This document shows, one piece after another, positions 1 through 64,000 of a stretch of 64,000 nt of DNA. Numbering within the stretch: the stretch's first letter is position 1; every line of letters begins with the position of its first letter. This stretch comes from Aurantimicrobium minutum (GTDB lineage Bacteria; Actinomycetota; Actinomycetes; Actinomycetales; Microbacteriaceae), in the NCBI RefSeq assembly GCF_029892845.1, contig NZ_JARXVT010000002.1, positions 310,001-374,000 of the forward strand, read 5' to 3'. The position numbers and the translations under genes are program-made. The notes under the pieces were generated by a model. The model was not told the origin of the DNA. It did not search any database and saw only the letters and a program-made list of their open reading frames with translations.

Positions 1-576
1 GAGCGGCTCGTTGCGCTTGGCACAGAGATCACGTCTGAGCGCCGCCGGCTCCTTGCTGATTTATCCGGACCCCTCGGCGAAGCATACGAAGCAATAGCTG
101 GGTCAGATCATGCCGTGAGTATTGATCTCAAACCATCTATTGATGCGCCCGAATCCGCTGCGGCCTATGCCGAAAAGTTCAAAAACCTTCTCGAGACAGG
201 ACGTGTTCAGGAAATTGAGCGCGGAATGACACTTGTTGGGCCTCACCGGGATGATGTCGAGTTCGGCTTGAACAATCTTCCCGCAAAGGGTTATGCCAGC
301 CATGGTGAAACTTGGTCCTATGCGCTTTCACTCAAGCTTTCAGCAGCGCGGCTGCTTCGCAGCGAATCAGTACTAGGTGATCCAATCCTGATCTTGGACG
401 ACGTTTTTGCAGAATTGGACTCGGCTCGGCGTGAACGCCTCGCTGAAGCCGTGGCAGATTTCGAGCAAACCTTCATTACTGCTGCGGTTGCCGAAGATGT
501 TCCCCCACAATTGATGACGCAAGTGTTTCACGTGAAAAAGGGGACCATTAGTTACGAAATCCCAGCTCATGACTGA
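1..576 (+). CDS. recF: DNA replication and repair protein RecF (3' part)
   Basis: This is the C-terminal part of RecF, the SMC-like ATPase that works with RecO and RecR to load RecA at single-strand gaps in the cytoplasm. The frame is open from the first base, so the start lies outside the window; 191 residues are visible. LILDDVFAELD near visible residue 130 is the Walker B/D-loop region, and the HGETWSYALSL stretch near residue 101 corresponds to the ABC-type signature region. It overlaps the next gene by 8 bases. recF followed by DUF721, gyrB and gyrA is the usual actinobacterial order just after dnaA-dnaN, so the replication origin should be only a few kb upstream. Confidence 0.95.
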   Translation, partial: ERLVALGTEITSERRRLLADLSGPLGEAYEAIAGSDHAVSIDLKPSIDAPESAAAYAEKFKNLLETGRVQEIERGMTLVGPHRDDVEFGLNNLPAKGYASHGETWSYALSLKLSAARLLRSESVLGDPILILDDVFAELDSARRERLAEAVADFEQTFITAAVAEDVPPQLMTQVFHVKKGTISYEIPAHD

Positions 577-1114
577 AATTAACTCAAATGGGCCTGGCGC
601 CGCTGACGCGGCGGGGCCCGAAGAATCAGAAGCTCTGGCGTTATATTCCCGGTTGAAGTCCAAAGCAACCGGGACTCCCCGCGTGAAATTGTCCCGAGAT
701 GCCCGTGCCCGCAAACGCAATGCGGAAGAGCATGCCAGCGAGATGCCCTTCTCCCCTGGCCGGGATCCCAAAGGCCTCGATGATGTCCTCGATAACCTCT
801 CCCAGCAACTCGGTTGGAAGGCCCCGTTAGCCAAGTCGGATTTGCTGGCAGATTGGGCAGAAATCGTCGGCCCAGACATCGCGGCACGGACGACTCCACT
901 AGGAATTGATGACGCAACATTGACGGTGGCGTGTGAGTCCACGGCCTGGGCAACACAGCTTCGTTTGATGCGCACCGAGGTGCTCACAAAAGTTCTGCAA
1001 TCCCACCCAGAATCTGGCGTTACCGCAATCCGCTTTCAAGGCCCCAACGCCCCAAGCTGGAAACGTGGCCCCAAATCAATTCCAGGGCGTGGTCCTCGCG
1101 ATACTTACGGTTAG
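569..1114 (+). CDS. DUF721 / DciA-family protein
   Basis: This 181-residue protein belongs to the DUF721 family that sits between recF and gyrB in actinobacteria. DciA proteins of this family help load the replicative helicase DnaB where DnaC is absent; that role here is inferred from family and position. The first 70 residues are charged and low in hydrophobic residues (probably disordered). The conserved part runs from about residue 68 (GLDDVLDNLSQQLGW) to 155 and contains the family pattern W..IVG..IA..T.P......L.V.C.S..WA.QL. The ATG lies within the end of recF (8-base overlap), which suggests translational coupling. The remaining 124 bases before gyrB hold the likely gyrB promoter. Confidence 0.85.
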   Translation: MTEINSNGPGAADAAGPEESEALALYSRLKSKATGTPRVKLSRDARARKRNAEEHASEMPFSPGRDPKGLDDVLDNLSQQLGWKAPLAKSDLLADWAEIVGPDIAARTTPLGIDDATLTVACESTAWATQLRLMRTEVLTKVLQSHPESGVTAIRFQGPNAPSWKRGPKSIPGRGPRDTYG

Positions 1115-1120
1115 AAATAG

Positions 1121-5751
<4,631 letters not shown>

Positions 5752-5759
<8 letters not shown>

Positions 5760-6186
5760 CGCATTGGCACAGAAGCTCAAAGACAAGCTTCCCAAGAGCG
5801 AGCCCAAGGCCCCTAAGGGTCCTGAGGCTAAGCAGGTTCGCCTGAAGCTCGTTTATGTCGACTTCATGTCTGCGCTCAAGATGTCGTTCCTTCTTGGTTT
5901 GGCACAGTTCATCGTTGTCGTTGTTGGCACCTTGCTTCTGTACTTAGTCTTCGTTCAGACCGGTATCTTCGAGACCGCGAACAGCGTTGCTGGTGAGGTT
6001 CTGGGAAGCAATTCCTTCGACATCAACAGCATTGCCTCTATTGGTAAAACCGTGGGTGCAGCTGCTGCAGTTGGTCTGGTCAACCTGATCGTCATCACCG
6101 TCATGGGTGCAATTTGCGCGGTTCTATACAACGCAGCAGCCAAGATTACGGGTGGTTTGTCGGTTGGTTTCACCAACCAGCAGTAA
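5752..6186 (+). CDS. DUF3566 membrane protein
   Basis: This is a 144-residue membrane protein of the DUF3566 family, found directly after gyrA in many actinobacteria; its function is not known. The first 35 residues are rich in Lys and Pro and are probably cytoplasmic. Two hydrophobic segments follow, at about residues 44-68 ([20 protein letters not shown]) and 100-128 ([20 protein letters not shown]). The ATG overlaps the end of gyrA by 8 bases, so it is probably cotranscribed with the gyrase genes. About 60 bases separate its stop from tRNA-Ile. Confidence 0.85.
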
Positions 6187-6247
6187 CCAACCCAAGGCTC
6201 GATTTAGAGATTTGCCGGGATTCCGGTAGTCTCGAATCTGCCTAAGC

Positions 6248-6321
6248 GGGGCTATAGCTCAGGTGGTTAGAGCGCTTCACTGATAATGAAGAGGTCCCAG
6301 GTTCAAGTCCTGGTAGCCCCA
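6248..6321 (+). tRNA. tRNA-Ile (GAT)
   Basis: A 74-base cloverleaf: the acceptor GGGGCTA pairs with TAGCCCC, the anticodon stem CTTCA/TGAAG encloses CTGATAA (anticodon GAT), and the T loop is GTTCAAGTC. CCA is not encoded. tRNA-Ile next to tRNA-Ala after gyrA is the usual arrangement near the actinobacterial origin. Confidence 0.97.
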
Positions 6322-6365
6322 CGCAATTGCTCTTTATATTTTGATGTAAAGTAGTAAAAGCAATC

Positions 6366-6438
6366 GGGGCCTTAGCTCAATTGGTAGAGCGCCTGCTTTG
6401 CAAGCAGGAGGTCAGGAGTTCGATTCTCCTAGGCTCCA
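6366..6438 (+). tRNA. tRNA-Ala (TGC)
   Basis: A 73-base cloverleaf: the acceptor GGGGCCT pairs with AGGCTCC, the anticodon stem CCTGC/GCAGG encloses TTTGCAA (anticodon TGC), and the T loop is GTTCGATTC. It lies 44 bases after tRNA-Ile and is followed by a strong terminator. Confidence 0.97.
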
Positions 6439-6447
6439 CAACAAGAA

Positions 6448-6480
6448 ACACCCTCCAGAAATGGAGGGTGTTTTGTTTTA
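6448..6480 (+). terminator. Rho-independent terminator after the tRNA pair
   Basis: ACACCCTCCA and TGGAGGGTGT form a perfect 10-bp stem (6448-6457 with 6462-6471) around a short loop, followed directly by a T-rich run (TTTGTTTTA). It ends the tRNA-Ile/tRNA-Ala transcript. Confidence 0.9.
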
Positions 6481-6587
6481 TTCGACTGTTCTCTGTCCTG
6501 TGTAATTTGAACATAAACCTTGCTCAAGCTTTGGTATTTCGCCTGAGAAAGAATCTGGATAAAGTTTAATTGTTCGAGGGGGACAAA

Positions 6588-6698
6588 ATTAAGAGAAACC
6601 GAAAGACTTCTTCAGAAGAGCAAGATAGAAATTTTTGGGGAGGAATCGTTGAGGTTTTTGTCTCAATTGGTAACTTCATAACACACTGGATTACTTAG
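6588..6698 (+). CDS. Possible 36-residue peptide with non-standard start
   Basis: An open frame of 36 codons begins at ATT 6588, seven bases after GAGGGGG, a strong Shine-Dalgarno sequence with no ATG, GTG or TTG at the right spacing. A TTG at 6570 in the same frame lies before that site. The peptide is charged at first (KRNRKTSSEEQDRN) and then hydrophobic with aromatic residues (FWGGIVEVFVSIGNFITHWI), like a small membrane-associated peptide. It lies just before two small membrane-protein genes in an otherwise empty stretch. It may be real or the eroded start of a longer gene; I cannot decide from sequence alone. Confidence 0.3.
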   Translation: MKRNRKTSSEEQDRNFWGGIVEVFVSIGNFITHWIT

Positions 6699-6718
6699 GA
6701 CTCTAGATCGGGGGATCT

Positions 6719-6937
6719 ATGAACGTGGCAAGTTATTCACTAATATTTCTGCTCTTCTATGGAGCAATAATCTTTTTCTATTTCTGGGGCGCTTCCAAAG
6801 TGGGACGTGCAGCGGAGAGAAAACTCCGCAACAGGAAATCATTCTTCTGGTTATCGCTAGCGTTTAGCCCTCTGATTACTGCACTTATCATCGCTACATT
6901 GCCGTTTCCTGATCCTGAAAAGAAGGATCCGAAATGA
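6719..6937 (+). CDS. Small membrane protein, unknown
   Basis: The product has 72 residues and two hydrophobic segments (about 6-24, YSLIFLLFYGAIIFFYFWGA, and 43-62), joined by a basic loop RAAERKLRNRKS; this suggests a two-pass hairpin in the membrane. GGGGGA at 6709-6714 is a good ribosome site for ATG 6719. It overlaps the next gene by 4 bases (ATGA), so the two are probably made together. The stretch is richer in A and T than the gyrase genes. I do not recognise the family. Confidence 0.6.
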   Translation: MNVASYSLIFLLFYGAIIFFYFWGASKVGRAAERKLRNRKSFFWLSLAFSPLITALIIATLPFPDPEKKDPK

Positions 6938-7320
6938 AGAATTGGATAGACACCTACAAGTACTCCCTAGTTTTACTTGGGTTGTTTCTGCTCCTGGCTT
7001 TGTTGATGCCAATTTTTTTAGGGGCGTTCTTTATCGCGCTAGGTGCGCTCATTTCTCGTGTACTTTTTGATCAAGGCCGACAGCAATTCAACGGCAAAAA
7101 ACTCATTTATGTTGCTTCCGCACTCATTTTTGTAATCGCGACAATTTGCGTAGTACTTTTCTTCACACCAGCTCTGCAAACAGATTGGGAAGAGGACGGA
7201 CCCAATGACGCCCTCATCATATTCATGATGGGTGTGGTCGCATTTTCAGTATTCTTACTTCTTCCGCTTTCTGGTTACACAGCGGACCGCATTTACAGAA
7301 AAAGAAAGCTGGCGAAGTAA
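6934..7320 (+). CDS. Membrane protein, unknown
   Basis: A 128-residue protein with four predicted membrane segments at about 10-28, 29-48, 58-80 and 94-115, separated by short charged loops, and a basic C-terminus (RIYRKRKLAK). It is coupled to the 72-residue membrane protein before it by an ATGA overlap. No motif points to a transporter or enzyme class. The pair sits between the conserved tRNA block and the DUF1801 gene and looks lineage-specific. Its stop is immediately followed by the convergent stop of the DUF1801 gene. Confidence 0.6.
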   Translation: MKNWIDTYKYSLVLLGLFLLLALLMPIFLGAFFIALGALISRVLFDQGRQQFNGKKLIYVASALIFVIATICVVLFFTPALQTDWEEDGPNDALIIFMMGVVAFSVFLLLPLSGYTADRIYRKRKLAK

Positions 7321-7686
7321 TTACTTCTTAGGCCGCAGTGACCGATAGTCCCAGATGATCTCTGTGCTCAAGCGGAGATAGCGCCTGAGGTCTTCCACGT
7401 TGATTGCTGCAACATCCGTATATGTGATGCCGGCGGCCCTGTGCTTGCCTATGCCGAGAAGCCCTGGCTCTGAAAAGTCTTTCCCACTCCAGAACAACAC
7501 CTTCACGCCATGCTTGTGGTCTTGGTATCCCGCAACAGGAATGTCATCGAGAAAGAATACGGGTGCTCCGTGCCAGACCTTGAAAGTGGCTGTGGGGAGT
7601 GCCTGTTGGAACTCTTCAAAGAGGAAGTCAATAACAGGGCGGTTGGTGGCATCAGCTGCTTCGTTGTATTTCACAACATCATTCAT
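7321..7686 (-). CDS. DUF1801 (YdhG-like) protein
   Basis: This 121-residue protein matches the DUF1801/YdhG-like fold related to frataxin-like iron-binding proteins: the pattern WHGAPVFFLDD, then GYQDHKHGVKVLFW, then an AGITYTDVAAINVEDLRRYL helix is typical. The biochemical role of these small cytoplasmic proteins is poorly known; iron chaperone function has been shown only for some members. It is divergent from the YdeI-like gene, with only 22 bases between the two start codons. TAGTCT (7698-7693 on this strand) lies 6 bases before the ATG, so the message is probably leaderless. Confidence 0.75.
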   Translation of the reverse strand: MNDVVKYNEAADATNRPVIDFLFEEFQQALPTATFKVWHGAPVFFLDDIPVAGYQDHKHGVKVLFWSGKDFSEPGLLGIGKHRAAGITYTDVAAINVEDLRRYLRLSTEIIWDYRSLRPKK

Positions 7687-7692
7687 ACGTTC

Positions 7693-7702
7693 AGACTACG
7701 CT
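7693..7702. promoter_or_regulatory. Overlapping divergent -10 elements
   Basis: Only 22 bases separate two divergent start codons. TAGTCT on the minus strand (7698-7693) and TACGCT on the plus strand (7697-7702) each lie 6 bases before an ATG and share two bases. Both fit a -10 (TANNNT) of a leaderless promoter, so polymerase can serve only one gene at a time. Confidence 0.5.
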
Positions 7703-7708
7703 GGCCAC

Positions 7709-7975
7709 ATGAGCTCTCGAGATATGCGCGACAAAAAGGGAAACCTGCGTCGCAAGCTCGTGGAGATGCCTGCGGACGTGAAGTTAGCGCTGGAACAGAA
7801 TGGCCTGCGTGCTGACTACGACCACAGACCTGCGTATCAACGCAATGACTACCTGGCTTGGATCACTCGAGCAGTTCGGCAAGAGATTCGCCAGAAGCGC
7901 CTGAACCAAATGCTTGATGAGCTGAAGAAGGGTGGCGTCTATATGCGGATGGACCACCCCGCTTCTAAGAAGTAG
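7709..7975 (+). CDS. YdeI/OmpD-associated-type small protein
   Basis: The 88-residue product resembles the C-terminal part of YdeI/OmpD-associated proteins: PADVKLALEQNG, a tyrosine-rich strand and AWITRAVRQEIRQKRLNQML..LKKGG, which is the usual end of that family. The function is not established. The open frame extends upstream to 7400, but that part is the complement of the DUF1801 gene; ATG 7709 is preceded by TACGCT at the leaderless spacing (6 bases), which supports this start. It is convergent with the FemAB-like gene, whose stop follows directly. Confidence 0.65.
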   Translation: MSSRDMRDKKGNLRRKLVEMPADVKLALEQNGLRADYDHRPAYQRNDYLAWITRAVRQEIRQKRLNQMLDELKKGGVYMRMDHPASKK

Positions 7976-9004
7976 TTAGTACCAGTAGTCCTTGCGCAGG
8001 CGCGAGTAGAGACCAAGGAACTTAGTCTCAAACTTGTTCCACAGCTTCTGTTTGGAGTTCAAGGGATACTCAAATGCTGGCATGTAGGTGTCAACGGTGG
8101 AGTTGAAGCCTGTCTTGAAGTGCCAGAGGCCTTCCATAGCTCCTGCAGTGATGTTCTCAGGGTCTGGAACGTTACCCAGGTCATAGGCTTCAAAGCCTTC
8201 GGCTTTGAGATCACGCATGATGGTCCACTGCATCAGGTGAGGAGCAGGCAGGCGCTTTTGGGTGCGAATAGAGCCGCCGTCTTTGTACCAAGCCTTTTTG
8301 CCGAAGGTGAAGACCACTGCAGCGGCAATCAGTGTGCCTTCATGATGTGCTTGGTAGAGGTAGGCCTGGCCAGCAGCATCGAAGGTGCCCCACGCCTTAC
8401 GCAGGTAGTCCTCAGATCGGAAGAACGCACCTGAGCGATCCTTGGTTCCACCAACCAGCTGGAGAAGTTGAACAATGTTCTCTTCTGAGAAGGGAACACG
8501 GTTGACCTCAATGTCTGCCTTCATGGCAAAGCGGAGGTGATTGCGGGCCTTGGGGCCAAAGTTCGCAAATATGGTGTCTTCGTCAGGAGTGAGGTCAACG
8601 GTGACTGACCACTGATACTGCGAAGGGTATGCCTCGACCCAGCCATTGCTCTTGTAGGCAGCGATCAGATCTGGATCGGTCTGCTGGTATGTCTCAATCT
8701 TGTAAGCAAGGTTCTTGCCACCGCGCAGCTTCTTGGCATGATCGGTGAGGATCTTCACCTTGTCGGGAGTCATCCCAGATACACGGGGAGCGTGAATGAG
8801 GTTACCCAAGCCGAATGCTGGTCGAGTGAACTCTTGAACGGCAAGAACTTCTGCTCCAGAGGAATCAGTGAGGTGCTGACCGGAAGGCTCCCAACCGGAA
8901 CCTGTCTTGAACTGTGCCCAGGCCAGTGACTGCATGAAGTGAGGGTGGTGTTGCGTGCGCAACACGGCGTCATTCCATGATTCTGGGGACTGTGAGCCGG
9001 TCAT
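7976..9004 (-). CDS. FemAB/FemX-like peptidyltransferase (GNAT fold)
   Basis: The 342-residue protein looks like a lipid II:glycine glycyltransferase-type (FemXAB) enzyme, which adds an amino acid to a peptidoglycan or related precursor using aminoacyl-tRNA. Evidence is the SLAWAQFKTGSGW opening, the IFANFGPKARNHLRFAMK segment, the GTLIAAAVVFTFGKKAWYKDGGS strand pair and the LMQWTIMRDLKAEGFEAYDLG region, all typical of the duplicated acetyltransferase-like fold. I use ATG 9004 (MTGSQSPE): an ATG at 9109 would overlap the Lon-domain gene by 86 bases. Substrate cannot be told from sequence; a role in cell-wall cross-bridge or a similar ligation is inferred. Confidence 0.75.
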   Translation of the reverse strand: MTGSQSPESWNDAVLRTQHHPHFMQSLAWAQFKTGSGWEPSGQHLTDSSGAEVLAVQEFTRPAFGLGNLIHAPRVSGMTPDKVKILTDHAKKLRGGKNLAYKIETYQQTDPDLIAAYKSNGWVEAYPSQYQWSVTVDLTPDEDTIFANFGPKARNHLRFAMKADIEVNRVPFSEENIVQLLQLVGGTKDRSGAFFRSEDYLRKAWGTFDAAGQAYLYQAHHEGTLIAAAVVFTFGKKAWYKDGGSIRTQKRLPAPHLMQWTIMRDLKAEGFEAYDLGNVPDPENITAGAMEGLWHFKTGFNSTVDTYMPAFEYPLNSKQKLWNKFETKFLGLYSRLRKDYWY

Positions 9005-9023
9005 TGCTCCAGTATCTCGCAGG

Positions 9024-9662
9024 TCAGTCTGCGCGCTCGGGTGACTCCCCGGCATCGAGACCATCAAGGAACCGGTTACCGCCAGCACAAATAGCAAGGG
9101 CTGTTTCAATGAGGGTTTCGAAGTCTTCTGACTCGAGCATGGTGTGCTGTTCTTGAGGGGGGACAGGCAGCATGGCCGCTAGTTGCCAAATAGCGGCGAC
9201 GGGCTCTTCAGAGATTTCGGTGTCAGGTTCCCACATCATCTCGCCATACTTGCTAGCTCGGGTGAGGAGTCCACGAACTTCAAGTTCCAGAGTCATGCGC
9301 TGAGAATCAAACTTGTCGTCCCAGACCAAATCGGGAAGGTAGGCAACCTCTGCGCGAGGATAGGGATCTGCCTCGAGCCATTTCGTCACGACAAAGCGCT
9401 TTGTTCCGGTGGCGGTGATGCCGAGGTGCTCATCAGTCATGCCAAAGTCTTCAACTTTGGCCACGGTGCCAATGGTGAGACGTTCAGGCTGTTCGCCGGC
9501 TGCCACACGCTGGGGGTGGAGGGGAACGCCAAAGACAGGGTTCTCCGAGCCAACCAGGTCTCCCATGAGCTTGAGATAGCGGGGTTCAAATACTCTCAAT
9601 GCCAGTGGCATAAAGGGCATCAACACTGACCCCACAGGAAATTGGGGCAGAACTAAAGCCAT
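9024..9662 (-). CDS. Lon N-terminal (substrate-binding) domain protein
   Basis: A 212-residue stand-alone LON-like domain protein. The opening LPQFPVGSVLMPFMPLALRVFEPRYLKLM is the family hallmark (P.FPL..VL.PG..LPL.IFEPRY), and IGTVAKVEDF with the following ITATGTKRFVV strand completes the domain. It has no ATPase or protease part. Such proteins are thought to bind peptides or regulate proteolysis, but no reaction is proven. It lies between the FemAB-like gene (19 bases away) and a small membrane protein gene (6 bases), all on the minus strand, so a short operon is likely. Confidence 0.85.
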   Translation of the reverse strand: MALVLPQFPVGSVLMPFMPLALRVFEPRYLKLMGDLVGSENPVFGVPLHPQRVAAGEQPERLTIGTVAKVEDFGMTDEHLGITATGTKRFVVTKWLEADPYPRAEVAYLPDLVWDDKFDSQRMTLELEVRGLLTRASKYGEMMWEPDTEISEEPVAAIWQLAAMLPVPPQEQHTMLESEDFETLIETALAICAGGNRFLDGLDAGESPERAD

Positions 9663-9668
9663 GAGGGC

Positions 9669-10139
9669 TTATTCGTCTTCGGAGACCCAGAGTTCATCGT
9701 CAGCACGGAAGGTCTGCCAGACGACGTAACCAATACCAAGAAGGGCAGCGATACCAATACCTGCTGCAAAGTACTTGCCAGCGCTCGCGGTAGCGGCGGG
9801 TGCAACAACCTTCTTGCTCGCGGCGAGCTTGGCAACCTGCTTGGTCACTTCTTTGACTCGCTTGTCGCGAGCCGCGTCAATCACGGACAGAGTAGAGCCG
9901 ATGACGGATGCCACGGTGGGCAGAACATCTTCAACGAGCTTGTCGCGAGTGCTCTGTGCTGCTGCACGTGAACCCTTCACCACGCGAGGGAAGACCTCTT
10001 CGCTGGTGACGCGGCCGAGTTCACGGCTGGCCTCACGAACGACGGAACCTGCGTGAGCAAGAACGCGCTGCTGTTCGTGCAGGAGTTCTTCTGCGTGTGC
10101 CTTGAGTGCTTCTGCTTCAGTCATCTTTTTGCGAGCCAT
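9669..10139 (-). CDS. Helical membrane-anchored protein, unknown
   Basis: The 156-residue product is mostly long amphipathic, alanine-rich helix (about 5-110) and has one membrane segment near residues 122-144 (YFAAGIGIAALLGIGYVVWQ), ending in an acidic tail (DDELWVSEDE). This layout is common for uncharacterised Microbacteriaceae proteins. The start is taken at ATG 10139 (MARKKMTE); the frame continues upstream to 10241, but this would run back-to-back with the cyclophilin start. The gene probably starts the minus-strand group that runs to the FemAB-like gene. The function is unknown. Confidence 0.7.
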   Translation of the reverse strand: MARKKMTEAEALKAHAEELLHEQQRVLAHAGSVVREASRELGRVTSEEVFPRVVKGSRAAAQSTRDKLVEDVLPTVASVIGSTLSVIDAARDKRVKEVTKQVAKLAASKKVVAPAATASAGKYFAAGIGIAALLGIGYVVWQTFRADDELWVSEDE

Positions 10140-10239
10140 AGTTCCATCTTGCCACTGTTGGCTGTGAATGCCACCAGAGCTGTTCCCCGGTGAGCGAACG
10201 ATGGGCATTTTGTGAAGCACCGTGTGAAAAGATTGAGCC

Positions 10240-10779
10240 ATGTCTATTCACACCGCAGTTGCCACGATGAACACCACTCTTGGCCCCATCAAGATCAACC
10301 TCTACGGAAACCACGCTCCAAAGACCGTGAAGAACTTCGTAGGTCTCGCCACTGGAGATATCGAGTGGACCGACCCCAAGACCGGCGCGAAGCGCAACGA
10401 TCCTCTCTACAACGGCGTTGTCTTCCACCGCATCATCCCCGACTTCATGATCCAGGGCGGCGACCCTCTCGGAACCGGAACCGGCGGCCCTGGTTACCAG
10501 TTCGATGACGAGATCAACTCTGAACTCAACTTCACCCAGCCCTATATCCTCGCGATGGCAAACGCTGGAACCCATGGCGGAAAGGGAACCAACGGTTCTC
10601 AGTTCTTCATCACCACTGCACCCACCACCTGGTTGCAGGGCAAGCACACCATTTTCGGTGCTGTTGAGGACGAAGCAAGCCGTGCCATTGTTGACCAGCT
10701 GGGTGCTGTCTCGACCGATGGTCGCGACCGCCCCCTCGACGACGTGGTGATTGAATCCATCACCATCGAACAGGTCTAA
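10240..10779 (+). CDS. ppiA: Cyclophilin-type peptidyl-prolyl isomerase
   Basis: This 179-residue cytoplasmic cyclophilin catalyses cis-trans isomerisation of prolyl bonds. Family motifs are visible: GPIKINLYGNHAPKTVKNF at the start, VVFHRIIPDFMIQGGDPLGTGTGGPGY (active-site Arg and Phe), NAGTHGGKGTNGSQFFITTAPT, and WLQGKHTIFGAV. There is no signal peptide. It is the first gene of the conserved ppiA-rhomboid-crgA-sortase group that follows the tRNA genes in this family of bacteria; here unrelated genes lie between. AAAGAT 6 bases ahead of the ATG is a weak -10 candidate. Confidence 0.95.
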   Translation: MSIHTAVATMNTTLGPIKINLYGNHAPKTVKNFVGLATGDIEWTDPKTGAKRNDPLYNGVVFHRIIPDFMIQGGDPLGTGTGGPGYQFDDEINSELNFTQPYILAMANAGTHGGKGTNGSQFFITTAPTTWLQGKHTIFGAVEDEASRAIVDQLGAVSTDGRDRPLDDVVIESITIEQV

Positions 10780-10785
10780 CTCTTC

Positions 10786-11667
10786 GTGAGCAACGAGACA
10801 GGCTTTGGGGCTACCGCTGAGGTAGCCCCTTCCTGTTATCGCCACCCAGATACACCCACCTTTATTCGCTGCCAGCGCTGTGAACGCTCTGTGTGTGTGC
10901 AGTGCCAGGTTCCAGCTCCCGTGGGTGTGATCTGCCCTGAATGTTTAGGCCAGGCTCAGGCTCGTGCACCACGTGTGGGACGAGAAGCCCTGGGCGGCCG
11001 CAGTAATCAAAACCCCGTGGTGACGTACACACTGATTGCCATAACGGCATTGTTCTACGTACTGCAGTGGATTCCTGGCTTAGATGCCACCAGCTACTTG
11101 GCTTATTCGCCTTTGTACAGCTACGGCGAATACGGAGCCATTGGTGCTCCCTATGAGCCGTGGCGCATGATTACCTCTGTTTTTACGCATTCAACAGGCT
11201 TTGTTTTCCACATCCTGCTCAATATGTATACGTTGTGGATTTTTGGCCAAATGTTAGAGCGAATGCTAGGCAAAGCTCGGTTCATCACCCTCTACTTAGC
11301 TTCCGGTCTTGCTGGATCCCTCGGCGTCATGTTCTGGGCACCTCATGACACCTTTGTTGTTGGTGCTTCCGGTGCCATCTTTGGTTTGATGGGCGCGTAT
11401 CTTGTCATTCAACGCAAGCTCGGCGGCGAAACTACCCAGTTACTCGTGCTGGTTGGCATTAACTTGGTCATTGGCTTCTTGCCGGGCATGAGTGTTTCCT
11501 GGCAAGCACACCTCGGAGGTTTGCTCGGAGGAGCATTGCTGGGCTTCATCTTTGTGCAGACCAGGAAGTACACCCAGAAGAAGCTTCAACTTGGCTTGGT
11601 CAGCCTCACTGTGCTCGCGTTTGTGGCTTTAGCCCTCTCACACGCCCCAATGTTTGTGCAGGGTTAA
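10786..11667 (+). CDS. Rhomboid family intramembrane serine protease
   Basis: A 293-residue integral membrane protease that cleaves membrane proteins inside the bilayer. The N-terminal 55 residues hold a zinc-binding B-box-like module (CYRHPDTPTFIRCQRCERSVCVQC...CPEC), common in actinobacterial rhomboids. The catalytic Ser is in GASGAIFGLMGAYL near residue 196, and the catalytic His in AHLGGLLGG near residue 243; FHILLNMYTLWIFG supplies the conserved HxxxN. Six to seven membrane segments are seen. The start is GTG 10786, six bases after ppiA, so the two are likely cotranscribed. Substrates are unknown. Confidence 0.92.
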   Translation: MSNETGFGATAEVAPSCYRHPDTPTFIRCQRCERSVCVQCQVPAPVGVICPECLGQAQARAPRVGREALGGRSNQNPVVTYTLIAITALFYVLQWIPGLDATSYLAYSPLYSYGEYGAIGAPYEPWRMITSVFTHSTGFVFHILLNMYTLWIFGQMLERMLGKARFITLYLASGLAGSLGVMFWAPHDTFVVGASGAIFGLMGAYLVIQRKLGGETTQLLVLVGINLVIGFLPGMSVSWQAHLGGLLGGALLGFIFVQTRKYTQKKLQLGLVSLTVLAFVALALSHAPMFVQG

Positions 11668-11676
11668 CAACGAGAG

Positions 11677-11700
11677 TTATCCACATGGTTGTCCACATGG
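11677..11700 (+). promoter_or_regulatory. Two direct-repeat DnaA boxes
   Basis: TTATCCACATGG and TTGTCCACATGG are adjacent 12-base direct repeats. The first nine bases of each are a perfect DnaA box (the general TTATCCACA and the actinobacterial TTGTCCACA). They lie in the gap between the convergent rhomboid and crgA genes, away from the origin proper. Confidence 0.6.
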
Positions 11701-11704
11701 GGAG

Positions 11705-11722
11705 AATTACACGCGTGTAATT
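11705..11722. repeat. Perfect 18-bp palindrome
   Basis: AATTACACGCGTGTAATT is its own reverse complement. It lies 4 bases after the DnaA box pair and 4 bases before the crgA stop, between convergent genes. With no loop and no T run it is more likely a protein-binding site than a terminator, but this is inference. Confidence 0.6.
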
Positions 11723-11726
11723 AGAG

Positions 11727-11972
11727 TTAGCGCCACCGTGTGGTCATCAGGAAGCCGATGAAGGCAATGCCGAATCCAACCAGGATGTTCCAGGAACCAA
11801 GAGCCAAAATAGGCAGCGTACCCTGGCTGATGTAGAACACGATGATCCAGACGAGACCAATGAGCATGAAGCCAAACATGACGGGCTTGAACCATACGGG
11901 GTTCGGTGCGTCTGCGCCGGTAGCCTCGGGGTTACGAGGAGCCTTCGTGCGCTTCTTCTTTTCTGCAGCCAT
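11727..11972 (-). CDS. crgA: Cell division protein CrgA
   Basis: CrgA is a small membrane protein that bridges FtsZ, FtsQ, FtsI and others at the division site in actinobacteria. The product has 81 residues: a Lys-rich cytoplasmic start (MAAEKKKRTKAPRNP), then two membrane segments at about 29-50 (PVMFGFMLIGLVWIIVFYI) and 58-77 (WNILVGFGIAFIGFLMTT), which is the CrgA pattern. The frame extends upstream to 12008, but ATG 11972 gives the known N-terminus and has TAGACT about 10 bases upstream as a -10. It is encoded opposite to the rhomboid and sortase genes on either side. Confidence 0.92.
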   Translation of the reverse strand: MAAEKKKRTKAPRNPEATGADAPNPVWFKPVMFGFMLIGLVWIIVFYISQGTLPILALGSWNILVGFGIAFIGFLMTTRWR

Positions 11973-12043
11973 AGTGCTCAAAAGTCTACCCGAATTCAGT
12001 ACCTCCACAGGAAGCCCACATCTAGCCGGGTAAAGTTGAGTAC

Positions 12044-12775
12044 GTGTTCAAGCCAGCTGTTCTTTCCCGTCTGATGGGCATTGTTGGCGAACTCCTCATC
12101 ACCTTCGGTGCAATCGTCCTGTTGTTCTTGGCCTGGCAGTTGTGGATCAACAACGCTGTTGTTGCAGGGCAGCAGAAAACGGCATCTCAGGAGCTAGTCC
12201 AGGAATGGTCCACGGACAAGGACAAATCAGCTACAGCGCCAACATCAGAAGATTTTGGCCCAGCACCTGCCTTTGCTGGCGTGGGTGAAGGCGCGAAGTT
12301 TGCCACCATCTACATTCCACGCTTGGGCGCAGATTCCACCCGCGTGGTCAAGAACAGCGTTGATCTCACCACTGTGCTGAACAACGGTTACTTCGGTCAC
12401 TACCCTGACACTCAGTGGCCAGGCCAGCCCGGAAACTTTGCGGTAGCCGTTCACCGCACCAATTGGGGAAGCCCCTTCGGCGATGCTCCCAAACTGCAGG
12501 TCGGTGACAAGATCTATGTTGAGACCGTAGACGGGTACTACACCTACGCTTTCCGAAACTATGAGTTTGTGCTCCCCACCGCTGTTGATGTGCTCCTGCC
12601 CGTGCCTGGAACCAATGAAGCCCCTGGTGATCAAAGCATCCTCACCATCACCACCTGTAACCCGTTGCTCGGTGATGCTGAGCGCATGATTGTCTACAGC
12701 GTCTTGGAATCATGGCAGCCACGTTCTGCAGGGCCCCCTGTTGAGATGGCGAAGACTCAGAAGGTGGAGTCCTAA
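12044..12775 (+). CDS. srtE: Class E sortase
   Basis: A 243-residue membrane-anchored transpeptidase that attaches secreted proteins to the cell wall. A single membrane segment is at about 10-36, the sortase barrel follows, and the catalytic residues are His in AVAVHRTNWGSPF near 141 and Cys in ILTITTCNPLL near 204, with Arg in AERMIVYS. The TTC-N-P context fits class E. The GTG start has TAAAGT seven bases upstream (leaderless promoter). It is followed by a small membrane protein gene and the PabA/TrpG gene with 1- to 4-base overlaps. No LAxTG substrate gene is seen in this window. Confidence 0.9.
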   Translation: MFKPAVLSRLMGIVGELLITFGAIVLLFLAWQLWINNAVVAGQQKTASQELVQEWSTDKDKSATAPTSEDFGPAPAFAGVGEGAKFATIYIPRLGADSTRVVKNSVDLTTVLNNGYFGHYPDTQWPGQPGNFAVAVHRTNWGSPFGDAPKLQVGDKIYVETVDGYYTYAFRNYEFVLPTAVDVLLPVPGTNEAPGDQSILTITTCNPLLGDAERMIVYSVLESWQPRSAGPPVEMAKTQKVES

Positions 12776-12933
12776 TGTATTCAGCGTTATGGCGAGTATT
12801 GCCCGGGAACTTGTGGGTCAAGATTGCAATCTTGACGGCAGCAGCTGCCGTTGTCATCACAGTGTTGATGGTGTTTGTTTTTCCCCTCGTGGATACAGCA
12901 ATTACGGTCAGAGAGGTTACGGTTAACCAATGA
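12775..12933 (+). CDS. 52-residue membrane protein
   Basis: ATG 12775 overlaps the sortase stop (TAATG), and its TGA overlaps the next ATG (ATGA), so three genes are tightly coupled. The product has 52 residues with one membrane segment at about 17-38 (IAILTAAAAVVITVLMVFVF), preceded by WRVLPGNLWVK and followed by DTAITVREVTVNQ. Conserved small membrane proteins at this position are usual beside sortase E genes in Microbacteriaceae, as I recall. The orientation would put the short C-terminus outside. It might assist sortase insertion or activity, but this is a guess from position. Confidence 0.75.
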   Translation: MYSALWRVLPGNLWVKIAILTAAAAVVITVLMVFVFPLVDTAITVREVTVNQ

Positions 12934-13562
12934 CCAGGATCTTGGTAATCGATAACTACGACAGCTTTGTCTATACCCTCAACGGGTATCTGCAAGAGCT
13001 GGGTGCCCAGACTGTTGTTGTGCGCAACGACCAGATCCCTCTGGCAGAGCTTGATTCGACTCTGGCCGAATATGACGGAGTTCTGGTCTCACCAGGACCC
13101 GGTAAGCCGTCCGACGCGGGTGTTTCGATTGCCGCAGTGCACTCTGCTCGCAAACAGGGCATCTCACTTCTGGGTGTGTGCCTTGGTCACCAGGCAATCG
13201 GTGAAGCTTTCGGTGCGACCGTGACGAATGCCGAAGAGCTCATGCACGGTAAGACGTCACTGATCAACCACAACGACAGCACCTTGTACGCGTCGGTACC
13301 TCAGCCCTTCACAGCCACGCGCTATCACTCTCTGGCTGTAGTGAACTCGACCGTCCCCGAGGAGCTGGTTGTCACCAGCTCAACTGCCGGCGGTGTGATT
13401 ATGGGACTTCAGCACAAGGAAGCACCCATTTATGGTGTTCAGTTCCACCCTGAGTCCGTACTTACTGAAGGCGGTTACACCATGCTGGGCAACTGGCTAG
13501 AAGTGTGTGGCCTGACAGGCGCAGCAGAACTAGCTCTGACTAAGAGCCCATTGATTCGCTAA
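12930..13562 (+). CDS. pabA: Class I glutamine amidotransferase (PabA/TrpG type)
   Basis: This 210-residue glutaminase subunit supplies ammonia to aminodeoxychorismate or anthranilate synthase (folate or tryptophan pathway). The nucleophile Cys is in LLGVCLGHQAIGEAFG near residue 85, and the His-Glu pair in GVQFHPESVLTEGG near residue 172; the opening ILVIDNYDSFVYTL is diagnostic. No synthase partner is encoded nearby, so whether it serves PabB or TrpE cannot be told. Its conserved place next to pknB in actinobacteria is well known. It converges with pknB, with 3 bases between stops, and overlaps the 52-residue membrane protein gene by 4 bases. Confidence 0.93.
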   Translation: MTRILVIDNYDSFVYTLNGYLQELGAQTVVVRNDQIPLAELDSTLAEYDGVLVSPGPGKPSDAGVSIAAVHSARKQGISLLGVCLGHQAIGEAFGATVTNAEELMHGKTSLINHNDSTLYASVPQPFTATRYHSLAVVNSTVPEELVVTSSTAGGVIMGLQHKEAPIYGVQFHPESVLTEGGYTMLGNWLEVCGLTGAAELALTKSPLIR

Positions 13563-13565
13563 GAA

Positions 13566-15317
13566 CTATCCCGCACAGTAGGTGATCGTGACAGCGGTAC
13601 CTTGAGGCGCCACTCCAGGACCAGGAGACTGGGACTTCACCGTCGGCTGCTCACCCTTGGCACAGGTTGTATCTGCCTGAACTGTTGGGGTGATCGAGAG
13701 AGTGCTCAACAGGTTGTTGGCATCGGTCACGGTCTTGCCCTTGAGATCAGGTATATCAATCTTGCCGTCAGAGATGAGCAGATTCACCTTGCTGCCCTGG
13801 ATGAGCTTGGTTCCCAACGTGGGAGTAGTACCAATGACCAAACCGGCAGCGTAGGAGGGCGAGTGTCCCTCAGTTGTTGTTCCCACAACAAGACCAACTG
13901 CTTCGAGCTGAATCTTGGCGTCCGCTGCTGTCATATCTGAGACCTGTGGAACTTCCACCATGGTCTTTCCCGCAGAGACATAAACGGTGATCGGAGTTCC
14001 AGGGTCAATGACCGCGCCCTTTTCAGGCTCGGTGCGGATGACCTTGCCCTTTTTGATCAGGGCAGAGTTCTCAACCACGGTGCTGGTGATGAGATCAAGG
14101 TCTTGAAGTTGCTTGAGGGCATCCTTCTGATCAACGTTCTTCAGTGTGGGAACTGTCACTGTTGACGTGGGGAAGATATTGGTGGGCTGCAGTGTGGCAA
14201 CCCAGAGACCCATACCCGCGATAGCACCGAAGACCAATGCAATAACTGCGACAGCAGTAATGACACGTTTGCGCTCGGGACGGAACTGTTCTGGCTGAAT
14301 CAGTGTGGGAGCAGTCTGAGGGTCATCGCCAAAGAGAAAGAGGAAGTCGTCAGGGAGTTCAGAAACGGTCTCAGACTTCTCCATGGCTGGCTCAGAGATG
14401 TTTGCTCCGAGCAGAGTATCCATATCTGGCTTGGGCACGACAGGAACGGGAGCAGTTCCAGGCTTAGCTGTTGCAGCAGCACGAAGTTCACGGCCAAACT
14501 CGGCGGTTGTCTGGAAACGATCGGCCTTGTCCTTGGCCAATGCTGTGAACACAACCTGGTCGAGTGCCAACGAAACCTTCGGGTTCAGGGAGCTTGGTGC
14601 TGGAGGGTGTGCATGGATGTGCTGGTGAGCCACGGCAACGGCGGTGTCCCCAGTGAAAGGAACCTTGCCGGTGAGCATCTCAAACAGCACGATGCCAATG
14701 GCATAAAGATCGGTGCGGATGTCTACCTTCTGGCCCTGAGCTTGTTCAGGGGAGAAATACGCAGCGGTGCCCAAGATGGAAGTGGTGGTGGCAATGTCAT
14801 CGAAAGTTTCGGCAACAGCGCGAGCAATACCGAAGTCGAGAACTTTCACCTTGCCCGCACGAGTCAACATGATGTTGTCAGGCTTGATGTCGCGGTGAAC
14901 GATGCCCTTGTTGTGGGCAAACTCCACAGCAGAAAGCAGTTCCTTGGTAACCCGAATAGCTTCAGGAACCTTCAGTGGACCGCGGGCAACGAGCTTAGAA
15001 AGCTCAAGACCATCAACGTATTCCATGACCAAGTACGCGTAAGTGTGCTTGACGCCTGCGGAATCGGTATCAGTTGTTTCGCCGGCGTCCAACACCTTCA
15101 CGATGTTGGGGTGGTCCATGGCAGAAGCAGACTTTGCTTCCTGCTTAAAGCGCTGGCTGAACTTCTTGTTACTAGCTAATTCCTCATTGAGGACTTTGAT
15201 GGCAACCTTGCGTCCCAGAACAGAATCGTGCGCAACATAAACGTCAGCCATGCCGCCGCTACCGACGAGCTTATTGAGCTGATAGCGCCCAGCGATGACG
15301 TTGTTACTGAGTGGCAC
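13566..15317 (-). CDS. pknB: Serine/threonine kinase PknB with PASTA repeats
   Basis: A 583-residue transmembrane kinase that senses peptidoglycan fragments and phosphorylates envelope and division proteins. Kinase landmarks: GSGGMADVYVA, Lys41 in KVAIKV, HRDIKPDN and DFG. One membrane segment is at about residues 360-382, followed by three PASTA units (about 395-455, 460-525, 527-583) that bind cell-wall material. The frame begins at 15404, but GTG 15317 (VPLSNN) has AAGGGGA 4-5 bases upstream and leaves 31 bases after the pknA stop, so I use it. It is the last gene of the fhaA-to-pknB minus-strand operon. Confidence 0.93.
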   Translation of the reverse strand: MPLSNNVIAGRYQLNKLVGSGGMADVYVAHDSVLGRKVAIKVLNEELASNKKFSQRFKQEAKSASAMDHPNIVKVLDAGETTDTDSAGVKHTYAYLVMEYVDGLELSKLVARGPLKVPEAIRVTKELLSAVEFAHNKGIVHRDIKPDNIMLTRAGKVKVLDFGIARAVAETFDDIATTTSILGTAAYFSPEQAQGQKVDIRTDLYAIGIVLFEMLTGKVPFTGDTAVAVAHQHIHAHPPAPSSLNPKVSLALDQVVFTALAKDKADRFQTTAEFGRELRAAATAKPGTAPVPVVPKPDMDTLLGANISEPAMEKSETVSELPDDFLFLFGDDPQTAPTLIQPEQFRPERKRVITAVAVIALVFGAIAGMGLWVATLQPTNIFPTSTVTVPTLKNVDQKDALKQLQDLDLITSTVVENSALIKKGKVIRTEPEKGAVIDPGTPITVYVSAGKTMVEVPQVSDMTAADAKIQLEAVGLVVGTTTEGHSPSYAAGLVIGTTPTLGTKLIQGSKVNLLISDGKIDIPDLKGKTVTDANNLLSTLSITPTVQADTTCAKGEQPTVKSQSPGPGVAPQGTAVTITYCAG

Positions 15318-15348
15318 TGATTCCCCTTGATAAGACTGTGTGTCTAAT

Positions 15349-17019
15349 CTATCCCAGCGCTGAGACTGTGAAGGAAGTGGTGGGAGAGCTTGCTGAGATA
15401 GCAAGACCAGAACAGGTCACCTGGTAAGCAATGGTGTGGTTACCCAAAGCTGAAGGTGCTGTGAAGGGAGCAGTTGCGTTAGGCACTGAGCTCACAGGCG
15501 AGCCATCAACCAGGACGGTGTAGCTTTCCAAGCTGTGACCAGATGGGCATGCGGTGTAGCCAGCCCAAGTCGCCGTGAGGTTCTGACCTGGAGTTGCGTT
15601 GTCATCGTTGAGGCTCGGAGCAGCAGTGGGAGCAGGTGCGACAGGAAGATCACCGTAGTAAGTCACGTTGATGGTGGTGCCGTTGGCAACCTGAGGTCCG
15701 GTTGGGTTGACGTCGTAGACAACGCCTACCTTGTCAGCGCTAGGAGCAGCAGTTCCCTTGACCGCGTTGACGTTCATGTTGAGCTTCTCCAGCGCTGCCG
15801 TAGCGTCAGCAAGAGACTTGCCCACGTAGTCAGCCTTGTTGATAGCTGCTGCGGTGGGGGTCGCTGAACCAGTCGGAGTCGCGGTGGGCTTCTTGGTCTT
15901 TGTGGGGCTTGCCGACTGTGTGGTGTCGGTGGGCTTGGGTTCTGGGGTGTTCCCGCCAGAAGTCAGTGCAACAACTGCACCGATCAGGACAATCACCAAT
16001 ACGCCAACCAAAGCAATCAGAGGCCAGGTCCAGGGACTGCGCTTCTTCTTCTCTGTGGTGTCAACGGGTGCGGGTGCATCTGGGATATTCAAAACTGTTG
16101 TTGCTCCGGTTTCAGCAGTGCGTGGCATGACCACGGTTGCGTCCAAGGGGGTTGTTGTGGTGCCGAGGACACCAGGCACTGCAGCTGCAGCGCCTTGCAG
16201 GTCTCCACGACGAAGTGCCTGAGCAGCACGGGCAAGGTTTGCCGAAGAGGCGGGACGGTCAGCGGGCTTCTTCGCAATGCAGGAGTAAACCAGGTTGCGA
16301 ACAGGTTCAGCAATCGTGTCAGGAAGTGGTGGAGGCTCTTCGTTGATCTGAGCCATCGCGATTGCGACTTGTGATTCACCGGTGAAAGGACGCTTACCTG
16401 CGAGGCATTCGTAGGCAACAATTCCGAGCGAGTAAATGTCGGTTGAAGGGGACGCGGGGTGACCAGAAGCCTGCTCAGGAGAGAGGTACTGAACAGTACC
16501 CATTACCTGGCCGGTTGCGGTCAAGGGAACTTGGTCAGCAATACGAGCAATACCGAAGTCGGTGATCTTCACACGGCCTTCGGGAGTAATGAGCATGTTG
16601 CCGGGCTTGATGTCGCGGTGCACCAGGCCAGCGCTGTGTGCCGCCTGAAGGGCAGCAGAAGTCTGAGCAATGATGTCCAGAACCTTGTCAATGGAGAGAG
16701 TCTTCTCACGCTCAATGACCGCAGAGAGGGGCTCACCAGGAACAAGTTCCATGACGAGGTAGGCAGAGCCTTCTTCCTCGCCGTAGTCATAGACGTTTGC
16801 AATACCTTCGTGGTTCACCAGGGCAGCGTGACGTGCTTCTGCACGGAATCGCTCGAGGAAGCCGGGGTCACCAAGGTACTCGTCCTTCAAAATCTTGATC
16901 GCGACCAAGCGACCAATGACAAGGTCAGTGGCCTGCCAGACCTCACCCATGCCACCAATGGCAATGCGGGACTGGAGTTCATAACGACCACCGAAGGTGA
17001 TTCCAGCTGTTGGTCTCAT
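15349..17019 (-). CDS. pknA: Serine/threonine kinase PknA with one PASTA unit and Ig-like end
   Basis: A 556-residue membrane kinase partner of PknB. The kinase domain fills about residues 12-270: GGMGEVWQA, Lys42 in VAIKIL, HRDIKPGN and DFGIAR. A basic stretch KKKRSPW precedes the membrane segment at about 333-355. Outside it are a Ser/Thr/Pro-rich linker, one PASTA-like unit (VGKSLADATAALEKLNMNV) and about 95 residues with an Ig-like pattern, two cysteines (YTACPSG and QVTCSG) and a Thr/Ser-rich end. Many PknA proteins lack an extracellular domain, so this end is unusual. The ATG overlaps the pbpA stop by 4 bases. Confidence 0.92.
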   Translation of the reverse strand: MRPTAGITFGGRYELQSRIAIGGMGEVWQATDLVIGRLVAIKILKDEYLGDPGFLERFRAEARHAALVNHEGIANVYDYGEEEGSAYLVMELVPGEPLSAVIEREKTLSIDKVLDIIAQTSAALQAAHSAGLVHRDIKPGNMLITPEGRVKITDFGIARIADQVPLTATGQVMGTVQYLSPEQASGHPASPSTDIYSLGIVAYECLAGKRPFTGESQVAIAMAQINEEPPPLPDTIAEPVRNLVYSCIAKKPADRPASSANLARAAQALRRGDLQGAAAAVPGVLGTTTTPLDATVVMPRTAETGATTVLNIPDAPAPVDTTEKKKRSPWTWPLIALVGVLVIVLIGAVVALTSGGNTPEPKPTDTTQSASPTKTKKPTATPTGSATPTAAAINKADYVGKSLADATAALEKLNMNVNAVKGTAAPSADKVGVVYDVNPTGPQVANGTTINVTYYGDLPVAPAPTAAPSLNDDNATPGQNLTATWAGYTACPSGHSLESYTVLVDGSPVSSVPNATAPFTAPSALGNHTIAYQVTCSGLAISASSPTTSFTVSALG

Positions 17020-18473
17020 TTGTTTAACCCTGCCTCTAGGACTTTTCTTGCGATTGGCACTGCGATGTCATTGGTGTAACCATTTTGTCCGAGTCCACCA
17101 CCGTTTTCGATTACAACGGCAATGGCATATCTCGGAGCTTCAGCCGGAGCGAACCCGGTGAACCAGAATGTGTACGGTTCCCCGTCTCCATTTTGGGCCG
17201 TACCGGTTTTACCCGCGACCTTTACTCCCTCAATTCTCACATTAGTTATGAGATTGCTGTTATCTACGTTGTTGATCATCATTTGGGTGATGGTCGCGGA
17301 CGTTTCTGGGCTGATTGCCTGAGAGAATTCTTTCGCTTCAAACTGGGAAATTGGTTTGAGCGTAGGTTCGAGGATCTGGTCAAGCACGGTGGGATACATC
17401 ACCTTGCCGCCATTGGCGATAGCAGCAGAGACCATGGCGATCTGAAGTGGGGTTGCCCTGACGTCATATTGACCGAACGAGGCCAATGCCGTCTGAGGAT
17501 CATTCATCACCACAGGGAATTCACTCGCGGCTGCCGTCATGGGCACATCGAACGAGGTGTTGAAACCAAACTTCTTGGCTTGATCGAGAATCGCCTTACG
17601 GCCCAGCTCCAGACCTAACTCAGCAAAAGGAATGTTGCAGCTCAATCGCAGTGCGGTGGCCAATGTCACCGTGGCACCATATCCACAGGTTGTGAAGGTG
17701 GAGTTCTGGATAAACACATCGGTTCCAGGCAACTGGAACTCTGAGGGGTTCGCAAAGGTGCTTTCTGGAGTGTATTTTCCTGATTCCAGTGCAGCAGCAA
17801 CCATAACCAGCTTGAAAACCGATCCCGGAGGATTCATATCTCCAGCGATGGCCTTATTGATCAACGGTTTGAGTGGATCAGAAATCAAGGCGTCATAGGT
17901 TGAGATGACTTCGTCTGCATTGTGAGCAGCGAGCAAGTTGGGGTCGTAGCTTGGCTTGGACGCCATCACCAAAATCTTGCCGGTGCTGGGTTCGGTCACC
18001 AGAACAGCACCTTCGTAGTCGCCGAGAGCATCAAAGGCTGCTTGCTGCATCACGGGGTCGAGGGTCAAGGCGACGCTGGCGCCTTGAGGTTCTTGTCCGG
18101 TCAAGATGGCGTTGAGCTGGTTGAGGAACTGTGAACCAGTTTTCCCGCTGAGGTATGAGTTGAGCGTGCCTTCAATACCGGTCATGCCCTGGTTGAGGGT
18201 GAAGTATCCCGTGACATTGGCATAGGTAGCAGGGTTGGGATAGGTGCGCTGGTAGCGGTAGTTGTCATCAACGGGCACTGATTCTGCAATCGGTGCACCG
18301 GCCACCAAGATGGAGCCCCGCTTGTAGCGATAGCTATCAAAAATGGTGCGAGTGTTCCGCGAATCCGCATACAGCTGATCCGCCGTGAACACCTGAATGG
18401 TGCTTGCTGCCAGAAAAAGCACAACAAACATGCCAATCACCACCATGGTGACCCGCTTTAATTCCCGGTTCAT
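17016..18473 (-). CDS. pbpA: Penicillin-binding protein 2-type transpeptidase PbpA
   Basis: This 485-residue class B penicillin-binding protein cross-links peptidoglycan together with RodA. A single N-terminal membrane anchor is at about 9-29 (VVIGMFVVLFLAASTIQVF). The transpeptidase motifs are PGSVFKLV (SxxK, near 218), LSCNIPF (SxN) and AGKTGTAQ (KTG, near 404). It lies between rodA and pknA with 4-base overlaps on each side, the standard order for the polar-growth machinery of actinobacteria. Phosphorylation by the neighbouring kinases and recognition by the FHA proteins is inferred from that context. Confidence 0.95.
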   Translation of the reverse strand: MNRELKRVTMVVIGMFVVLFLAASTIQVFTADQLYADSRNTRTIFDSYRYKRGSILVAGAPIAESVPVDDNYRYQRTYPNPATYANVTGYFTLNQGMTGIEGTLNSYLSGKTGSQFLNQLNAILTGQEPQGASVALTLDPVMQQAAFDALGDYEGAVLVTEPSTGKILVMASKPSYDPNLLAAHNADEVISTYDALISDPLKPLINKAIAGDMNPPGSVFKLVMVAAALESGKYTPESTFANPSEFQLPGTDVFIQNSTFTTCGYGATVTLATALRLSCNIPFAELGLELGRKAILDQAKKFGFNTSFDVPMTAAASEFPVVMNDPQTALASFGQYDVRATPLQIAMVSAAIANGGKVMYPTVLDQILEPTLKPISQFEAKEFSQAISPETSATITQMMINNVDNSNLITNVRIEGVKVAGKTGTAQNGDGEPYTFWFTGFAPAEAPRYAIAVVIENGGGLGQNGYTNDIAVPIARKVLEAGLNK

Positions 18474-19858
18474 CCGACCACCAACCTGGGTTCGCTGCGG
18501 ATGGAATCGGAAAGGCGAAGCAACAGCGCCGCAATAATCCAGTTGGCAACCAGTGAACTACCACCAGCGGCAAGGAATGGCGTGGTCAGACCTGTCAAAG
18601 GAATGACACGCATCACACCGCCGATCACGATGAAGCACTGAAGCGCAATAGTGAAAGACAAGCCAACAGCTAACAGCTTGCTGAAGTCATCGTGGCCGGC
18701 GAAACCGATGCGAAGTCCGCGACCAACGAGAAGCAAGTACAAACAGAGAATGGCGAAGATGCCTGCGAGGCCGAGTTCTTCACCCAGGCTGGCAATGATG
18801 TAGTCACTTTGTGAAACTGGAGTGACTTCGGGCATGCCCTCACCGAGGCCGGTGCCAATCACCCCGCCATGTGCGAGACCGAAGAGTCCCTGCACCAATT
18901 GGTAGCTGCCGCCATCGGCAGAAAAGTTGGCGTCATTGAAGGCGTCATACCAGTTGGCAAAACGGCCATTGACGTAGTCCAGGGTCTGGTTAGCGATGAC
19001 CGCTCCCACACCAACCAAGCTCAGACCTAGGGCCACCCAGCTTCCGCGCCCCGTGGCGACATAGAGCATGACGAGGAAGAGGCCGAAGAAGAGGAGACCA
19101 GTACCAAGGTCGCGCTGGAACACAATGACAGCCATCGATAATGCCCAGACCACGATGATGGGTCCCAGGTCACGGCCACGGGGAAAGCGCATGCCGAGGA
19201 ACGTGCGACCCACCATGGACAAGCTCTCACGACGTTGCACTAAGTAACCGGCAAAGAAGACGGCCAACGCAATCTTGGCAATCTCACCAGGCTGGAAGGT
19301 CAGGGTGCCCAATTGGATCCAGACACGAGCACCGTTGATGGAAATACCCAAACCGGGAACCATGGGCAGAGCAATCAATAACACAGCCAACAGACCGGCC
19401 ACGTAGGTGTAACGCTGCAGAATTCGTTGGTGCTTGATCACAATGATGGTGGCCAAGGCAGAACCCAGCGCCAACGCAGTCCAGGCAATCTGCTTATTAG
19501 CCAGAGAATCCCAGCCTTCATTACCCAGAGCAAGGTCAATGCGATAAATCTCAGCAATACCTAAACCGTTGAGCACGGTTGCAATCGGAAGAATGAGTGC
19601 GTCTGCCTGTGGTGCGACAAAGCGCATCGCCACGTGAATCGATAGAACCAGAACCGCAAGCAATCCACAAATAGCTAGTGGACCCGCATCAATGGTGTCC
19701 AAGACCGCCCATTGCACAAGAACGAGGGACGCAACATTGATGGCGCTCGCCACCAAGATGAGAATCAGTTCAACATTGCGCATGCGCTGCGAGGAGCGCA
19801 CACGCTTGAGGCGCCCAATAGAACCGGTGGCAACAAAGTCTGGAGCAGGTGCTGACAC
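18470..19858 (-). CDS. rodA: SEDS glycosyltransferase RodA/FtsW family
   Basis: A 462-residue SEDS protein that polymerises lipid II into glycan strands. About 12 membrane segments run from residue 27 to 455. Family motifs are IQLGTLTFQPGEIAKIALAV, FQRDLGTGLLFFGLFLVML, and near the end a RVIPLTGLTTPFLAAGGSS stretch typical of RodA/FtsW. It overlaps pbpA by 4 bases, which fits the known SEDS/class B PBP pairing. It also touches the PP2C phosphatase gene by a single base at 19858. RodA rather than FtsW is inferred from the partner and from the cluster. Confidence 0.95.
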   Translation of the reverse strand: MSAPAPDFVATGSIGRLKRVRSSQRMRNVELILILVASAINVASLVLVQWAVLDTIDAGPLAICGLLAVLVLSIHVAMRFVAPQADALILPIATVLNGLGIAEIYRIDLALGNEGWDSLANKQIAWTALALGSALATIIVIKHQRILQRYTYVAGLLAVLLIALPMVPGLGISINGARVWIQLGTLTFQPGEIAKIALAVFFAGYLVQRRESLSMVGRTFLGMRFPRGRDLGPIIVVWALSMAVIVFQRDLGTGLLFFGLFLVMLYVATGRGSWVALGLSLVGVGAVIANQTLDYVNGRFANWYDAFNDANFSADGGSYQLVQGLFGLAHGGVIGTGLGEGMPEVTPVSQSDYIIASLGEELGLAGIFAILCLYLLLVGRGLRIGFAGHDDFSKLLAVGLSFTIALQCFIVIGGVMRVIPLTGLTTPFLAAGGSSLVANWIIAALLLRLSDSIRSEPRLVVG

Positions 19859-21084
19859 TACTTCGCCTCACGTGTGAGGGAATCAACCAAGCTTTGCGCT
19901 TCGTTATAGGAACCGAACGGGATACCGTTCTTGATTTGCTGCTGCTGATAAGCGGTGAGGGATTCAAGAGGAATATCGGTATCGACGTAAACATGAGACA
20001 AGTCCATGCCAGCAACGTCTTCGGGAATACCTTGATAAATCACGACAGAGTCTGTATCGCTGCCAACGTAGAACTGTGTCTGGCTCCAGCGATAACCCAA
20101 GATCGCCGCAATCACGATTGCGCCAACAACCAAGATCAGTGAACCAATCAAAACAGCACGTCGACGAATGCGCTTAGCTTTCACGGCGTCGAGCTGAGCA
20201 GTCAGGGCAGTGGGAGGAACACTCATTCCACCGGTGGAAACAGGAAGCTTCTTCGGCTTGGGGCGAGGCTTCAAGTTGGGGGTGGGGATGAGCTTGGCCT
20301 CGGGTGCTTTCACGGCCATCGGGCCGGCGGCAGATCCCACGAGTTCAGAAATCTTCTCCGGCTCATCAGCTGTGATGTCGACCACAACGACGGTGACGTT
20401 ATCTGGTGCACCTCCGGTCAGGCTTGCCTGAACCAAGGTGTCGGCAGCATCGTCTGCTGTTTCTGCTTCAACTAAGAAGGGCTTGAGGCGCTCTGTGTAG
20501 ACAACACCGGTGAGACCGTCGGAGCAAAGCATCCAGCGGTCACCTTCTTCGAGATCCAGCACGGCAGTATCAAGTTCTGGTGAGGCGTCCACATCACCGA
20601 GCACTCGCATCAGGACAGAACGACGTGGGTGGTCGTGAGCTTCTTCTTCAGTGATGCGTCCACTGTCAATCAGGCGCTGCACAAACGTGTGGTCGACGGT
20701 GACTTGAGAAAGGTTGCCCTCGCGCAGGAGATATATACGTGAGTCACCAATATGGGCAATGACAACTTGTCTGCCCACGCGCAGCATGGCACTGACGGTG
20801 GTTCCCAAACCAGCAAGTTCAGGGTGTTCATAGACCACGTCGGAGAGCATGTCATTTGCTTGCAGGAGCGTTGCCAGCAGTTCCTGCTGCGCCGCGATGA
20901 CGTCGGTGTATTCCTTGTCGAGTTGCAAGAGGTGTCGGATTACCAGGTGAGAAGCGACGTCTCCACCGGCGTGACCCCCCATGCCGTCAGCAACCACGCT
21001 GAGGTAGGTGCCTGCGTAGCCAGCATCCTGATTGGATGCTCGAACCTTGCCCACATTCGAGGCGGCTGCGCTGTGCTTGGACAT
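19858..21084 (-). CDS. pstP: PP2C-type serine/threonine phosphatase
   Basis: The 408-residue membrane phosphatase reverses phosphorylation by PknA and PknB. The metal-binding motifs are in SVVADGMGGHAGGDVAS near residue 36, IGDSRIYLL near residue 120, DGLTGVV near 190, and GAPDNVTVVVVDI near 233. A basic linker then precedes one membrane segment at about 315-337 (AVLIGSLILVVGAIVIAAILG), and 70 residues lie outside. It is placed between fhaB (9-base gap) and rodA. This fha-pstP-rodA-pbpA-pknA-pknB order is conserved across actinobacteria. Confidence 0.95.
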   Translation of the reverse strand: MSKHSAAASNVGKVRASNQDAGYAGTYLSVVADGMGGHAGGDVASHLVIRHLLQLDKEYTDVIAAQQELLATLLQANDMLSDVVYEHPELAGLGTTVSAMLRVGRQVVIAHIGDSRIYLLREGNLSQVTVDHTFVQRLIDSGRITEEEAHDHPRRSVLMRVLGDVDASPELDTAVLDLEEGDRWMLCSDGLTGVVYTERLKPFLVEAETADDAADTLVQASLTGGAPDNVTVVVVDITADEPEKISELVGSAAGPMAVKAPEAKLIPTPNLKPRPKPKKLPVSTGGMSVPPTALTAQLDAVKAKRIRRRAVLIGSLILVVGAIVIAAILGYRWSQTQFYVGSDTDSVVIYQGIPEDVAGMDLSHVYVDTDIPLESLTAYQQQQIKNGIPFGSYNEAQSLVDSLTREAK

Positions 21085-21093
21085 ATCGGGCGC

Positions 21094-21615
21094 CTAGCGG
21101 CGAACCTCAAAAGTCATTGATCCGACAACGATAGGAGTGTTCAACGGAATAGGAACGGGGCTGGTCACGCGGGCACCGGCCAGAGTAGTTCCATTGGTGG
21201 AATCGAGGTCTCGAAGAAGCCAGCTTCCCCCACGGGTCTCCAAGCGGGCGTGATGAGTAGAGGTGTAGTCATCTTGAATAACCAAGCTGGAGTCGGGTGA
21301 ACGACCAATAGTGATGACGTCACCCTGAAGTGGAAGCTCTTGGCCTTCCAGGGCTCCGGAGGTGATCACGAGCTTGAGGGGAGTTCCATCCGCAGGCGCA
21401 GTCTCGACACTCGACACAGGTGGAGCAATCCGGGGTTGGGCAGAAGTGAGAAATGCTCGCGCATCGGGGGCAACAGCAGGGGGAGCTGCCACAGGCATCT
21501 TGCGCACGCGCTGACCAAAGAGGTCACTGCGCACCGCATAGACAACAAAGAAAACGAAGACCCAGAGCGCAATGAGGAAACCTATGCGCAGGATCAGAAG
21601 AGTGAGCTCACTCAC
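21094..21615 (-). CDS. fhaB: FHA domain membrane protein (FhaB/FipA type)
   Basis: From GTG 21615 the product is 173 residues: one membrane segment at about 5-30 (LLILRIGFLIALWVFVFFVVYAV), a linker, then an FHA domain at about 90-170 with GRSPDSSLVIQDDYTSTHHARL and LRDLDSTNGTTLAG, the phosphothreonine-binding loops. It recognises phosphorylated partners of PknA or PknB at the cell envelope. I choose GTG 21615 over the ATG at 21738 because the latter would overlap fhaA by 131 bases; the chosen start overlaps the fhaA stop by 8 bases only. Confidence 0.9.
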   Translation of the reverse strand: MSELTLLILRIGFLIALWVFVFFVVYAVRSDLFGQRVRKMPVAAPPAVAPDARAFLTSAQPRIAPPVSSVETAPADGTPLKLVITSGALEGQELPLQGDVITIGRSPDSSLVIQDDYTSTHHARLETRGGSWLLRDLDSTNGTTLAGARVTSPVPIPLNTPIVVGSMTFEVRR

Positions 21616-22360
21616 GGGGACCCCAGAATCCGCCGGGCTCGGCAGCACGGGGTGTCTGCACTGACTCCGCAGAAGCGGGTGCTGAAGGAGAAGCTGATGC
21701 TTGGGGGAGAAGGCGAAGAACGATGGAGGTTTGACCAATGGTGATGACGGAGTCAGCTTCTAAAGCTGCTGACACGAGACGTTGTCCGTTGAGCTTGGAA
21801 CCGTTAGTTGAGCCAAGGTCATTTGCTTGAGCACGGGTGCCATCCCAGAGCACTTCAACATGCTTGCGAGAAATTCCTGAGTCATCGACGGTGATATCTG
21901 CTTCGGTGCCACGACCAATGACGGTGCGGGACTTAGAGATGGGGTAACGCTGCCCAGCAATTTCGAGAACGGCAACCCAGGTGACCGAACCGCTGACATT
22001 TTCTGAGTCAACTTGAACAACACCCACGGCAAGAGTGGGGTCCGAGCGCAGGGAAATCTTGATGCCGCCAGCGAACTGGTAGTGCTGGGTGGCAGCGTGC
22101 TTAGTTACCAGGCGGGTCAGTTCGTCCGTGAGCGTGGCACCCATGGTGACCATGCGCTCGTAATCATCTGGAGCAAGACGCACAGTGAACTTGTTGGGAA
22201 CAAGAACACGATCGCGAGAGACTACTGCGGCCTTGGTGTCGAGTTCACGGCGCAGTGCTGCAGTGATTTCAACAGGCTGAAGACCAGAACGGAACGTCTT
22301 CGCGAACGCACCATTGACCACGCGCTCTAAGCCGCGTTCAAGGTTGTCGAGAATGCCCAC
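21608..22360 (-). CDS. fhaA: DUF3662 and FHA domain protein FhaA
   Basis: A 250-residue cytoplasmic protein, first gene of the minus-strand signalling operon. The N-terminal DUF3662 domain (MGILDNLERGLERVVNGAF, then PVEITAALRRELD, to about 125) is followed by an FHA domain at about 140-225 (TVIGRGTEADITVDDSGISRKHVEV, and DLGSTNGSKLNG). FhaA in mycobacteria binds the phosphorylated pseudokinase MviN and affects peptidoglycan synthesis; the same role here is inferred. The start is GTG 22360 with AAGGAG 7 bases upstream. It is shorter than mycobacterial FhaA because the long linker is absent. Confidence 0.92.
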   Translation of the reverse strand: MGILDNLERGLERVVNGAFAKTFRSGLQPVEITAALRRELDTKAAVVSRDRVLVPNKFTVRLAPDDYERMVTMGATLTDELTRLVTKHAATQHYQFAGGIKISLRSDPTLAVGVVQVDSENVSGSVTWVAVLEIAGQRYPISKSRTVIGRGTEADITVDDSGISRKHVEVLWDGTRAQANDLGSTNGSKLNGQRLVSAALEADSVITIGQTSIVLRLLPQASASPSAPASAESVQTPRAAEPGGFWGPRE

Positions 22361-22502
22361 AGGTCTCCTTCTTCAGGGTAAAACTCCTCCCCAAATCGTA
22401 CCCGGGGAGCTCGGAGCAAGCTGGATGCGCGCCGGGAGTAGCGAGCTTCGCTCTGGCTCAAATGGCGCGGGAGTATCACTCCGTGATAGCCTCGACCAGT
22501 TC

Positions 22503-22585
22503 GCGCGAGTGGCGAAATGGCAGACGCGCTGGCTTCAGGTGCCAGTGCCCGCAAGGGCGTGGGGGTTCAAGTCCCCCCTCGCGCA
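22503..22585 (+). tRNA. tRNA-Leu (CAG)
   Basis: An 83-base class II tRNA: acceptor GCGCGAG pairs with CTCGCGC, the anticodon stem CTGGC/GCCAG encloses TTCAGGT (anticodon CAG), the variable arm is TGCCCGCAAGGGCGT and the T arm is GGGGGTTCAAGTCCCCC. Accessory genes begin just beyond its 3' end, so it may be an integration site, although I see no copied 3' end further on. Confidence 0.96.
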
Positions 22586-22591
22586 CGAACG

Positions 22592-22626
22592 AAATCCCCG
22601 GTATTCATACCGGGGATTTTCTTTTT
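22592..22626 (+). terminator. Terminator after tRNA-Leu
   Basis: AAATCCCCGGTAT (22592-22604) and ATACCGGGGATTT (22607-22619) form an almost uninterrupted stem with a short loop, followed by TCTTTTT. This is a strong rho-independent terminator for the tRNA. Confidence 0.9.
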
Positions 22627-22632
22627 GGCATA

Positions 22633-22662
22633 AGAGAAAAGCCCTCGGTTTCTTCCGAGGGC
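22633..22662 (-). terminator. Terminator for the minus-strand XRE gene
   Basis: GCCCTCGG (22641-22648) pairs with CCGAGGGC (22655-22662); on the minus strand the stem is followed by TTTTCTCTT. It ends transcription coming from the XRE-family gene at 22716-23033 and lies back to back with the tRNA-Leu terminator. Confidence 0.75.
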
Positions 22663-22715
22663 AGCTAGGGCCGCCCTCACCCAGATGGGGTGGCTTGGTC
22701 CTGAGAAAACCTATC

Positions 22716-23033
22716 TCAGCTTTCAGGAATTTTCTCGAGTACCAGACGTGCCCGGTAGCCCATGGCTCTTGCATACCGCTGGATCGTATGTATACGGGGG
22801 TCCCCGCCAATGCGTTCGAAGTCCGAGACGCAGGACTGTGTTGTTTTCAAACGCCGTGCCATGTCAGATTGAGTGAGTCCCTCTGCGCGACGAAGCTCGC
22901 GTGACTCTTGGATGAAATCGATGAAATGGTTGATGTCCTCACCAAGAGCAATCATCTCGGGGCTGTCCCAGGGAACATCGGGGAACATGCGCCTGAGCCC
23001 TGTTGGGTCGTCTTCTTTCATAATGTCCTTCAT
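22716..23033 (-). CDS. XRE-family HTH protein (HigA-like, no toxin beside it)
   Basis: The 105-residue protein has a C-terminal helix-turn-helix of the XRE type: GLTQSDMARRLKTTQSCVSDFER (about 51-73), followed by RIHTIQRYARAMGYRARLVLE. This layout, with an N-terminal helical extension, resembles HigA-type antitoxins, but no toxin gene is next to it. ATG 23033 and ATG 23021 are both possible; the second has AAGGA five bases before it, and TAAAAT at 23053-23048 could be the -10. It is the first gene beyond tRNA-Leu and so the edge of the accessory stretch. Its target is unknown. Confidence 0.75.
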   Translation of the reverse strand: MKDIMKEDDPTGLRRMFPDVPWDSPEMIALGEDINHFIDFIQESRELRRAEGLTQSDMARRLKTTQSCVSDFERIGGDPRIHTIQRYARAMGYRARLVLEKIPES

Positions 23034-23091
23034 CGCCGATACCCGATATTTTAGTTCTCACTAAACTTGTGGCGCAACCTGCTTGTTTCAC

Positions 23092-24006
23092 TCATTGAGG
23101 ATTCTCTGAAAATTCGGTAGTTGTTTGAGTACGCAATGTGTCATAAAACTTTTGAAGTTGAGGGTGTTGGCTTCCTATGGCTCGTAAATTGTGTTGGGGG
23201 AAACGAGGACGTGTTTCTTGGAATAGTTCGCTGTGGTGCACCTCTGCCTCATTTACCCTCGTATGAAGCTTGGATTCATGAGTGAAATGCCCATGAAAGT
23301 CATCTCCGAATAGCTTTGCGGCCCAAGCAAATTCTGAGTCCCTGGCGAGCTGGTAGTGACTTGCCCGGGAAATTGCTGCGCAGATCCAGTCAGCGAATTG
23401 AATATTTGTGTTCAGTTTGCTTTCGATGTGCAGGGGAACTTCAACAATTCTCCGCATCTCTATGTGAGTAGTGCTTCTGGAATAAATATGGGCATACATT
23501 TGCGCTGCCATTTCACGACGAGTTTTGTCAGTAATTGAATCAGCGATGATGAGAACATCTTGATTGGCAACATGAGCATGACGGCAGATTCGATTGATGG
23601 ATTCCTTTAATGCGGCTTGAGCTGTTTCTGCTGAGGTTGTGTCTGTCTGTTTTACAGTGCCAACTAATTTTTCGTCTCCGTAATAAAACAGTTTGCCTTC
23701 GAGGCGGTAAAGCTTTTTGAGTATTGACCGGAAAACCCGAGAGTAGCCCGGGTTGTTATTCATACTTCCTGTCGAGAAGAATTCATTTCCTTTCTTCTCA
23801 AATTGGTTAGGTGATTCACTTTGCTCAAGGAGTGGCTTGAAAAGTGCATCGCGTTCACGCTTGAAATATGCGCTGAATTCACGGGCGTTGTGAGCGGGAA
23901 TGATGAAACCTGCGAAACCAAACACAGGATGATGCCCATACTTCTTGTGATCTGAGGAAATAAAAGGACCAGGGTGTCCAAATTCATCAATGTATGCGAT
24001 CAACAC
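23092..24006 (-). CDS. DUF3800 domain protein
   Basis: The 304-residue protein starts with LIAYIDEFGHPG, the hallmark of DUF3800, with an acidic pair on the first strand as in RNase H-like folds. Further acidic residues (LIIADSITD near 160, and DWICAAISRASH near 215) fit the same fold. DUF3800 proteins are often found in defence and mobile regions, but their reaction is not established. GTG 24006 follows GGAGG by 7 bases and gives the usual N-terminus; the open frame itself begins 30 bases upstream. The gene is richer in A and T than the core genes. A strong hairpin lies 21 bases ahead of its start. Confidence 0.8.
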   Translation of the reverse strand: MLIAYIDEFGHPGPFISSDHKKYGHHPVFGFAGFIIPAHNAREFSAYFKRERDALFKPLLEQSESPNQFEKKGNEFFSTGSMNNNPGYSRVFRSILKKLYRLEGKLFYYGDEKLVGTVKQTDTTSAETAQAALKESINRICRHAHVANQDVLIIADSITDKTRREMAAQMYAHIYSRSTTHIEMRRIVEVPLHIESKLNTNIQFADWICAAISRASHYQLARDSEFAWAAKLFGDDFHGHFTHESKLHTRVNEAEVHHSELFQETRPRFPQHNLRAIGSQHPQLQKFYDTLRTQTTTEFSENPQ

Positions 24007-24026
24007 AGTTGGTCCTCCGATAACGC

Positions 24027-24054
24027 AAGAACCCACGCATAAGCGTGGGTTCTT
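24027..24054. repeat. Perfect 12-bp hairpin ahead of the DUF3800 gene
   Basis: AAGAACCCACGC and GCGTGGGTTCTT enclose the loop ATAA. It sits 21 bases upstream of the DUF3800 start codon, just before the GGAGG site, and has no T run on either strand. It may lie in the 5' leader or be the end of a mobile segment. Confidence 0.65.
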
Positions 24055-24142
24055 CGAGTCGGTGCGCCACTCGTATTTCAGAGCTCGCTACCAATGAATA
24101 ACTTACTACAGGCAAATTTGAACCTCAACAATTGCACCCAAC

Positions 24143-24151
24143 TGTGGATAA
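24143..24151 (-). promoter_or_regulatory. Single DnaA-box match
   Basis: TTATCCACA is present on the minus strand in the gap between the DUF3800 and XRE genes. A single nonamer of this kind can occur by chance, so its use is uncertain. Confidence 0.25.
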
Positions 24152-24194
24152 ATCCTGAATATCTCGTGGTGTGAGTAATTAGAGGTATGTGAGA

Positions 24195-24488
24195 TTAGCC
24201 CTCTCGAGCTCGAATAAGTTCAGCAGCCGTGAGTTTGTGTGGTCTAGCGGTCACCATGTCGCCACTGAGGCCGGCAATGAGCACACCGGGATCAATCTCA
24301 AGAACACTGGCGATGCGCAGCAGAGTATGCAGGTTCGGATTGGCCCGCCCGCGCTCGATCTTGCCGTAGTTAGACACGTGCATTGCAGACATGTGCGCCA
24401 CATCTTCCTGGCTTAAGCCCAGGCCCTCTCGGCGTTCACGAAGTCGACTCCCAAGAATTTGAGCCGCTGCAGAAGCAATTGAATCCAT
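24195..24488 (-). CDS. XRE-family transcriptional regulator
   Basis: A 97-residue DNA-binding protein; the helix-turn-helix runs at about 14-68: LRERREGLGLSQEDVAHMSAM, then VSNYGKIERGRANPNLHTLLRIASVL. This is a minimal XRE/C-protein type. It is divergent from the Mod methylase gene with 96 bases between starts, the arrangement of controller proteins in restriction-modification systems, so control of mod/res is a reasonable inference. The A/T-rich gap contains TATATA- and TATATC-like elements for both directions. No separate operator palindrome stands out. Confidence 0.8.
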   Translation of the reverse strand: MDSIASAAAQILGSRLRERREGLGLSQEDVAHMSAMHVSNYGKIERGRANPNLHTLLRIASVLEIDPGVLIAGLSGDMVTARPHKLTAAELIRAREG

Positions 24489-24584
24489 GCCTCAAGCGTT
24501 CCCACTTGGAGTAAGTTTAACCAGAGCTTATATACCTGAGGTTCTAACGCTCTATATCTTATTGTCGCGATCAAAGGGGAAATT

Positions 24585-26459
24585 GTGGCAAAGTCACTGC
24601 TCGAGCAATTGCCAGAAATTGTAAAGAACGGTAAGCGCCAGGCACAACAAATCCTTGAGCAGCTAGAGGGTCAGAATCGCGTAAGCCTGCAGACCCGAGA
24701 GCTTGTTGTTCCCTCACGAGACACGACAGCTTTGATTTCTTCGGGGCAGACTCTTGAGGATGTTCCGGAGGAACCCAATCGCTTGATTTATGGCGACAAC
24801 CTTCTTGCAATGGCAGCGCTTCTCGCAGGTGACGAAAATACACCCTCTATGCGGGGCAAGATTGATCTGATTTATATCGATCCACCATATGACTCGAAGG
24901 CAGATTACCGAACCAAGGTTGAGTTACCGGGGGTAGAACTTTCACAAAGACCAAATGTTCTTGAGCAGTTTGCATATTCCGACAGCTGGGCAAATGGGAC
25001 GGCCTCATATCTGGAATCAATGATTCCTCGTTTGGTTTTAATGCGTGAGTTGTTAGCTGAAACGGGTTCGATCTATGTTCATTTGGATTGGCATGTGGGG
25101 CATTACGTAAAAATTGTTATGGACGAGATTTTCGGCAAGGAATTGTTCATTAATGAAATTGTTTGGGCATACACCGGTCCCTCTGCTGTCAGGAGAGCGT
25201 TTCCAAGAAAACACGATGTTTTATATCTATATGGAAAATCAAATGATTATTACTTCGCGGGTGATTACATTCCCCACAAAAGCGGCGTTCATAACAGCGG
25301 CCAGGTCTTTGGCGCTATAGAAGAAAATCCCGAGGCGATTGAGGCTTTAGAAGCAAGAGGTAAAGCTGTTGAAGACTGGTGGATTGACATCTACACCGTG
25401 GATCGTGTTCGCTCTGAGATGGTCGGCTATGCAACTCAAAAACCTACAGGGCTAGTCGAGAGAGTAATAAAGGCGAGCTGTCCTCCTGGTGGAACAGTTG
25501 CTGATTTTTACCTTGGCTCGGGTACCACTGCTGCGACAGCAGAAACTATGGGAAGAAAATGGATTGGCTCCGACCTAGGAAAGCCATCTGTAATGGTTTC
25601 TCGCAAACGACTTATTGACCAAGACGCAAAACCATTTCTCTACCAAGCCATCGGTGACTACCAAGTAGAACAAGCTAAGAGCACTCTGGGTAAGCGATAC
25701 AAAGCTGGTGATCTTTCTCGCACAGTTCTAGAAATCTATGGCGCCATGCCTCTCCCTCCAGAGGAAAACACTGGTGGTCAACTTGGTCGCATGGCTGAAG
25801 GCAGCGAGCTCATCATTGTCGACAGCCCCTCTCGTGTAACCACTCTCAGCACACTTAAGCGTGCTCAGCAGCTGCGTGACACGAAGATGGGAGGCTTCAA
25901 GAGCGTGACGGTCTTGGGCTGGAACTTCTCTGCTGATATTGCCCAGGCTCTAACGAACCTTGGTGATGACCGTCTGAACGTCCGTGTAATCCCCCCAGAT
26001 CTTCTGGACCGTCTGAAAAAGAAGGGCGTTGCGGGTCTTGCCGGAAACATCCGCTTCTCGACTCTCCAGTTCCTCGAGGCACACCTTGAAGACCGATTCA
26101 CTTCTGATGCTTCAGAACAACTCACAATTGCTCTAGACAACTATGTGCTTGTTGATCCTCAGGCCATCAACCTTGATGAAGATAATCGTGAGAAGTTACT
26201 CAAGGTGATGAATGCAGAGCCATTGGCTCTCATTGAGTATTGGGCTGTTGACCCTGACTATGACGGTGTTGTTTTTCGCTCGCTGTGGCAGGACTATCGA
26301 GGCAACACGGAAAATGACAATGATCCTCTCCGGGTCATAGCGGAGGCCAATCTGACAGTTGATCGTCTAGACCGAGCTCGTAAAGTCTGTGTTCGTGCGG
26401 TGGATGTCTTCGGCTTTGAATCAGAAGTAGTTCTCGATATTCCGGCGGCAGCACGATGA
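24585..26459 (+). CDS. Type III-like DNA adenine methyltransferase (Mod)
   Basis: The 624-residue modification subunit transfers a methyl group from SAM to adenine. The catalytic DPPY is in [16 protein letters not shown] near residue 100, and the SAM-binding FxGxG-like motif is in [17 protein letters not shown] near residue 307. This IV-then-I order places it in the beta group, as in type III Mod. The region between them (about 170-290) should hold the target recognition domain, and the C-terminal 290 residues the Res-contacting part. GTG 24585 follows AAGGGGA. The stop overlaps the Res start by 4 bases (ATGA), so the pair forms one operon. Confidence 0.9.
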
Positions 26460-29404
26460 GTGTTGCACCAGCACTAGACCGATTTCCTCTAGCAGAGGGA
26501 ATCACACAACGCATTTCAGAGGCAGTACATGAGCTCGTGGAGTCGGGTTCGGGCATCTTTGTGAATGAAGTTTCACCGGTGACGGCAGAGCTTCTGAGGT
26601 ATTGGTTTCAGCGGGATTACTGCGCACTGCGTTCTGCCAATTTTCATGAGGGTCAGCGCGACGCCATTTTGGCGATTGTCTATGCCCACGAGATTCTGGG
26701 CGCAGCAACACTTGCCGAACTCTATAACCAGATAGCGCCGCAGGCCATGTTGTCCGGGGATGTATTAGGGGAAGTAACAGACTCTCGCAACGGCCACCCG
26801 AAGTATGCAGCCAAGATGGCCACGGGTACTGGAAAGACCTGGGTGCTCAACGCTTTGATGGTCTGGCAACATTTGAACGCTGTTGCTGCGCCTGAAGATG
26901 AACGTTTCACCAGCAATTTTTTGCTTGTTGCACCTGGCCTGATTGTGTATGAACGTCTTCTCGACTCATTCCAAGGTCGCGTGGTGGAAGGTCAACGAGT
27001 TTTTGAGACCAGCGATATGTATGGAGTAAAGGACTTGTTTGTTCCTGACACCTATCGCCAACAAGTCTTTGGGTTTATTCAATCTTCCGTTGTAACCAAG
27101 AAAGACATTGGTCGGAAGGTTACCGGCTCTGGTGTTATCGCCATCACCAACTGGCACTTGCTTGCTGGTCAAGAAGACCCTGACTTCCTGGATGAAGAAT
27201 CAGATGAAAATGAGTTCCTTTCTCTTGGTGCCGATATCGACGAAAAGGAAATGGCTCGGGATCTACTCCCACTCAGTCCAGGTGTTGCTGCTGGTAATGC
27301 ACTTGATGTATTGGACCGGAGACATCGACGTGGAGAAGCCCTCGACTTCTTGAAGGACCTTTCTGGTCTTGTTGTATTTAACGATGAGGCTCACCACATT
27401 CACGCCTTGAAAAAGGGCGCAGAAGTCACTGAAGTCGAGTGGCAAAAGAGCCTTCGCGCAATCGCTGCGACTAAGGGTCGCAGATTCATTCAAGTAGATT
27501 TTTCAGCAACGCCGTATAACGAAGTGGGCGGAGGAAGAGGGAAAGAATCTTCCAAGAAGTTCTTCCCCCATATTGTTGTGGACTTCGATTTGCGAGCAGC
27601 GATGTCCAAAGGGCTGGTTAAGACTCTCCTGCTCGACAAGCGCAAAGAAATAGCTGCGCTTCCGCTCGACTTCAAAGTCGAGCGAGACGAGTCTGGTTCT
27701 ATCGCGCTTTCTGAAGGCCAAAGAGTGATGCTTCGGGCTGGCCTAAAGAAACTCAGCATCCTGGAAGAGCAATTCGCTGAAACCGATCCAAGCAAGCACC
27801 CCAAGATGATGGTGATCTGTGAGGACACAACCGTTGTGCCCTTGGTTGAAGAATTCCTTTATGAAACTGGCATGAGTGAAGAAGATGTGCTCAGTGTCCA
27901 TTCAGGTAAGAAAGCTGAACTAGGTGAGAAAGAGTGGGCGCCTGTTCGAGAACGACTCTTTGCGCTTGATAGCCACGCTTCCCCGAAGGTTGTGGTGAGC
28001 GTACTCATGCTTCGGGAGGGATTTGATGTAAACAACATCTGCGTAGTGGTCCCGCTTCGTTCAGCTGGTTCTTCGATTCTCCTCGAACAGACCATTGGTC
28101 GTGGTTTGCGTTTGATGTGGCGCGGTGACAGCGGTATTGATGAGCTCAAGCAGGAAAACCGTTCTCGCATTCGCCAAAAGCTCGAACCCACCAACTATTT
28201 CGACATGTTGTTTATTGTGGAACACCCCAACTTTCAGAAGTTCTATGACGAATTAATTTCTGGAGGCCTTGTCGGTGAAATTGGTGACGACGAGCCTGGA
28301 ACCCGTGCAGCGGGTGATCTTGAACGAATTGGTCTTCGTGATGGATTCGAACGGTATGACTTTGAAGTTCCATTTGTGGTTCGTGACGCTGACGAAGAGA
28401 TGCGTGCACCCAGTATTGATCCACTCTCACTGTCGAAGTCCAAGTACCCGCTTGATGCTCTTATAGCGGCCATAGGCAAGGGTGACAGCTTCACCTCCGT
28501 GGCGGTGGAAACCGGAACACAGTTCGGTGATTACAGAGTAGACGGTGGAGTAATGACTGCTACGGGTTACAACGATTACCTCAGTCGATTAGCAACCCGA
28601 ATCACGGAGGCGCATACTCGGGCATTCGTAACCACTACTCAGCAATACAACAAGGTTGCTCAATACCCGGTGATGCAGGCGTATAAACCGTTACTTATTG
28701 GCTGGCTCAACACATACATTCGCGAACGTTTATTTGGCCAACAGTTTGACCCCATGGAAGCCGAAAACTGGAGGGTATTACTTCTCAAGGATGTTGCTGA
28801 AGACATTGCTGGACAATTTGGAACATTGCTTGTGGAACTTCAAGAAAATGTTTCCGTCGATACTGCAGAGGTGATGTATCGCTGGATTTCAGAGGTGTCT
28901 GAAATTACAGTTCGAACGAGCGCTTCTGTTGAAGTTACCAAATGTATTTTTGGCTCATTGCCCTACCCCACTAATGGGGGTGGTCTTGAACGTGACTTCA
29001 TGATCTGGGCAGACTCTGATACCAAAGTTGAGGCGTTCATTAAGCTTCATGAATACAAGCATGACTTCATGCGCCGCCCGTATCTCAAAGCAGACGGAAT
29101 GCCCGCGCAGTATTCGCCTGATTTTCTTGTACGAACTTCAGATCGTGTCTACGTAGTTGAAACAAAGTCTCAGTCTGGGCTCTCGGATCAAAATGTACTT
29201 CGTAAACAGCGCTCAGCAGTGGCGTGGTGCGAACGTATTAATTCTCTTGTACCTGAACAACGAGATAACAGGACCTGGCACTACGTTTTGGCCGGTGAGT
29301 CGGGTGTTCGGAACAACTTGAGTAACGGGGCACGTTGTAGTGATTATCTAAACTTCTCTCGCCTCATTGAAGACGACCGAGGAGAAGCGGGACAACTTTT
29401 CTAG
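26456..29404 (+). CDS. Type III-like restriction subunit (Res), helicase-nuclease
   Basis: The 982-residue protein is a superfamily 2 helicase with a nuclease end. The Walker A motif is in [17 protein letters not shown] near residue 125, the Walker B box is [13 protein letters not shown] near 305, and later helicase motifs include DFSATPYNE and QTIGRGLRL. The C-terminal [19 protein letters not shown] near 900 has the PD...ExK pattern of restriction nucleases. With the coupled Mod it should cleave unmodified DNA after ATP-driven movement. Both reading frames are intact, so the system is probably active. Type III is inferred; the recognition site is not known. Confidence 0.9.
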
Positions 29405-29546
29405 CGACGGTCATCAACTTCGGGGCGCTTGACCAAATGAAAAGTGTTTCAGGCTAGGGGATCTCCACTCTGCCGTAATCCAGGTCCCCACAGCAATTAA
29501 ACGTGGTGCAATTCTGCCAGCCGAAGCGGAAAAAGTGAGCAAAGGT

Positions 29547-29570
29547 AAATGTTGGCAACTGCCAACATTT
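29547..29570. promoter_or_regulatory. Operator-like inverted repeat before the HTH gene
   Basis: AAATGTTGGCA and TGCCAACATTT (11-bp arms, AC between) lie 30 bases upstream of ATG 29600. Position and symmetry suggest a binding site that controls the following HTH gene. The rest of 29405-29546, after the Res stop, shows no gene I can support. Confidence 0.55.
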
Positions 29571-29599
29571 CTGTTATTTTGTCTTCGGGAGGTACACAC

Positions 29600-30115
29600 A
29601 TGCAGACCTATTTTTTTGACGTAGAAATCGAAGAACTCGATCGCGAAGACGAGACATGGATTGATTTCTTTGCTACTAGGTCGTTCAGCGCCATGTTTAG
29701 CTGGATGGATTTCCAAACCTATCTCTCCTGTGATGTAGAAGCAGAGACCCCAAGTGAAGCCCTTGAAATGGTTTTGACTGAAATTGCAAAGACCGACCTT
29801 TCTGTGCTGCGCGTTGTTGTGGATCTCATCGGAGTGCAGGACATCGCAATTGATTACAGTGTTTCTCGCGAAACCGCGAGATTGTGGGCTAATGGTCACC
29901 GCCGCAATGGATTCCCCAAGCGCTATACCCAGGTGGGAAACAAGAGTGCGTGGGCTCGCTCTGACGTTCACGCGTGGGCAGTGAAGAACAATCTTGCTCG
30001 TGAGGCCACAGAGCAGCCGCTCCCCATCGATGTCGTCGAAATGTTCAATGGAGATCTGGCCAGATCCCGCATAGGGAATGAGCTGCGGCCCGTCACTGTG
30101 TCACTGAGTGAATGA
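29600..30115 (+). CDS. HTH (excisionase/AlpA-like) DNA-binding protein
   Basis: A 171-residue protein of two parts. The first 90 residues form a mixed alpha/beta domain rich in acidic residues (FFDVEIEELDREDE..., then EAETPSEALEMVLTEIAKTD). The second has a helix-turn-helix with wing at about 94-135: YSVSRETARLWANGHRRNGF then KSAWARSDVHAWAV, like AlpA or excisionase proteins. GGGAGGT precedes ATG 29600 by 7 bases; an earlier in-frame ATG at 29549 falls inside the palindrome and is rejected. It lies between the R-M genes and a second palindrome, and could regulate either. Function unknown. Confidence 0.65.
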   Translation: MQTYFFDVEIEELDREDETWIDFFATRSFSAMFSWMDFQTYLSCDVEAETPSEALEMVLTEIAKTDLSVLRVVVDLIGVQDIAIDYSVSRETARLWANGHRRNGFPKRYTQVGNKSAWARSDVHAWAVKNNLAREATEQPLPIDVVEMFNGDLARSRIGNELRPVTVSLSE

Positions 30116-30125
30116 CCTGTAGGCG

Positions 30126-30158
30126 CCCGAACTGTCTCAATATTTGCGATAGTTCGGG
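30126..30158. repeat. Palindrome family, copy 1
   Basis: A 33-base imperfect palindrome centred at 30142: the outer arms CCCGAACT/AGTTCGGG pair perfectly and the core is TCTCAATATTTGCGA. It lies 10 bases after the HTH gene stop. The core is shared with two copies near 47.2 kb. Confidence 0.7.
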
Positions 30159-30311
30159 TTGAAGAGAAATTTTCAGCACAACTGTTCTCAACAAGGCCGA
30201 TATTTGTTCACCACATTGTTATCGACTAATAGTCTGTTTTTGCTCAGCTAACTGCCAGAATTGCAGTGCGCACCGTTGCGCACCCACCCTCATACATAAG
30301 GAGTCATCTTC

Positions 30312-30716
30312 ATGGCTAAGTTCACCTTGCGCAAGGTTGCTGTTGTTGCAGCAATCGCTTCTGTTGCTACCTTCGGTCTTTCTGCATGTGCAACACCTGC
30401 ACCAGAGCCCACTCAGTCCGCAATCGGTGGAGACATTGTTGCTCCTATCGAAATCAACTACCAGGACATCGATGGCCAGACTCTTGAATTGGTTGTCGGC
30501 CAGGTTGTCAACATCAACTACGGCGGCATCAACGATGGCGAAATCGAAGTTGCCATCTCAGACAAGAAGGTCGTCGAGTACTCGGCAGCTTCTTACGAGG
30601 ACGACACTCAGTTCTCTGCTGGTCTGCTCGCTCTCTCCGGTGGCGAGTCCACCGTGACCTTCACCTTCGCAGGTGAAGACCCCAAGGAACTGAACATTCA
30701 GGTTCTCCTCAAGTAA
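30312..30716 (+). CDS. Small secreted lipoprotein (paralogue A)
   Basis: A 134-residue lipoprotein: basic start, hydrophobic segment at about 9-23, and the lipobox LSAC at 23-26, so the mature protein is anchored outside the membrane by Cys26. The mature part is beta-rich: IEINYQDIDGQTLELVVGQVVNI, a middle with SDKKVVEYSAASYEDD, and STVTFTFAGEDPKELNIQVLL. This is a small Ig-like or chagasin-like layout, which is inference only. The similar gene at 30909 follows. AAGGAG lies about 10 bases before the ATG, and a strong terminator follows. Confidence 0.75.
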   Translation: MAKFTLRKVAVVAAIASVATFGLSACATPAPEPTQSAIGGDIVAPIEINYQDIDGQTLELVVGQVVNINYGGINDGEIEVAISDKKVVEYSAASYEDDTQFSAGLLALSGGESTVTFTFAGEDPKELNIQVLLK

Positions 30717-30730
30717 TTCACGTACACACG

Positions 30731-30765
30731 AAAGGGCGTCCCTGCGGGGGCGCCCTTTCTGTATT
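30731..30765 (+). terminator. Terminator after lipoprotein A
   Basis: AAAGGGCG (30731-30738) pairs with CGCCCTTT (30751-30758), with inner TCCC/GGGG pairs, and is followed by CTGTATTTT. It ends the first lipoprotein gene before the second begins. Confidence 0.8.
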
Positions 30766-30908
30766 TTCGGGGAAATATTGCTTTCAGAAAACTACCAGAC
30801 TACACACAGGTAAATCCCAACTTAAACGAATGGTACAGAGATAACGTTGTCTCAAGAGCAACCCGCTCACACAGCACAAGCTTCACAACCCCAGGAGAAA
30901 AGCAGATC

Positions 30909-31313
30909 ATGAAGAACCAGAAGATCATCAAAGTCAGCGCCATCGCAGCCCTCGCAGCAGCAGCTGCATTCAGCCTCAGCGCATGTTCAACTGCAGCGAG
31001 CGAAGAATCCAACAGCTCAGAGGAGTCCAGCCAGGTGGTAGCACCCACAATCATTGACGTCGCAACCGCAGACGGACAGACCATTGACATCAGCAACGGC
31101 AGCTTCGTGGACATCACCACCGGTGATACCGACCCAGCAGACTGGTCAGCAGTTCTTTCTGACCCTGCAGTTGCAGCCTTCACCGCGGGTGGAAAGTCTG
31201 GCGATGCAGTGATGAACCCCGGTCTCCAGGGCACCGCGGCTGGAACCACCACCGTTGAGATGACCAATAAGGCAACCGGCCAGGTCATAACCTTCACCGT
31301 CAACGTGAAGTAA
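30909..31313 (+). CDS. Small secreted lipoprotein (paralogue B)
   Basis: Also 134 residues, with the same plan as the gene at 30312: signal segment at about 10-24, lipobox LSAC at 23-26, a Ser/Glu-rich linker, then APTIIDVATADGQTIDISNGSFVDI and a final TTTVEMTNKATGQVITFTVNV. The aligned pieces DGQT, G..V.I and a closing strand ending in V.V.LK/NVK show that the two are distant paralogues. Extracytoplasmic location is sure from the lipobox; function is not known. AGGAGA precedes the ATG. It has its own promoter region because of the terminator upstream. Confidence 0.75.
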   Translation: MKNQKIIKVSAIAALAAAAAFSLSACSTAASEESNSSEESSQVVAPTIIDVATADGQTIDISNGSFVDITTGDTDPADWSAVLSDPAVAAFTAGGKSGDAVMNPGLQGTAAGTTTVEMTNKATGQVITFTVNVK

Positions 31314-31342
31314 TAACCCCCAAGAAATACACGCACGGCCTC

Positions 31343-31384
31343 CAAAAAAGACAACGGCCCTTCCCGAATACGGGAGGGGCCGTT
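31343..31384 (-). terminator. Terminator between convergent genes
   Basis: AACGGCCCTTCCCG (31353-31366) and CGGGAGGGGCCGTT (31371-31384) enclose AATA. On the minus strand the stem is followed by GTCTTTTTTGG, so it mainly ends the HAD gene; on the plus strand, after lipoprotein B, there is no T run. Confidence 0.8.
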
Positions 31385-31398
31385 AGCCGTTGAAGAAG

Positions 31399-32070
31399 TT
31401 AGTTCCCTAAAAGCAATTCCCGGAGACGATCAGCGGAATAAACCGTGGCGATAGCGCCTGCTGCTTCAACAGGTGAGCCATAGCCCCACTCCACGATGAT
31501 GGTGGGCACGTTGTGGGCAGCAGCACCCTCCACGTCATAAATGCGGTCACCGATGAGCACGCTCTGCGAAGTGTCAGCACCTGACTTGGCCAACTCGGAG
31601 AGAGCGTGTCCCACCACATGTGCTTTGGACGTGCGAGCGTCGTCTTCAGAAGCACCGGCAATGACGGTGAAGTAGTCAGTGAGGTCAAAGTGATTCAAAA
31701 TCGCACGAGCTTGGGTCTCAGGCTTACTGGTGGCAATAGCGAGGGGAACTCCTGCATCGCGCAGTGAGTCAAGCAGACCAATCACGCCAGGGAAGATAGC
31801 GGAGTCAAAGGCACCTTCACGGCGAAAGTCATTGCGATAAATTGCGAGAGCTTCGCGCGCCTTGTCTTCTGAAAGTCCTGCACGTTCCTGCAGGGAAGAC
31901 AACAGCGGGGGACCAATGTATGCCATGAACTCGTCGCGGGGAGGAACAGGAAGTCCGAGGTGAGCAAAAGTTGCCGACAGCGCGTCAATGATGCCCGGCG
32001 CCGAATCGAGGACAGTCCCATCGAGATCAAAGAGGACAGAGGACCAGGTGCGCGTAACGACAGAATTCAT
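31399..32070 (-). CDS. HAD-family phosphatase (Gph-like), copy 1
   Basis: The 223-residue haloacid dehalogenase-type hydrolase resembles phosphoglycolate phosphatase. Motif I is FDLDGTVLDS near residue 15 (nucleophile and acid Asp), motif II is IATSKPE, the motif III Lys is in TSKAHVV, and motif IV is IGDRIYDVEGA near 172. A helical cap lies at about 30-90. The substrate cannot be read from sequence. A second, related HAD gene lies on the other side of nucS. TATGCT about 9 bases upstream of the ATG may be the -10. Confidence 0.85.
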   Translation of the reverse strand: MNSVVTRTWSSVLFDLDGTVLDSAPGIIDALSATFAHLGLPVPPRDEFMAYIGPPLLSSLQERAGLSEDKAREALAIYRNDFRREGAFDSAIFPGVIGLLDSLRDAGVPLAIATSKPETQARAILNHFDLTDYFTVIAGASEDDARTSKAHVVGHALSELAKSGADTSQSVLIGDRIYDVEGAAAHNVPTIIVEWGYGSPVEAAGAIATVYSADRLRELLLGN

Positions 32071-32138
32071 AACTTGGCAAGCATAGGCGTGAAAGCTGAG
32101 AACAACCCACAGCGGTTCAGGCTTTTCTCCCTGAAGGG

Positions 32139-32834
32139 CTAAAACAAACGACCGTGCTTGTCCTCAATGCCCCGCATCTCGTCGTAATCAAGCACCAATG
32201 TGCGAATACCGCGGTCTTCAGCCAGGGTCTTGGCCTGGGGCTTAATCTCTTGAGCGGCAAAAACTCCGGTGACGGGAGCAAGGTGAGGGTCACGATTCAT
32301 CAGCTCGAGATAACGCGTGAGTTGCTCCACGCCATCAATCTCTCCGCGCCGCTTAATTTCCACAGCAACGGAGTTGCCATTCTCATCTCGGGCAAGAATG
32401 TCCACGGGCCCGATGGCGGTGAAGTATTCACGGCGAACAAGGGTGTAACCCTCGCCGAGAAGTTCGATGTGGGCGGCAAGAAGTTCTTGCAACTCTGCTT
32501 CCACACCGTTCTTGATCAAACCAGGGTCTTCGCCGAGTTCGTGTTCCACGTCGTTGTAAATCTCGTAAATACTCACGACCAGCATGTCTGCGGTCTTGGC
32601 ATGTGTCACGCGCCAGATCTCCGTCACACCGACATCAGCCTGGTCGGCCTCGGGTTCGTGAGTAGTCAGTGAACAGGGCGGGCTCATCCAGTTCAGTGGC
32701 TTATAGGAACCACCATCGGAGTGAATAAGTAGAGAACCGTCTTGTTTGAGCATGAGCACACGGGTTGCCAGAGGCAGATGCGCACTGAGGCGGCCGGCAT
32801 AGTCAACCGAACATTTAGCAACAACGAGACGCAT
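32139..32834 (-). CDS. nucS: Mismatch-specific endonuclease NucS (EndoMS)
   Basis: NucS cuts both strands at mismatches and provides mismatch repair in actinobacteria, which lack MutS and MutL. The product has 231 residues. The opening [20 protein letters not shown] and the N-terminal DNA-binding domain match the family; the nuclease core has GPVDILARD (Asp near 151) and [21 protein letters not shown] (ExK near 165), ending with a short C-terminal DKHGRLF motif that fits binding to the sliding clamp. TAGCCT lies 7 bases before the ATG, so the message is probably leaderless. It is flanked by two HAD genes. Confidence 0.95.
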
Positions 32835-32839
32835 AAGAA

Positions 32840-33562
32840 TTAGGCTACTTCGCCCGGGCCCAACAACAGCTTCAACAGTTCGGCGTCATTCGAGACTGTT
32901 GCCATTGCCCCAGCAAACTCTTTCTCATGGGCATAGCCCCAGCGAACCAACACGGTAGGAATGCCATTGAGGGCAGCGCCATCAGTGTCATAGAAACGAT
33001 CCCCAATCATGAGGGCGTTCTCGGAGCCTAGCTGGCGGAGAACTTCAGCAATCACAGCAGCTTTGTCACCGCGGTTCTCGTTACCGCCCACGATGGCAGT
33101 GAAGTATTCAGTCATTCCGTAGGCATCGCACAGGCGCTCTGCTTCATGCTGGGGCTTGCTGGTAGCCACACCCATCGGGATACCGGCAGTGTGCAGGGTC
33201 TTGAGCGTGGAGAGGATCCAGGGAAAGAGGTGCTGGTCTTTCAGACCATCTCGCTCCGAAAGCGACCGGTAATACGCGCGGGATTCATCGATTCGCGCTG
33301 TGCCAATAAAGCGCAGCAGAGAGGTTCCGGTGGGAGGACCAATCAAGAACTTGAGTTGGTCGTCGCTGGGTGGGGTCACGTCAAAGTGCAACAGGGTTTC
33401 GCGCAGGCGGCGCACAATGGCCACCGCGGAATCCAGCAGAGTGCCATCCATGTCCCAGAGCAAGGGAGTCCAGGGACCTTCTGTTCGCAGCACTGGACCT
33501 GGGGTGTAGTCAACCTCCACGGTGGTGGGTGGGTTGTGCACTACCTCGGGATGTTCGCTCAT
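32840..33562 (-). CDS. HAD-family phosphatase (Gph-like), copy 2
   Basis: A 240-residue HAD hydrolase with motifs [10 protein letters not shown] near residue 36, VATSKPQ, DKAAVI and [15 protein letters not shown]. The last motif and the following PTVLVRWGY match the copy at 31399 (IGDRIYDVEGAAAHN, PTIIVEWGY), so the two are paralogues. The first 25 residues are an extension not needed for the fold. The ATG overlaps the SDR gene stop by 4 bases, and its own stop is 5 bases before the nucS ATG, so the three minus-strand genes SDR-HAD-nucS are closely packed. Substrate unknown. Confidence 0.85.
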
Positions 33563-34362
33563 GCGGTGGGGATCCGTTCTTCGCCAATGGTGTTTCCGCC
33601 ATCAACGGTGATGACCTGTCCGGTGATGTAGCTCGCACCGGGCGAAGCAAGCCACGCAACAGCAGAAGCAATTTCTTCGGCAGTTCCGCTGCGTCCAGCA
33701 GGAACAAGGCGGCCTTCGGCTGCCTCAGATTCCAGCTGGCTTCCGGTGGCAATCCATCCGGGAGCCACCGCATTTGCCGTGATGCCATGACGTGCTTCAT
33801 CCACTGCCAGGCCACGAGTCAAACCAACCATGCCGGCCTTTGCTGCGGCATAGGCGAGATCTCCACGGGTAGCCATGGCAGAGCCCGAGACACTGGTGAT
33901 GTTAATGATGCGACCCCACTTTGCCGAGCGCATGAAGTGCACGACTGCCTGGGTGGCATGGAACGCCGTGGTGAGGTTCATGCCGAGCGCGTCATTCCAC
34001 TCGGATGTGCTCATGTCGATACTGCCCTGGGCAATGGTCTCGTCCGAGACAGTGACCATGCCGGCGTTGTTCACCACGATGGTGGGCTGGGCAGAAACAT
34101 CAGCTAAAGCTTTGACCAAACCAGCAGCACCCTCTTCGGTGTCCAAGCGACACACAATCCCGAGGGCATCGATATCGAGTGCTTCGAGTTCACGCACACG
34201 CTCATGAATGCGATCGGTGGTGCCGGTGATGATCACGCGGGCACCGAGCTCACCCAGAGCACGAGCTGAGGCAAAGCCAATGCCTGTTGCACTACCTGCA
34301 CCGGTCACCAGTGCAGTCTTTCCCTCCAGAGTGAGGGAGCCAGGAAGCTGTGGAAATGACAT
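33559..34362 (-). CDS. SDR-family oxidoreductase
   Basis: The 267-residue short-chain dehydrogenase has the cofactor motif TGAGSATGIGFASARALGEL near residue 20, NNAGM near 97, the catalytic Ser in INITSVSGS near 150 and the Tyr-x-x-x-Lys pair in YAAAKAG near 165. The end YITGQVITVDGG is typical of 3-oxoacyl-ACP reductase-like enzymes. An SDR of this type uses NAD(P)H; the substrate cannot be told. The ATG is preceded by TAGCCT at 6 bases (leaderless). It heads the SDR-HAD-nucS-HAD group. Confidence 0.88.
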   Translation of the reverse strand: MSFPQLPGSLTLEGKTALVTGAGSATGIGFASARALGELGARVIITGTTDRIHERVRELEALDIDALGIVCRLDTEEGAAGLVKALADVSAQPTIVVNNAGMVTVSDETIAQGSIDMSTSEWNDALGMNLTTAFHATQAVVHFMRSAKWGRIINITSVSGSAMATRGDLAYAAAKAGMVGLTRGLAVDEARHGITANAVAPGWIATGSQLESEAAEGRLVPAGRSGTAEEIASAVAWLASPGASYITGQVITVDGGNTIGEERIPTA

Positions 34363-34426
34363 AACTTCAGGCTACCTAACAGCGAACATGCGAGAAGTGC
34401 ACCCTGCCAACTTCTAGGCTGGAGGA

Positions 34427-36475
34427 ATGAGTGAAAACACCGCCCTCTCAGGAATCGACATCACCGAGCTGGATGAGAAGGTTCGTCCCCAAGACGACCT
34501 CTACCGCCACGTGAACGGCAAGTGGGAAGAGCGCACCCCAATCCCTTCGGACAAGGCTCGCTATGGCTCGTTCCACATCCTCGCTGAGGAAGCAGAGAAG
34601 GCCGTCCGCGACATCATCATTGAAGGACAGAACGCCCCTGAAGGTTCTCAGCAGCGCACTGTGGGCGACCTCTACACCAGCTTTATGGACACCGACCTGA
34701 TCGAATCCCTCGGTGTTGCCCCCATCGAATCACAGCTAGCATTCGCCGGCAACGTTGCCACGATTTCTCAGCTGCTCGACACCGTCGCTCGTCTCGAGCG
34801 CCACGGTGTCGGCGGCTTCATGGAACTCTTCGTCGATAACGACCCTGGAAACCCAGAGCGCTACCTCGTCTTCACAGAGCAGGGAGGTCTCAACCTTCCT
34901 GATGAGAGCTACTACCGCGAAGAGAAGTTCGCATCAGCACGTGAAGCATATGTTGGGCACATCCAACGCATGTTTGAACTGACGGCGGAGCACCTCCCAA
35001 CTACAGCTGGTCTCGACAACGCTGCTGTTCGTGCACAGCGCGTCTTTGAACTCGAGACCGCGCTCGCCGCAGCACACTGGGACAACGTGAAAACCCGTGA
35101 CTCCGTTGCCACCTACAACCCACTGACCTGGGCTGAGGTGAAGGAACTCGTTGCCTCTGGCGCACGTGGCGCGATTGATCTTGAAGCAGTTGTGGGTTCA
35201 GACCCCCACGAACACGTTGCAGATCTCGACATCTGGCTCACTGCCCTCGATGCACCTGCCGGCGCACTTGACACCGTTGTTGTCCGCGAGCCCAGCTTCC
35301 TCGAAGGACTGGGGGCTTTGCTTATCCAGGAACACCTCGAGGCATGGCGTGACTGGCTCAGCTGGAACATCATTCACTCAGCAGCTCCATTCCTTCCCGC
35401 CGCGTTTGTCTCAGAGAACTTTGACTTCTATGGCCGCACCCTCACCGGCACACCAGAACAGCGCGAGCGTTGGAAGCGTGGCGTCTCTTTGGTCGAAGGT
35501 TCAATGGGTGAAGCGGTGGGCCGTGTGTATGTGGAACGCCACTTCCCCGAGCGCGCCAAGGCTGAGATGGATGTTCTGGTAGCCAACCTCATTGAGGCTT
35601 ACCGCGAATCCATTACCAACCTGGACTGGATGAGTGAAGAAACACGTGGCCGTGCCCTGCAGAAGCTGGACAAGTTCACCCCCAAGGTCGGCTACCCCGT
35701 CAAGTGGCGCGACTATTCAGCTTTGGTTGTCAGCCCCACTGATCTCGTCGGCAACATGCGCCGCGTTGCGGAGTTCGAGTTTGCTCGTGAGCTCGGCAAG
35801 ATTGGCAAGCCCATTGACCGCGACGAGTGGTTCATGACCCCTCAGACAGTCAATGCGTATTACAACCCTGGGTTCAACGAGATCGTGTTCCCCGCGGCAA
35901 TCCTGCAGCCACCTTTCTTCCACCCGGACTGGGACGACGCTGCCAACTACGGCTCCATTGGAGCCGTCATTGGCCACGAAATCGGTCACGGTTTCGATGA
36001 CCAGGGCTCTCGCTTTGATGGAGATGGTCTACTCACCGACTGGTGGACGGATGCAGACCGTGAAGCTTTCGAGAAGCGCACGAAGTCTCTGATTGATCAA
36101 TACAACGCACTCTCTCCCAAGCAGGTGCCTGGACACTTTGTGAACGGTGAGCTCACCATTGGTGAAAACATCGGCGACCTAGGTGGTCTCGCTATTGCGT
36201 GGAAGGCATATGCCATTTCACTCAAGGGCGAAGAACCCCCTGTGATTGATGGTCTCACCGGCGCTCAGCGTTTCTTTCTGAGCTGGGCACAGTCCTGGCA
36301 GCAGAAGGGTCGCGACGAAGAAGTGATCCGACTGCTTGCTATCGATCCCCACTCGCCCAACGAATTCCGTTGCAACCAAATCATCCGCAACATCGATGCG
36401 TTCTATGACGCATTCGATGTCCAACCCTCCGATGACCACTGGCTCGACACCGACAAGCGCGTCAGCATCTGGTAG
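34427..36475 (+). CDS. M13 family metallopeptidase
   Basis: A 682-residue zinc peptidase of the neprilysin/PepO type. The zinc site is VIGHEIGHGFDDQGS near residue 518 (HExxH), the third ligand Glu is in IGENIGDLGGLAIAW near 580, and NAYYNPGFNEIVFPAAILQPPFF precedes them as usual. DDLYRHVNGKWEE is the N-terminal family mark. No signal peptide is seen, so it is probably cytoplasmic and degrades peptides. ATG 34427 has both GGAGGA and TAGGCT (6 bases before the ATG), so it may be leaderless. Confidence 0.93.
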   Translation: MSENTALSGIDITELDEKVRPQDDLYRHVNGKWEERTPIPSDKARYGSFHILAEEAEKAVRDIIIEGQNAPEGSQQRTVGDLYTSFMDTDLIESLGVAPIESQLAFAGNVATISQLLDTVARLERHGVGGFMELFVDNDPGNPERYLVFTEQGGLNLPDESYYREEKFASAREAYVGHIQRMFELTAEHLPTTAGLDNAAVRAQRVFELETALAAAHWDNVKTRDSVATYNPLTWAEVKELVASGARGAIDLEAVVGSDPHEHVADLDIWLTALDAPAGALDTVVVREPSFLEGLGALLIQEHLEAWRDWLSWNIIHSAAPFLPAAFVSENFDFYGRTLTGTPEQRERWKRGVSLVEGSMGEAVGRVYVERHFPERAKAEMDVLVANLIEAYRESITNLDWMSEETRGRALQKLDKFTPKVGYPVKWRDYSALVVSPTDLVGNMRRVAEFEFARELGKIGKPIDRDEWFMTPQTVNAYYNPGFNEIVFPAAILQPPFFHPDWDDAANYGSIGAVIGHEIGHGFDDQGSRFDGDGLLTDWWTDADREAFEKRTKSLIDQYNALSPKQVPGHFVNGELTIGENIGDLGGLAIAWKAYAISLKGEEPPVIDGLTGAQRFFLSWAQSWQQKGRDEEVIRLLAIDPHSPNEFRCNQIIRNIDAFYDAFDVQPSDDHWLDTDKRVSIW

Positions 36476-36496
36476 TCCTCGGTAAGATTGCTGGTT

Positions 36497-37882
36497 ATGG
36501 CCCCCAGCACTCGTCTTGACTCTGTTATCGCTCTAGCTCAGCACCGCGGCTTTGTTTTCCAAGCCGGTGAGATCTATGGCGGATCCCGTTCTGCATGGGA
36601 CTACGGCCCATTGGGTGTTGCTCTCAAAGAGAACATCAAGAAGCAGTGGTGGAACTTCATGGTTCAGCGCCGCGACGACGTCGTGGGCTTGGACTCCTCG
36701 GTCATTCTTCCCCGCAAGGTGTGGGAAGCATCCGGCCACGTGGAGGTCTTCTCTGACCCTCTGGTTGAATGCACCAGCTGCCACAAGCGTCACCGTGAAG
36801 ACCACCTCATTGAGGCTTTCGAAGAGCGCAAGGGCCGCGCACCTGAAGGTGGCCTTGCAGGCGTTCCCTGCCCTGACTGTGGCGTGCGAGGAGCATGGAC
36901 CGAGCCCAAGCCTTTCTCTGGTCTGCTCAAGACCTACCTTGGCCCCGTGGCCGAAGAAGCAGGAATGCACTACCTGCGTCCCGAGACTGCTCAGGGCATC
37001 TTTGTGAACTTCGCGAACGTGCTGCAGGCAGCACGTATGAAGCCTCCCTTCGGAATTGGCCAGATCGGTAAGAGCTTCCGTAACGAGATCACACCTGGAA
37101 ACTTCATCTTCCGCACCCGTGAGTTCGAACAGATGGAGATGGAATTCTTCGTCGAGCCCGGCACGGACGAAGAATGGCACCAGTACTGGATAGACCAGCG
37201 CTTCGCCTGGTACGTCGACCTCGGTATTGACCCAGAAAACCTGCGTCTCTACGAACACGCCAAGGAAAAGCTCTCCCACTACTCCAAGCGCACCGTAGAT
37301 ATTGAGTACAAGTTCGGTTTTGCTAGCGGTGAATTTGGTGAGCTCGAAGGTATTGCGAACCGCACCGACTTTGACCTCAAGACCCACTCGGAGCATTCCG
37401 GTAAGGATCTCTCCTACTTTGACCAGAACAAGAACGAGCGTTGGACTCCTTACGTCATCGAACCTGCGGCTGGTCTGACTCGCTCGCTTATGGCATTCCT
37501 TGTGGACGCCTATGTTGAGGAAGAAGTAGAGACCGCCAAGGGTGGCACAGACAAGCGCACCGTCTTGAAGCTTGACCCACGTCTGGCTCCCATCAAGGCA
37601 GCTGTTCTTCCCCTGTCTCGTAATGAGCAGCTCTCGCCCATGGCGAAGGAGCTGGCCGCAGAACTGCGCATGTCCTGGAACATCGACTTCGATGACTCGG
37701 GTGCTATCGGTCGCCGTTACCGTCGCCAGGATGAGATCGGCACCCCGTTCTGCATCACCGTTGACTTTGAATCCCTCGAGGACAAGGCAGTGACCGTGCG
37801 TCACCGCGACACCATGGCTCAGGAACGTATCCTCATCGAGGACCTGCACATGTATCTCGCACTTGCCCTCAAGGGCGCATAA
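36497..37882 (+). CDS. glyS: Glycyl-tRNA synthetase
   Basis: The 461-residue class II synthetase charges tRNA-Gly; it is the single-chain dimeric form. [19 protein letters not shown] is its N-terminal mark; a Cys cluster (CTSCHKR and CPDCG) may hold zinc; [13 protein letters not shown] and [25 protein letters not shown] hold class II motif 2; and [10 protein letters not shown] is motif 3. ATG 36497 is chosen over TTG 36488: it gives the usual N-terminus and has TAAGAT 8 bases before it. It follows the M13 gene by 21 bases, and the HemY-like gene follows 16 bases after it. Confidence 0.95.
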
Positions 37883-37898
37883 GTAAGAGGTAGTAATT

Positions 37899-38798
37899 AT
37901 GGCCGCAGCAAAGTCAGCGAACCGCTGTGATGTGTTGGCCATTGGCAGTGACCTTGCAGTCTTTGCCGCTGCATTGGATTGTGCACGCATTGGCCTGAAG
38001 GTCGATGTCTGGATTCCCAAAGCAGACGAGAACCAAGGCCCTGCCAACTTCTCTCACCGTGGTGGGGTGGTTTCCGAACTTCTGGACGAACTCGGTGTTC
38101 CCTATGACATTGTCATCCCCGCACCAGGCGAAGAAGAGCTGTGCGGTATCCCTGCTAACCCGTTCTCCCAACGAGTCAGAAAAGCCCTCGGCTGGAGTGG
38201 AGCATGGCGGGTCTACCTCGACCGCATCAAGCCTGTGCTCACCATCGGCACCGAACCGAACTTGGGCAAGCTGGTGCGAAGCCGCATCGGCGAAGCAGCA
38301 TGTGAGAAGCTGGTCAACCCAGTTGTCCTTGAGCGCTATGGGCTTCCCGCTGAAGAACTGAGCGTGGATGCGGTAGCACCAGGACTTTCTCAAGCAATGA
38401 CTCGTGGCGGCTCATTGAGCAACGGGATCCTCGAACTTATTGCTGAAGATCCTCGTTCGGTTCAACGCGTTGTGGTTCCTGGCGGCGCTGAAGCAATCAC
38501 CGCTGCCGCGATTGCCAAGCTCGAATACTTTGCTGCAACCGTGACCCGGGTAACCGACCCCACCAAGAAGCTCGCTACCGGTTACAAGAAAGCAGGCGTT
38601 GTGCTCGCGGACTTTGGTGAAGTTGAACTTCCTGAAGGAATCGACACTGAGCGTGTTGCTGAGGTGGGTATTTCTTCCGAGAACCCTGGTTTAGAGCGGG
38701 CAATCCCCGCTTCGCAGCATGCTGCTCTGGGCATGCGCAGGGTGCTTCTGAGTGACCCTGAAAAACCTCCCGTTGGGACTCTCAGCTTCGAGGGCTAG
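37899..38798 (+). CDS. HemY/protoporphyrinogen oxidase-like protein, degenerate
   Basis: A 299-residue protein related to the flavin-dependent protoporphyrinogen/coproporphyrinogen oxidases (HemY/HemG), which are usually 450-480 residues. The N-terminus VLAIGSDLAVFAAALDCARIG keeps the fold, but the FAD-binding GxGxxG is replaced by GSDLAV. LVRSRIGEAACEKLVNPVVLERYG and the following SVDAVAPGLSQAMTRGGSL match the mid-part of the family. A block is missing in the middle and end, and there is no obvious frameshift. It probably does not bind FAD normally, so an enzyme role is doubtful. It lies 16 bases after glyS. Confidence 0.55.
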   Translation: MAAAKSANRCDVLAIGSDLAVFAAALDCARIGLKVDVWIPKADENQGPANFSHRGGVVSELLDELGVPYDIVIPAPGEEELCGIPANPFSQRVRKALGWSGAWRVYLDRIKPVLTIGTEPNLGKLVRSRIGEAACEKLVNPVVLERYGLPAEELSVDAVAPGLSQAMTRGGSLSNGILELIAEDPRSVQRVVVPGGAEAITAAAIAKLEYFAATVTRVTDPTKKLATGYKKAGVVLADFGEVELPEGIDTERVAEVGISSENPGLERAIPASQHAALGMRRVLLSDPEKPPVGTLSFEG

Positions 38799-38847
38799 GC
38801 TAGAACCGCAACATATGCGATTTTTGACATATTGAACGGAAGAAATC

Positions 38848-39183
38848 ATGAAGGGCAAGTTCCTTTTCATTGTGGGTCTAGCTATCGGCTACGTCTTTGG
38901 TACTCGTGCAGGACGTAAGCGTTACGAGCAGATCAAGTCCGCTGCCCAGAACATCTGGGAGTCGGAGCCCGTTCAGTGGTCGGTCAAGCAGGCACAGGAC
39001 GCCGTGGGCGATGTCGCTGAAGAAGCCATCACTGCTGCCAAGCGTGTGATCCACCAGGTCACTGGCGACAAGCCCGTTGCCAAGAAGGAACCGGCGAAGA
39101 AGGCTCCAGTAAAGAAGCCCGTCGCACCTCGACCAGCTGCTGAGCCCGTCGCGAAGACTGCTCCTAAGCCTTCCGCGAAGTAA
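38848..39183 (+). CDS. YtxH-like membrane protein
   Basis: A 111-residue protein with one N-terminal membrane segment at about 4-19 (KFLFIVGLAIGYVFGT), followed by the RAGRKRYEQIK motif of YtxH-type proteins, an amphipathic helix, and a Lys/Pro/Ala-rich tail from about 75. The family is poorly known and may act in envelope stress. GGAAG lies about 6 bases upstream. It is followed after two bases by the holin-like gene, then a DUF3618 gene, an arrangement that recurs in Microbacteriaceae, often within a heme locus. Confidence 0.75.
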   Translation: MKGKFLFIVGLAIGYVFGTRAGRKRYEQIKSAAQNIWESEPVQWSVKQAQDAVGDVAEEAITAAKRVIHQVTGDKPVAKKEPAKKAPVKKPVAPRPAAEPVAKTAPKPSAK

Positions 39184-39185
39184 TC

Positions 39186-39620
39186 ATGGCAACCGCATCA
39201 TCTTCTCCTGAGAAGGAGAACACTCAGAAGGAAGAGCGTTCGCTCTTCGCTTTGCTGCGCGATCTGCCCGGCATCCTGATGGATTTGGTTCGTGCAGAGT
39301 TTGAACAGCTCAAGCGCGAGATGGCTCGCAAGCTGAAGAGCTTGGGTATTGGCGCAATCCTGATTGTGATTGCCTTGGTGCTGCTCAGCTTCCTCACGTT
39401 CACATTGCTGCTGGCTGGCATCTTCGCGCTAGCGCTTGTCATGCCACCCTGGGCAGCAGCGCTCACGGTCTCCGGAATTCTTCTGCTGACGATTCTTGGT
39501 CTCATTGGTGCCGCTGCTGTGCAGTTCAAGAAGGGGACTCCTCCTCTTCCCACTGAGACATTCGACAGCGTTGTGAAAGATTCCCACGCATTCAAGGGGG
39601 ATGACGGCTATGGCCGCTAA
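39186..39620 (+). CDS. Phage-holin-superfamily membrane protein (Actino holin-X type)
   Basis: The 144-residue protein starts with a charged stretch, then LPGILMDLVRAEFEQLKREMARKLKSLG, an amphipathic helix, and two long membrane segments at about 54-82 (AILIVIALVLLSFLTFTLLLA) and 87-112. This matches the holin-X/DUF1469 family; the name does not imply a phage origin. Such proteins are thought to act in the membrane with DUF3618 proteins. It is 2 bases after the YtxH-like gene and overlaps the DUF3618 gene by 11 bases. Confidence 0.8.
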   Translation: MATASSSPEKENTQKEERSLFALLRDLPGILMDLVRAEFEQLKREMARKLKSLGIGAILIVIALVLLSFLTFTLLLAGIFALALVMPPWAAALTVSGILLLTILGLIGAAAVQFKKGTPPLPTETFDSVVKDSHAFKGDDGYGR

Positions 39621-39924
39621 CTCGAAATTGTCCAAGGTCTCTGAAGAGGAGTTCTTCACCGAGCCTTCCTTCGTCTCCACCTTGAGCAACACTGAATTGC
39701 AAGAACACCTTGCCGCTACTCGCGACAAGCTCTCCTCCACCTTGGACGAGCTGGAAGACAAGGCCAATGTTCCCAAGCAGTTGGGTAAGGCTAAGGATCG
39801 CCTCCAAGCTCGCTTCACGGTGATGAAAGAAGAGCAGCCACTGCTTCTTCTGGGCATTGGCGTAGGTGCAGTTGCACTTGCTGGCGTGATTATTGCCGGC
39901 GTATTCCGCTCAGGTCGCCGATAA
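39610..39924 (+). CDS. DUF3618 membrane protein
   Basis: A 104-residue protein of the DUF3618 family: SNTELQEHLAATRDKLSSTLDELEDKA (about 28-54) is the family helix, and one membrane segment is near 80-100 (LLLLGIGVGAVALAGVIIAG), ending in RSGRR. Function unknown. The first ATG in the frame (39601) directly touches the GGGGG tract; ATG 39610 has it at 9 bases, so I use that one. It overlaps the holin-like gene and ends the three-gene membrane cluster. Confidence 0.8.
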   Translation: MAANSKLSKVSEEEFFTEPSFVSTLSNTELQEHLAATRDKLSSTLDELEDKANVPKQLGKAKDRLQARFTVMKEEQPLLLLGIGVGAVALAGVIIAGVFRSGRR

Positions 39925-39974
39925 CCATTTGGTTACAGTCCCACCATTAATGGTGGAAAGCGCTGTTCTCAGTT

Positions 39975-39991
39975 TGTTGTGTGGCACAACA
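39975..39991. promoter_or_regulatory. Inverted repeat in hemD promoter region
   Basis: TGTTGTG and CACAACA enclose TGG. They lie about 20 bases upstream of ATG 40011, at the place expected for the -35 of a promoter whose -10 is GACAAT at 39998-40003. It may be an operator; the arms are only 7 bp. Confidence 0.4.
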
Positions 39992-40010
39992 GTCGGTGAC
40001 AATAGAAGCG

Positions 40011-40799
40011 ATGTCTTTTACCTCTCCTATTGAGACGCGTCCCCTGTATGGGCACCGCGTACTCGTGCCTCGCGGTGGACCTTGGGGCGACTCTGTCGCA
40101 TCCGCTCTCCGCGCTAAAGGCGCATCTGCGGTAATTGCACCCATGGTGAACTTCGTCCCCACCGATGACGCCCCCGCTCTCGAAGCAGCACTCAAGGATC
40201 TTGCTGCTGGCGAGTTTGACTGGATCACGCTCACCAGCGCCACCACCGTTGATGTACTCATGGCGCACCAGGCAGTCATCCCACCCACCACCAAGGTGGC
40301 ATGCGTGGGTGAAACCACTGCGACAGCGTTGGCTGCAGCAGGTTACAAAGCAGACTTAGCCCCCAGCGAAGAGAACACTGCACACGGTCTTCTTGAAGAG
40401 TGGACGGCAGCGACCGGTGGCGTAATCCCACTCCGGGTGCTGACCTTGCGTTCACAGATTGCTGTTCCTGTGCTCACCGAGGGCTTGATTCGTATTGGCC
40501 ACAGCGTGAAGTCGATTGTTGCCTATCGCTCTGTCGGTGTTGATGTCGCCGAAGGCGTGATCAACGATGTCCGTAACGGCAAGATCAGTGACATCTTGGT
40601 CACCTCTGGTTCGGTGGCAGAACAGATTGCCATTCAGATCGGCGACATTCCCACCAAGACGTTGATCTCAGCAATTGGTCCCCGCACAGCAAAAGACGCT
40701 GAAGCATTTGGGCTGCGCATCGATGCAGTGGCAGATGCCATCAACATCGAATCCATGGTCGACCTCTTGGTCGAACGGGCTCTGAGCGTTAAGCCGTAA
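40011..40799 (+). CDS. hemD: Uroporphyrinogen-III synthase family protein
   Basis: This 262-residue HemD-like protein closes and rearranges hydroxymethylbilane to uroporphyrinogen III, the branch point of tetrapyrroles. It shows the two-domain layout: [20 protein letters not shown] near residue 15, [15 protein letters not shown] near 70, [16 protein letters not shown] near 95, [19 protein letters not shown] near 135, and [14 protein letters not shown] and [16 protein letters not shown] in the second half. The GTG at 39981 is less likely than ATG 40011, which has GACAAT 7 bases before it. No hemA, B, C, E or L gene is nearby. It converges with trhO (11-base overlap). Confidence 0.75.
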
Positions 40800-41694
40800 C
40801 CTTCGCGTGTTCTTCACAGAACACATCGACTGCTGCACATTCTTCGCAGACAACCATCTGTTCGCGGCACATCTTGTCAGCGCAGTTGATCATGTGGTTT
40901 GACTTAGTCCCGCAGCAAACACATGTGCCGATTAGGGCAACGTCAGGAGCGAAGTCGACGGAGATCCGCTTGTCAAAGACATAAAGCGAACCTTCCCAGA
41001 GTCCCTGGTTGCCGCGAGCTTCGCCATAGCGAACGATGCCGCCATCGATTTGGTAGATCTCTTTGAAGCCACGAGCCTTCATGATCGGGGTCAAGATCTC
41101 GCAGCGAATACCACCGGTGCAGTAAGTCACGATGGGCTTGTCCTTGATGTGGTCATACTTGCCACTTTCAAGTTCACGCACGAAGTCGTGGGTGGTTTTC
41201 ACGTCAGGAATGATGGCGTTCTTGAAACGGCCAATCTCGGCTTCCCAGGCGTTGCGGCCATCGAAGAAGACAACCTCGTCACCACGTTCTTCAACCAGCG
41301 CATCCAGCTCGTGGGGCTTAAGTTTGGTTCCGCCACCGATGATGCCCTTGTGGTTGACCTCAATCTCGTCAGGAACACCGAAGGCCACAATCTCTGATCG
41401 TGCCTTCACGCTGAGGCGTGGGAAGTCGAGGCTCTGACCGTTCTCGTCGAGACCGGTTCCGTCACTCCACTTGGCGTCCATCTTTTTGAAGCCGGGGTAT
41501 TCCTTGGTCTTACGCAGGTACATCTTGACGTTGTCGATGTCTCCACCGACGGTTCCGTTGATGCCGTGCTTAGAGATGAGGATGCGTCCACGCAGGTTCA
41601 AGCCTTCGCAGAGGTCGCGCTGCCAGAGACGAACGGCCTCGGGGTCGGCAACGGGTGCGAATGCGTAATATAAAAGAACTTTGGGGACTGCCAT
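40789..41694 (-). CDS. trhO: tRNA uridine(34) hydroxylase TrhO (rhodanese-like)
   Basis: The 301-residue protein belongs to the YceA/UPF0176 family; TrhO makes 5-hydroxyuridine at the wobble base of some tRNAs using oxygen. The active-site Cys is in [13 protein letters not shown] near residue 185, inside a rhodanese domain (about 130-225). An N-terminal acylphosphatase-like domain contains [18 protein letters not shown]. The C-terminal stretch has Cys pairs (CVCCG, CADKMC, CEECAA) that probably bind zinc. ATG 41694 (MAVPKVLL) is chosen over 41745; TACCCT lies 7 bases before it (leaderless). Confidence 0.92.
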
Positions 41695-41738
41695 GTCTCT
41701 AAGGGTACGCGCCTCGGGCAAGCACCGCACCATCGGTA

Positions 41739-41766
41739 TTGACAATCATTCTCAATAAGCCATAGT
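41739..41766 (+). promoter_or_regulatory. Zur box over the -35 of the zinc-uptake operon
   Basis: TTGACAATCATTCTCAA (41739-41755) is an inverted repeat (TTGA.AAT-C-ATT.TCAA) of the 7-1-7 kind bound by Zur. Its first six bases form a -35 (TTGACA), and CATAGT at 41761-41766 is a -10 with a 16-base spacer. Zinc-loaded Zur would block polymerase directly. Confidence 0.75.
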
Positions 41767-41774
41767 TTTGGTGT

Positions 41775-42704
41775 GTGAAGAAACTTGCCATCCTCCTGAC
41801 CTTGCTCCTCGGGGTACTAGGGCTGACTGCATGCTCAACCCCTGCAGATCCCAGCCAAGGGCTCAGTGTTGTAGCCACGACAACTCAGGTAACTGAATTC
41901 ACACAGACCGTCGTGGGCACGGCAGGCGCCGTCACGGGGCTGATTCAGCCCAATCAGAGTGCACACTCCTTTGATCCTTCGGCCAAACAGCTGTTGATGC
42001 TCTCGCAAGCAGACGCAGTAGTGATTAACGGTGCAGATCTCGAGCCGTGGCTCCAGGATGCGCTGAGTGCGGCCAACTTCTCAGGCACCGTCATCGATGC
42101 ATCGACCGGAATTCCTCTGATTGAGAGTGACCCCCACGTGTGGACAGCACCTCGCAATGCCCAGACGATGGTGACCAACATTGAGACAGGCCTTGATGGC
42201 CTTCCCGGAATCACTTCTTCCCAGAAGAAGACCTTCGCAGACAACGCTGCTGTCTATAACCAGCAGCTCACATCACTGGATCAATGGATCCTTGCCAACC
42301 TTGCCCAGGTTCCCGCAGATCAGCGACTACTGGTGACAAACCACGACGCATTCACATATTTCGTGGATGCTTACGGCCTCAACTTCCTAGGGTCAATTAT
42401 TCCGAGCTTCGATGACAACGCAGAGCCTAGTGCTGCCGAGATTGATGCACTCATCACGCTGATCAAGCAGTCCGGTACGACGGCCATCTTCTCTGAAGCG
42501 TCCATTTCACCCAAGTTGGCACAGACCATCGCCAGCGAAGCAGGCGTCAAGGTCTACTCCGGTGACGATGCGCTCTATTCAGATTCCCTCGGGGTCACCG
42601 GCTCTGCAGGTGAAAGCTATATCAAGGCCACCATTCACAACGTCACCATGCTGATGAACTCGTGGGGCTATCCCGTCCTGCCACTACCTGCGGAGCTGAG
42701 CTGA
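41775..42704 (+). CDS. znuA: Zinc ABC transporter, substrate-binding lipoprotein
   Basis: A 309-residue cluster A-I metal-binding protein anchored outside the membrane (signal segment about 3-17, lipobox LTAC). The metal ligands expected in this family are visible: His in QSAHSFDP near 62, His in DPHVWTAP near 117, His in TNHDAFTYF near 193, and an Asp in YSGDDALYSDSLG near 264. There is no His-rich loop. Zinc rather than manganese is inferred from the zur gene in the same operon and the Zur box just upstream. GTG 41775 lies about 8 bases after the -10, so the message has almost no leader. Confidence 0.9.
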   Translation: MKKLAILLTLLLGVLGLTACSTPADPSQGLSVVATTTQVTEFTQTVVGTAGAVTGLIQPNQSAHSFDPSAKQLLMLSQADAVVINGADLEPWLQDALSAANFSGTVIDASTGIPLIESDPHVWTAPRNAQTMVTNIETGLDGLPGITSSQKKTFADNAAVYNQQLTSLDQWILANLAQVPADQRLLVTNHDAFTYFVDAYGLNFLGSIIPSFDDNAEPSAAEIDALITLIKQSGTTAIFSEASISPKLAQTIASEAGVKVYSGDDALYSDSLGVTGSAGESYIKATIHNVTMLMNSWGYPVLPLPAELS

Positions 42705-43483
42705 TGAGTCCACGCACCAGACCTATCCCCATCATTACTGATGATGCACTGACGATCACCGGCGGTGCTTTCAGTTATGGCAGCACGCCAGCATTGACTG
42801 AGGTCAACATCACCGTGAAGCCCGGCGAAGCTATGGCGCTGATTGGCCCGAACGGATCTGGAAAGTCGACCCTGCTGAAGGGTGTCTTGGGCCTGATCCC
42901 CCTGCTGGAAGGTTCCATGGGCTTTGGCAAAAGCGCCGAGTCCATCGGATACCTTCCCCAGACCGAGCACATCGACCCAGAGTTTCCAGTGACCCTCAAG
43001 CAGGTCGTCATGATGGGTCGCTATCGCAAGATGGGACTGTTTTCTTTCCCCACCAGCACTGACCGTGCTGCAGTCAGGAAAGCCATAGCTAATGTCGGCC
43101 TGACCAATGTTGCCAACAAACGTTTTGGCTCACTCTCCGGAGGTCAGCAGCAGCGCGGTTTCTTGGCGCGCGCTCTCGCCTCAGAACCCGGCCTGCTCCT
43201 TCTTGATGAACCATTCAACGGTTTGGACCAGCCCAACCGGGATGCTCTGATGCAAACACTTCGTCAGCTCAAGGCAGCGGGGGTTGCCATCATTGTCACC
43301 ACCCACGATCTGGAACTTGCCCGCGAGGTCTGTGACACCGTTCTATTTGTGAACGGTCGCCAGATTGCCTTCGGGCCCAAGGATGACGTGCTGACGCTAG
43401 CCAACTTGCAAGAGGTCTTCCACGAGTTCCAAGTGGAGATCGACGAGCACACGGTCGTTGTGCCTGGCCACGAAGGCCATTAA
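42704..43483 (+). CDS. znuC: Zinc ABC transporter, ATP-binding protein
   Basis: The 259-residue ATPase powers zinc import with the two permeases downstream. Walker A is GPNGSGKSTLLKG near residue 48, the signature LSGGQQQRGFLARAL near 147, and Walker B LLLLDEPFNGLDQ near 169; the H-loop is VTTHDLELA. ATG 42704 overlaps the znuA stop (TGATG). The frame continues upstream into znuA, but that part is in the wrong frame for znuA and is not needed. It is followed by the first permease after 2 bases. Confidence 0.93.
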   Translation: MSPRTRPIPIITDDALTITGGAFSYGSTPALTEVNITVKPGEAMALIGPNGSGKSTLLKGVLGLIPLLEGSMGFGKSAESIGYLPQTEHIDPEFPVTLKQVVMMGRYRKMGLFSFPTSTDRAAVRKAIANVGLTNVANKRFGSLSGGQQQRGFLARALASEPGLLLLDEPFNGLDQPNRDALMQTLRQLKAAGVAIIVTTHDLELAREVCDTVLFVNGRQIAFGPKDDVLTLANLQEVFHEFQVEIDEHTVVVPGHEGH

Positions 43484-43485
43484 TC

Positions 43486-44340
43486 ATGAATCTGCTCGAC
43501 TCTCTCACCACCGCCTTCGCGCTGCCCTTTATGGGTCGAGCGCTACTGGTGTTGATTGTGTTGAGCGTGGCTGCCGGAGTGATTGGTGTCTTCATCAACC
43601 TGCGCGGCCTCGAGTTCTTGAGTGACGGCCTCACCCATGCGGTGTTCCCTGGTTTGGCAGCGGGCTTTGTCTTTGGAGGACAGGGCGGCGTTCTCATTGG
43701 CGCACTGGTTGCTGCCGCTGCCGCAACCATCGTGCTGACTTTGATGAGTAACAACCGGGTCACCTCTGATGCCACGACAGCGATCGTGCTCACAGCCATG
43801 TTCAGTATTGGTGTGATCATCGTTTCGGCATCGCCAGGGCGAGCTGGTGGTTTGGAACAACTTCTGTTTGGCCACTTGCTCACTGTTACAGACAGTGAAG
43901 CCATCACAACAGCAGTTGTTGCCGGAGTTGCACTGGTTCTGGTGCTGCTCACATTCCGCCGCCAGGTCTTCCGCGCCTTCGACCCTGAGGGCAGTGCTGC
44001 TGCCGGCTATCGCCGGGTCAGCACGGAGCTCGTCTTGAACGTCGCCATCGCACTTGTCATTGTTGCGGCATCGAATGCGGTGGGGAACCTGTTGGTTCTT
44101 GCTGTGCTCATTGTTCCGGGCGCCCTCTCCCGCTTGGTGACTACCAAGCTGGGCGGCCTCTTTGCTGTTGCCGTGGGTGCCGCAGTGTTCGCATCCTGGA
44201 TGGGTCTTGCTCTGGGATTCAATATCTCCGTTGTGGGTGGGGTAGATGTTCCAGCGGGAGCAACCGTTGCGCTGAGTTTTGTGACGCTCTATGCCATCGC
44301 TTTGATCGTGCGCGTGCTCCGTAAGGGGGTCAACGCATGA
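43486..44340 (+). CDS. znuB: Zinc ABC transporter permease 1
   Basis: A 284-residue ABC-3 family permease with 8-9 membrane segments. The opening FMGRALLVLIVLSVAAGVIGVF and GLEFLSDGLTHAVFPGLAAGFV are family marks, and RAFDPEGSAAAGYR is the cytoplasmic loop that contacts the ATPase. It is one of two different permeases in the operon, so the importer is probably a heterodimer. The stop overlaps the second permease start by 4 bases (ATGA). Confidence 0.92.
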   Translation: MNLLDSLTTAFALPFMGRALLVLIVLSVAAGVIGVFINLRGLEFLSDGLTHAVFPGLAAGFVFGGQGGVLIGALVAAAAATIVLTLMSNNRVTSDATTAIVLTAMFSIGVIIVSASPGRAGGLEQLLFGHLLTVTDSEAITTAVVAGVALVLVLLTFRRQVFRAFDPEGSAAAGYRRVSTELVLNVAIALVIVAASNAVGNLLVLAVLIVPGALSRLVTTKLGGLFAVAVGAAVFASWMGLALGFNISVVGGVDVPAGATVALSFVTLYAIALIVRVLRKGVNA

Positions 44341-45146
44341 GCTACTTCGAACGTGCCCTGATTGTCATTGTGTTGGTTGGCGCACTGGCAGGTCTTGCCG
44401 GTGTGCTGGTGGTCCTGCGTAAGCGGGTCTTGTTCGCTCAAGCGTTGACGCACGCAACCTTCCCCGGTGCGGTCATTGCGACCATCTTGGGAGCAAGCCT
44501 CCAAATTGGTGCACTGATTGCCTGTGTGAGCTTGGCCATCATCTTGACTTTCCTGAGTCGCATCCGCGGCCAAGGAACCCAGGCCGCCTCCGGCGTCATG
44601 CTCACGGCAGGTTTTGCCGCAGGTGTTCTGCTGCAGGCCATGAACCCGAGCATTCCCATCCAGATTGACAGCTTCTTGTTTGGTTCGATCCTCTCGGCAA
44701 CCTGGGTTGATGGACTTGTTGCAGGTGTCGCTCTTCTTGCAGTGATTGCCACCATGCTCATCTGGGGAAAGCAGATCCTGTTCTTCCTCTTCGATCCCGA
44801 AGCTTTCGCAGCAACCGGGGCAAAGCCCTGGTTGCTTGATGCAGTGCTTCTACTCATCACCACCGTTGCTGTGGTGGCAGCGCTTCCTGCGGCCGGAGCA
44901 ATCCTGGCGATCGCCTTGATTGCAGCTCCGGCAGCAGCTGCCCGCTACTTCACCGACAAGATCAACGTCATGTTCTGGCTGGCGCCAACACTCGGCGCGC
45001 TCGCCGGTGTCGCAGGGCTGTTGATTTCTCGTTGGCTCGGTGTGAGCGCCGGGGCGAGCATCGCATTGGTCGCTGCGGCCATCTTCTTTGTTGCATGGGG
45101 AACTTTCACCATGCGTCGCCCCGCATCGATCGGAGCATCAGCATGA
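44337..45146 (+). CDS. Zinc ABC transporter permease 2
   Basis: The 269-residue second ABC-3 permease has the same plan: LVGALAGLAGVLVVLRKRVLFAQALTHATFPGAV at the start and FLFDPEAFAATGAKPWLL as the coupling loop. It is distinct from the gene before it and starts with the ATGA overlap. Having two permease genes in tandem with one ATPase is common for manganese/zinc importers of the actinobacteria and firmicutes. It overlaps the zur start by 4 bases (ATGA). Confidence 0.9.
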   Translation: MSYFERALIVIVLVGALAGLAGVLVVLRKRVLFAQALTHATFPGAVIATILGASLQIGALIACVSLAIILTFLSRIRGQGTQAASGVMLTAGFAAGVLLQAMNPSIPIQIDSFLFGSILSATWVDGLVAGVALLAVIATMLIWGKQILFFLFDPEAFAATGAKPWLLDAVLLLITTVAVVAALPAAGAILAIALIAAPAAAARYFTDKINVMFWLAPTLGALAGVAGLLISRWLGVSAGASIALVAAAIFFVAWGTFTMRRPASIGASA

Positions 45147-45532
45147 AACGCAACACCTGGCAACGCGAAGCCGTGAGAACAGCACTGAATGAGCGCGGAG
45201 ATTTCATCTCCGCCCAGAAGCTGCACACTGAACTCAAAGCAGAAGGCTCCACGATTGGTTTGGCGACGGTCTATCGCGCCCTGACAGACCTGGTAACTGC
45301 TGATGAAGCAGATGCTTTGCAGTCACCAGAGGGTGAGAACCTCTATCGCGCATGCTCCAGTGACGGACACCATCACCACTTGATCTGTCGGCAGTGCGGT
45401 CACACTGAAGAAATTGAAGCAGAAGCTGTGGAGTCTTGGGCTGCAAAGGTTGCTGCAGAACACGGATTTACCCAACCCCGTCACGTGGTGGACGTATTTG
45501 GCCTCTGTAGAGAATGCACATTATCTCCTTAA
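45143..45532 (+). CDS. zur: Fur-family regulator Zur
   Basis: The 129-residue regulator binds zinc and represses zinc-uptake genes. The winged-helix part is at about 5-75 (REAVRTALNERGDFISAQKLHTEL, then LATVYRALTDLV). The metal sites include the HHHHLICRQCGHTEEIE stretch near residue 80 and the closing CRECT. ATG 45143 overlaps the second permease by 4 bases, so Zur is made from the operon it represses. A frame extension to 45032 would run through the permease gene and is rejected. The Zur box before znuA is the likely target. Confidence 0.93.
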   Translation: MKRNTWQREAVRTALNERGDFISAQKLHTELKAEGSTIGLATVYRALTDLVTADEADALQSPEGENLYRACSSDGHHHHLICRQCGHTEEIEAEAVESWAAKVAAEHGFTQPRHVVDVFGLCRECTLSP

Positions 45533-45534
45533 GA

Positions 45535-45586
45535 CGAATATAACCGTCACTAAATCTAGCAATGAAGGTTATATTCGCCATATACT
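45535..45586 (+). promoter_or_regulatory. hipBA operator and promoter
   Basis: CGAATATAACC (45535-45545) and GGTTATATTCG (45567-45577) are perfect 11-bp inverted arms with 32 bases centre to centre (about three helix turns), the pattern of HipB-type operators. The -10 TATACT (45581-45586) lies 6 bases before the hipB ATG, so the message is leaderless and the right arm overlaps the promoter. Confidence 0.75.
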
Positions 45587-45592
45587 TTACAC

Positions 45593-45901
45593 ATGGCACG
45601 AAAAACACCGGCGGTTGAACGCACGTTAGTTAAATTCGGCGAGTCCATCAGAAGCTGGCGATCAATCCGCGGACTCCCTGGAGCGGTCGTCGCCGAACGT
45701 GCTGGGATAAGCAGAGATACCTTACGGTCTATTGAAGCCGGAAAAGGAACCGCCTCACTCGCCGCTGTTGTTGCCGTCATGGAAGCACTCGGTATTTCAA
45801 GTTCAATGACAAACGCAGTGGAGCCGCTCAATACTGAAATCGGTCGGAACCGCGCTGCCTTGATCAATCGCAAGAGAGTGCGGCCACATGCGATCCGTTG
45901 A
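45593..45901 (+). CDS. hipB: HipB-type antitoxin (XRE family)
   Basis: The 102-residue antitoxin and repressor has an XRE helix-turn-helix at about 14-70 (FGESIRSWRSIRGLPGAVVAERAG, then ISRDTLRSIEAGKGTASLAAVVAVMEALG), and a basic C-terminal tail. HipB binds its operator and neutralises HipA. It is followed by hipA with a 14-base overlap. It is longer at the C-terminus than the E. coli protein. The pair lies between the zinc operon and the ribosomal protein genes. Confidence 0.85.
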   Translation: MARKTPAVERTLVKFGESIRSWRSIRGLPGAVVAERAGISRDTLRSIEAGKGTASLAAVVAVMEALGISSSMTNAVEPLNTEIGRNRAALINRKRVRPHAIR

Positions 45902-47126
45902 GGTCTGGCTTTCAGGCGAGAAAAACACTGATATCAAAGTCGGTTTGTTGCGAGAGATTCAGCCAGCTGGCTACAGTCAGCCAACTCTAGATTTCAGCTA
46001 CGACAACACATATCTCGAAAATCTAGACACTTATGAATTGTCGAGTGACCTGCCTCTCTTTCGCGGGGCGCAGCAACTTTCGCTTGACCGCCTCATGTTT
46101 TCTGGAATCGCGGACTCGCTTCCCGATGAATGGGGACGCAGACTCATCCGTCATGAGAACGTCACTCAAGCTCGTCAGGAATCGCGAGTACCAGATCCAC
46201 TAGATGAACTTGAATTTCTACTTCGACAAAGTGACGACACCAGGCTGGGTGCATTGCGGTTTAAGCAAAGCGCCACCGATTTCTTTGAAGCACCAACTAG
46301 GCCGGGACTCACTCCGTTAGAGCGAATAGTAGAAGCTACTGCGAGGTTTGATCGAGATGCTGCCACAGATGAAGATCTCACAGTGCTATCAGGAATTAGC
46401 AGCCCGTTGGGGGGAGCCAGACCCAAGGTGAACTGGGTTGAGAGCAACGTGAGTTGCATTGTGAAGTTGTGGAGTGAAAATGACAGGTCATTGGATATTG
46501 AGGGGTGGGAAGCAGTCGCCCTATCCATTGCTCAAGAGGTCGGGCTTGAGGTTCCAAAGTTCCGGCACCGTCGTCACAGCGCGACTTTGTCACTGTTGTT
46601 CCTAGAGCGATTTGATCGCCAGGGCACGCGACGCATCGGCTACCAAAGCATGCGTCATGCGATGGGGATTAGCGAGAACAAGTCAGTCCAATCTAGTTAT
46701 CAAGAGATGGCCCAGTTTGTTAGCTTCCATAGTTTTCAGCCCCGTGTTGACCTCGACCAACTCTTTAGAAGAGCAGCGCTGTCGATTGCTCTAAATGATG
46801 TTGATGATCACTTGAAGAACTTTGGTTTTCTTCGAGGAAAGTATGGCTGGAAGCTAGCTCCAGCTTTTGATATCAATCCCAAGCCACCTGAACTAGTGGA
46901 ACCGTCAAATATGTGGGTCACTCCGAGCGCACCAAGAAATGTGACCCACGACTTTGAAGCGCTTATCGAAGATTCTGGTACATATGAAATTACCCTGGAC
47001 AATGCTCGCCAAATTGTCGGCGAGATCGTAGAAGCGACGCAATTGTGGCAACAATTGGCAGGTGAAATGGGGATTGCTGAACAAACGCAGAAGCGTTTTG
47101 AATCCGCTTTTGTCCCTTCTCCATAA
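45888..47126 (+). CDS. hipA: HipA-type serine/threonine kinase toxin
   Basis: The 412-residue toxin is of the HipA family; the E. coli enzyme phosphorylates glutamyl-tRNA synthetase and causes growth arrest. Family marks are LMFSGIADSLPDEWGRRLI near residue 65, the nucleotide loop SGISSPLGGARPKVNWV near 170, LLFLERFDRQGTRRIGYQSM near 240, the catalytic-loop VDDHLKNFGFLR near 305, and LAPAFDINP for the Mg-binding Asp near 325. Frame is intact. The target is not known here. Its stop is followed by 326 bases without a convincing gene. Confidence 0.9.
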   Translation: MRSVEVWLSGEKNTDIKVGLLREIQPAGYSQPTLDFSYDNTYLENLDTYELSSDLPLFRGAQQLSLDRLMFSGIADSLPDEWGRRLIRHENVTQARQESRVPDPLDELEFLLRQSDDTRLGALRFKQSATDFFEAPTRPGLTPLERIVEATARFDRDAATDEDLTVLSGISSPLGGARPKVNWVESNVSCIVKLWSENDRSLDIEGWEAVALSIAQEVGLEVPKFRHRRHSATLSLLFLERFDRQGTRRIGYQSMRHAMGISENKSVQSSYQEMAQFVSFHSFQPRVDLDQLFRRAALSIALNDVDDHLKNFGFLRGKYGWKLAPAFDINPKPPELVEPSNMWVTPSAPRNVTHDFEALIEDSGTYEITLDNARQIVGEIVEATQLWQQLAGEMGIAEQTQKRFESAFVPSP

Positions 47127-47160
47127 GTAATCAAACACGCAGAATTATTTAACTAATCGG

Positions 47161-47187
47161 GAACTGTCGCAATATTTGCGACGGTTC
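47161..47187. repeat. Palindrome family, copy 2
   Basis: A 27-base palindrome centred at 47174: outer arms GAAC/GTTC and core GTCGCAA-TAT-TTGCGAC, with one wobble pair. It lies 35 bases after hipA, in the 326-base gap before rpmB, and shares its core with the copy at 30126. Confidence 0.7.
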
Positions 47188-47223
47188 GACACTTGTTAGC
47201 TCACACCCCAGAGCTCTGACCCC

Positions 47224-47248
47224 AGTAGTCGCAAAATATGCGACAACT
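47224..47248. repeat. Palindrome family, copy 3
   Basis: A 25-base imperfect palindrome centred at 47236: outer AGT/ACT and GTCGCA-AAATA-TGCGAC. It is 62 bases from copy 2, centre to centre. Between copy 3 and the rpmB leader (47249-47413) I see only a weak minus-strand open frame and no gene that I can support. Confidence 0.6.
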
Positions 47249-47413
47249 CAAAGAACCGCTTGATTTCGCTGAAGTAGAGCTCCCTGAGTTTGCTTAAAGA
47301 ATCAGACTCAACGTAGAATTGACCCTTGGCTGCGCGGAATTCCTCGCGTAAGCAGTGCATGTTCTCTCTCACTTCGTGAGTTGTGGGTGTTCGTGCGCAG
47401 ACAAGGAATCTTG

Positions 47414-47434
47414 GGCAAGACAATCCCGTCTTGC
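47414..47434 (+). promoter_or_regulatory. Hairpin in the leader of the rpmB-rpmG-rpsN operon
   Basis: GCAAGAC (47415-47421) and GTCTTGC (47428-47434) form a perfect 7-bp stem around AATCCC, just before the AGGAGG site. A smaller hairpin (CTCAC-TTC-GTGAG, 47368-47380) lies ahead. Control of ribosomal protein synthesis through this structure is plausible but not shown. Confidence 0.4.
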
Positions 47435-47452
47435 GGTATTAGGAGGATAGAC

Positions 47453-47689
47453 ATGGCTGCGACCTGTCAGGTGACCGGAGCCGTACCCGGCTTTGGGCAC
47501 GCAATTTCACACTCGCACCGACGCACCAAGCGTCGTTTCGACCCCAACATTCAGAAGAAGACGTACTACGTACCTTCTCTTCGTCGTAATGTAACGCTGA
47601 CTCTGTCGGCAAAGGGAATCAAGGTCATCGACGCACGCGGCATTGAGTCCGTCGTCAAGGACCTTCTCGCACGTGGGGAGAAAATCTAA
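47453..47689 (+). CDS. rpmB: 50S ribosomal protein L28 (zinc-free form)
   Basis: L28 is a 78-residue part of the large ribosomal subunit: [19 protein letters not shown], then [15 protein letters not shown] and [17 protein letters not shown] are typical. It lacks the CxxC pairs of the zinc-binding form. The ATG follows AGGAGG by 6 bases; the longer frame from 47381 is rejected because it has no ribosome site. It is the first gene of an L28-L33-S14 group, joined by TAATG to the L33 gene. Confidence 0.93.
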
Positions 47690-47856
47690 TGGCTAAGGCA
47701 CAGGACGTACGTCCCATCATCAAGATGCGTTCAACCGCGGGCACTGGTTACACCTACGTAACCCGCAAGAACCGTCGTAACACCCCCGACCGTCTTGTAC
47801 TCAAGAAGTACGACCCCGTAGTGCGTCAGCACGTTGAATTCCGTGAGGAGCGCTAA
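47689..47856 (+). CDS. rpmG: 50S ribosomal protein L33 (zinc-free form)
   Basis: A 55-residue protein: [40 protein letters not shown], and [13 protein letters not shown] match L33. No cysteine is present, so it is the form that does not need zinc. The start overlaps the L28 stop (TAATG), and the S14 ATG follows its TAA directly. Coding is certain from the pattern and from the neighbours. Confidence 0.95.
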
Positions 47857-48162
47857 ATGGCTAAGAAAAGCAAGATTGCTCGTAACGAGCAGCGCAAGGT
47901 AATCGTTGAGCGTTACGCAGCTAAGCGTCTCGAGATCAAGAAGGCACTCGTTGACCCCAACGGTACCGACGCATCTCGCGAAGAGGCTCGTATTGCTCTC
48001 CAGAAGCTTCCTCGTAACGCTTCTCCCATCCGTGTTCGCAGCCGCGACGCGATCGATGGCCGTCCCCGTGGTGTTCTCACCAAGTTCGGTATCTCTCGTG
48101 TTCGTTTCCGCGAGATGGCTCACCGTGGCGAACTGCCCGGTATCACCAAGTCCAGCTGGTAA
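47857..48162 (+). CDS. rpsN: 30S ribosomal protein S14 (zinc-free form)
   Basis: The 101-residue S14 is the long type without zinc fingers: [20 protein letters not shown], then [25 protein letters not shown] and the usual [25 protein letters not shown] end. The CxxC pairs of the short zinc form are absent. It is the last gene of the L28-L33-S14 operon. In many actinobacteria, these zinc-free forms are duplicates under Zur; whether zinc-binding copies exist elsewhere cannot be seen here. Confidence 0.95.
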
Positions 48163-48180
48163 TCCCAGTCAGATTTAAAT

Positions 48181-48216
48181 GTGAAAGCCATGGACTGCAA
48201 AGTCCATGGCTTTCAC
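48181..48216 (+). terminator. Strong hairpin after rpsN
   Basis: GTGAAAGCCATGGACT and AGTCCATGGCTTTCAC form a perfect 16-bp stem closed by a GCAA tetraloop, 18 bases after rpsN. There is only a weak T-rich tail. It is the likely end of the ribosomal protein operon. The rest of the gap to the HU gene (48217-48410) should hold its promoter and a leader; I see no clear boxes. Confidence 0.8.
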
Positions 48217-48410
48217 TGTGTTAACCCTGTTTTAAACCCTCAACCTTGGGTCGAGGTCTTCTCGTGCCACGCCGACACGAATTGCCTGTAAATACAAGGA
48301 ATTGCTGATATTTTTTCGAATGGTCATACAGACCAAACGAGACGGCCCTTGTGGCTCAACCGTTCCAAACAAAGTGCTACTTCGGTAGCTCAACGTCCAG
48401 GAGGACACAA

Positions 48411-48689
48411 ATGGCTCTCAACAAGTCTGAGGTTGTCGCAGCAGTTGCCGCTCACACCAACCTTTCGCAGGCAAACGTAAACGGCGTCATCGACGCTCTC
48501 TTCGCAGTTGTTTCTGCTGAAGTTGCTCAGGGTGGAAAGGTAACCATTCCTGGCTTCATCTCCTTCGAGCGCACCAACCGTGCAGCTCGCACCGGTCGTA
48601 ACCCTCAGACCGGCGCAACCATCCAGATCGCCGCTTCCAAGTCGGTAAAGGTCTCGGCTGGTAGCAAGCTCAAGGCTGCTGTCAAGTAG
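48411..48689 (+). CDS. hup: DNA-binding protein HU
   Basis: HU is a 92-residue dimeric nucleoid protein that bends DNA without sequence preference. MALNKSEVVAAVAAHTNLSQ, GGKVTIPGFISFERTNRAARTGRNPQTGATIQIAA (the DNA-clasping arm) and SKSVKVSAGSKLKAAV are diagnostic. It is the short form, without the Lys/Ala-rich tail of mycobacterial HupB. AGGAGG precedes ATG 48411; the longer frame from 48351 is rejected. A strong terminator follows. Confidence 0.96.
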   Translation: MALNKSEVVAAVAAHTNLSQANVNGVIDALFAVVSAEVAQGGKVTIPGFISFERTNRAARTGRNPQTGATIQIAASKSVKVSAGSKLKAAVK

Positions 48690-48710
48690 TCACGAGTTTC
48701 ACTCGCTTTG

Positions 48711-48740
48711 GTGGGTGTGGGCCTTCGGGTCCACACCCAC
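48711..48740 (+). terminator. Terminator after hup
   Basis: GTGGGTGTGG (48711-48720) pairs with CCACACCCAC (48731-48740), and inner pairs close a TTCG tetraloop. There is no long T run, but the stem is very stable and lies 21 bases after the HU stop. Confidence 0.7.
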
Positions 48741-48780
48741 TATGCATTTAAGCCTCAGCAATAATCTCTAGGCTTGAGTT

Positions 48781-50754
48781 GTGCCCCGTTTATTCAAGAT
48801 AGCTATCCCCGCACTGACCGTGCTGGTGGCGCTTGTTGTCTTGCTTGGGGCCCTTGCTTTTGGCGGTGGCTCCAGCACACCAGCTCTCGGTGACCCTGGT
48901 GTTGTCGTTCGCGTGGGCTTGCCTATTGCCAAGCTCCTCGTGGATCTTTCAGCGGCAACCATGATTGGTTCGCTCGCACTCGCACTGTGGGCTTTCGCCT
49001 CGCGGGAACGCGCCTATGTCCGCAGTATTGATATTGCTGCAGCGTCAGCTCTCGTCTTGACTCTGGCTTCTGCTGTCACAGGTTTCTTGACCTTCTTGAA
49101 CGTGAGCCTGACTCCCTTTTCGGCTGACTCGAAGTTTGGCAATCAACTCGGCTTTTTCTTCACCAACATTCAGCTTGGCCAGGCGTGGTTAATCACCACC
49201 TTGCTGGCAGCATTTGTTGCAGTTCTCTGCATTGCCGTAACGAACCAGACGGCGCTCTTCTTTGTCGGCTTGGCAGCGGTGGGCACATTGGTGCCCATGG
49301 CGCTGCAGGGCCACTCTGCAGGCACCTCGGGTCACGCGATGGCCATTACGTCCATGGGCTTGCACCTGGTCTTCGTCTCGGTCTGGCTCGGTGGCGTGGT
49401 CACCCTGATTCTGCTGCGTGGCATCATTGGCCCTGACCGTCTCCCTGTGGTTGTTGCACGCTTCTCCACTCTGGCGATCATCGCCTTCATCGTGGTTGCC
49501 GTCTCGGGTGTGGCAAATGCGATGGTTCGCATCGGCACCTTCGACAAGTTGATCTCCACTCCTTATGGCCAGCTCGTGCTGGCCAAGGTTGCGGCAATGG
49601 TGATCTTGGGGGCCTTTGGTTTCTGGCAGCGTGGCTTCCTGGTCAAGCGCATGACCGGAGCAGCAACCCAGAAGATGTTCTGGTGGTTCATTGCCATTGA
49701 GCTCGTGGTGATGGGCGCTGCCGCAGGTTTGGCTGCAGGTCTTGCCCGCACGCCCACACCCGTCAGTGAGACCTTGAACCAGAACCCCACACCTGCGGAG
49801 ATTCTGACCGGAAGTCCGTTGCCCCCGCCGTTCACGATTGAGCGCTACTTCACGGTCTGGAACTTTGACCTGATCTGGTTGCTGTTCTGCGTTTTCGCGG
49901 TCTTCTTCTACTTAGTTGGTGTCTACCGTCTACACAAGCGCGGAGACAAGTGGCCTTGGTATCGCACGGTGCTCTGGATTGCGGGCATGGGCCTGCTGTT
50001 TTACATCACCAACGGCGGGATCAACGCCTACGAGATGTATCTCTTCTCTGCCCACATGGGTGCGCACATGACCCTCGGCATGATGGTGCCCATCCTGCTC
50101 GTTCCCGGTGCTCCCGTCACCCTGGCGATGCGCGCAGTAAATAAGCGTCAAGACGACAGCCGTGGTGGCCGTGAATGGATTCTCAAGGCCGTCCACTCGG
50201 GCTATGCCAATGTCATCTCGCATCCGTTATTTGCCACCGTCAACTTTGTCGGATCGTTGTGGCTGTTCTACTACACGCCCATTTTTAGATGGGCGACCAG
50301 TGACCACATTGGGCACGAGTGGATGATTGTTCACTTCCTTCTCGCCGGGTATCTCTTTGTCCAGTCCTTGATTGGTATCGACCCGGTCAAGACGCGTTAC
50401 CCCTACCCTTTCCGCCTCATTCAGCTTCTTGCCGCCATGACCGTGCACGCCTTCTTTGGCCTGGGCATCATGTCAGGAGAGAGCTTGATGCTCGCTGATT
50501 GGTATGGAGCAATGGGTCGCACCTGGGGTTCCACCCCACTAGAAGACCAGCAGGCCGGTGGAGCTATTGCCTGGAGCGTGGGAGAGATTCCTAACCTGAT
50601 CTTGGCCCTTGTCCTGGGATACCAGTGGAACCGCTCAGATGCCAAGGAAGCCAAGCGCACAGACCGCCAAGCAGATCGCACTGACGATGCTGAGCTCAAG
50701 GCCTACAACGAGATGCTTGCCAAGCAAGCAGCCGCTGATAGCCAGCAGAACTAA
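48781..50754 (+). CDS. CopD and CtaG domain membrane protein
   Basis: A 657-residue protein with about 15 membrane segments. The N-terminal half (about 1-320) is the copper-resistance CopD type (LGQAWLITTLLAAF, ALQGHSAGTSGHAMAITSMGLHLVFVSVWLGG). The C-terminal half (about 355-620) is the CtaG/caa3 assembly type (HMGAHMTLGMMVPILLVPGAPVT, HEWMIVHFLLAGYLF). Conserved His residues suit copper binding for cytochrome oxidase maturation; this is inferred. GTG 48781 has TAGGCT 6 bases upstream (leaderless). Such fused proteins are common in actinobacteria. Confidence 0.9.
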   Translation: MPRLFKIAIPALTVLVALVVLLGALAFGGGSSTPALGDPGVVVRVGLPIAKLLVDLSAATMIGSLALALWAFASRERAYVRSIDIAAASALVLTLASAVTGFLTFLNVSLTPFSADSKFGNQLGFFFTNIQLGQAWLITTLLAAFVAVLCIAVTNQTALFFVGLAAVGTLVPMALQGHSAGTSGHAMAITSMGLHLVFVSVWLGGVVTLILLRGIIGPDRLPVVVARFSTLAIIAFIVVAVSGVANAMVRIGTFDKLISTPYGQLVLAKVAAMVILGAFGFWQRGFLVKRMTGAATQKMFWWFIAIELVVMGAAAGLAAGLARTPTPVSETLNQNPTPAEILTGSPLPPPFTIERYFTVWNFDLIWLLFCVFAVFFYLVGVYRLHKRGDKWPWYRTVLWIAGMGLLFYITNGGINAYEMYLFSAHMGAHMTLGMMVPILLVPGAPVTLAMRAVNKRQDDSRGGREWILKAVHSGYANVISHPLFATVNFVGSLWLFYYTPIFRWATSDHIGHEWMIVHFLLAGYLFVQSLIGIDPVKTRYPYPFRLIQLLAAMTVHAFFGLGIMSGESLMLADWYGAMGRTWGSTPLEDQQAGGAIAWSVGEIPNLILALVLGYQWNRSDAKEAKRTDRQADRTDDAELKAYNEMLAKQAAADSQQN

Positions 50755-50763
50755 CTCAGCAGG

Positions 50764-51765
50764 TTATTGAGAGAGCACGATGGCAAGATTGCCATCGGAT
50801 CGAATCGAGATATTGATGTTGAACACCGCATCCACAATCTCATCCAGGGGAGAAATCGTTCCGTCATAGAGTGACTGGACTTCACCGGTGATGCGCAGCT
50901 TGCCCACAGCATCCCGCACAGCCCAGGTGGTCTCACCTGGGACAACCTTGATTGCGGGGTATTCCGCCACTTCCCAGCTGGGCTCACCCACGATGCGGTT
51001 CCCCGTTTGGTAACCAAATGGACAGCCTGCAGGCTGCAGAACATCTTGTTTTACGCATTTATCAAGGTAGTCATCGACTTCCTTCTGCACGCGCTTGGTG
51101 AAGGCCTTGTTTGCCTGGACATCCACCACAACTTCTGCAGTCTCGCCAGGCGTTGCCACGTCGAGCGTGACCTTTTCTGCAGTGAGCCATGTGGAGGTGT
51201 GATCGAAGACATAGTTACCTGGCGCAAACAAGAGATACGTTCCAGTTCCACCCCAGACGGTGGCGTCCTTGGCAGAGTCAGTTGAGCGCAGGTCAATTTG
51301 GCCGGAGTCCCCCACGCTGAAAGAGGCATCGTGCCAGACGGTGACCTTGGCTTTTGCCACGGGAAGCTCTGCAAATGCCCAGGACTCGAACACACCCATC
51401 GTGCTGCCAATGCGTGTGACCACAAACGTGCCCGTGGCCTTCTCCCCACCGAGCAGGTAGCTGGCGGTCACTGTGGTCTTGGCGTCGTTGCCAGAAACCT
51501 TGGTGATGCGAATGTCAGTGAGCTCACCCATTGCAGAACCGCGCAGCAAGGTGCGGTCGGCATCAGCAGGGAGCTTGTCACCTACCCCAGGCATCGACAG
51601 AGCAGAAGCCGCATCATGACGTGAGAGTGCAGAGAGGTATTGGCTGACAAAACCAGAAGCGCTATAGAGCGACTGGTTGATGCCGATACCGACGAATACG
51701 GTGACCAAAAGCAGAGCAGCTGCCGCCAAACCCAGATAGGTGCCTTGGCGTTTGGTCAGTTTCAC
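50764..51765 (-). CDS. Membrane-anchored extracytoplasmic protein, unknown
   Basis: The 333-residue protein has one N-terminal membrane segment at about 10-31 (YLGLAAAALLLVTVFVGIGI) and otherwise looks extracellular: a first domain (about 33-150) like a small NTF2-type fold (YLSALSRHDAASALS...), then beta-rich parts with GTGTYLLFAPGNYVF and ITGEVQSLYDGTISPLDEIVDAV. Two Cys (KCVKQ and GCPFG) may form a disulfide. GTG 51765 has TAGGAT at the leaderless spacing. It resembles unnamed Microbacteriaceae proteins. It is convergent with the CopD/CtaG gene. Function unknown. Confidence 0.7.
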   Translation of the reverse strand: MKLTKRQGTYLGLAAAALLLVTVFVGIGINQSLYSASGFVSQYLSALSRHDAASALSMPGVGDKLPADADRTLLRGSAMGELTDIRITKVSGNDAKTTVTASYLLGGEKATGTFVVTRIGSTMGVFESWAFAELPVAKAKVTVWHDASFSVGDSGQIDLRSTDSAKDATVWGGTGTYLLFAPGNYVFDHTSTWLTAEKVTLDVATPGETAEVVVDVQANKAFTKRVQKEVDDYLDKCVKQDVLQPAGCPFGYQTGNRIVGEPSWEVAEYPAIKVVPGETTWAVRDAVGKLRITGEVQSLYDGTISPLDEIVDAVFNINISIRSDGNLAIVLSQ

Positions 51766-51831
51766 GTCTTCATCCTACAAAGCGCCTGTGGGCAACAAGC
51801 TGAGTAAGCGCTGCGCCGGTAAACTTCGGGA

Positions 51832-53127
51832 GTGAACAAAGTCTCCTTATCTGCCCAGCAGCAGGAGGTCTTTAACCTCATTGAGGAAACTCGTGAGCAC
51901 GTGTTCATCACTGGCCGCGCAGGAACAGGTAAGTCCACCCTGCTGAACCACTTGGCGTTCACTACGGAGAAGACCATCGCGGTCTGTGCTCCCACAGGTG
52001 TGGCCGCACTGAATGTCGGCGGCCAGACGATTCACTCACTGTTCCGCCTGCCCACAGGGCTGATCGGTTCCTTGGATCTGAACCACGGTCCAGACCAGCG
52101 CAAGATTTTGAACGCCATTGACTCTCTCGTTATCGATGAGGTCTCGATGGTCAATGCCGACATCATGGACGCGATTGACCGCGCTTTGCGCGAAGCACGT
52201 CACCGCAAGAAGGAAAGCTTCGGCGGAGTGCAGGTCATCATGTTCGGTGACCCCTACCAACTCTCACCAGTACCTCCTCGCACACCAGAGGAGAAGGAAT
52301 ACCTTCAGGCCCGTTACGCCTCGAACTGGTTCTTTGATGCTGCTGTGTGGCAAGACACCCCACTGCGCATTATCGAACTCACCGAGATCCACCGTCAGCG
52401 TGACGATGCGTTCAAAGAAATGTTGAACGCTGTTCGTCACGGAACGGTGACCCCCACATTAGGTGCTGCACTCAACGCAGCTGGGAACCGTCCTGCCCCT
52501 GAGGGCGAGGACATCATTATCTTGGCCACCACGAATGCCCGCGTGAATGCCATCAACGCCGAGCAGCTGGCCAAGCTTCCGGGAAAGAAGAAGGTCGCTG
52601 CAGCGGATGTCAGTGGCGACTTCGCCGCTAACGCCTTCCCAGCTGATGAAGACCTCGAACTCAAGCTCGGTGCTCAGGTCATGTTCTTGCAGAACGACAG
52701 CGAAGGTCGCTGGGTCAATGGAACAGTCGGCACGGTGACCAAGGTCACCGACACTGTCTTCGTGACCGTTGCCGGTTCAGAGTATGAAGTTCACCCCGTC
52801 ACCTGGGAGCGGTACAAGTACTCCTACAAGCAGAGTACTGATGAGCTCAGCCGCGACGTGGTCGCAGAGTTCACCCAGTTCCCCCTGCGCTTGGCGTGGG
52901 CTGTGACCATTCACAAAGCACAGGGTCAAACCTATGACCGGGCACTCATCGACATGGGCTCTCGTGCTTTCGCTCCTGGTCAGACTTATGTGGCACTGAG
53001 TCGCATTACCTCACTGGAGGGTCTCTACCTCTCACGTCCTCTGCGTCCGTCGGATGTCATCGTGGATCCTGACGTGGAACGCTTCATGGGACGGGTTGAA
53101 TCACTCGGCCAAGCTCTCGAAGGCTAA
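51832..53127 (+). CDS. Pif1/RecD-like DNA helicase
   Basis: A 431-residue superfamily 1 helicase. Walker A is ITGRAGTGKSTLLNHL near residue 28, Walker B LVIDEVSMVNADIMD near 100, motif III MFGDPYQLSPV near 138, and the late motifs are AVTIHKAQGQTYDRALIDMG near 363 and TYVALSRI. This is the Pif1-like group that removes structures from DNA or primes repair. GTG 51832 has TAAACT 6 bases before it (leaderless). The DCC protein gene follows after 4 bases and is probably cotranscribed. Confidence 0.88.
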   Translation: MNKVSLSAQQQEVFNLIEETREHVFITGRAGTGKSTLLNHLAFTTEKTIAVCAPTGVAALNVGGQTIHSLFRLPTGLIGSLDLNHGPDQRKILNAIDSLVIDEVSMVNADIMDAIDRALREARHRKKESFGGVQVIMFGDPYQLSPVPPRTPEEKEYLQARYASNWFFDAAVWQDTPLRIIELTEIHRQRDDAFKEMLNAVRHGTVTPTLGAALNAAGNRPAPEGEDIIILATTNARVNAINAEQLAKLPGKKKVAAADVSGDFAANAFPADEDLELKLGAQVMFLQNDSEGRWVNGTVGTVTKVTDTVFVTVAGSEYEVHPVTWERYKYSYKQSTDELSRDVVAEFTQFPLRLAWAVTIHKAQGQTYDRALIDMGSRAFAPGQTYVALSRITSLEGLYLSRPLRPSDVIVDPDVERFMGRVESLGQALEG

Positions 53128-53131
53128 GAAC

Positions 53132-53557
53132 ATGATTGTGCTCATCGACGGGGACTGCGCACTGTGTGTGGGGTTGGTCGAATGGCTGGGCAAACGCATC
53201 CCGAAAGAGAAACTGAACCCAGAGCACATCATGTTTGTGCCAGGGGAGTCTGACTGGGGAACCGCGCTTCTCGCAGAAGCCGGTGTCACAGGCTTTGATT
53301 CCGTGGTGGTTCTCAATAACGGTCATGTTCTTCAGGAGGGTGACGCAGTGCTCGCGCTCGCCGAGGTCCTGCCCAGGCGTTGGAAGGTTCTTGCCGCTGT
53401 GGGAAAAGTCGTTCCCAGAGGGGTACGAAATATGATCTACCGCTGGATTGCTCGAAATAGGATTACCTGGTTTGGGCGCGCAGAAGTCTGCGAATTCAAC
53501 TCAAAAGTTGCAACCGTAACCCACGGACCCAGGGGTACGTTAACGCGAAATCCCTAG
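53132..53557 (+). CDS. DCC-family thiol-disulfide protein (DUF393)
   Basis: A 141-residue protein of the DUF393 family, with the DxxCxxC-type motif in IDGDCALCVGLVEWLGKR near residue 8. The rest has the family pattern: FVPGESDWG, VVVLNNGHVLQEGDAVLAL and WKVLAAVGKVVPRGVRNMIYRWIARNR. Such proteins are thioredoxin-like, but their partner is unknown. It starts four bases after the helicase stop; the frame upstream to 53054 lies in the helicase gene and is rejected. Confidence 0.85.
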   Translation: MIVLIDGDCALCVGLVEWLGKRIPKEKLNPEHIMFVPGESDWGTALLAEAGVTGFDSVVVLNNGHVLQEGDAVLALAEVLPRRWKVLAAVGKVVPRGVRNMIYRWIARNRITWFGRAEVCEFNSKVATVTHGPRGTLTRNP

Positions 53558-53590
53558 ACGGAGCCACAGCAGTGGTGTTAACCTCAAACC

Positions 53591-54058
53591 ATGGAAAATG
53601 GGGGAATGAAGCTTTTTGCTTCGGTCGTTTTAGGCATAGTTATCGCGCTATTTGTCGGGGTGGGGATTAACCTTTTTTACCCTGAACCCAGTTATCCAAC
53701 TGAACTGATGACTTTCTCAAACTCCGAACCGACGGATGCTGAAGCAGAAGCGTCAAATCTTGCGTACATGGAGTTCGAGAAAGTACGCCAGCTCCACAGT
53801 GGAATTGTTGGAGTGATTTCGATTGCCTTAGCGGTTCTTGTAATGGCGGGAAGCATGTTCCTGGCCAAAAAGTACGACGTGGTCTCCCAAGGACTGTTAG
53901 TCGGAGGGTTGCTCCTCATCTGTTACGGAGCGACACAGGCAATTTCTTCGGGAAACGTGATGACTGCCTTTATTTCCATTGGTATTGGTTTAGCCGCACT
54001 CATTTTTCTCATTCTGAAACGGTTTAGAACTGTCAACGGAGAAACCGTTCATAGTTAA
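53591..54058 (+). CDS. Membrane protein, unknown
   Basis: The 155-residue protein has a first membrane segment at about 8-27 (LFASVVLGIVIALFVGVGI), an outside loop with acidic residues (NSEPTDAEAEASN), and three segments at about 75-95, 101-121 and 123-144. It resembles small actinobacterial membrane proteins, but I cannot place it. TAACCT lies 6 bases before ATG 53591, which supports that start; a later ATG (53606) follows GGGGGA directly and is less likely. Confidence 0.65.
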   Translation: MENGGMKLFASVVLGIVIALFVGVGINLFYPEPSYPTELMTFSNSEPTDAEAEASNLAYMEFEKVRQLHSGIVGVISIALAVLVMAGSMFLAKKYDVVSQGLLVGGLLLICYGATQAISSGNVMTAFISIGIGLAALIFLILKRFRTVNGETVHS

Positions 54059-54083
54059 TTTCTTGGTTCTGTAGGCTTAGAAC

Positions 54084-54689
54084 ATGCTTCTTTCTGATCG
54101 CGATATTCGTGCCGAACTCGAGTCGGGCCGTATTGGCCTAGAACCTTCGGCTGACGACATGATTCAGCCCTCGAGCGTTGACGTTCGCATTGACCGGTAC
54201 TTCCGTCTCTTCGACAACCACAAGTACCCCTACATCGACCCTGCTGAAGACCAGCCAGACCTCACCCGTCTGATCGAGGTAGACCCTCACGAGCCTTTCA
54301 TTCTGCACCCGGGAGAATTCGTTCTCGGTGCAACCTATGAGCAGGTAACCCTGCCCGACGACATTGCTGCTCGCCTCGAAGGTAAGAGCTCACTGGGTCG
54401 TCTGGGTCTGGTCACCCACTCCACTGCAGGCTTCATTGACCCAGGTTTCTCCGGTCACATCACTCTTGAGCTGTCGAACATGGCAACTCTGCCTATCAAG
54501 CTGTGGCCAGGTATGAAGATTGGACAGCTCTGCTTCTTCAAGCTCAGCTCACCTGCAGAGAAGCCTTATGGCTCGGCTGAGTACAAGTCCCGCTACCACG
54601 GTCAGCGCGGACCCACAGCTTCTCGCTCATTCCTCAACTTCCACCGCACTGATGTCAGTGCAACGGATGCCGGAGCAATCGGCGGCTAA
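54084..54689 (+). CDS. dcd: dCTP deaminase
   Basis: The 201-residue homotrimeric enzyme deaminates dCTP; actinobacterial members often also hydrolyse the product to dUMP, but that double activity is inferred. Motifs: [18 protein letters not shown] near residue 25, [32 protein letters not shown] near 115 (catalytic Glu and Ser), and [22 protein letters not shown] near 170. It is preceded by TAGGCT at 6 bases (leaderless). A strong terminator follows. Confidence 0.96.
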
Positions 54690-54701
54690 AAACCACAACA
54701 T

Positions 54702-54734
54702 AAAAAGAGGGGGCCTTGTTGGCCCTCTTTTTTA
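54702..54734 (+). terminator. Terminator after dcd
   Basis: AAAAAGAGGGGGCC and GGCCCTCTTTTTT form a stem with a TTGTT loop and one bulge, ending in a run of T. This is a typical rho-independent terminator, and because of the A run it can work in both directions. Confidence 0.85.
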
Positions 54735-54800
54735 TTGAGCAAAATGTCCGTTGCTGTGAGTAAGTTTCATTTCAGGGAGCGCTGCAGTTAGGGAGTAACT

Positions 54801-54926
54801 GTGTACATCTTTGGAATTGAAGAAGCAGCAGAAAAGCTTGAATGGCTCATCGAGCTGGTTCAGCAAGGTCACGAGGTTCTTATTTATCGAGACGGAAAAC
54901 CATGCGCTCGGCTAGAAGCTATTTAG
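54801..54926 (+). CDS. Orphan Phd/YefM-like antitoxin fragment
   Basis: GTG 54801 follows GGGAG by 5 bases and opens a 41-codon frame ending at TAG 54926. The product, with IEEAAEKLEWLIELVQQG and HEVLIYRDGKPCARLEAI, is the core of Phd/YefM-type antitoxins (helix, then V-I-R-GKP-ARL strand). A full member has 75-90 residues, so the C-terminal toxin-binding part is absent, and no toxin gene lies beside it. It stands alone between the dcd terminator and idi. It is either a relic of a lost toxin-antitoxin pair or a stand-alone regulator. Confidence 0.6.
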   Translation: MYIFGIEEAAEKLEWLIELVQQGHEVLIYRDGKPCARLEAI

Positions 54927-54930
54927 TTAG

Positions 54931-55476
54931 TTAACCAGCTGGAGAGAGGTACCCAGCAACTGCCAAGCGGGGCAATTGCAAGGTGAGCCAGGGGCTAAAC
55001 GCAAAGGCCGACTTTTCCACCGAAGCAAGCAGAGCCTCGGGCTCTGCCCAGGCGTATTCAGCTACCTCGCTGGGGTTAGGCACGGGTTCGTCATCCACGA
55101 TGGCGATGAACACAGGGCAGATCTCGTTCTCAACGATGCCGGAGGCGTCGACGGCGCGGTAACGGAAGTCAGGCAGCGCGCTTTTGACGGAAGCGAGGGT
55201 GAGTCCCAGCTCCTGCTCGGCACGACGGTGAATGGCTTCAACGAAGTCTTCGTCTGGTGCGGGGTGGCCACAGAATGAGTTCGTCCAGACGCCTGGCCAG
55301 GTCTTCTTTTCAATAGCACGGCGGGTGACCAGAATCTGACCTTCACGGTTAAAGACGTGGCAGGAGAATGCAAGGTGCAGGTGAGTGTCTTCAGTGTGGA
55401 CAGTGGCCTTGTCGGCGGTACCGACCGGGCTACCGTCTTCAGCAAGAAGCACAACGAGTTCACGGGATTCACCCAT
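54931..55476 (-). CDS. idi: Isopentenyl-diphosphate delta-isomerase (type I)
   Basis: The 181-residue Nudix-fold enzyme converts IPP to DMAPP, the starting unit of the carotenoid path. The active-site Cys is in NSFCGHPAPDEDF near residue 67, the Glu-rich Nudix-like helix AIHRRAEQELGL follows, and the second catalytic Glu is in IVENEICPVF near 115. It is divergent from crtE with 34 bases between the starts, so the two promoters must overlap and the genes can be controlled together. GGAG lies 9 bases ahead of ATG 55476. Confidence 0.94.
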   Translation of the reverse strand: MGESRELVVLLAEDGSPVGTADKATVHTEDTHLHLAFSCHVFNREGQILVTRRAIEKKTWPGVWTNSFCGHPAPDEDFVEAIHRRAEQELGLTLASVKSALPDFRYRAVDASGIVENEICPVFIAIVDDEPVPNPSEVAEYAWAEPEALLASVEKSAFAFSPWLTLQLPRLAVAGYLSPAG

Positions 55477-55510
55477 GTTGTGCTCCTGTCTAGTCAGTTA
55501 GCCTAGAGGG

Positions 55511-56581
55511 GTGAGTGTTCCTAGCCAAGAAGCCGAAATGACGCGCCACCTCGCGCTCGTCGAAGAGGTCCTCGAGCGCTTCTTTAGCCTATCCACTCAG
55601 CGAGCTGCAACGCTTGCACCAGCCTATGAATCGCTGTGGAAAACACTGCGTTCGAACACCGCTGGCGGCAAGCGTTTCCGCCCCCAAATGGTGATGACGG
55701 CATACACCGCGCTAGGCGGATCTGACTTGCGCTCCGCAGCCCATGTGGGAGCATCTTTTGAGCTTCTCCACACTGCACTGATTGTTCACGACGACGTAGT
55801 CGACCGTGACTTTGTGCGCCGGGGAATTCCTAACGTCTCTGGTAGCTATCGTGACGTGGCACAAACCGCAGGGTTGTCACTTCCGACAGCTGAACATCGA
55901 GGCATGTCAGTTGCTGTTATCGCAGGTGACTTGGCATTGACTGGTTCGTTCCGATTGATGGAGCGCGCTAGTAGTAACCCAGAAATTCGTGATTCCCTCG
56001 TTGAACTTCTCGACCGGGCAGTGTTTGACTCTGCCGCCGGTGAACTCATTGATGTCGACTTCTCTCTTTATACCGGCATGCCGAGCATTGAAGAGATCGT
56101 GCAGATGGAACGCCTCAAGACAGCTGTCTACTCGTTCGAAGCGCCGCTGCAAGCAGGTGCCCTGCTTGCTGGTGCCACTCACGACGTGATTGCCGCACTC
56201 GGTGAGTTTGGTCGCAACATCGGCATTGCCTACCAGATCGTGGATGACCTCCTCGGTGTCTTCGGTAATGAAGCTGCCACGGGCAAGACCACTTTGGGTG
56301 ACTTGCGTGAAGGCAAGCGCACTGCACTGATAGCTTTTGCATCGCAGACCTCGGAGTGGAGCACCATCTCTCACCTGGTGGGCGATAGCAACTTGTCTGA
56401 TTCTGATGCCGCCACCGTGCGCGAGGTTCTCGAGCGCACCGGTGCGAAGAAGTTCACTCAGCGCCTCGCCTCCGACTACGCCGACGAAGCTGTCGCTGCC
56501 CTGCATGGCGCTGGGGTTCCTCAGCAACTTATTGAGCAGCTCACTCCATTGGTCTCAGCCGTGGTGGAGCGCGTTCGATGA
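55511..56581 (+). CDS. crtE: Geranylgeranyl diphosphate synthase
   Basis: This 356-residue prenyltransferase makes C20 GGPP from DMAPP and IPP. The two Asp-rich motifs are LIVHDDVVDRDFVRRG near residue 95 and YQIVDDLLGVFGNEA near 243, and GGKRFRPQMV is near 50. It is the first gene of the crtE-B-I-Ye-Yf-Eb operon. GTG 55511 has TAGCCT 6 bases before it (leaderless); an ATG at 55538 is possible. The stop overlaps the crtB start by 4 bases. Confidence 0.94.
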   Translation: MSVPSQEAEMTRHLALVEEVLERFFSLSTQRAATLAPAYESLWKTLRSNTAGGKRFRPQMVMTAYTALGGSDLRSAAHVGASFELLHTALIVHDDVVDRDFVRRGIPNVSGSYRDVAQTAGLSLPTAEHRGMSVAVIAGDLALTGSFRLMERASSNPEIRDSLVELLDRAVFDSAAGELIDVDFSLYTGMPSIEEIVQMERLKTAVYSFEAPLQAGALLAGATHDVIAALGEFGRNIGIAYQIVDDLLGVFGNEAATGKTTLGDLREGKRTALIAFASQTSEWSTISHLVGDSNLSDSDAATVREVLERTGAKKFTQRLASDYADEAVAALHGAGVPQQLIEQLTPLVSAVVERVR

Positions 56582-57492
56582 GCAACGACAAGCTCGTTCA
56601 AGATGCTTCGGTGCCGGTGAGCGAACAACCCACCCGTCAGAGCGCCCTCTATGACCGCGTTGCCGAGCAAACCGCGAGCATGATCATTCGCGAGTACTCA
56701 ACTTCCTTCGGTATGGCAGCTCGCCTGCTTGGTGCAGGCGTTCGCCAGGACGTCGAGAACATTTACGGCCTGGTTCGCCTGGCAGATGAAATCGTAGATG
56801 GCGTTGCAGCCTATGCCGGGGTCAGCGAGAAAGAGATTCGTCGTCTGCTCGACGAACTTGAAGAAGAAACTGAAGCTGCCATGCAGCGCGGTTACAGCAC
56901 CAACTTGGTCGTGCACGCGTTTGCGTTGACTGCTCGCAGGACCGGCATTGAACCAGACCTCACCCGCCCCTTCTTTAAGTCCATGCGCGTCGACATCACT
57001 CGCGTCACCCATACCCCCAAGAGCTTCGATGACTACGTCTATGGCTCTGCTGAAGTTGTCGGCTTGATGTGTTTGAAGGCGTTCCTCGTGGGCATGGATC
57101 TCACTCCAGAGCAGAACGACACTTTTGTGACGGGTGCCCGCAAGCTTGGCGCCGCATTCCAGAAGGTCAACTTCTTACGCGACCTCAGTGCAGACGTGGA
57201 TGCCCTGGGCCGCAGCTACTTCCCTGGCATCAACATCGCCACCTTCACCGAGGCAGATAAGCAGCGCCTTGTGGACGACATCGACGCGGACCTTGCTGTT
57301 TCTGGCGCTATCGTTCCACTCCTGCCCAGCACCAGCCGTAAGGCTGTGGCGCTGGCACAAAGTCTATTTGCTGAACTCAACCGCAGGATTGCGCGCACTC
57401 CTGCTGCCGAGCTCAAGCACACCCGCGTGAGCGTGCCGACATTCGTCAAGGCACGCCTCGCTCTTGCAGTTCTGATGGGAAAAACCTCATGA
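56578..57492 (+). CDS. crtB: Phytoene synthase
   Basis: The 304-residue enzyme joins two GGPP molecules to phytoene (C40). Marks are the YSTSFGMAARLL start near residue 40, RLADEIVDG near 67 (Asp-rich motif 1), YGSAEVVGLMCLKAF near 155 and QKVNFLRDLSADVDALGRSYFP near 190 (motif 2). The ATG overlaps crtE and the stop overlaps crtI, each by 4 bases, so the genes are translated together. Confidence 0.95.
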   Translation: MSNDKLVQDASVPVSEQPTRQSALYDRVAEQTASMIIREYSTSFGMAARLLGAGVRQDVENIYGLVRLADEIVDGVAAYAGVSEKEIRRLLDELEEETEAAMQRGYSTNLVVHAFALTARRTGIEPDLTRPFFKSMRVDITRVTHTPKSFDDYVYGSAEVVGLMCLKAFLVGMDLTPEQNDTFVTGARKLGAAFQKVNFLRDLSADVDALGRSYFPGINIATFTEADKQRLVDDIDADLAVSGAIVPLLPSTSRKAVALAQSLFAELNRRIARTPAAELKHTRVSVPTFVKARLALAVLMGKTS

Positions 57493-59102
57493 CCAAGTCC
57501 GTAGTCATTATCGGTGGCGGCATTGCCGGCCTCGCCTCGGCAGCTTTGCTTGCCCGCGATGGATACCAGGTGACCCTGCTGGAAAAGCACAAAGAGGTAG
57601 GTGGCCGTGCCGGAACTTGGGAGAAGGATGGCTTCCGTTTCGACACCGGTCCTTCCTGGTATCTCATGCCCGAGGTCTTTGATCACTTTTACAAGCTCAT
57701 GGGCACCTCGAGCGATGAGCAGCTCAAGCTCTCTAAGCTCAACCCTGGTTACCGCGTGCTCTTCGAAGACGACGGTGTTTACCCAGCACGCCCTATCGAT
57801 GTCTTGGACAACCGCGAGGACAACCTCGAGCTCTTTGAAAAGATCGAACCCGGTTCACGTCCCGCAATGGAGCGTTACCTGGACTCTGCCAAAGACACCT
57901 ACGAGATGGCGAAGAAGCGCTTCCTCTACACAAGCTTTGAAAAGTTCGGACCTCTGGTTCGTGCAGATGTTCTTCGTCGCACTCCCAAACTGACCAAGCT
58001 TCTGCAGGAGTCTTTGCACAAGTTCGCCTCACGTCACGTGAAGGATCCTCGCTTGCAGCAGATCCTGGGATACCCAGCTGTGTTCTTGGGTTCAAGCCCG
58101 TTCATCACCCCATCGATGTATCACTTGATGAGCTACCTCGACCTCGAAGACGGTGTGCTCTATGCGCAGGGTGGCTTCAACCGTGTCATCGAAAGCATTC
58201 GCGATATCGCAGTTGCTGAGGGAGTGAACCTCATCACTGAGGCCAACGTTTCCAAGATTCTCACTGTGGTGAACCCTGCTGGTCACAAGACCAAAGCCAA
58301 GGCTGCTGGTGTGGAATACACCAAGGGCAAGTCCAAGAGTGTGACCACTCTGGCCGCCGACATTGTGGTTTCTGCAGCAGACCTTCACTTCACCGAGACA
58401 GAGCTTCTGCCAGAAGCACTTCAGACATATGGCGAAAGCTACTGGGACAAGAAGGTCTCCGGGCCCAGCGCCGTTCTCGTTTACTTGGGTGTGAAGGGTG
58501 AAGTCCCTGAGCTCGAACACCACACCCTGTTGTTCACGAACGACTGGAATGAGAACTTCGGCAAGATCTTTAACCAGCCCACCTCAGTTCCAGATCCTGC
58601 GTCAATCTATGTCTGCAAGCCCAGTGCAACAGATGCCCAGGTTGCGCCCAAGGGTGACACTAACTTGTTCATCCTTGTTCCTGTTCCTGCTGATGTGTCC
58701 ATCGGCAGGGGCGGCATCGATGGCAAGGGAAGCAAGCAGGTTGAAGCCGTTGCGGACAGTGTGATCGAGCAGATCTCGGTCTGGGCTGGTGTTCCTGACC
58801 TGGCCAAGCGCATCAAGGTTCGTCGCACCATCGGTCCCGCAGACTTCGCCAACGACCTCAACTCCTGGAAGGGCGGAGCCCTCGGCCCCAGCCACATCCT
58901 CACTCAGAGTGCATTCTTCCGCTCGGGCAACATCTCCAAGAAGGTGGAAAGCCTGTATTACACGGGCGGAACGACCATCCCTGGAATTGGTCTGCCCATG
59001 TGTTTGATCTCTGCCGAGATTCTGGTCAAGCGTCTTCGTGGTGACACCACCACAGAGCCACTGCCAGAGCCGCTTTTCCCCACGGTCGACAAAACCGCTT
59101 AG
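57489..59102 (+). CDS. crtI: Phytoene desaturase
   Basis: The 537-residue FAD enzyme turns phytoene to lycopene. The dinucleotide site is VVIIGGGIAGLASAALLARDG near residue 5, DTGPSWYLMPEVFDHFY follows, and GGTTIPGIGLPMCLISAEIL near 495 is the C-terminal CrtI mark. It overlaps crtB by 4 bases, and crtYe starts 5 bases after its stop. The product lycopene goes to the elongase and cyclases encoded downstream. Confidence 0.95.
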   Translation: MTKSVVIIGGGIAGLASAALLARDGYQVTLLEKHKEVGGRAGTWEKDGFRFDTGPSWYLMPEVFDHFYKLMGTSSDEQLKLSKLNPGYRVLFEDDGVYPARPIDVLDNREDNLELFEKIEPGSRPAMERYLDSAKDTYEMAKKRFLYTSFEKFGPLVRADVLRRTPKLTKLLQESLHKFASRHVKDPRLQQILGYPAVFLGSSPFITPSMYHLMSYLDLEDGVLYAQGGFNRVIESIRDIAVAEGVNLITEANVSKILTVVNPAGHKTKAKAAGVEYTKGKSKSVTTLAADIVVSAADLHFTETELLPEALQTYGESYWDKKVSGPSAVLVYLGVKGEVPELEHHTLLFTNDWNENFGKIFNQPTSVPDPASIYVCKPSATDAQVAPKGDTNLFILVPVPADVSIGRGGIDGKGSKQVEAVADSVIEQISVWAGVPDLAKRIKVRRTIGPADFANDLNSWKGGALGPSHILTQSAFFRSGNISKKVESLYYTGGTTIPGIGLPMCLISAEILVKRLRGDTTTEPLPEPLFPTVDKTA

Positions 59103-59107
59103 ATCGC

Positions 59108-59443
59108 ATGAACATTCTCTATCTCGCAGCACTGCTGGTGGCACTCACCGGCATGGTGATGCTGGATAGACGGTTCCAGCTTTTCTTTTGGCAGGATGCT
59201 CGCCGGGCAACCCTGGTGTTGACCACCGGTATCGTGTTCTTCCTCATTTGGGATCTCACTGGCATTGATGCCGGTGTCTTCTTCCGCGGTGAGGGACAGT
59301 GGATGACCGGTATTCAGTTGGCTCCCGAGCTCCCTGTTGAAGAAGTCTTCTTCCTCACCCTGCTTTGCTACATGACCATGAATGTCTTTGTCGCTGTCAG
59401 CCGTGGAGTGAGTAAATACGTGAACAAGGCAGTGACCAAGTGA
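59108..59443 (+). CDS. crtYe: C50 carotenoid epsilon-cyclase subunit CrtYe
   Basis: A 111-residue membrane subunit of the heterodimeric lycopene cyclase. It has three membrane segments (about 1-18, 32-52 and 75-95) and the family motif LPVEEVFFLTLLCYMTMN near residue 78. With CrtYf it forms the ring at the ends of the elongated carotenoid. The stop overlaps the crtYf start by 4 bases. Cyclase type (epsilon, beta or gamma) is not certain from sequence. Confidence 0.88.
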   Translation: MNILYLAALLVALTGMVMLDRRFQLFFWQDARRATLVLTTGIVFFLIWDLTGIDAGVFFRGEGQWMTGIQLAPELPVEEVFFLTLLCYMTMNVFVAVSRGVSKYVNKAVTK

Positions 59444-59763
59444 CGTATTCGGTTCTCAACTCTGTCTTCTTAGGACTTGCCGTCTGGTTTGCGGTCATCG
59501 CGATTGTGGTGAGCACTCGCCGTGGCGTGAAGTTCACGAAGCCTGTGTGGTGGACCTTCGGGATCACGCTGGTGATCATGATGATCACGACCGCCATCTT
59601 TGACAATGTCATTATTGGCGTGGGACTCGTTGCATATGACCCCAGCACGCTGCTGGGAACCTACATTGGGCTCGCACCTCTGGAAGACTTTGGTTACACC
59701 CTCGCCGCCGTCATCATTTTGCCGGTGCTGTGGATTTTGTTGGGAACAAGGAAGAAGAGATGA
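59440..59763 (+). CDS. crtYf: C50 carotenoid cyclase subunit CrtYf
   Basis: A 107-residue membrane protein, partner of CrtYe. It has three membrane segments (about 3-22, 35-56 and 80-103), and GTYIGLAPLEDFGYTLAAVII near residue 73 is the conserved cyclase motif (P.EDF/E.). It is a member of the small lycopene cyclase domain family, split into two genes in actinobacteria. Its stop overlaps the crtEb start by 4 bases. Confidence 0.88.
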   Translation: MTYSVLNSVFLGLAVWFAVIAIVVSTRRGVKFTKPVWWTFGITLVIMMITTAIFDNVIIGVGLVAYDPSTLLGTYIGLAPLEDFGYTLAAVIILPVLWILLGTRKKR

Positions 59764-60641
59764 ACACACTGAAGCAACTCTTCGTTTCCTCTAGGCCTTT
59801 GTCCTGGATCAATACCGCGTTCCCTTTTGCGGCGGCGTATGTGATGACTACCCTCCAGGTTGATCTCACCTTCATCCTGGGCACCATCTTCTTCCTCATT
59901 CCTTACAACCTGGCGATGTATGGCATCAACGATGTCTTCGACTACGAGTCAGACATGCGTAACCCTCGCAAGGGCGGCGTTGAGGGAGCTGTGTTGGACC
60001 GCAGTCTCCACAAGATCACGCTGTGGGCCGTGGTCATCACCAATGTTCCGTTCCTGATTTACCTGGTTGCCGTCGGCAACCTGGATGCAAACATAGTGCT
60101 GGCTGTCAGCATGTTTGCCGTTGTGGCGTATTCCATGAAGGGCCTGCGCTTCAAAGAAATCCCCTTCCTGGATTCCTTCACCAGCAGCACACACTTTGTA
60201 AGCCCTGCCGTCTATGGCGTGATTCTGGCCGGAGCCGCCTTCACACCTGACCTGTGGCTGATCTTGACTGCGTTCTTCCTGTGGGGAATGGCATCACACG
60301 CTTTCGGCGCCGTGCAGGACATCCAGGCAGACAGGGAAGGCGAGCTTTCCTCGATTGCCACTGTGATTGGTGCAGCAAACACTTCTCGCTTTGCTCTGGC
60401 CTGCTACGCGCTCGCCGGTTTACTCATCATGTCCGGTGCGTTCTTCACGGAGCCCACCTGGCCTTACTGGGTTGCTGCAGCGACAGCCGTTCCCTACATC
60501 CTCATGGTGTGGCCATTTAGGAATCTCAGCGATGCTGACTGTGAACAGGCCAATCGTGGCTGGAAGAAATTCCTCGGCATCAACTTCTTTGCTGGTTTCG
60601 TTGTGACCATGCTGCTGATTTTTACTTGGCTTCACGGATAA
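59760..60641 (+). CDS. crtEb: Lycopene elongase (UbiA prenyltransferase)
   Basis: The 293-residue membrane prenyltransferase adds two C5 units to lycopene to form the C50 flavuxanthin-type backbone. Motifs: GINDVFDYESDMRNPRKGGVEG near residue 60 (first Asp-rich loop) and AVQDIQADREGELSSIAT near 192 (second). Nine or so membrane segments are visible. I take ATG 59760, which overlaps crtYf by 4 bases, with GGAAGAAGAG before it; the frame from 59730 is inside crtYf. It ends the operon, and a stable hairpin follows. Confidence 0.92.
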   Translation: MNTLKQLFVSSRPLSWINTAFPFAAAYVMTTLQVDLTFILGTIFFLIPYNLAMYGINDVFDYESDMRNPRKGGVEGAVLDRSLHKITLWAVVITNVPFLIYLVAVGNLDANIVLAVSMFAVVAYSMKGLRFKEIPFLDSFTSSTHFVSPAVYGVILAGAAFTPDLWLILTAFFLWGMASHAFGAVQDIQADREGELSSIATVIGAANTSRFALACYALAGLLIMSGAFFTEPTWPYWVAAATAVPYILMVWPFRNLSDADCEQANRGWKKFLGINFFAGFVVTMLLIFTWLHG

Positions 60642-60677
60642 GTAACTCTTCACATCTTGAAACACACCGAGATGTCA

Positions 60678-60710
60678 ACAGATCCCCCGTTCTTCGAACG
60701 GGGGATCTGT
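60678..60710 (+). terminator. Hairpin after the carotenoid operon
   Basis: ACAGATCCCCCGTTC (60678-60692) and GAACGGGGGATCTGT (60696-60710) form a perfect 15-bp stem with a 3-base loop. There is no T run, but position and stability suit the end of the crt operon. Confidence 0.75.
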
Positions 60711-60733
60711 CGGTTAGGCCAGAGTGCAATGAC

Positions 60734-60768
60734 GAGGTGACAAATTACACCTCTTGAGTTATATAACT
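60734..60768 (+). promoter_or_regulatory. Promoter and operator of the higBA-type pair
   Basis: GTGACA (60737-60742) and TATATA (60760-60765) form a promoter with a 17-base spacer. GAGGTG/CACCTC (60734-60739, 60748-60753) surrounds the -35, and the perfect palindrome AGTTATATAACT (60757-60768) covers the -10. Control by the toxin-antitoxin complex is likely. Confidence 0.6.
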
Positions 60769-60781
60769 TGAAGGTTGTATT

Positions 60782-61141
60782 ATGGTGACGTGGGATGTTG
60801 ACGTTGAATTGATCCGAACCTGGTTTGCCAAGCTTGATATCAATTCACGTGCTCAGGTTGAAGCGGCTATATCGCTACTTCAAGCGGAGGGTCCACAGTT
60901 AGGCAGGCCACTGGTTGATTCTGTCAGCGGATCAGTACATAAGAACATGAAAGAGCTCCGACCAGGTTCGTCGGGTCGGAGTGAACTTCGAATCTTGTTT
61001 GTGTTTGACCCAGAAAGAAAAGCAATCATGTTGGTCGCAGGAGACAAATCTGGCACGTGGACAAAGTGGTATCGAACAAGCATCCGAAAAGCTGACCAGC
61101 TTTATATGGAGCACCTGAACAGAAGAAAGCAGGAAAAGTGA
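60782..61141 (+). CDS. RelE/HigB-type toxin (Gp49-like)
   Basis: The 119-residue protein matches phage Gp49-like/HigB toxins of the RelE superfamily, which cleave mRNA on the ribosome: VELIRTWFAKLDINSRAQVEAAISLLQAEG, GRPLVDSVSGSVHKNMKELRPG, SELRILFVFDPERKAIMLVAGDKSG and KWYRTSIRKADQLYMEHL are typical. The basic residues needed for activity (KELR, RILF, K in GDKSG) are present, so it is probably intact. GAAGG is 7 bases ahead of ATG 60782. The antitoxin gene follows with a TGATG overlap, the toxin-first order of higBA. Confidence 0.88.
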   Translation: MVTWDVDVELIRTWFAKLDINSRAQVEAAISLLQAEGPQLGRPLVDSVSGSVHKNMKELRPGSSGRSELRILFVFDPERKAIMLVAGDKSGTWTKWYRTSIRKADQLYMEHLNRRKQEK

Positions 61142-61443
61142 TGTTGAGTCCAGATCAGCTATTCGCTGAGTACCCTTCTGACCCTGCCTTGGTTGAGGAG
61201 CACAAGAAGCGAATGATGGCGGAAGTCCGTGCATATCGCCTCAAAGAACTGCGCAAGGAGCTTCACATCACTCAAGTGGAACTCGCGCAGCAATTACAGG
61301 TCAGCCAGAACCGCATTTCACGCATAGAACACGGAGACATTGAGAAGTCCCAGGTTGATACGTTGCGCAAATATGTTGAAGCAGTTGGCGGAACGCTGAC
61401 GCTGGAAGTGCAAGTAGGAGATCGCAAGTTCCAGTTGGCTTAG
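61141..61443 (+). CDS. HigA-type antitoxin (XRE family)
   Basis: A 100-residue antitoxin with an XRE helix-turn-helix at about 30-80: ELRKELHITQVELAQQLQVS, then QNRISRIEHGDIEKSQVDTLRKYVEAVGG, and a final strand LTLEVQVGDRKFQL. It should neutralise the toxin encoded before it and repress the pair. I use ATG 61141 (TGATG with the toxin stop; AGGA six bases ahead) rather than GTG 61138. The A/T-rich promoter, palindromes and position next to a biosynthetic operon suit an acquired module. Confidence 0.88.
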   Translation: MLSPDQLFAEYPSDPALVEEHKKRMMAEVRAYRLKELRKELHITQVELAQQLQVSQNRISRIEHGDIEKSQVDTLRKYVEAVGGTLTLEVQVGDRKFQLA

Positions 61444-61466
61444 CGAGTAGCGAGTAGCGTGGAGCT

Positions 61467-62561
61467 ATGACCAACCCCACGCTCTTCACGCCCATCACCC
61501 TGCGCAACCTCACCATCCGTAACCGGGTGTGGGTGCCACCGATGTGTATGTATAGCGCTCTGGGTAAAGATGGTGTTCCCACTGATTTCCACCGTGCTCA
61601 CTATGGTGCGCTTGCGCTCGGAGGTGCAGGTCTTGTCATTGTGGAAGCAACGGCAGTGAGCCCAGAAGGTCGCATTTCTTTCCACGACCTCGGCATCTGG
61701 AACGATGATCAGGTTGAAGCTTTCAAGCAGATCACTTCTTTGATGAGGAACAACGGAGTTGTCCCTGGTATTCAGATTGCTCACGCTGGCCGCAAGGCTT
61801 CTACTTACCCAGGCTGGGGTTATGACGGCATTGACGGATCTGTTCCTGTGGAGGCAGGTGGCTGGCAGACCGTCTCTGCTTCTGCCAACGCGTTTGAGGG
61901 CTATGCCCCAGCGCATGCACTGACCGAGGAGGGTATCGCTCAGGTCGTTGCCGACTTCGCTGCGGCAGCTCGCCGTTCTGTGGAAGCAGGGTTCCAAGTT
62001 CTCGAGATCCACGCAGCCCACGGCTACTTAATCCACCAGTTCCTCTCTCCGCTGACCAACGAGCGCACGGACGACTTTGGCGGACCTCTGAAGAACCGTG
62101 CGCGTCTGTTGCTCGACATTGTTCGAACAATGCGCGCAGAAGTGGGCGAAGAGATCGTTCTCTTTGTTCGCTTCTCTGCCACCGACTGGATTGAGGGTGG
62201 TTGGAACGAAGAAGAAACCAGCATCGTGACGGATTGGGTCAAGGATCTCGGCGCGGACACCGTGGACATCTCAACCGGTGGTCTTGTTGCAGGCGCCAAG
62301 ATTCCCGTAGGGCCTGGCTATCAAGTACCCCTGGCTCACTACGTGAAAGAACATGCTCACCTGCCCACAAGTGCCGTGGGCATGATTACTACAGCTGCTC
62401 AAGCCAGCGAAATCATTACCTCAGGCCGTGCGGATGCAGTGATGCTGGGCCGGGAACACCTGCGGGATCCTCACTTCGCACTTCGCGCAGCGGCAGAGCT
62501 GGGAGAAAATATTTCCTACGGAACGCCCCAGTATCAGCGGGCGCCGTTTCCACGTTCCTAA
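61467..62561 (+). CDS. Old yellow enzyme family NADH:flavin oxidoreductase (YqjM type)
   Basis: The 364-residue FMN enzyme reduces activated C=C bonds with NAD(P)H. The YqjM-type marks are VPPMCMYSALG near residue 24 (redox Cys), IQIAHAGRKAS near 100, FEIHAAHGYLIHQFLSPLTNERTD-like segment near 180 (His-Ala-Ala-His) and LGREHLRDPHFALRAA near 330. The natural substrate is unknown. TAGCGT lies 6 bases before ATG 61467 (leaderless). It is convergent with the MFS gene, 3 bases apart. Confidence 0.92.
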   Translation: MTNPTLFTPITLRNLTIRNRVWVPPMCMYSALGKDGVPTDFHRAHYGALALGGAGLVIVEATAVSPEGRISFHDLGIWNDDQVEAFKQITSLMRNNGVVPGIQIAHAGRKASTYPGWGYDGIDGSVPVEAGGWQTVSASANAFEGYAPAHALTEEGIAQVVADFAAAARRSVEAGFQVLEIHAAHGYLIHQFLSPLTNERTDDFGGPLKNRARLLLDIVRTMRAEVGEEIVLFVRFSATDWIEGGWNEEETSIVTDWVKDLGADTVDISTGGLVAGAKIPVGPGYQVPLAHYVKEHAHLPTSAVGMITTAAQASEIITSGRADAVMLGREHLRDPHFALRAAAELGENISYGTPQYQRAPFPRS

Positions 62562-62564
62562 GAA

Positions 62565-63941
62565 CTAGCGAATGAATTTCGCGCGCAGAGGGATCATCAG
62601 GAGCAGACCTGCGAGCAGGACCACCACGATGCCCAGGATGCCGAAGTAGGTGGCTCCACCAATCACGACGAACAGCGCAAAGAGCGTGGGTGCTAAGAAG
62701 CTAATGGCCCGACCGGTGGTGGCGTAGAGGCCAAAGATCTCACCTTCTTGTCCCTGTGGGGCAAGGTGTCCCAGGAATGCACGAGAAGATGCCTGAGCGG
62801 GTCCCACGAAGAAGGTGAGCATCAAGCCACCAATCCAGAAGGCGTTTGCTCCACCGTCGTGGAAGATAAACAATCCGATGCCCGTGAGGACAAGTCCGGC
62901 AAGCGAGATCACAATCACGCGCTTGGAGCCGATCTTGTCGTCGATCCAACCGGAGAACAGCACTCCAATACCCGCAACAAGGTTGCCACCAATGGCGAAA
63001 AGAATGACTTCAGTGAAGCTGAGGCCAAAGACTGTTCCAGCCAAGATGCCACCGAAAGCAAAGACGGCTGCGAGGCCATCGCGGAAGACGGCGCTGGCGA
63101 GAAGGAAGTAGAAAGTGGGGCGAGAGTTCTTATACAGGTCGGCAATCTTGCGGAACAAGATTTTGTAGGACTCGAGGATGCCGGCTTTTTTGCCTGGCTT
63201 GGTGGCGACGTTTTCTGGAACATTGAGCAAGACCGGAATGGAGAAAATCAAGGCCCAGATGGCTCCGAAGACGGCGACAACACGAATGTTCATTCCTCCG
63301 TCAGTGGTCACGCCAAACCAATAGGGGGGATCGCCCAGGATGAATCCGATCAGGGCAATCAACAGAACCACGATGCCACCGAAGTAGCCCATGCCCCAGC
63401 CAAAGCCGGAGATGCGACCCATGTTCTTGGGGGTGGATACCTGGAGCAGCATGGCGTTGTAGTTCACATTCGCCATTTCATAGAACACGTTGCCAATGGT
63501 GAGCAGAACAATTCCAAGAACGAAGAACTGTGGCGCACCTTCCACAAAGAACATGGCGGCTGTTGCGAGGATCACAATGCCGGTGTTGATTCCAAGCCAC
63601 AGTTTCCGCTTTCCGCCAGCGTCGGTACGTTGACCGACCACGGGAGCAATCACGGCAACCGCGACGCCACCTATAGCCAGGGCCCAGCCCACCCAGCTGG
63701 TGAGGTTGGCCTCAGCAGCTTGGAAATTAGTCAGAGCGGCGCCGGTGGCCACACCCTCCCCACCGGCAGCTTCGTAAGCTTCGACAATCTTGGGATCTAT
63801 GAAGTAGCTCGAGACGATGTAGCGAGCAAAGACGAATGTAGTGATGAGCACACTAAAGGCGGAGGTTCCCCAGTCCCAGAGGGCCCAGGAGATGACCTGT
63901 TTGCGGGGAATCTTTACTTCTACAGCACCGGTGCTTGACAT
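62565..63941 (-). CDS. UMF1-type major facilitator transporter
   Basis: The 458-residue membrane protein has 12 predicted segments and fits the UMF1/Atg22-like MFS group: VISWALWDWGTSAFSVLITTFVFARYI near residue 15, APVVGQRTDAGGKRKLWLG near 118 (the loop 2-3 motif), and NVFYEMANVNYNAMLLQVS near 165. The group's substrates are unclear; export of amino acids or other small molecules is possible. TACCCT lies 6 bases before ATG 63941, the leaderless pattern. The final 59 bases of the window carry its promoter and nothing else I can name. Confidence 0.88.
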   Translation of the reverse strand: MSSTGAVEVKIPRKQVISWALWDWGTSAFSVLITTFVFARYIVSSYFIDPKIVEAYEAAGGEGVATGAALTNFQAAEANLTSWVGWALAIGGVAVAVIAPVVGQRTDAGGKRKLWLGINTGIVILATAAMFFVEGAPQFFVLGIVLLTIGNVFYEMANVNYNAMLLQVSTPKNMGRISGFGWGMGYFGGIVVLLIALIGFILGDPPYWFGVTTDGGMNIRVVAVFGAIWALIFSIPVLLNVPENVATKPGKKAGILESYKILFRKIADLYKNSRPTFYFLLASAVFRDGLAAVFAFGGILAGTVFGLSFTEVILFAIGGNLVAGIGVLFSGWIDDKIGSKRVIVISLAGLVLTGIGLFIFHDGGANAFWIGGLMLTFFVGPAQASSRAFLGHLAPQGQEGEIFGLYATTGRAISFLAPTLFALFVVIGGATYFGILGIVVVLLAGLLLMIPLRAKFIR

Positions 63942-64000
63942 GTGTTCAGGGTATCTTGCCCGCGCGATTACAGGGAAGAACTCAGGGTAAACAACCCATG

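What the first reader, a model, noticed from the sequence alone, without database searches (positions are those of the whole stretch)
11677..11722. DnaA box pair plus 18-bp palindrome between convergent genes
Two DnaA boxes in the same direction, 12 bases apart, are followed by a perfect palindrome, all within 46 bases between rhomboid and crgA stops. A convergent gap needs no promoter, so the site is not explained by gene control. It is roughly 11 kb or more from the probable origin and might titrate DnaA or bind another replication or segregation protein; crgA is a division gene.
Basis: partly seen in the sequence, partly recalled or inferred. Interest (0 to 1): 0.5.

Follow-up and report, generated by a model that had tools for sequence, protein, structure and literature searches.

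The report
Conserved DnaA-box site beside crgA
A short DNA site with binding boxes for the replication starter protein DnaA and a mirror-image sequence sits just after the cell-division gene crgA near the replication origin, is kept beside that gene in many relatives across its phylum, and corresponds to a DnaA-bound site of unknown function already reported in mycobacteria.

Summary
Window 11677-11722 holds two DnaA boxes (12-bp pitch), an overlooked inverted third box (11698-11706), and the 18-bp palindrome. The architecture is in all 8 genus genomes examined, in a gap of 59 bp each time. A genome-wide pattern hit 44 of 394 Actinomycetes genomes, reversed control none; the 30 loci fetched all lie at crgA and/or rhomboid. 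Models trained on one group find the site beside crgA in the other: 24 of 30 and 80 of 80 loci at E<=0.01. In other classes, 17 of 18 dyad-spanning hits examined lie 3' of crgA. It is usually origin-proximal (34 of 37 within 60 kb of dnaA; here about 13.5 kb). The syntenic mycobacterial site (Rv0010c-Rv0011c) is one of five regions bound by DnaA, and variants of it mimic dnaA alleles (PMC7738170); its authors saw no obvious counterpart in other species. Most likely a DnaA-control element outside oriC, topologically like an E. coli DARS core with a dyad where DARS2 has IHF/Fis sites. DnaA binding is supported by homology only; sign (activation or titration) and any second protein are unresolved.

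The parts
11677..11685 (+). DnaA box 1, TTATCCACA (perfect consensus)
   Evidence: in the 60-sequence alignment T4, T5, C9, C11, A12 (five of its nine positions) are invariant
11689..11697 (+). DnaA box 2, TTGTCCACA, same direction, 12-bp pitch
   Evidence: pitch 12 in 45, 13 in 11, 11 in 4 of 60 aligned elements
11698..11706 (-). inverted DnaA box 3, TGGGGAGAA (TTCTCCCCA on the minus strand), head-to-head with box 2
   Evidence: inverted box within 0-3 bp of box 2 with at most 3 mismatches in 60 of 60 aligned elements, 10.6% in shuffled spacers; rows had been chosen partly by this box
11705..11722 (.). 18-bp dyad AATTACACGCGTGTAATT (core TTACACNNGTGTAA 11707-11720)
   Evidence: ACA and TGT of the two arms invariant in 60 of 60; rows had been chosen partly by the dyad
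10786..11667 (+). rhomboid protease gene, upstream convergent neighbour
   Evidence: PF01694 E 1.3e-34
11727..11975 (-). crgA, cell division protein gene; the element lies 3' of it (exact start codon not settled)
   Evidence: PF06781 E 3.1e-29; alternative GTG start at 12008

Best explanation
A non-coding DnaA-control element outside oriC. Shown by sequence: two tandem DnaA boxes at 12-13 bp pitch, a third box opposing the second, and an adjacent dyad of the form TYACACNNGTGTRA, kept 3' of crgA and usually near oriC in many lineages of the phylum. Shown by others for the syntenic mycobacterial site: DnaA binds it in vitro and in vivo, and changes of the site mimic dnaA alleles. Inferred: DnaA loads on the three boxes, the opposed pair brings DnaA molecules head-to-head as at an E. 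coli DARS core, and the dyad (bound by a dimeric partner protein or by more DnaA) completes a complex that sets how much active DnaA is available after the origin region has been copied. I lean to a DnaA-activating or recycling (DARS-like) role over simple titration, but only slightly. It is unlikely to act as a promoter or terminator of its neighbours.
For: Conservation at one place: 8 of 8 genus genomes; 30 of 30 fetched loci of a genome-wide pattern search at crgA and/or rhomboid; 47 of 50 model loci with crgA within 312 bp, one more beside the rhomboid only; cross-trained models 24 of 30 and 80 of 80 loci at E<=0.01; 17 of 18 other-class loci next to crgA, 10 of 10 of those CrgA proteins tested pass the Pfam cut-off. 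Origin-proximal in 34 of 37 measured genomes and in 4 other-class genomes where element and dnaA share a contig (27-41 kb). Experimental DnaA binding and phenotype in mycobacteria. DARS topology: the E. coli sites that I take as DARS1 and DARS2 cores have a 12-bp pitch and an opposed third box, as the review describes. The three-box part, but not the dyad, also matches at the dnaA-side edge of oriC in three of the four genomes whose oriC side was in the search.
Against: No binding or genetic data exist for this organism. The opposed box is 0-3 bp from box 2, 5 bp in both DARS cores, and R1 gives no match to either DARS region at E<=1. Proximity to oriC suits titration as well or better. The exact dyad core is absent from 25 of 40 Microbacteriaceae genomes (variants such as TCACAC or GTGTAG arms occur), and the exact pattern from 350 of 394 Actinomycetes genomes; 150 of 198 phylum genomes have no R1 match at E<=1e-4. 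Loci that I infer to be Streptomyces and some others keep boxes without a clean dyad, and 6 of 30 crgA loci show no match. Replication initiation rate was unchanged in the mycobacterial dnaA mutants. The palindrome hairpin on the minus strand folds better than 197 of 200 shuffles.
Confidence: 0.7

Rival explanations
1. DnaA titration or inactivation site (datA, Bacillus DnaA-box cluster or Streptomyces D78 type): an origin-proximal sink that doubles soon after initiation and damps re-initiation.
For: Two high-affinity-type boxes; 32 of 37 measured elements lie 9-35 kb from dnaA. [quoted passage not shown] subtilis and S. coelicolor according to a review (passage).
Against: Only three clear boxes; the opposed box and the dyad are not needed for a sink. 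Changed mycobacterial sites resemble dnaA alleles that the authors liken to hypomorphs rather than de-repressed DnaA. The single direction of the essential datA boxes is not seen.
Confidence: 0.3
2. The dyad is not a second protein's site but two weak, converging DnaA boxes, so the element is a DnaA-only cluster of about five boxes.
For: The mycobacterial palindrome was described as two sequences resembling DnaA boxes; arms end in an invariant ACA like the 3' end of the box.
Against: The arm overlaps inverted box 3; by my own count its 9-mer has only about 6-7 of 9 matches. The dyad extends symmetrically to AATTACAC/GTGTAATT; the oriC-side matches cover the boxes but not the dyad.
Confidence: 0.35
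3. A transcription element of the neighbours: terminator, or repressor/activator site for crgA, rhomboid or the next gene.
For: In M. [quoted passage not shown] the minus strand of the gap (z -2.15) and its palindrome hairpin (z -3.60) fold better than shuffles.
Against: Convergent gap here; no promoter or terminator called in it; palindrome hairpin only -3 to -3.6 kcal/mol with no compensatory covariation above shuffles; many relatives carry, by eye, a separate G+C-rich hairpin in the same gap (sequences); the element stays with crgA although the far neighbour differs.
Confidence: 0.08
4. The palindrome is a regulator's site unrelated to replication, such as the HigA2 antitoxin site described at the mycobacterial locus.
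For: HigA2 bound an oligo of Rv0010c in vitro at 8 uM protein; its search motif was ATCAC-N4..7-GTGAT (passages).
Against: Most aligned elements have TTACAC-type arms, not ATCAC; in this genome the only copy lies against DnaA boxes.
Confidence: 0.07

Closest known systems
Mycobacterium tuberculosis / M. smegmatis DnaA interaction site Rv0010c-Rv0011c (PMC7738170)
   Different: In those genomes the dyad arms are TCACAC/GTGTGA instead of TTACAC/GTGTAA; the gene after crgA is co-directional (from the gene names) rather than convergent; reported only for mycobacteria.
E. coli DARS1/DARS2 (DnaA-reactivating sequences)
   Same: Two same-direction boxes at 12-bp pitch plus one opposed box; adjacent sites for other proteins at DARS2.
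   Different: Gap to opposed box 0-3 bp against 5 bp; a dyad in place of IHF/Fis sites; R1 finds no match in the two regions.
E. coli datA, B. subtilis DnaA-box clusters, Streptomyces H69/H24/D78 clusters
   Same: DnaA-box clusters outside oriC. The Streptomyces cluster names and their position around oriC are recalled; that H69 may be the crgA one is a guess, untested.
   Different: Box number and order; no dyad known to me; datA needs boxes of one direction with an IHF site.

Membership tests
Rv0010c-Rv0011c type DnaA site | Located at the 3' end of crgA | tested here: met
   CrgA PF06781 E 3.1e-29 with the dyad ending 4 bp before its stop codon on the other strand
Rv0010c-Rv0011c type DnaA site | DnaA-box cluster plus palindrome | tested here: met
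   model R2, trained on family loci, finds it in the mycobacteria-like loci L181, L189, L174 at E<=1e-9
Rv0010c-Rv0011c type DnaA site | DnaA bound in vitro and in vivo | not testable with these tools
   published for mycobacteria only
DARS | Three-box core with one box opposed, 12-bp pitch of the same-direction pair | tested here: met
DARS | DARS core spacing to the opposed box (5 bp) | tested here: not met
   0-3 bp in 60 of 60 against 5 bp in both cores
DARS | Sequence similarity to E. coli DARS1/2 | tested here: not met
   no R1 match at E<=1
DARS | Releases ADP from DnaA | not testable with these tools
   needs purified DnaA
datA | Essential boxes all in one direction with an IHF site | tested here: not met
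   box 3 is inverted; definition; an IHF site was not scanned for
Intrinsic terminator | G+C-rich hairpin followed by a T run | tested here: not met
   none called in the gap; -3 to -3.6 kcal/mol

The most novel reading that the evidence does not exclude
The dyad is the target of an unidentified dimeric protein, shared by much of the phylum, that works with DnaA at this one chromosomal site: an actinobacterial counterpart of DARS/datA without IHF and Fis, kept beside crgA so that initiator control and the divisome gene share one early-replicating locus.
Probability: 0.4. Interest if true: 0.88.

Novelty: new variant of a known kind. Interest (0 to 1): 0.72.

Why it matters
How Actinomycetota restrain or recycle DnaA is largely unknown; one abstract states that mycobacteria encode no identified homologues of known DnaA regulators (PMC5720831, start of abstract in the listing). 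The mycobacterial site was called cryptic, with no obvious counterpart elsewhere. Showing that it is one widespread element with a fixed three-box core and a conserved dyad turns it into a testable module that can be studied in harmless, fast-growing relatives, and it names the dyad as the place to fish for a partner protein.

Tried and rejected
Chance: rejected and the cross-trained models. RNA structure or terminator: no Rfam match, weak hairpin, no covariation above shuffles. Repeated regulon palindrome: in 40 Microbacteriaceae genomes the exact core occurs in 15, one or two times each (places not examined for context), so not a dispersed motif. Palindrome as part of oriC: not seen in the oriC sides inspected. 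MtrA as binder: its published motif is different. parS- or Noc-like site: considered from memory only, not tested. I first looked for the DARS cores in the wrong E. coli gaps and then found triplets of matching geometry in the bioD-uvrB and rppH-mutH gaps; that these are DARS1 and DARS2 rests on recall of the loci and on the review's description. The Streptomyces cluster paper (10.1128/JB.00528-06) is not held.

Limits: loci are related by descent, so counts are not independent events. A1 rows were chosen by a score that included boxes and dyad, which inflates its conservation figures. The 50 loci are the 30 best (the window and training members among them) plus the 20 regions, which I chose for family diversity. 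One search's 339 of 388 includes box-only matches. The 80 loci are Microbacteriaceae by record title, save L041 and L074 (titled only Actinobacteria bacterium); both are in the training set of R2. In one search, 71 of these 80 show the rhomboid in the convergent place, one of them (L011) with an impossible gap value. In one search, 17 of 36 other-class hits were box-only and were not examined, and one of 19 dyad-spanning ones (G451) was not fetched; the one of 18 without crgA is L236. Seven of 44 genomes were not measured for distance because dnaA and element lie near opposite ends of contigs of unknown length. Element coordinates for G001, G002, G004, G006 were derived from the rhomboid end.

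Full report
The observation. Searches confirm the two boxes, the 12-base pitch, the 18-bp palindrome and the convergent 59-bp gap. A third, inverted box-like site lies between box 2 and the palindrome, overlapping the latter by two bases. Cyclophilin, rhomboid, CrgA, sortase and a class-I glutamine amidotransferase were confirmed by Pfam. The window lies in a 1.76-Mb genome; the closest named loci are Aurantimicrobium.

More than chance. Single boxes are at chance level in the window. The same-direction pair within 25 bases occurs once in each of the 8 genus genomes, at this place, with no match of the reversed control. The palindrome has no second copy in its genome with up to 3 mismatches. 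All 8 genus genomes carry the whole arrangement in a gap of exactly 59 bp, although rhomboid identity falls to 79%; one of the 8 has an imperfect centre in the palindrome.

Conservation in the family and class. In the 80 crgA loci of a scan of public genomes the same arrangement recurs 3' of crgA although the distance to the rhomboid runs from 59 bp to more than 1 kb and other hairpins come and go; 9 of 80 show no convergent rhomboid in the stretch held. A pattern taken from these, TTATCCACA-N8..28-TTACANNNNTGTAA, matched 44 of 394 Actinomycetes genomes, control 0; the 30 loci fetched all have crgA and/or the rhomboid beside the match. A sequence-only model R1 from 60 elements matched 339 of 388 genomes at E<=0.01, box-only matches included; in the window's own genome the element scores E 3.5e-15 and the next hit outside it, at oriC, 0.0067. 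Of 50 loci checked, 47 have the 3' end of crgA within 312 bp, L170 has only the rhomboid adjacent, and L156 and L169 have neither.

Tests with separate training and test groups. R2, trained on 45 elements of the and genus loci, was run on 30 crgA-centred loci of 18 other genera: 16 of 30 loci at E<=1e-5, 24 of 30 at E<=0.01, 6 without a match, and all 37 listed matches at the 3' end of crgA. R3, trained on 14 elements from other families, was run on the 80 loci plus the window: 80 of 80 at E<=0.01 and 78 of 80 at E<=1e-4; of 129 matches only two weak ones, both in L022, lie away from crgA's 3' side; the window scores 2.5e-11.

Across the phylum. R1 matched 48 of 198 genomes at E<=1e-4, 36 of them in other classes. 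Of the 19 other-class matches that reach through the dyad I fetched 18: 17 have a CrgA gene on the proper side within about 370 bp, and the 10 proteins tested all pass the CrgA Pfam cut-off. A one-sequence search found no rhomboid in those stretches, so crgA, not the rhomboid, looks like the constant neighbour. The element is on the strand opposite to crgA in 14 of 17 of these and, by best R3 hit, in 68 of the 80 loci; of the 12 others, 8 are titled Curtobacterium and one, L079, has the same arrangement. Orientation can therefore flip.

Position. In 34 of 37 measured genomes the element lies within 60 kb on the downstream side of dnaA, in 19 of them at 9-15 kb; exceptions are at +177, -31 and -84 kb. 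In four other-class genomes with both on one contig the distance is 27-41 kb. Here it is 13.8 kb from the end of dnaA.

Anatomy. In 60 aligned elements box 2 is 11-13 bp from box 1 (12 in 45) and an inverted box follows within 0-3 bp; with shuffled spacers 7% and 11% reach that similarity (rows chosen partly by these boxes). The arms' ACA and TGT are invariant in 60 of 60, while outer bases change on one side without the other, as expected for two half-sites read by a protein and not for an RNA stem. The arms read TCACAC..GTGTGA in mycobacteria-like loci and CTACAC..GTGTAG in a Nocardioides-like locus; loci that I infer to be Streptomyces keep boxes but no clean dyad. The three-box part also matches at the dnaA-side edge of oriC in three of four genomes searched (not in L204); the dyad does not.

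Literature. Hicks et al. 2020 (PMC7738170; abstract, sections 7, 9 and 12 and passages read) mapped DnaA of M. tuberculosis by IDAP-seq and of M. smegmatis by ChIP-seq and found five shared regions, one being Rv0010c-Rv0011c. [quoted passage not shown] That Rv0011c is crgA is recalled; the paper does not use that name. By position and architecture I take this as the same element. HigA2 binding to an Rv0010c oligo in vitro (PMC11205783, passages) is a rival for the palindrome in that species. My searches with DnaA, crgA, rhomboid, oriC, intergenic, ChIP-seq and Rv0010c terms, seen mostly as listings, showed no report of conservation outside mycobacteria; the library lacks most subscription papers.

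Mechanism. Known extra-oriC DnaA loci either lower active DnaA (datA, DnaA-box clusters) or restore it (DARS). The review PMC5742627 (passages and section 21) describes the DARS core as three boxes with box I opposed to II and III and a head-to-head contact. In E. coli K-12 I find triplets of that geometry with a 12-bp pitch and a 5-bp gap to the opposed box at both loci. The crgA element has the same topology and pitch but a shorter gap, and no sequence match. It may therefore work like DARS without being a DARS. Position near oriC would suit titration; the published phenotype slightly favours activation; the sign is not settled.

Verdict. A real, single-copy, deeply conserved DnaA-box element whose mycobacterial counterpart is known but unexplained. 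New here, as far as my searches show, are its wide conservation beside crgA, the fixed box geometry and the conserved dyad.

Noticed in passing
L219-L235 (other classes of Actinomycetota): CrgA-family genes above the Pfam cut-off (10 of 10 tested) occur outside the window's class, whereas a 2013 review table calls crgA absent from non-actinomycete actinobacteria (PMC4255298, passage).
   Followed up: partly
L169 (G333:C1:1543481-1543534) and L168: One genome carries two R1 matches about 11 kb apart, one at crgA and one elsewhere.
   Followed up: partly
L156:2200-2257: An element away from crgA, between an aat-like gene and an undecaprenyl-diphosphatase-like gene (gene names judged by eye from the translations).
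   Followed up: no
L052 (Frigoribacterium endophyticum), rhomboid-crgA gap: The dyad core is replaced by a different perfect palindrome (CTACGTCGACGTAG) while the DnaA boxes stay.
   Followed up: no
L200 and L022: In some loci DnaA boxes flank the dyad on both sides in mirror image, giving a near-palindrome of about 32 bp (by eye); 5 of 60 rows of A1 show a right-hand box within the aligned stretch.
   Followed up: partly
L170 (G237): crgA was not found beside the element; it stays just after the rhomboid, 177 kb from dnaA.
   Followed up: no
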